From Roseibacillus sp. (lineage in GTDB: Bacteria > Verrucomicrobiota > Verrucomicrobiia > Verrucomicrobiales > Akkermansiaceae): DNA of 18,535 nucleotides. Below, in pieces: positions 1 to 18,535 of this stretch. How positions within the stretch are numbered: position 1 is the stretch's first letter; every line of letters begins with the position of its first letter. A model generated the notes under the pieces. It was not told the DNA's origin and searched no databases. It saw only the letters and a program-made list of their open reading frames with translations. Location: the NCBI GenBank assembly GCA_002729275.1, contig PBTP01000072.1:23958-42492 (forward strand), written 5' to 3'. A program made the position numbers and the translations under genes.

Positions 1-252
1 GAGCGTAAAGTCTTCGATGATCTGCCCGATGAAGATCCTCTCGTCGGGTTTGGAGATGCGGTGAAGACCAGGGTGCTTGCTGGAGGCCATCCTGAGGTGG
101 CCCACCGGACTGTAAGCCTGATGCACCTCGCCAATGTTGCCTTTCGGACCGGGCGGACAATCAAGTTCGACCCCAAGACCGAAAGAGCTATCGGAGATGA
201 GGAGGCCAATCGCCTGATTGACCAGCCGATGCGAGCCCCCTGGCACTTGTAG
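1..252 (+). CDS. Gfo/Idh/MocA-family oxidoreductase, C-terminal end (partial)
   Basis: The reading frame is open from base 1 to a TAG at 250-252 and gives the last 83 residues of a longer protein whose start lies outside the window. The tail contains HLANVAFRTGR, then FDPKTE and DEEANRLIDQPMRAPW. In my knowledge of the family this closely matches the C-terminus of the large Gfo/Idh/MocA NAD(P)-dependent oxidoreductases abundant in Planctomycetes and Verrucomicrobia, which act on sugars or sugar derivatives. The NAD-binding Rossmann domain and the catalytic residues would lie upstream and cannot be seen, so the substrate is unknown. The HEAT-like gene starts 39 bases after the stop on the same strand and could be co-transcribed. 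The family call is fairly safe from the tail motif alone. Confidence 0.8.
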   Translation, partial: ERKVFDDLPDEDPLVGFGDAVKTRVLAGGHPEVAHRTVSLMHLANVAFRTGRTIKFDPKTERAIGDEEANRLIDQPMRAPWHL

Positions 253-291
253 GAAATACGTTCACAATTTGAGAATCAACACGGAAGAGCG

Positions 292-831
292 ATGGCTGAA
301 GAAACTAAGACGAACCGGAGTGCATTCGTGGAGCTCCTGCCTCAACTAACTAACAGTAAGTGGGGAGGTATCAGTAAGGAGGATGGCGATGAAATCGTTG
401 CTGCTATTTTCAAGGAGGGAGGCGATGCAATCAGGGAGCTCATCGGAGGAGTCCTGGAGGTCGACAGTGGGGAGGACTGGCAGGAGCGGTTTCTGCTCCA
501 CCAGCTTGCGGTGAGCGCAAGTGCGCCTGTCCGTGCTAATGATCGCAAGTTGCTGACCAAGATCTACGCCTCAGCGGCCCTGGGTGATGGGGCGGCTACG
601 ATCCGGAGCTTCCTCGTGCAGCAGTTGCGCTATGTAGCCGGGGCGTCACTGGCTCCCGAGCTTGCGCCCTTACTTAAGGATGTAGATCCGCTCGTTCTGG
701 ATGCTGTCGCTGCAACCATGGTCTCAATAGGGAAAGCTACCGAGCCCATCCTTGAGGAAGCTCGCAAGAATGCCCGGGGACATGCAAAAGTTGCCATCAC
801 GCACGCGCTGGGCCAGTTGAGCCGGGGTTAG
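292..831 (+). CDS. small HEAT-repeat-like alpha-helical protein
   Basis: This encodes 179 residues with no signal peptide or membrane segment, so it is probably cytoplasmic. The ATG at 292 follows a good ribosome binding site (GGAAGAG at 283-289). The sequence is a series of amphipathic helices rich in Ala and Leu. Helix pairs such as LAPELAPLLKD followed by PLVLDAVAATMVSIG, and a last pair around AKVAITHALGQL, fit degenerate HEAT or PBS-lyase-type repeats, which act as protein-protein scaffolds. No catalytic motif is visible. It lies between an oxidoreductase and a sugar kinase, and the context suggests no clear partner. The reading frame is convincing; the HEAT call is a fold-level inference and the function is unknown. 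Confidence 0.7.
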   Translation: MAEETKTNRSAFVELLPQLTNSKWGGISKEDGDEIVAAIFKEGGDAIRELIGGVLEVDSGEDWQERFLLHQLAVSASAPVRANDRKLLTKIYASAALGDGAATIRSFLVQQLRYVAGASLAPELAPLLKDVDPLVLDAVAATMVSIGKATEPILEEARKNARGHAKVAITHALGQLSRG

Positions 832-882
832 AGGCCTATCGGATTCCTTAGCGGAGAGCAGGTTTTGGGCGGTAATAACACA

Positions 883-1788
883 ATGAGTGCGGCCTCGTGG
901 ATCTCGGTGGTAGGTTCCCTGAATGTAGATCTCACCTTTCGAGTTCCCTCGTTCCCAGCTCCGGGTGAGACCCTGATAGCGACAGAAGCGGTGACTTCCT
1001 TTGGTGGGAAGGGGGGCAATCAGGCGATAGCGGCGAAAAGGGCTGGTGCTGAAGTCCGAATGATCGGGTGTCTTGGCGGCGATGAGGAGGCGAGACGATA
1101 CCGGGCTCGTCTGGCTGAAGAGGGAATTGACTGTTCAGGGGTAATGGGAACGAAGGGTCGAACCGGGGTTGCTTCCATCGCGTTGAACGATCAGGGCGAA
1201 AACACAATTATCGTAGATCCAGGGGCAAACCTCCAGCTGACCCCTGGGAAGCTCGACGAGCTCGAACATTTGTTCAAGGGCTCCTCGGTAACCCTTCTTC
1301 AGCTCGAGTGTCCGATCGGAAGTGTCATAAAAGCGGCGCAGCTGGCCCGGGATGCGGGCGCGATGGTGGTTTTGAATCCCTCGCCTTGGAATCCTGAGGT
1401 CATCGAGAGCGATATCCCCTGCGATGTCCTGATCCTTAATGAGGGGGAGGCGGCGGCCATGTCCTCTGGAGTAATGGGTCACTTCCTGCAGAGAGGAGAC
1501 CGGACCGGGATCGTGACGCGAGGGGAGCTTCCCACCCGGGTCTTTACCGGCGGGAAACTTCAGGAAATTGCCCCTCCAGAAATATCACCCGTTGATACGG
1601 TGGGAGCGGGAGACACCTTTGCGGGTGTTTTTGCCGCCTCGTTTGCGGAGGGAAGAGAGATCCTCGACTCGGTAAGGATGGCTAACTCCGCTGCTGCGCT
1701 CGCTACTCTTCGGGAGGGTGCTCAGGAAGCCATTCCGAACAGGGATGCGATTGTAGAGATGATGTTGCGGCAGAATGGTTCATTCTGA
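883..1788 (+). CDS. PfkB-family sugar kinase, ribokinase-like
   Basis: This encodes 301 residues, the usual ribokinase length. Family motifs are in order: GSLNVD (11-16) in the sugar-binding N-terminus, APGET, the first PfkB signature with GGKGGN (41-46), LNEGEA in the middle and the second signature DTVGAGDTF with the GAGD anion hole, where D244 is the likely catalytic base. The enzyme should phosphorylate a furanose sugar or nucleoside with ATP in the cytoplasm; ribose to ribose 5-phosphate is the first guess. I chose ATG 883, preceded by GGGCGG at 868-873. An in-frame TTG at 865 would add six residues with no gain in family similarity. The stretch between NEGEA and the ATP-binding region is rather short compared with typical ribokinases. 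Ribose specificity is not proven. It stands alone, without ribose transport genes. Confidence 0.88.
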   Translation: MSAASWISVVGSLNVDLTFRVPSFPAPGETLIATEAVTSFGGKGGNQAIAAKRAGAEVRMIGCLGGDEEARRYRARLAEEGIDCSGVMGTKGRTGVASIALNDQGENTIIVDPGANLQLTPGKLDELEHLFKGSSVTLLQLECPIGSVIKAAQLARDAGAMVVLNPSPWNPEVIESDIPCDVLILNEGEAAAMSSGVMGHFLQRGDRTGIVTRGELPTRVFTGGKLQEIAPPEISPVDTVGAGDTFAGVFAASFAEGREILDSVRMANSAAALATLREGAQEAIPNRDAIVEMMLRQNGSF

Positions 1789-1883
1789 GGTCGCACTTGG
1801 ATAGAAGGCTGCCGCTTCCAAAATTTAACTTGGTTCGCTCGCATATTCAGGAACTCTGTGGTGCAGCACGATACGAGACTCTC

Positions 1884-2852
1884 ATGAGAATTGTTGTTAC
1901 TGGCGGTGCAGGATACATCGGAAGCGTTTGCGTTGAGTTACTATGCGACTCGGGACACGAGGTCCTCGTAATTGACAACCTAGGGGAAGGGCATCGCGCG
2001 GCTGTCGATCCGAGGGCAAGTCTTGAGGTGATGGATTTAAAGGAGCCCGAGCGGCTGTCAGATGTGCTCAACAGCCATGGGTCAGAGGCCGTAATTCACT
2101 ATGCTGCTGACACCCTGGTGGGAGAGTCGGTTAGTAATCCTGCGAAATATTACCGAAATAATTTGGTAGGAGGATTGAATCTTCTGGAGGCCATGGTCGC
2201 CTCAAAGGTTGCGAAGATTGTAGTTTCCTCCACCTGTGCAACCTACGGAGCCCCGGACAAGATCCCAATTGACGAGGGCTGCTCGCAAAGCCCTGTCAGT
2301 CCCTATGGGCACTCCAAGCTAGCCTTCGAGGGAATGCTGGGTTGCTTTGCAAGAGCTCATGGAATCGACCCCGTGATTTTTCGCTATTTCAATGCGGCTG
2401 GCGCTTCGAAAAATTTCGGGGAGGACCACCGGGTTGAGACTCATCTCATTCCGGTGATTTTGTCCGTTGCACTTGGCGAGAGGGAATGTGTTGAAGTGTT
2501 CGGGACGGATTATGATACCTCGGATGGTTCCGCAGTACGCGACTACGTCCATGTCGGTGATCTTGCTGAGGTGCACCGCAGGGCGGTCGAGGGGAAGGTG
2601 ACGGGAGCATTCAATCTAGGAACGGGACAGGGTCACTCGGTGCGGGAAGTTATTGAAGTGTGTCGTGAGGTCACCGGACACGACATTCCGGTCAAGGAGA
2701 GCCCTCGTCGGAAAGGAGATCCGCCGGTTCTTGTCGCCTCCAATGAAAAAGCGGCATCAGCTCTGGGCTGGTGCCCAGCGACGAATCTGCGAGAGATCGT
2801 TGTCAGTGCGTGGGAATGGCACCGAGCTCACCCACAAGGCTACGGAGATTGA
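1884..2852 (+). CDS. galE: UDP-glucose 4-epimerase
   Basis: This encodes 322 residues of an extended short-chain dehydrogenase. It interconverts UDP-glucose and UDP-galactose using tightly bound NAD, supplying precursors for polysaccharide or LPS synthesis and galactose use. Visible motifs are the NAD-binding GGAGYIGS (7-14), AADTLVGESV with the characteristic post-motif helix, SSTCATYG with catalytic-site Ser/Thr at 115-117, the YxxxK pair Y141/K145 in SPYGHSK, RYFNAAGA, and RDYVHVGDL followed by NLGTGQGHSV near the C-terminus. These are diagnostic for GalE rather than for other epimerases. The ATG at 1884 starts directly at the Rossmann strand (MRIVVTGGAGYIG). An in-frame TTG at 1797 would add 29 residues with no family similarity and was rejected. 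No Leloir kinase or transferase is adjacent. Confidence 0.93.
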   Translation: MRIVVTGGAGYIGSVCVELLCDSGHEVLVIDNLGEGHRAAVDPRASLEVMDLKEPERLSDVLNSHGSEAVIHYAADTLVGESVSNPAKYYRNNLVGGLNLLEAMVASKVAKIVVSSTCATYGAPDKIPIDEGCSQSPVSPYGHSKLAFEGMLGCFARAHGIDPVIFRYFNAAGASKNFGEDHRVETHLIPVILSVALGERECVEVFGTDYDTSDGSAVRDYVHVGDLAEVHRRAVEGKVTGAFNLGTGQGHSVREVIEVCREVTGHDIPVKESPRRKGDPPVLVASNEKAASALGWCPATNLREIVVSAWEWHRAHPQGYGD

Positions 2853-2862
2853 TTGTCTTTTT

Positions 2863-2896
2863 CAGGTCGATGCCCCAGAGTGGTATTGTTGACCTG
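2863..2896. other. imperfect inverted repeat between galE and the ThuA gene
   Basis: CAGGTC at 2863-2868 pairs with GACCTG at 2891-2896. The inner parts can add a further short stem (AT, then CC with GG) around the loop CCAGAGT. It lies just after the galE stop and just before the ThuA-domain start. No T-run follows it on either strand, so it does not look like a standard intrinsic terminator. It could be an attenuator, an operator or chance. Confidence 0.3.
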
Positions 2897-2913
2897 ACCC
2901 CATGAATTAAGTG

Positions 2914-3678
2914 ATGATAAAGATGATTCCTGTTGCCCTCGCCCTCGTAGTGGCTCTTGCGGCCTATACGCCTGCCGCGAAGCCTGACGATAAGGCGGCC
3001 TCGGCCAAGTCGCTCAGATGTCTCCTTGTTACCGGGGGATGTTGTCACGACTATGTCTTCCAGTCTAAAGCTCTTACCCTTGCTTCGGCAGCTAAGGCCG
3101 ATATCGAATGGACCGTCGTAAATAAGGGGGGGCGGGGAACAAAGGCGCAGATTGACCTTTATGACGATCCGAAATGGGCAACGCGCTATGATGTGGTCGT
3201 TCATAACGAGTGTTTTGCTAATACCAAGGATCCCGATTATATCCGGAAGATCGTCAACGGTCACCGGAATGGCACTCCGGCAGTAGTTATTCACTGCGCC
3301 ATGCACACCTACCGTGCTGCTGAAATCGATGACTGGCGTAGGTTTCTCGGCGTGACGAGCAGGAAGCATGAGCACCAGTCGCGCTATCCGGTCAAGACAG
3401 AGAGGGCGGATCACCCGATCATGAAAGGAGTTCCTGCGGATTGGGTTACCCCTAAGGACGAGCTTTACATCATTGAAAAGACCTGGCCGAACACGACCGT
3501 GCTGGCGACTTCTAAAAGTGAGAAGACTCAGAAATCTCAGCCGGTATTCTGGGTCAACGAGTTTGAAGGGGCCCGGGTGTTTGGAACGACCTACGGCCAC
3601 ACTAACGACACGTTTTCGGATCCTGTCTTCCTTGATTTGCTGACTCGGGGAATTCTCTGGTCGGCCGGGAGACTGTGA
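2914..3678 (+). CDS. exported ThuA-domain protein
   Basis: This encodes 254 residues. The N-terminus has a short positive start followed by VALALVVALAAY and small residues, a likely Sec signal peptide with cleavage near APAA/AKP (about residue 22). The mature part begins LRCLLVTGGCCHDY and continues with DVVVHNECFA, VIHCAMHTYR, HPIMKGVP and VFGTTYGHTND. These match the ThuA (trehalose utilisation-like) domain, a class I glutamine amidotransferase-like flavodoxin-type fold very common in Planctomycetes and Verrucomicrobia and often tied to degradation of sugars or glycosides. Exact activity is not settled for the family. The ATG at 2914 follows an in-frame GTG at 2911, and a further ATG at 2923 is possible; no clear ribosome binding site decides. 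It converges on the minus-strand isomerase gene, with nine bases between the stops. Confidence 0.88.
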   Translation: MIKMIPVALALVVALAAYTPAAKPDDKAASAKSLRCLLVTGGCCHDYVFQSKALTLASAAKADIEWTVVNKGGRGTKAQIDLYDDPKWATRYDVVVHNECFANTKDPDYIRKIVNGHRNGTPAVVIHCAMHTYRAAEIDDWRRFLGVTSRKHEHQSRYPVKTERADHPIMKGVPADWVTPKDELYIIEKTWPNTTVLATSKSEKTQKSQPVFWVNEFEGARVFGTTYGHTNDTFSDPVFLDLLTRGILWSAGRL

Positions 3679-3687
3679 GGAATGTGG

Positions 3688-4569
3688 TCAGGCAAAGTGC
3701 TCCTTCATCTTCCTGCGGAGAAAGGCGACTGAGCGTTCCAGCTGCTCTGGTCCGTCCACTCCGTCTTCAATGGAGACCCAGCCGCTAAATCCTGCCCTGC
3801 TCAGGGTGGAGAAGATGGCGTCGTAATCGTTCATGCCCTGTCCTATTTCCCCGTGAGCCAGACGCTCAGCATAGCCGGTGACTCCCTCCTCCCGGGCAAG
3901 ATCCTCGAGGGTGCCGTGTTTCAAGTAGCGGTCGCTGGCGTGCATGGTGACCACGTGATGTTTTACTCTGGAGAGAAGCTCAAGGGGGTCCTCGCCGGCC
4001 AGAAGAGTGTTGGAAGGGTCATAGTTCACTCCAAATCCGGGCTGTTCCCCCACGGCCTCCACAAGGTCGCAGAAGATATCCATGGGCTGAGCGAATTCGG
4101 GATGCTTCCAGAACCCATCCTTATAGTGGTTCTCAAGAATGAGGGTCACGCCATGTTCTCTGGCAAAGGGAAGGCAGGCCTGGATGGACTCGGCGGCAAG
4201 ATCAATGCCTTCTTCCCGGGAAATTTCAGGGCGGCGCTGGCCGCTTAGAACGCGGCAGAAGCGGGCTCCCAGGGCGTGAGCCATTTCTATCCACCTTTTT
4301 TCTTTTTCGATTTCCTGGGCCCGAAAAGACGGGTTGAGGTGGGTAAAGTCCGGGGAGCAGCAGAGCATTGGGATTTCGAGTCCCATGTCGGTACAGGTTT
4401 GCCGATAATTGCTCCATGAGCCCGGATCCTTCAGGTCGGCGATGAGGGGGTAGAGCTCTACTCCATCGACATCCAGCCCGGAGGCAAAATTAAGATAGTC
4501 GGGGAGACGCATGGAGCCATCGACGAGGGCATCCAGTTCGGCCTTGGGGAAGGTGGCGAGCTTGGGCAT
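3688..4569 (-). CDS. sugar phosphate isomerase/epimerase, AP-endonuclease-2-like TIM barrel
   Basis: This encodes 293 residues with no signal peptide. It has the layout of the xylose isomerase-like TIM-barrel superfamily. Probable divalent-metal ligands fall at the ends of barrel strands: E146 in ILENHY, D184 in NYDPSN, H210 in TMHASD and E268 in SIEDG. Other family marks are DGVELYP near the N-terminus and GEIGQGMNDY before the last strands. Enzymes of this family isomerise or epimerise keto-sugars or their phosphates. It is the last gene of the three-gene minus-strand cluster with the SDR (75 bases upstream) and the HUMPS-family enzyme. UlaE, the L-xylulose 5-phosphate 3-epimerase paired with UlaD in ascorbate degradation, belongs to the same superfamily, so a comparable step is possible. 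The substrate cannot be read from sequence. Confidence 0.85.
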   Translation of the reverse strand: MPKLATFPKAELDALVDGSMRLPDYLNFASGLDVDGVELYPLIADLKDPGSWSNYRQTCTDMGLEIPMLCCSPDFTHLNPSFRAQEIEKEKRWIEMAHALGARFCRVLSGQRRPEISREEGIDLAAESIQACLPFAREHGVTLILENHYKDGFWKHPEFAQPMDIFCDLVEAVGEQPGFGVNYDPSNTLLAGEDPLELLSRVKHHVVTMHASDRYLKHGTLEDLAREEGVTGYAERLAHGEIGQGMNDYDAIFSTLSRAGFSGWVSIEDGVDGPEQLERSVAFLRRKMKEHFA

Positions 4570-4644
4570 GATTCTGTTCGGGAGAGTTGATCAACGTCGC
4601 AGGCAATTAGTTCGAGTTGGAGAGTTCGAAGAAGGCCTGAGATC

Positions 4645-5421
4645 TTATAATCCGACCTTGTCGGGATTTCTTCCGTGGGCGGGATATTGTTCAAGTTCCA
4701 CTACGCAGCCACTGACTGGTCCAGTAGCATCGTCGAGCCAGTATACTGCGCCCGCAGCGATTTCCTCGGACATCAGGATACGGCCGGCAGGGGCATAAAC
4801 CTTAGGAAGTTTGGTGTGCCAGTCGGGGTCGAGTCCGTCTTCTTGCTTACGGGCTGATTCATTTTCGGTGAGGACCCAGCCCGGATTAATCTGGTTGACG
4901 ACCACCCCATAGTCCCGATGTAGGGTATCTCCGAGATTCCGGGTCAGGGCCATTAATGCCCCCTTGGAACTTGCGTAGGCCGCAAAGTAAGATTCTCCTC
5001 CATGCGCATTCACAGATCCAATATTGAGTATCCGCCCCTTGTTCCGGGAAAGTTCCTCAAGAGCGGACTGGATAAGGAGGAATGGTGCCCGCACGTTTAT
5101 GGCGTAGGTCCAGTCCCAGGTTGCGAGACTCATGTCGGCAGGCTGATTCCGGGTAACCACCCCCGCGTTGTTCACGAGTCCGTCGAGTCCCCCGAGTTCC
5201 CGAATGGAGGTCTCAATGAGCTGGGAGGGAACGTTAGGATCAGAGAGGTCGGAGACGTGCCACGGAGCTCCATCGAGTTCGGCGGAGGTCTCACGGGCGA
5301 GGTCCTCCTCCAGTCCATGGATCATCACGCGCGCACCCTCTCGGACGAATCGTTGTGCGATGGCCTTGCCGATCCCGGTGGTGGATCCGGTGACGAGAAT
5401 ACGTTTATTTTTTAGCCGCAT
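4645..5421 (-). CDS. short-chain dehydrogenase/reductase (SDR)
   Basis: This encodes 258 residues, a classical SDR. The cofactor motif TGSTTGIG is at residues 11-18, NNAG at 84-87, and the catalytic residues are S136 (NIGSVN), Y149 and K153 (YASSK). INPGWVLTE follows at the usual place. It should oxidise or reduce a hydroxyl or keto group of a small polar substrate with NAD(H) or NADP(H) in the cytoplasm. The family is too broad to name the substrate. Sitting between a HUMPS-family lyase and a sugar isomerase, it most likely converts a sugar or sugar acid. The start ATG (5421) begins two residues before the first conserved strand, and the gene lies 26 bases after the upstream HUMPS gene. The C-terminus (PVSGCVVELEQYPAHGRNP) is slightly unusual, as many SDRs end soon after the GxxxxVDGG motif. 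Confidence 0.9.
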   Translation of the reverse strand: MRLKNKRILVTGSTTGIGKAIAQRFVREGARVMIHGLEEDLARETSAELDGAPWHVSDLSDPNVPSQLIETSIRELGGLDGLVNNAGVVTRNQPADMSLATWDWTYAINVRAPFLLIQSALEELSRNKGRILNIGSVNAHGGESYFAAYASSKGALMALTRNLGDTLHRDYGVVVNQINPGWVLTENESARKQEDGLDPDWHTKLPKVYAPAGRILMSEEIAAGAVYWLDDATGPVSGCVVELEQYPAHGRNPDKVGL

Positions 5422-5447
5422 GGTAAATTGGTTGAAGGAAAGTGGAA

Positions 5448-6137
5448 TCAGGAGGTGCCATGTATCTGCTGACAGATCATTTTAAGGGACTCCTCGATAT
5501 CTCCGGAGGCTGTCTGGAACGAGTCGGCGTCAATGGTGAGGGGGGCACCGAGAACAACCAGGGGGGCGCCATACGAGGGGCAGGCGACAGCCTGTTCGAT
5601 GGATAATCCACCAACGGCCTGCACAGGAACCGAAACAGCTTCTACGACTTCCTTTAATTGATCGAGTGGGCTGGGCATACGGTGGCCGGCAGCAGCAATA
5701 CCACGGCGTTCATCATAACCGATGTGGTGGACGATGTAGCCGCACCCGAGATCCTCAAGTTGGCGGGCTCCCTCCACCATGTCAGGGCAGCCCAGGTTGT
5801 CTCCCATTACCCCCAGCCCGTAGTCTTTTCCGCACTGAACCACGCATTTGATTGTTTCTTGGTGGGCGCGCGCCATGACCACCACATGGGTTGCTCCCGC
5901 CTTGGCCATCATCTCGGCTTCGAGGTAGCCTCCGTCCATTGTTTTCAGATCGGCGATGATGGGCGCGTCCGGAAAGTTTTCACGAAGTGTGCGCACGGAA
6001 CTCAGCCCATGGGCAAGCAGGAGTGGCGTGCCGGCTTCGAGCCAGTCTATGCCGGACCTGAGGGCCATGGCTGCGGTCTCTATAGCCTCGTCAAGGTCGA
6101 CAAGATCGAGGGAGATTTGAACAGTGGGTTTGTGCAT
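5448..6137 (-). CDS. HUMPS-family enzyme (hexulose-6-phosphate synthase / 3-keto-L-gulonate-6-phosphate decarboxylase)
   Basis: This encodes 229 residues of the OMP-decarboxylase suprafamily. Active-site residues align well with those known for KGPDC and HPS: D11 in SLDLVD, E34 in LEAGTP, and D63, K65 and D68 in the DLKTMD signature, with a phosphate-binding AVGGL loop near 174-178. The HHIGYD motif (137-142) is closer to the HxGxD of hexulose phosphate synthases than to the HRSRD of KGPDC, but the rest does not settle the choice. The reaction is either aldol addition of formaldehyde to ribulose 5-phosphate (or the reverse), or Mg-dependent decarboxylation giving L-xylulose 5-phosphate. I chose ATG 6137; an in-frame TTG at 6176 would add 13 residues without similarity. 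It is the first gene of the minus-strand cluster. No phosphohexuloisomerase is adjacent, which weakens a formaldehyde-fixing role. Confidence 0.85.
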   Translation of the reverse strand: MHKPTVQISLDLVDLDEAIETAAMALRSGIDWLEAGTPLLLAHGLSSVRTLRENFPDAPIIADLKTMDGGYLEAEMMAKAGATHVVVMARAHQETIKCVVQCGKDYGLGVMGDNLGCPDMVEGARQLEDLGCGYIVHHIGYDERRGIAAAGHRMPSPLDQLKEVVEAVSVPVQAVGGLSIEQAVACPSYGAPLVVLGAPLTIDADSFQTASGDIEESLKMICQQIHGTS

Positions 6138-6371
6138 CCGGCTTGTGAGCTCTAAGGCCTGAGCTTTGAAAGTCAAAGATGCAAAGGCTGGGGCCCTGTC
6201 CTAAAGAGAAAATATATGGAGAGGCTGTATTGGCGATGTGACAGTTGAGAGCGGACCTGCGAATGGCGGGCTGCTTCAGGGTTCTGGTATTTTGGATGAT
6301 TCGTTCGGATCTATCCTTGCGCTCAGCATGGGCAGGAGCAGAATCGGCTTTGTTACCCCCGATTATACGAA
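6138..6371. promoter_or_regulatory. divergent intergenic region between sugar cluster and WXG100 operon
   Basis: This is 234 bases between two outward-facing operons and holds no convincing gene. It should carry promoters for both directions. An A/T patch at 6207-6217 (AGAAAATATAT) reads TATATT on the minus strand and could be a -10 element for the sugar cluster. GATTATACG just before the WXG100 start could be part of a promoter, but no well-spaced -35 element was seen for either. The assignment is from layout only. Confidence 0.35.
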
Positions 6372-6644
6372 ATGGCTCAGGCAATAATGGATCCGGACGA
6401 GGTCCGGCGGTTCGCCAAGGAACTCAAGCGATTCAACGATGAGCTTCAGGTGAAGGCTTCCTCCCTGCAATCCCGCTTCACTGGCTTGGGAGATACCTGG
6501 AAAGACCAGGAAAATCAGAAATTTGCCGAAGAATTTGTTGGCACTATGAAGGCGCTGCGGAAATTCATCGATATCTCGGAGAAACATACCCCTTTCCTCC
6601 TGCGCAAGGCTCAGAGAATTGAAGAATATCTCGATCAGCGGTAG
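6372..6644 (+). CDS. WXG100-type (ESAT-6-like) small helical protein
   Basis: This encodes 90 residues. It is almost entirely helical and forms two amphipathic helices joined at GLGDTWKDQ, with W43 at the middle as in the WXG100 family (about 100 residues, Trp-x-Gly in the hairpin turn). Here the turn reads W-K-D rather than W-x-G, a variation I believe also occurs in WXG100-like proteins outside Actinobacteria and Firmicutes. The helix after the turn has F51 and F55 (KFAEEF). Known family members dimerise and are exported by type VII systems powered by an EccC/EssC ATPase. The C-terminus (RIEEYLDQR) has a Tyr followed by an acidic residue but not the exact YxxxD/E export signal. It is the first gene of a four-gene operon that ends in an FtsK/EssC-like ATPase, which supports the family call. 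Confidence 0.82.
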   Translation: MAQAIMDPDEVRRFAKELKRFNDELQVKASSLQSRFTGLGDTWKDQENQKFAEEFVGTMKALRKFIDISEKHTPFLLRKAQRIEEYLDQR

Positions 6645-6667
6645 CCCTTCTGCCACCCCGTAATTGC

Positions 6668-7240
6668 ATGGATCGCCAGGCCAAAGTCACATCAGTTGAC
6701 GCTCTGACCGCGTTTCGCACGAGTCTCGTTCTCTACACGGGATCGGTGGGAAATGCCGTCAACGGGGTGCGTGACGAAGTGCGTCGAATGCGAACGTGGC
6801 TCCAGGTGGACCAGAAGGCCTACTGGGGGGGGCGACTCAAGCGGCTCCGCAAGCAACTGGAGCAGGCTGAGGCGGAATTGTTCACCTCCCGGTTGAGCGC
6901 GATGACCAGCCATAGCGCAGCTCGTCAGATGGCGGTGACACGCCTCAGGCGGATGGTGAGGGAAAGCGAGGAGCGGGCGAGGGAGCTACAAAAGTGGATT
7001 CGTAACTATGATAGTCTGGTTGAGCCGCTGCTGAAGAAGTTGGATGGAATACAGCATTTCGCGACTCATGATCTCCCCAAGGCTGCTTCCTCTATCGCCC
7101 AGGCAGAGCGGACCCTCGACGATTACGCCCGTGTCGCAATGGAGGGCGGAGTAGATTCGAGAACAGGAGCAGTAGCGAAAGCCGGAGAGGAAGAGGAGAT
7201 GAGTAGTGATATCCCCACAGAGAAGGGAGAGGACGAATGA
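6668..7240 (+). CDS. coiled-coil protein of WXG100/FtsK operon, unknown function
   Basis: This encodes 190 residues with no signal peptide or membrane segment. The first 35 residues are mixed; from about 35 to 155 it is a long charged helix or pair of helices rich in Arg, Lys, Glu and Leu. Tryptophans at 44 and 53 (YWGGRLKRL) resemble the central turn of WXG-like proteins, though the protein is about twice their length. Residues 160-190 are a flexible, acidic tail (GEEEEM and KGEDE). It begins 23 bases after the WXG100 gene, and its stop overlaps the next start (ATGA), so co-translation with its neighbours is likely. I do not recognise a named family. It may be an elongated secretion substrate, a chaperone or a structural part of the system; its place between two WXG-like genes supports a direct role. 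Confidence 0.75.
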   Translation: MDRQAKVTSVDALTAFRTSLVLYTGSVGNAVNGVRDEVRRMRTWLQVDQKAYWGGRLKRLRKQLEQAEAELFTSRLSAMTSHSAARQMAVTRLRRMVRESEERARELQKWIRNYDSLVEPLLKKLDGIQHFATHDLPKAASSIAQAERTLDDYARVAMEGGVDSRTGAVAKAGEEEEMSSDIPTEKGEDE

Positions 7241-7452
7241 GTGCCCGGGCGAGTGCGGTCAAGCTTACCAAGTCGACCAAGGTATTCATGCAGAGCTGGG
7301 ACCGGGTCAAAAGTTATTGGAGCGATGGGCGGCAACGGGAATTTGAAAAGGACTATATAGAAGCCCTCCCGGACGACGTCTCGGCCGCGATTCGGGTAAT
7401 TGAGGAAATTGATAAGATTCTAACCAGAGCAAGGAGAGACTGTGAGGAGTAG
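7237..7452 (+). CDS. 71-residue WXG-like helical protein
   Basis: The start ATG overlaps the previous stop by four bases (ATGA at 7237-7240), a sign of translational coupling, and the stop at 7450-7452 is one base before the next ATG. The protein is small, charged and helical, with no signal peptide. Around W28 it reads W-S-D-G followed by F36 and Y40. The first gene of the operon reads W-K-D-Q followed by F51 and F55, so both share W-x-D-x(5)-F-x(3)-[FY]. I therefore infer a second WXG-like hairpin protein, with a shorter first helix, that may pair with the 90-residue protein as EsxA and EsxB do. Known families were not matched with certainty. It could instead be an adaptor for the ATPase encoded next. 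Confidence 0.72.
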   Translation: MSARASAVKLTKSTKVFMQSWDRVKSYWSDGRQREFEKDYIEALPDDVSAAIRVIEEIDKILTRARRDCEE

Positions 7453-7453
7453 G

Positions 7454-10400
7454 ATGGGAGTATCGAAGGGCTTGGAGCTCGCAAACGGATTAGCCGGAGC
7501 AATCAGGGATTTTTCCGAGAGGGAGCAGCATGCTGGCAAGAAGATGCGAACAAAGATCTTTGCTGCCAAGCGGACGTTCGAAAGGGGGTCCGAGGAGGAA
7601 AAGGATTCGCTGGAAGCTAACCTTGTCAGCAAGGAAGCGAAACTAGGCGACTCCAAGAAGCATGCGGAGGCCCGCCATGCTGGGAGGGTAGAATGGATTG
7701 AGAGAGCCCTTCCTGCGAGTAAGCGTCAGTTATCGAAGCGGGCTGAGGGTCTGCGTGGCAAGACTGCTTCAGATCTCCAGGTAATGGCCGTAACCAACAA
7801 GGTAAATCGGCAACAGTCTCTCGAGAGGTTGAGTGGAATGTATGAGGGCTTGCGGGTGGAATTAGGGGTGTGTGAGCAGGGTCTTAAAGAGCTGGAGAAA
7901 AAAAGCAGGGTAGCGATGCGTGGATATCCTCGTTTCCAGAAGAAGCTGACACCCGCATATGGCTCCTCTCTTGAGGTCGGACCGCCTGACGAATCGGGGC
8001 AAACTCCAGATTTTCTTGAGCGAGTCAGGTCTGGAATTGAGGAAGGAGAGGAGAAGCTTAAGGGGTTCAAGGATCATGGGCTCGCTCGCATCCTGAGTTT
8101 TTTCCCTTGGTGGGTCATCCTGTCTCTCGGTTGGGGCGGGGCTGCTTATCTCTCTGGCGTGTGGACCGAGAGGGAACATGAATGGGCCCTTGCTGGGGGA
8201 GTAGCGGCCAGCACCGTCCTCCTTGTTATTCTGATCCAGTTTTGTACCGGGGGCAGGGCCGAGCCAGCGGCCGAGGCGGTTGCCGAGCAATTAGAGAGGA
8301 CGAGACGCATATCCAGATCCTGCTCCGAACGAATCTCAACACGTTTCGCGCAAGAGGAAGCGCAGCTCATCTCGGAGGAGAACTCGGAGGGAAATCGATG
8401 GGATGAGGCTGATAAGGCAGCTAGCAGGCTGCGCGAGGAAGGAGGCAGAGCAGTCGATGAAAAATACAGCCGGGTGAACGCAAAGAACGATGAAATGCGC
8501 GATCGAGTCGTAGGGCCGATTGACGCACTTCATGAGAGGGAAGTGCTGACTCTTCGGGAAGAATCAGCGCAAAGGATTGAGGGATTGCGAGAGCGCCGTG
8601 AAGCGGCGGTGGAAGAGACTGAGTCTTCTTATGCCGCGGAACGTAGAAAGATGGAACAGGAGTGGTCCGCGCTCGTGCAATCGATCTACCGTGATTCGGA
8701 TGGCTTAGAGCAGGTGCTTTCGCCTCTGACGCCTGCCTGGGATCAGGAGTATCTGGAGTGCTGGAAGCCCGCGACGGAGTTACATGATGTAGCCCGGTTT
8801 GGTAAGGTCGCAGTGGCGGGGGATCGATTGGCAGAGGAGGTGGCGCTGGAGCTGCCAGATGCGAGGGCGATTGATATCCCCATCGCCCTGCAGCTCCCGC
8901 GTGATGGATCCCTTCTTTTCGAGACCGATGGAGAGGTAGCGGGTCGGGAGGCTGCGATCGGGGCTCTCAATAATATTATCCTGCGGCTTTTGGCTACGAC
9001 CCCTCCGGGGAAGCTCAATTTCACCATCATAGATCCAGTGGGTCTCGGGGAAAATTTTGCCGGGATCATGCATCTTGCCGATTTTGAAGATAGCGTAATC
9101 AACGGAAGGATCTGGACCCAGCGAAGCCAGATCGAGGAAAAGCTGGGGGAGCTCAACGAGCACATCGAAAAGGTGATCCAGATGTATCTCCGCAACGAGT
9201 ATGAGACGATTACGGAATATAATGAACAGGCAGGGAACATTGCGGAAAAGTATCATTTTCTCGTCATTGCAGACTTCCCGGCGAGTTTCAGTGAGGCCGC
9301 CGCCAAGCGTCTGCAGAGCATCGCGATGAGTGGTGCAAGGTGTGGAATTTATACCCTGATGCACTGGGATCACCAGCAGACCGGGGGGCCAGCTGAGTTG
9401 ATGCCTGAAGTTCTTCGTGAAAATAGCATCCGAATTCGCTGGGAGGAGGGGCGCTCTCTGATTTCGACCGGGGAAGGCGCTGAGATGCCTGTTGATTTTG
9501 ATCCGGCCCCCGAACCTGGCGTGGCCATCGATTTCATCCAGAAGATAGGAGCCAGTAGTGTCGACGCCAATCGGGTGGAGGTGCCATTTCGTCATGTTAT
9601 TCCAGCGGAGGGTGAATTCTGGAGTAGTGATACCACCCATGAGCTCAGGGTTCCAATTGGGAGGACAGGGGCAACCAAGCTTCAGTATCTTGCTATTGGA
9701 AAGGGTACTCGTCAGCACGCCCTTTTTGCAGGAAAGACCGGATCGGGAAAGTCGACGCTCTTTCATGTTATTATCTCGAACCTGGCCCTCTGGTGCAGTC
9801 CCGATGAAGTCGAGTTTTACCTGGTTGATTTCAAGAAGGGGGTGGAGTTCAAGTGCTATGCTTCAGCGCGGCTCCCTCACGCCCGTGTGGTAGCGATCGA
9901 GAGTGATCGGGAGTTCGGGTTGAGTGTGCTCAAGAGGGTGGATGATGAACTGAAAATGCGGGGGGATATGTTCCGCAAGATGGGGGTTCAAGATATAGCT
10001 GGATACAAAAGAGCTGGTGGGGAAAAGCCGGTTCCGAGGTCTCTGCTGATGATCGATGAGTTTCAGGAGCTGTTTGTTGAAGACGACCGGATTGCCCAGG
10101 ATGCCTCCGTTCTGCTGGACCGTATTGTAAGGCAGGGACGGGCCTTTGGGATTCACGTCCTGCTCGGATCGCAAACTCTCGGGGGAGCGTACAGCATGGC
10201 CCGGACTACCATGGGCCAGATGGTGATTCGAGTTGCTCTGCAATGTAACGAGACCGACGCCTATCTCATTATGGACGACTCCAATCCCGCTCCCCGGATG
10301 CTGACCCGCCCCGGAGAGGGAATCTACAATGATAGTGCGGGGGCACTGGAAGCCAATAGCCCATTCCAAGTCGTCTGGCTTCCGGATGAAGAGAGGGATG

Positions 10401-11332
10401 AGGCCCTTAAGCAGGTTATCACGATCGCAGAGAAAAATTCCTATGATTGTGCCGCTCCGATTGTCTTCGAAGGGAATTCTCCTGCTGATGTAGGCGAGAA
10501 TGTTCTGCTACAACGTCTCCTCGGAGCTGGGGCAGCAGCTCCTGCGGATCCCAAGCGATCATGGCTGGGTTCTCCAAACTCAATCAAGGGACCAACGGAG
10601 GCGACCTTTCATCGTCAGAGTGGGAGCAATCTCATTGTTATCGGGCAGCGGGAAGAGGCTGCTCTTGCAATGCTGGCTGTTTCACTGGTGTGCCTCTCGG
10701 CACAGTCTGTAAAAGACGGCATTCGTTTCGTGGTGTGCGATGGAACTACGCCCGGCTCTTCGGAGGGTGCGTTTCTTCAGAGTGTGGTCGAAGCGATTCC
10801 GCAGCAGGTTGAACTCGCCAGAAACAGTGATCTCCCCCGGGTAATGGGTGAGTTGGGAGAGGAAATGAAGCGAAGGGCCTCAGATGAGGAGGCGGCCGCC
10901 AAGGATCCGCCGGTTTTCCTCCTTATTCATAGTCTTCAGAAGTTTAAGAAGCTTAAGCACGAGGACGACTTTGATTTCTCGTTCGACAGTGACACGGCGG
11001 GGCCGGGGCCGGGTGCACAACTTAACGAGATCGTTACCGAGGGAACGAGTTATGGGCTGCATGTGATCGCAACAGTGGACACCTATAACAACGTGAACCG
11101 CTTTCTGAGCCGGAAATCTCTCAGTGAATTTGAAATGCGGGTCATCTTCCAGATGAGTCAGAATGACTCTGCCGCCTTGGTTGATAGCCCGGCAGCAAGC
11201 AATCTTGGTCTGCACCGGGCCCTCTTCTACAATGAGCATGAAGGTTATCTGGAAACCTTCCGCCCCTATGCGTTGCCCGGTAATGAGTGGGTAGAGGAGG
11301 TTGGGAAGTCGCTGGGCGGTCTGGTTGGATAA
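7454..11332 (+). CDS. membrane-anchored FtsK/SpoIIIE (EssC/EccC-like) ATPase with coiled-coil N-terminus
   Basis: This encodes 1292 residues. Residues 1-205 are a charged coiled coil; two membrane helices lie near 213-235 and 245-264; a second coiled coil covers about 265-420. Three ATPase-like modules follow. The first (about 470-650) has strands FTIID (523-527) and FLVIADF (602-608) but a ruined P-loop (TDGEVAGRE, 491-499). The second is a full FtsK domain with Walker A GKTGSGKS (760-767), Walker B LLMIDE (864-869) and a GSQTLGG segment. The third has GQREEAA where a P-loop would be (1064-1070) and IHS instead of acidic Walker B residues (1158-1160). Three tandem modules after two membrane helices are the layout of EccC/EssC, motors of type VII secretion. 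ATG 7454 has GAGGAG just upstream; an in-frame GTG at 7442 is the alternative. DNA translocation is possible but less likely given the WXG neighbours. Confidence 0.88.
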   Translation: MGVSKGLELANGLAGAIRDFSEREQHAGKKMRTKIFAAKRTFERGSEEEKDSLEANLVSKEAKLGDSKKHAEARHAGRVEWIERALPASKRQLSKRAEGLRGKTASDLQVMAVTNKVNRQQSLERLSGMYEGLRVELGVCEQGLKELEKKSRVAMRGYPRFQKKLTPAYGSSLEVGPPDESGQTPDFLERVRSGIEEGEEKLKGFKDHGLARILSFFPWWVILSLGWGGAAYLSGVWTEREHEWALAGGVAASTVLLVILIQFCTGGRAEPAAEAVAEQLERTRRISRSCSERISTRFAQEEAQLISEENSEGNRWDEADKAASRLREEGGRAVDEKYSRVNAKNDEMRDRVVGPIDALHEREVLTLREESAQRIEGLRERREAAVEETESSYAAERRKMEQEWSALVQSIYRDSDGLEQVLSPLTPAWDQEYLECWKPATELHDVARFGKVAVAGDRLAEEVALELPDARAIDIPIALQLPRDGSLLFETDGEVAGREAAIGALNNIILRLLATTPPGKLNFTIIDPVGLGENFAGIMHLADFEDSVINGRIWTQRSQIEEKLGELNEHIEKVIQMYLRNEYETITEYNEQAGNIAEKYHFLVIADFPASFSEAAAKRLQSIAMSGARCGIYTLMHWDHQQTGGPAELMPEVLRENSIRIRWEEGRSLISTGEGAEMPVDFDPAPEPGVAIDFIQKIGASSVDANRVEVPFRHVIPAEGEFWSSDTTHELRVPIGRTGATKLQYLAIGKGTRQHALFAGKTGSGKSTLFHVIISNLALWCSPDEVEFYLVDFKKGVEFKCYASARLPHARVVAIESDREFGLSVLKRVDDELKMRGDMFRKMGVQDIAGYKRAGGEKPVPRSLLMIDEFQELFVEDDRIAQDASVLLDRIVRQGRAFGIHVLLGSQTLGGAYSMARTTMGQMVIRVALQCNETDAYLIMDDSNPAPRMLTRPGEGIYNDSAGALEANSPFQVVWLPDEERDEALKQVITIAEKNSYDCAAPIVFEGNSPADVGENVLLQRLLGAGAAAPADPKRSWLGSPNSIKGPTEATFHRQSGSNLIVIGQREEAALAMLAVSLVCLSAQSVKDGIRFVVCDGTTPGSSEGAFLQSVVEAIPQQVELARNSDLPRVMGELGEEMKRRASDEEAAAKDPPVFLLIHSLQKFKKLKHEDDFDFSFDSDTAGPGPGAQLNEIVTEGTSYGLHVIATVDTYNNVNRFLSRKSLSEFEMRVIFQMSQNDSAALVDSPAASNLGLHRALFYNEHEGYLETFRPYALPGNEWVEEVGKSLGGLVG

Positions 11333-11418
11333 GCTTATTCTCCTGTCGGGCTTTCTTTCTTCATTCTGCGATGGGGAATGCTTGATAAAGGGCGTAGGGG
11401 AGACGCTAGGATACCTGC

Positions 11419-12645
11419 ATGAGGTTTGCGATTCTCTCCCTTGGTTTACTCACTGGCTTTCTTGGACTGGTTCTCCCTGCAGATGCGGAGGATAGCTGGC
11501 CCTCCTGGCGGGGGGCGCGCGGTGATGGCTCCAGTCCAGACGAGGTGGTGCCGCTGCAATGGAACGTGCAGAAAAATACGATTTGGAAGATGAGCCTGCC
11601 AGGCAAGGGGCACGCTTCACCCATCGTGTGGAAGGATCATGTTTTTGTGGTGGCCGCAGTTGAGGACCGGAGGGTTCTGCTCTGTCTGGATCGTCGTAGT
11701 GGCGAGGAGAAGTGGGAGGAGACGGTGTTGATCTCTGCCCGGGAGCCAACCCACCGGCGCAACAGCCTGGCCTCGTCCACTCCGGTCACCGATGGAGACC
11801 TGGTCTATGTAAGTTTTCTTGATGGTGACGAAATGTATGTGGCGGCATATGATTTTGAAGGGGAAAGGAGGTGGGAGAAGCGCCCCGGGGTGTTCTCCAG
11901 TGTGCACGGTTATTGTTCGAGCCCTATCCTGTGGAAGGACAAGGTGATTGTTAATGGAGATCACGATGGGGATTCCTATATCGTAGCATTGGACAAAAAT
12001 ACCGGAGAGGAAGTTTGGAAGACAATGCGCCTGAACCGGACCCGAAGTTACTGCACTCCGGTGATCTGGACGATTGAAGGGCGAAATCAGATGGTTCTTT
12101 CCGGGGATAAGACGGTAGCGAGCTACGACCCTGATACCGGGAAGCGGCATTGGGTGATCGATGGGCCTACGGATCAGTTCGTGGCGTCTCTGGTTTATAA
12201 CGGGGACCTTCTCTTCATGACGTGCGGGTTTCCCCAGCGGCATATGCTGGCTATCGACCCGCGGGGTTCAGGTAATGTGACCAAATCACATGTCAGGTGG
12301 CGGACCCGCAAGGACCCTTCCTATGTGCCGAGTCCAGCCAGTATCGGGAAATATTTCATGGTGGTATCCGATAGTGGCAAGGCGAGCTGTCTGGAGGCCG
12401 GAACAGGTAGGCTAGTGTGGAATCAACGGATTGGTCGCGAACACGGGGCATCGGCAATTACAGTGCAGGGGCACGTTTGCTTCGTCTCGGAAAGCGGGGT
12501 CATGACCGTGATCAAGCCCGGAGAGGAATATGCCGAGGTAGCGAAGAATGAACTCGGAGAGGAGATGCACGCCTCGCCCGTGATCACGCGGGGGCAGTGG
12601 CTTCTCCGCGGTGAGGAGCACCTTTTTTGTATTGGAGCCAGATAA
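11419..12645 (+). CDS. exported PQQ-like beta-propeller repeat protein
   Basis: This encodes 408 residues. It begins with a clear Sec signal peptide (AILSLGLLTGFLGLVLP, likely cut after ADA at residue 23). The mature protein starts with WPSWRGARGDG, the typical opening of a large Planctomycete/Verrucomicrobial family of PQQ-like beta-propellers. Blade motifs of the A-x-D-x-x-T-G-x-x-x-W type recur: LDRRSGEEKW, ALDKNTGEEVW, YDPDTGKRHW and LEAGTGRLVW. Such proteins fold as eight-bladed propellers in the periplasm or envelope and usually lack the PQQ-binding and catalytic residues of true quinoprotein dehydrogenases, so binding of PQQ is not implied. The function of this family is mostly unknown; BamB-like assembly roles and sugar oxidation have been suggested for relatives. 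The start ATG has TAGGA about seven bases before it. A paralogue lies at 13829-15091. Confidence 0.88.
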   Translation: MRFAILSLGLLTGFLGLVLPADAEDSWPSWRGARGDGSSPDEVVPLQWNVQKNTIWKMSLPGKGHASPIVWKDHVFVVAAVEDRRVLLCLDRRSGEEKWEETVLISAREPTHRRNSLASSTPVTDGDLVYVSFLDGDEMYVAAYDFEGERRWEKRPGVFSSVHGYCSSPILWKDKVIVNGDHDGDSYIVALDKNTGEEVWKTMRLNRTRSYCTPVIWTIEGRNQMVLSGDKTVASYDPDTGKRHWVIDGPTDQFVASLVYNGDLLFMTCGFPQRHMLAIDPRGSGNVTKSHVRWRTRKDPSYVPSPASIGKYFMVVSDSGKASCLEAGTGRLVWNQRIGREHGASAITVQGHVCFVSESGVMTVIKPGEEYAEVAKNELGEEMHASPVITRGQWLLRGEEHLFCIGAR

Positions 12646-12675
12646 GAGGGCTCGGCTCGCAATGGGGTGAAGACC

Positions 12676-13689
12676 CTAGAGGATGCCCCGGGCCTTCAGA
12701 TTGTTCAGGCGGTGGGCGATGTCTTCCAGTCCGTCTGCGGTGCACTGGTTGTAGTCCCGTCCGTCAGTGGTGTCGATGCCGTGGCCGGGATCGAGGTCCC
12801 GGAGAGCCTGAAGGGCCGCGTCATCGTGGCGGAAGAGTTCGACAAATACCTGTGACAGGGTCCCGGTTTTCGCTACCGCAGTGAGCAGGGATCCGATCCA
12901 CCCATCATCGGTGGAGAGGCATCCCCGGGTCGTCATGGCCGAGGCATGGAAGCAGCCGAGTACACCCGTTTCACCCATTTGGGCAATGAGATCCTCGTTT
13001 TCGGGAATTGTCAGAGCTGAGTCACCGCAGTGGGCGGCATCAGTGAGAGACTTAAAGAACTTGCTATCCCCGCCGACGAGGGAATTGGTGGCCTGAAGAA
13101 ATTTCCAGAGTCGGCCAATGTCGGTGAAGGTGGCGAACTCCCCGGGCCGCAGGAACTCCACATGCCAAGAATCGACACAGGAATCGGCGAGGGCTGCCTC
13201 AGTATAGCATCGATGATGAAGTTTGGCATTCTGCTCTACGGCCGCCTCGAAGTCGGGGCCGTCCTTGCGAGGTGAGCCGCTCATCCACTCCTCGATCGAG
13301 GTAGATGATACGATAGTTACCCCATGGTTCTTGGCTGCTTCCAGTCCCGGGAGAAGCTGGTCTGTCACTGCGGACTCGTCCTCGGGATTCATGGGGTCAG
13401 CACCTCCCACCATGAGGACAAAGTAAAGGTTAAGGCCGAGGTCCTTGAAGCCGTTGCAAATCTCATCGAAGTCTTCTGGCTTGGTGCCGGGAATGACTGG
13501 AACCTGCACTCCATCAAGTTTTACAGCGCTGAGCTTCTGGAGCTTTTTCATCTCAGAGAGAACAACGAGCTCGCCCTCACTGGTTCGTGGAGCGTTGCCA
13601 TCATCGTCAGGAACGATTCCTCCTACCCATCCGGAGTGGGTAGCAACGACTCCAATTTCAATGTCGGTTTTGTTGATGATATCAGCCAT
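12676..13689 (-). CDS. xylose-isomerase-like TIM-barrel protein, substrate unknown
   Basis: This encodes 337 residues with no signal peptide. I do not recognise it as a named enzyme. Its strand-helix pattern fits a TIM barrel, and possible metal ligands fall in the order usual for the xylose isomerase-like superfamily: E178 in WHVEF, D217 and H220 in DAAHCGD, H248 in CFHAS and E284 in FVELFRHDD. The N-terminus reads EIGVVATHSGWVGG, and LYFVLMVGG lies at 88-96. The C-terminus (NQCTADGLEDIAHRL) is helical. The ATG at 13689 is the start I prefer; an in-frame TTG at 13728 would add 13 residues and neither start has a good ribosome binding site. It stands alone on the minus strand between two PQQ-like propeller genes, so a related role in sugar metabolism is possible but only inferred. 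Confidence 0.65.
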   Translation of the reverse strand: MADIINKTDIEIGVVATHSGWVGGIVPDDDGNAPRTSEGELVVLSEMKKLQKLSAVKLDGVQVPVIPGTKPEDFDEICNGFKDLGLNLYFVLMVGGADPMNPEDESAVTDQLLPGLEAAKNHGVTIVSSTSIEEWMSGSPRKDGPDFEAAVEQNAKLHHRCYTEAALADSCVDSWHVEFLRPGEFATFTDIGRLWKFLQATNSLVGGDSKFFKSLTDAAHCGDSALTIPENEDLIAQMGETGVLGCFHASAMTTRGCLSTDDGWIGSLLTAVAKTGTLSQVFVELFRHDDAALQALRDLDPGHGIDTTDGRDYNQCTADGLEDIAHRLNNLKARGIL

Positions 13690-13828
13690 GGCGTTGAAGC
13701 AGTGTCCAAAGTGAGCGGCATTGGTCAAGAATCGTGGTGCCCTTATTATTTATCGACTGTTGGTAATCAGGTGCTCGTTACTCCGATTCTTGTTGAGGAT
13801 CGCAAGAAGGCCTGACTGTAGTAGGCCT
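13690..13828. promoter_or_regulatory. divergent intergenic region upstream of TIM-barrel and second propeller genes
   Basis: This is 139 bases between two outward-facing genes and must hold promoters for both if each is transcribed from here. The A/T-rich stretch TTATTATTTATC at 13743-13754 is the only promoter-like patch; read on the minus strand it gives GATAAATAATAA, which could hold a -10 element. No matching -35 was found, and no hairpin was seen. Confidence 0.3.
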
Positions 13829-15091
13829 ATGATGTCGCGATTGGCTTTAATGGTCGTTGTCTTGTGTGGAGGACAGGTAGTGTCGGCGGAGAACTGGCCC
13901 TCCTGGAGAGGACCTCACGGGAACGGAGTAGTGCCGGATAGAGAAGGCCCGGACCAGTTGTCTGCTAAGCGAATGTGGAAAGCCAAGCTGTCGGGTCGGG
14001 CCTGTTCCACTCCAGTGGTGTGGGAGGGCAAGGTGTTTGTGACCGGGCTCATTGGTGAGAATGATGCGGTCCAGGCTTTTGATCTTAAAAGCGGGAAGGA
14101 ACTCTGGCGAAAAGAGCTTGGATCGGCCCGGCTGGGAAGGACACAGCGGATTGGGAGCAGTGCAAACTCGTCTCCGCTTACGGATGGGGAGTTTCTCTAT
14201 GTCTACTTCAAGTCGGGAACAGTGGCGGCCATGACCCTCGAGGGTGAGGTGGCGTGGAAGCTCAACCTCGATCAGGTCGCCCATCCTGATAAGATTCTCT
14301 GGGACCGGGGCACTTCGCCGATCTTTGCCGGGGGCCGGATCGTGATTGCAGCCATGCACCAGGCGGGCACCTCCTATCTCGTTGCCCTCGATAAGAAAAA
14401 TGGGAAACGAGCCTGGATGACGGAGCGCGCCTTCCGAACGGTTGGAGAAAATGGGGATAGCTACTCTTCCCCCTTCGTTGAGACGGTGGATGGGGTTGAG
14501 ACGATCGTGACTTGGGGAGGAGATCACCTGACTGGCCATCATGCCATGACCGGGGAGCAGCTCTGGTTCTGTGGAGGATTCAATCCCAAGCCGGAGCGGG
14601 TCTGGCGGACCATCGCATCGCCCTCAGGCACAAATGGAGTGGCCATCGTGCCTCATGGGCGCGAGGACCGGGTGGCGGGGATCAAGCTCGGTGGGAAGGG
14701 AGATATCACCAAGTCAGCCTGGCTCTGGAGCGCCCGGGGCTGGGGCTCGGACAACTGCACTCCTGCCGCACACGGGAACCGGGCTCTCATGCTGACTGAT
14801 ACCGGGAAGGCCCGTGGGACCTTGACGATGGTTGATGCCACCACGGGGAGGAAAATCTGGCAGGAGAGCCTCCCGAAATCGGTCCATACTTTCTGCGCGT
14901 CCCCGGTGGTGGCGGGAAAGCGTCTTTTTGTAGCGCGCCGCGACGGAGCCATTTTTACCGGTAGGCTGAATGCGGATGGCATCGAGGGCCTGCAGGAAAT
15001 CAAGCTAGAGGAAGGCGTAATTGCCTCTCCGGTAGTGGTGGATAGAAAGCTTCTGGTGCGGACGGATCGGCACTTGGTGTGTTTTTGGTAA
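13829..15091 (+). CDS. exported PQQ-like beta-propeller repeat protein (second copy)
   Basis: This encodes 420 residues. It has a signal peptide (SRLALMVVVLCGG, likely cut after VSA at residue 20) and the mature start NWPSWRGPHGNGVVP, close to the start of the propeller encoded at 11419-12645. Blade motifs include FDLKSGKELW, MTLEGEVAW, ALDKKNGKRAW, HAMTGEQLW and DATTGRKIW. It is a homologue, but not a near-identical copy, of the other propeller, so the two come from an old duplication or separate family members. A periplasmic or surface location is expected. ATG 13829 (or the adjacent ATG 13832) begins just before the signal peptide. An upstream TTG in the same frame at 13721 would add 36 mostly basic and hydrophobic residues and overlap the divergent promoter region, so it was rejected. 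The gene ends 13 bases before the convergent transporter gene. Confidence 0.88.
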   Translation: MMSRLALMVVVLCGGQVVSAENWPSWRGPHGNGVVPDREGPDQLSAKRMWKAKLSGRACSTPVVWEGKVFVTGLIGENDAVQAFDLKSGKELWRKELGSARLGRTQRIGSSANSSPLTDGEFLYVYFKSGTVAAMTLEGEVAWKLNLDQVAHPDKILWDRGTSPIFAGGRIVIAAMHQAGTSYLVALDKKNGKRAWMTERAFRTVGENGDSYSSPFVETVDGVETIVTWGGDHLTGHHAMTGEQLWFCGGFNPKPERVWRTIASPSGTNGVAIVPHGREDRVAGIKLGGKGDITKSAWLWSARGWGSDNCTPAAHGNRALMLTDTGKARGTLTMVDATTGRKIWQESLPKSVHTFCASPVVAGKRLFVARRDGAIFTGRLNADGIEGLQEIKLEEGVIASPVVVDRKLLVRTDRHLVCFW

Positions 15092-15104
15092 GCTGGCAGC
15101 TGGC

Positions 15105-16490
15105 TTATCCTATCCAGCCTAGGGCCCTGCACCCGGTGATGATCGCTACGGTGACAATAGCCAGAGAGCTTAAGATAAAGGCGATTCTGTAGAAGGGCCC
15201 TCCTCCGAGTTCGGGGGGAGCCCACTTGCGGTGCATAATGACCGCGGCAAACACCACGATCAGGAGGATGAAGGCGCTGGCAACCCCTCCGATGATGACC
15301 ATGATTCCCGGGGCTTTGAAAGTGAGGAAGAGAATGCCCCAGATAGCTGGGAAGGTGAACGCGCAGGCGGTTACGAATTTCTTGCGGCTATCTGGATCCT
15401 GGAAATCTCCCCAGCCGAGTTGACTGAAGGAATCGCTGAAGAGCCGGGTCCAAGCGGCAAGGGCAGAGAATAAGGTGGAAAAGAGCACGACGAGTGCGCC
15501 ACCAAGGAAAATCCCGAAGGCCCACGGTCCGAGAGACTCAGTATAGATCGCTCCCAGTTGGGTAATCAGTTCCGTCTCGGCCGGCTCGATTCCCCTGCGA
15601 TGGAGAATAGCGGCACCGAGAATATAGAAGAGGACCGTGACGAGGGTGTAACAGACCATGGCAGCGATGGCATCAAGCGTCATGACCTTGATCCAGCCTC
15701 GTGCCCGTTTTACCCAGACCCGGTGGGCCTCGCCAGTAGTCCATCCCGGCCTTGGTCCGGTGTGAGAGGCGTAGCCTTTTTCCAGCAGCCAGTAGTTGTA
15801 GGCCATGATCTCGTCTCCCCCCACTCCGGTTATTCCGAAGGCCCCTACCGCGACGAGGATCATCGCAGCGGGGAGCTCGAATTCTAAGCCAGAGAGGATT
15901 TCCGTTCCACTTACCGCATAGGGGGTCCATTGCAGAGAAATCACGGAGATCAGGGTGAAAAGGGTAAAGAGCCCAATCATCGAGAGGGAAAGTTTCTCGA
16001 GGAAGCCGTAGCGCCCGACCGAGACAATAATGGCTACCACAAGGGCTGTGAAGAAGGTCCACCATGCGAGGCCGAATTCGGCGAGCGCGGGGATTTGCAT
16101 GAAAATAAGGGCTACCCCTCCGACGATCCCACCGACCTGTAGGAACTTGAAGCTCATGATAAGCAGCCAGGCCCAGATGGAAATATGCCCCTTGCCGAGG
16201 CGGGGCCCTGGCAGGCCATTGAGGGCCTGCATGGTGGTGCGGCCGGTGTAGATGGCGTGTTTGCCGAACTCGAGCTGGAGGCTAACCTTGACAAGGCAGG
16301 AGAAGAGGATGACCCAGAGGCAGACGAATCCCGCCTCGGCGCCTAAAAGAGTGGTGGCAATGAGTTCTCCAGAACCGACGATGGAAGCGGAAAGGATGAA
16401 GCTGGGTCCCAGATAGCGGAGCTTTCCAGTAAAATTAGTGGGTGGCTCTAGGATCTTTTTATCGGTGAGCTGATATGGGTTTTCTTCCAT
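15105..16490 (-). CDS. NRAMP-related divalent metal or ion transporter with variant motifs
   Basis: This encodes 461 residues of a polytopic inner-membrane protein with about eleven hydrophobic helices. It begins with a soluble N-terminus (MEENPYQL), then GPSFILSASIVGSGELIAT, which occupies the place of the first NRAMP helix. In canonical NRAMP proteins that helix carries DPGN, and helix 6 carries a Met-Pro-His motif for binding manganese or iron. Here the corresponding stretches read IVGSGE (residues 37-42) and GITGVGGDEIMAYNYW (219-234), so the known metal ligands are not conserved. The family name still fits the overall pattern. The substrate may be a different ion or a small solute, with the acidic residues E42, D226 and E227 as candidates for binding. 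The true start is ATG 16490; the longer open frame upstream overlaps the divergent gene and is spurious. It is transcribed alone. Confidence 0.82.
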   Translation of the reverse strand: MEENPYQLTDKKILEPPTNFTGKLRYLGPSFILSASIVGSGELIATTLLGAEAGFVCLWVILFSCLVKVSLQLEFGKHAIYTGRTTMQALNGLPGPRLGKGHISIWAWLLIMSFKFLQVGGIVGGVALIFMQIPALAEFGLAWWTFFTALVVAIIVSVGRYGFLEKLSLSMIGLFTLFTLISVISLQWTPYAVSGTEILSGLEFELPAAMILVAVGAFGITGVGGDEIMAYNYWLLEKGYASHTGPRPGWTTGEAHRVWVKRARGWIKVMTLDAIAAMVCYTLVTVLFYILGAAILHRRGIEPAETELITQLGAIYTESLGPWAFGIFLGGALVVLFSTLFSALAAWTRLFSDSFSQLGWGDFQDPDSRKKFVTACAFTFPAIWGILFLTFKAPGIMVIIGGVASAFILLIVVFAAVIMHRKWAPPELGGGPFYRIAFILSSLAIVTVAIITGCRALGWIG

Positions 16491-16591
16491 GGGAGGGGGC
16501 AGGGTGTACGCTAAGGAATACTTTCTGAAGCCCGAAATAAGGCAATGGAAGCGAATAGCCGGAAGAATATGTCGATATATTGAATAAGGGA

Positions 16592-16619
16592 GGGGGTGAA
16601 TCTTGTCCAAGGGGGTGAA
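16592..16619 (+). promoter_or_regulatory. 9-bp direct repeat upstream of DUF6600-like gene
   Basis: GGGGGTGAA occurs at 16592-16600 and again at 16611-16619, 19 bases apart, within the 144-base divergent region between the transporter and the DUF6600-like gene. An A/T patch that is nearly palindromic, TCGATATATTGA, lies about 20 bases upstream and includes TATATT, a possible -10. The paired repeats could bind a regulator. The second copy could instead act as a ribosome binding site for an in-frame TTG start at 16626. Confidence 0.35.
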
Positions 16620-16634
16620 CCAATTTTGTCGATC

Positions 16635-18535
16635 ATGAAGCGTTTTATCTCCCTTTTCCCTGCTCTTGCTACCGTTTGCCTCCTGCCCTGCTGCGACCTT
16701 GCGAAGCTCTCGGTTGACGGAGAAAAAAGAAAACTGAAGCAAAAGGTTGCGCAGCTTGAAAAAGAGCGGGAGGAGGCGGCCCTCGATGCCGAATTGGAGG
16801 AGGCACGTCGTCAGCTTGCGATTGCTCTCAGTGAACACAAGGAAGGCGACCCTGTCGGAGAGGGGGAACTGGCTGATAGCGCCACAATTGATTCCAATCT
16901 GGGCGAGCTGGTGGAGTTCGAAGATGTTCCCCGGGCTATCGTGGTGGAGGAACCGCCGCGGAACGATGACTTTCGAGCAAGTGAGGAAACCGCAGTGGCC
17001 CTTGAGGCAACTGTTCCGGCAACCCTGCTTAATACTGGGGACCACCAGATTTTCTTCGCAGAGCTTTCGAGGTTTGGTGAGTGGCTTCAGACGAGGGACT
17101 ACGGATTTGTATGGCAGCCAACGTCCTTGCGGACCGATCCGGCATGGAGACCCTACACCAGGGGGCGCTGGGTGAATTCTGACCAGGGATGGACTTGGCT
17201 CTCGGACGAGCCCTTCGGGTGGGCGGTCTACCACTATGGGCGCTGGATACTTGTCGCCCAGCACGGATGGGTGTGGGTGCCCGGGGATGACTGGGCTCCG
17301 GCCTGGGTGTCCTGGCGTCAGAACGACGACTATCTCGGGTGGGCTCCTCTGCCTCCTGAAACTCTCTACGACGAAGTCTATGACTACGACCCCGGGATCG
17401 ATCTGGCTTATGATGTCTCTCCTGACTACTACAACTTTGTTCCGGTGGACCACTTCTACGAGCCGGTGTATTCCCATTGTGTTCCACGGGAGACAGTTAT
17501 CACTATCGTCATCAGGACTCGCAATGTGACGCGTTTTTCCATGCAGGACAACCGAGTGCATTGCGGGGGGCCGGATTTTGCGTGGGTGAACCGACACGCG
17601 AGCCGCCCGGCACGCCGCTGCCAGATAGATCTGGGCATAGGTCGCGACCACTTCGCACACCGTCATCATCATCGGTTACACGAAAACCGAGTCCAACTAT
17701 TTGCTCCGCGGGTTGATGCGTCCTGGAACGCTGCCGTCTGCCCCAGTCGAGTTGCGAGGAACCTCGGGCGAGTGGAGATCGTACGGGCCGGTAAGAGAGA
17801 GATCAAACGGGACCTCAGGTATCGTCATCATGAGGCCAGAGTGCGACGTCATGAAGCGGCAAGAGAAGCGATCGAGAGTCCAGAATGTCAGGTAGCCCTG
17901 CGCAACAACCAACAGCAAAGGAGGAATGTGGAAGAACTTCCAGATGGAGAGGAGAACCCCGTGGAAGAACGGCAGCGTCGCAGGGCGAGGGCCGCAGAGG
18001 GCTTGCGTGCCACCACTGAGGCCGTTGCGACAGCAGAGCGCAGAGTAGAAGAGCGTAAACTACAGCCCGGGGCGCGGGAGGAGGCCCGCAGGAAAATAGA
18101 GCAGGCTGAGAAGGAGTTGGCAGTTGTGCTAGAGTCCCCGAATACCCGTAGGAATGGCGGAGAATTGCGACCGGGAAGGCGGGGTGACGCGGAGAATTCC
18201 TCCGTTGAAGATCATCGAGCCGAAATGGCTCAGCAGCAGGCTGGGGAAGCGAAGCAGCGTGCTCTTTTGGAGGAGAAAGTGGCGGATGAGAAGCGCCGTG
18301 TTCTGGCGGAGCAGCAAGCGGCGGAGGCCAAGCGGTTGGCATTAGCTCGCCGGCAGGCCGTGGAGGTGCAGCAGCGTAGTCTTGTAGAGGAGAAGGCCGC
18401 AGAGGAGAAAGGCCGGGTTCTTGCGGAGCAGCAAGCGGCGGAGGCCCACCGCTTGGCATTAGCTCGCCGGCAGGCCGTGGAAGTGAAGCAGCGTACTCTT
18501 GTAGAGGAGAAGGCCGCAGAGGAGAAGCGCCGGGT
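16635..18535 (+). CDS. exported DUF6600-like protein with long charged coiled coil (3' end outside window)
   Basis: The frame is open from ATG 16635 to the last base, so at least 633 residues are seen and the end is missing. Residues 1-20 are a signal peptide (KRFISLFPALATVCLLPCC); the two cysteines suggest a lipoprotein, though the -1 residue is not typical of a lipobox. A short coiled coil follows at 28-65. Residues 150-240 are rich in Trp, Tyr and Gly: WQPTSL at 160, then GRWVNSDQGWTW, FGWAVYHYGRW, GWVWVPGDDWAPAWVSWR and GWAPLPPE. This pattern is that of the DUF6600 family, found in exported bacterial proteins and of unknown function. From about 390 on, the protein is dominated by Arg, Glu, Ala and Gln and forms a coiled coil with 39-residue repeats at the window end. 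An in-frame TTG at 16626 is an alternative start. A role in the cell envelope is inferred. Confidence 0.82.
   Translation, partial: MKRFISLFPALATVCLLPCCDLAKLSVDGEKRKLKQKVAQLEKEREEAALDAELEEARRQLAIALSEHKEGDPVGEGELADSATIDSNLGELVEFEDVPRAIVVEEPPRNDDFRASEETAVALEATVPATLLNTGDHQIFFAELSRFGEWLQTRDYGFVWQPTSLRTDPAWRPYTRGRWVNSDQGWTWLSDEPFGWAVYHYGRWILVAQHGWVWVPGDDWAPAWVSWRQNDDYLGWAPLPPETLYDEVYDYDPGIDLAYDVSPDYYNFVPVDHFYEPVYSHCVPRETVITIVIRTRNVTRFSMQDNRVHCGGPDFAWVNRHASRPARRCQIDLGIGRDHFAHRHHHRLHENRVQLFAPRVDASWNAAVCPSRVARNLGRVEIVRAGKREIKRDLRYRHHEARVRRHEAAREAIESPECQVALRNNQQQRRNVEELPDGEENPVEERQRRRARAAEGLRATTEAVATAERRVEERKLQPGAREEARRKIEQAEKELAVVLESPNTRRNGGELRPGRRGDAENSSVEDHRAEMAQQQAGEAKQRALLEEKVADEKRRVLAEQQAAEAKRLALARRQAVEVQQRSLVEEKAAEEKGRVLAEQQAAEAHRLALARRQAVEVKQRTLVEEKAAEEKRR
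18255..18535 (+). repeat. 117-bp tandem repeat (39-residue coiled-coil unit), two full copies and a third cut by window end
   Basis: Copies begin at 18255, 18372 and 18489, each 117 bases apart and in frame with the coding region. The unit runs from QR[AST]L through VLAEQQAAEA and LALARRQAVEV. The second halves of copies 1 and 2 are identical at the DNA level over long blocks, including silent positions. A weak half-unit (AEMAQQQAGEAK) just before 18255 suggests older, decayed copies. Confidence 0.9.

Follow-up and report, generated by a model that had tools for sequence, protein, structure and literature searches.

A compact WXG100/ATPase operon of Roseibacillus and related PVC bacteria: a candidate reduced type VII-like export unit

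The ATPases of the type VII secretion systems (T7SSs) of the Actinomycetota (T7SSa, with EccC) and the Bacillota (T7SSb, with EssC) possess a transmembrane hairpin, a stalk, and DUF and ATPase modules, folds that were matched here with Foldseek and VIA-align. Such systems are most familiar from mycobacteria and staphylococci. The structurally known T7SSs need partner proteins: the ATPase works with several other membrane proteins, and to our knowledge it is still open which part forms the channel. The four-gene locus described here, from bacteria with two membranes, shares the WXG100 proteins with both systems. In contrast, the PVC form is without YukC/EssB and YukD in the 58 relatives searched, its ATPase has fewer modules and belongs to a separate clade, and a coiled coil replaces the FHA domains, which EssC carries where the coil region lies in the present ATPase (PMC11090510). 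The T7SSg of Acetivibrio/Paenibacillus likewise consists of few parts, with two WXG100 proteins and an ATPase lacking FHA domains, but it includes the ubiquitin-like TsgB and the beta-propeller TsgL and occurs in Gram-positive hosts (PMC11217815).

Closer counterparts have been described among mobile elements. A footnote of PMC3482391 reports solo WXG proteins with a distinct three-module YueA-like ATPase, its middle module active, in lineages including planctomycetes and verrucomicrobia, and the same paper (2012) terms such WXG/ATPase sets apparent mobile versions of the T7SS. The CoCoNuT-linked WXG100/ATPase form is described as having no transmembrane domains, with stand-alone copies credited to Anantharaman 2012, and the CoCoNuT authors consider a different mechanism likely for such forms (PMC11090510, 2024). 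According to that source, TerY-P/CoCoNuT Type III-A loci combine an ATPase with an N-terminal coil and three modules, the middle one active, with a coiled-coil protein and two WXG100 proteins, one of them without the classical motif. All of these features are shared by the PVC form, as is the ATPase clade, to which a Caballeronia plasmid locus of this type belongs in our tree. The PVC form differs in that it mostly has a membrane hairpin, its gene 2 carries no nuclease, and there is no VWA neighbour in the window. In Helicobacter pylori, the WXG100 protein HP0062 clusters with an FtsK-type ATPase in HP0062-HP0066 (PMC3397514, PMC4978471), and the WXG100 secretion system cluster includes an HNH/ENDO VII nuclease (PMC4978471). 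Compared through plasmid locus L111 rather than the H. pylori chromosome, the Helicobacter form differs in that the slot of gene 2 is filled by a nuclease of the WHH/colicin type together with a SUKH protein. Because loci of this kind are described in PMC3482391 and related ones in PMC11090510, the kind is already known. What is apparently new is a membrane-anchored, toxin-free and mostly single-copy PVC branch, with an EccC DUF module and co-retention of its parts after dispersal. A title-level literature search found no publication devoted to the system in PVC bacteria, and a fuller earlier description is possible.

The window, the whole 18,535-nucleotide stretch of Roseibacillus sp. DNA that was analysed, contains the four genes on its forward strand, and the open reading frames and coordinates agree with the operon as originally predicted. 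They encode a WXG100 protein of 90 amino acids (gene 1, 6372..6644), a helical hairpin or coiled coil of 190 amino acids (gene 2, 6668..7240), a short WXG100-like protein of 71 amino acids (gene 3, 7237..7452) and an EccC/EssC-like membrane ATPase (gene 4, 7442..11332, 1296 amino acids from GTG 7442). Genes 1 and 2 are separated by 23 bases; gene 3 overlaps gene 2 by 4 bases, as it does in 49 of the 57 loci of the four-gene set. The frame of the ATPase offers two starts, ATG 7454 (1292 amino acids), which leaves a gap of 1 base after gene 3, and GTG 7442, which produces an overlap of 11 bases. The latter is favoured by the 57 relatives that have the complete set: in 46 of them the homologous start is GTG, and in 44 the ATPase gene shares 8 or 11 bases with gene 3. 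The relatives' starts were picked by alignment to the GTG form, however, and the counts are therefore not independent proof. Judged from these alignments, GTG 7442 is the likelier start in the window. Hence the tight packing predicted for the operon stands for the first two junctions, while the final gap of 1 base and the ATPase length of 1292 residues hold for ATG 7454 only.

The neighbours include sugar/aldolase-type enzymes and PQQ beta-propeller proteins, as had been proposed; the nearest of the scanned genes encode an OMP-decarboxylase/HUMPS protein, an SDR, a xylose-isomerase-like TIM barrel and PQQ propellers. Also as proposed, a Pfam scan of 10 window proteins detected no T7SS partner family, and it detected no VWA protein. 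By identity, the nearest named relatives are Roseibacillus and Akkermansiaceae MAGs, which places the window in the Verrucomicrobiota.

The assignments of the three small proteins were confirmed. Gene 1 scores 37.9 bits against PF06013 (cut-off 27.3), which makes it a WXG100-type protein. Its turn aligns as W43-x-D45, its C-terminal tail EEYLxQR is kept in most PVC rows of the alignment, and its length is 90 amino acids in 57 of 57 four-gene loci. When compared by sequence with the PDB, the best match is HP0062 of H. pylori, followed by EsxB. Gene 2 is predicted to be a coiled coil, modelled by AlphaFold2 (pLDDT 88) as two long helices, residues 10-76 and 83-160, followed by a C-terminal tail of low confidence. 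A fold search with this model returned generic coiled coils only, none at E 0.001. The possibility that a toxin remains in gene 2 was rejected for the PVC branch: 56 of 57 operons encode proteins of 159-198 amino acids, and the sole exception (L103, 357 amino acids) has an Imm33-like domain rather than a toxin. Gene 3 is the second WXG-like protein. It matches the WXG100 profile with the W-x-D in register (hhalign E 6e-6, probability 85%), and W21, W28-x-D30 and F36 are invariant and C69 near-invariant in the alignment. In two relatives the WXG profile itself picks up gene 3 (G045, E 1e-4; G037, E 1e-3). The dN/dS ratios are low, with gene 1 lowest in five of six comparisons.

The ATPase matches PF01580 (FtsK_SpoIIIE) at 99 bits. 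Among the NCBIfam models it scores 114 bits with EccCa (TIGR03924), 95 with EssC, 93 with EccCb and 23 with FtsK, all four under the equivalog cut-offs (509 for TIGR03924), and in the PDB Thermomonospora curvata EccC, EccC5 and YukB rank before FtsK by sequence. The protein begins with a putative helical or coiled-coil region (residues 1-212, 7442..8077), which lies outside the folded model and was assigned from sequence. This is followed by the membrane hairpin (residues about 213-268, 8078..8245), indicated by hydropathy and by helices in the model, and then by stalk helices. As predicted, there are three ATPase-like modules: an EccC-type DUF module without a Walker A (residues about 393-708, 8618..9565), an active module (residues 726-975, 9617..10366), recognized by PF01580 and by alignments to EccC, EccC5 and YukB modules and containing the Walker A GKTGSGKS at 9731-9754, and a degenerate C-terminal module (residues about 1008-1296, 10463..11329), all on the forward strand. 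The motif G[KR]TGSGKS is present in 67 of 67 family ATPases. Two membrane helices, also part of the original prediction, are a property of most of the family, in which 53 of the 67 proteins have two or more N-terminal hydrophobic segments, nine have one and five have none (four of these five with a poorly aligned N terminus). In the window's ATPase, however, only the second, residues 250-268, exceeds the hydropathy threshold.

A Foldseek search with the ATPase model placed EccC best, EssC next and FtsK after them. Although long, the match to EccC is a loose one (TM 0.31, rmsd 16.6), because the orientations of the modules differ. In VIA-align comparisons of single modules, the first corresponds to the DUF domain of EccC, while the last gives a tie with FtsK. 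The active module scores 62-69 bits with module 1 of EccC/EssC versus 37-42 with four chromosomal FtsKs. The modelled architecture is thus that of EccC/EssC, with an N-terminal coil, a membrane hairpin, a stalk, the DUF module, and one active and one degenerate module.

When analyzed phylogenetically on the active module, in a tree in which several branches are long, 20 PVC rows group together (99/94). These and six plasmid and gut ATPases form a 26-row side that is split from EccC/EssC, FtsK and the others (99/99); the joins of the six within it are not firm. The four rows of chromosomal FtsK group by themselves (98/96) across the 99/99 branch, so that the ATPase does not fall with chromosomal FtsK/SpoIIIE. 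The EccC/EssC rows themselves join at 65/10 only. By this sequence-based tree the ATPase belongs to a third clade, neither with FtsK nor inside EccC/EssC.

Among plasmids, tblastn uncovered relatives closer than EccC/EssC. The best five rows, at 174-362 bits, are ATPases from Rhodococcus, Deinococcus, Caballeronia and Helicobacter, and rows annotated EccC/EssC reach 66-96 bits among the 40 listed of 363 plasmid matches. Profiles identified WXG100-type proteins beside four of the five; the fifth locus, L115, has unassigned small helical proteins only. In Helicobacter locus L111 the order is WXG100, nuclease, SMI1/KNR4, small protein and ATPase; the slot of gene 2 is thus taken by a WHH/colicin-DNase protein with a SUKH protein behind it, and the ATPase, at 823 amino acids, has no N-terminal membrane hairpin. 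The Caballeronia ATPase likewise lacks the hairpin, and its gene-2 slot holds a 436-amino-acid coiled-coil protein without a Pfam match, which by eye would fit the coiled coil plus D-ExK nuclease described for CoCoNuTs (PMC11090510). A verrucomicrobial genome outside the 58 relatives, G262, contains both forms, a PVC-type locus (L144) and a TerY-P-type locus (L143) with the order VWA, WXG100, 442-amino-acid protein, 125 and 82 amino acids, ATPase and Card1-like CARF protein. The 442-amino-acid coiled-coil, nuclease-like protein is 47% identical to its Caballeronia counterpart. A gut record encodes a protein with a weakly WXG-like N terminus (E 0.005-0.04 with our own profiles) and, by eye, a zincin-like motif. 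Homology of gene 2 to the N-terminal coil of the effector in Rhodococcus locus L114, a protein without a Pfam match, is supported (hhalign E 1e-5, probability 82%); three control coiled-coil comparisons gave probabilities of 5% or less. Homology of gene 2 to the Caballeronia or Helicobacter effector coils was not supported (probability 1% or less), the likeness being one of slot position only, as was homology of gene 3 to the 76-amino-acid Caballeronia protein in the same slot (probability 2%).

The original prediction called for a search for the same gene order across PVC genomes, and the order proved to be well conserved among the loci. When the genome collection was scanned, the best 80 of 85 confirmed matches corresponded to 79 loci of Verrucomicrobiota and Planctomycetota, in which the small genes are conserved beside the ATPase in 62 of the 65 loci with more than 1.3 kb upstream of it. 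Neither of the outcomes named beforehand as refuting, an ATPase that groups with FtsK or small genes that are not conserved, was therefore observed. One of the loci, L085, belongs to the cultured verrucomicrobium Haloferula sp. BvORR071. By script, among loci that also have an aligned ATPase start, the order is kept in 57 of 58, and it is therefore not due to chance; the exception, L067, has no WXG100 gene. The script criterion left out 21 loci, 14 with less than 1.3 kb and seven with more but with a poorly aligned N terminus. Of these seven, L064, L069, L092, L093 and L105 have all four genes, while L076 and L108 have no small gene adjoining the ATPase, and in their genomes WXG100 and gene 2 sit on another contig. 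In L042, one of the 14, the 411 bases upstream of the ATPase contain no gene 3 in three frames. The ATPase of L059 is split over two frames. When ORFs of at least 70 amino acids were clustered, no further neighbour family recurred in more than 8 of the 79 loci from the best 80 of 85 matches. The larger minus-strand ORF clusters overlie the operon itself and were read as shadow ORFs.

Within the 58 genomes near the window, the ATPase family occurs in 31; WXG100 accompanies it in 29 of these, and gene 2 likewise in 29. Where WXG100 (G005, G033) or gene 2 (G004, G033) is missing, the contig breaks off within the operon or next to it. The 27 ATPase-negative relatives have no WXG100 at E 0.01 and no gene-2 match better than E 0.004. 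No convincing second WXG100 or hairpin gene was found in the 58 relatives; the additional matches are a partial WXG100 in G009 (E 4e-19, 47/90 positions) and weak gene-2 matches in G026 and G035 (E about 0.004), while those in G037 and G045 are gene 3 itself. This search for effectors used the gene-2 and WXG100 domains, and toxins without them are invisible to it. In the window's genus the operon is present in 14 of 15 genomes and absent from G013, which is 97% complete; at E 1e-6, WXG100 was found in 16 of 288 sampled Verrucomicrobiota, including the window's own genome, and in 24 of 199 sampled Planctomycetota. This patchy distribution and the absence from G013 suggest that the operon is dispensable.

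The genes are retained together even where they are no longer adjacent. In G361, G442, G424, G474 and G531, WXG100 stands alone in the fetched stretch, and gene 2 and the ATPase each have a separate location; in G361, G474 and G531, gene 3 was detected next to the dispersed gene 2. For example, WXG100, gene 2 and the ATPase are found at 2.50, 4.30 and 5.92 Mb on contig C1 of G361 and at 0.71, 2.66 and 0.23 Mb on contig C1 of G442, and in G489 genes 1-3 are together with the ATPase 0.7 Mb off. A comparison of 24 genomes set nine WXG100-positive ones, chosen mostly for unusual arrangement (eight planctomycetes and the verrucomicrobium G333), against 15 picked from 20 listed WXG100-negative planctomycetes. 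The ATPase family was present in 9/9 versus 0/15, with E values of 9e-275 for the weakest positive and 1e-26, in the P-loop region only, for the best negative; gene 2 was present in 8/9 (not in G444) versus 0/15. Such co-retention without linkage is strong genetic evidence that the parts work together. The ATPases of seven planctomycetes with split genes form one 8-row branch, within which the operon-type L101 is found (SH-aLRT 99, quick method). Two further observations concern ORFs near these genes. As in conflict loci, ORFs resembling Ser/Thr kinases occur close to gene 2 in G361 and behind the ATPase in G247, and in G247 (L145) WXG100 is at the end of a 461-amino-acid open frame, for which an internal start is likelier than a fusion.

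A search for membrane partners elsewhere in these genomes, also proposed at the outset, found YukC/EssB (PF10140) and YukD (PF08817) in 0 of 58 relatives, while the B. subtilis positive control rang for both. EccB (PF05108) was likewise found in 0 of 58, with no control genome ringing either, so this result proves nothing. The genome-wide profiles were these three; for EccD, EccE, mycosin, EssA and EsaA the search covered the 10 scanned window proteins and found none.

Taken together, we consider it somewhat better than an even bet that the operon encodes a reduced type VII-like inner-membrane unit in which the ATPase exports WXG100 proteins to the periplasm. In such a unit the two-helix hairpin would anchor the ATPase in the inner membrane, and the ATPase would hexamerise by analogy with its EccC/FtsK kin. 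Its single active module would drive the WXG100 cargo, gene 1 and probably also the WXG100-like gene 3, through or out of the membrane, with the conserved C-terminal tails of the cargo docking on the degenerate last module. The hairpin of gene 2 may be a co-exported partner or a scaffold, in the slot occupied by a nuclease-type effector in the plasmid relatives. The periplasm would be the destination of the cargo; neither a signal nor an outer-membrane part was found next to the operon. Several results count for export: the gene order (62/65), the co-occurrence of the parts and their co-retention when scattered, the EccC-first Foldseek ranking, the match to the EccC DUF domain, the low dN/dS and the toxin-like cargo in WXG100 operons of the same ATPase clade. 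Counted against it are the loose EccC match, the FtsK tie of the last module, the 5/67 ATPases without a hydrophobic segment, the order exceptions L067, L076, L108 and L042, and the kinase-like ORFs in G361 and G247. Thus, of the reduced type VII-like machine first proposed, the conserved unit, the EccC/EssC build and the absence of YukC and YukD from 58/58 relatives stand, but the ATPase lies outside the EccC/EssC clade.

It is also possible, if doubtful, that the operon is part of a complete type VII-like system whose further, lineage-specific membrane parts are encoded elsewhere. This is compatible with export and departs from the reduced unit only in not being minimal, so that the two likelihoods overlap. 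The structurally known T7SSs need partners, and the known parts are scattered in some planctomycetes, so that partners need not adjoin; against this, YukC and YukD are missing from all 58 relatives, and in the best 80 of 85 matches no other family adjoins the ATPase at more than 8 of the 79 loci. That the operon encodes a DNA translocase or a conjugation-like pump is very improbable given the higher bit scores of the active module with EccC/EssC than with chromosomal FtsK, the separation from FtsK in the tree, and the WXG100 partners and EccC DUF module. A membrane-bound conflict or stress machine, in which the ATPase would remodel or release the WXG100 and coiled-coil partners inside the cell without secretion, is rather unlikely. 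Members of the same clade adjoin VWA, PP2C, kinase, CARF or Hsp70/GrpE genes, kinase-like ORFs occur near the parts in G361 and G247, and some clade mates are without the membrane hairpin, the forms for which the CoCoNuT authors favour another mechanism (PMC11090510). The PVC branch, however, mostly has the hairpin and also the EccC DUF module, its recurrent flanking families are, by eye only, unlike a VWA, CARF or Ser/Thr-kinase cassette, and its PADLOC matches are generic, at the level of FtsK/HerA (e.g., SspH and mad8). Since the nearest plasmid ATPases, those of Helicobacter and Caballeronia, have no hairpin, export may not be ancestral.

That the genes are mostly single-copy, free of toxins and kept at low dN/dS would argue for a housekeeping or envelope role and not for warfare. 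Tentatively, the operon may represent a self-sufficient four-protein translocase of diderms, the whole machine consisting of the ATPase with its own membrane hairpin, the two WXG100 proteins and the helical hairpin. It would have arisen by domestication, a mobile cassette for toxin export having taken on a settled function without a toxin. If this is true, no type VII-like transporter known so far would be simpler. Because the parts are kept together even when scattered, the branch makes the question of a minimal translocase directly testable. The system is also of interest for how an export motor of the Gram-positive type might operate in a cell with two membranes, and for the way in which mobile toxin cassettes may turn into fixed functions.

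Two forms of the WXG100-ATPase operon occur together in one verrucomicrobial genome, G262. The operon at locus L144 is of the toxin-free PVC type, and the operon at locus L143 is VWA/CARF-linked and includes a coiled-coil nuclease-like protein of 442 aa that shares 47% identity with a protein from a Caballeronia plasmid. At a gut-record locus labelled as phage (L124), a 349-aa protein (6322-7371) adjoins an ATPase of the same clade as the PVC enzymes. Its N terminus is weakly WXG-like, a zincin-like HELGH motif is apparent by eye, and it is followed by an 82-aa protein. The two may form a pair of toxin and immunity protein. In a Phycisphaerae genome, the gene-2 hairpin protein (L103:5682-6752) carries an Imm33-like domain (PF24719) at its C-terminus; this domain is of the immunity type, but no toxin is visible with it.

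The 411 bases upstream of the ATPase gene at L042 (L042:1-411) contain no detectable gene 3, in contrast to the kin of this locus. Ser/Thr-kinase-like ORFs, recognized by eye, lie close to gene 2/3 in the scattered genome G361 (L192:2535-3482) and behind the divergent ATPase of G247 (L145:11997-13001). Open frames of ~1,850 aa with an FtsK-like module at the C-terminal end are present at L134 (genome G054) and L135 (G043). They form a branch of their own in the active-module phylogeny and are possibly SspH/DndH-like proteins.

Within the window, a 350-aa ORF on the minus strand (12676-13728) gave zero Pfam matches at E 1. The long plus-strand protein at 16596-18533, whose frame is open at the end and continues past the window edge, has AEQQAAEAKRLALARRQAVEV-like stretches that repeat within its charged C-terminal part.

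The divergent form in the planctomycete G444 (L177:3042-6631) has the order WXG100, 119-aa protein and 1006-aa ATPase, and no gene 2 was detected in this genome. The N terminus of the 119-aa protein is hydrophobic by eye, and the membrane part in G444 may be encoded by its own gene, separate from the ATPase. Beside the ATPase gene on plasmids of Deinococcus and Rhodococcus, a gene of its own encodes a helical protein that has a hydrophobic segment near the C terminus (L113:8201-8626 and L115:11496-12104). These proteins may correspond to the N-terminal coil and the membrane hairpin of the fused ATPases.
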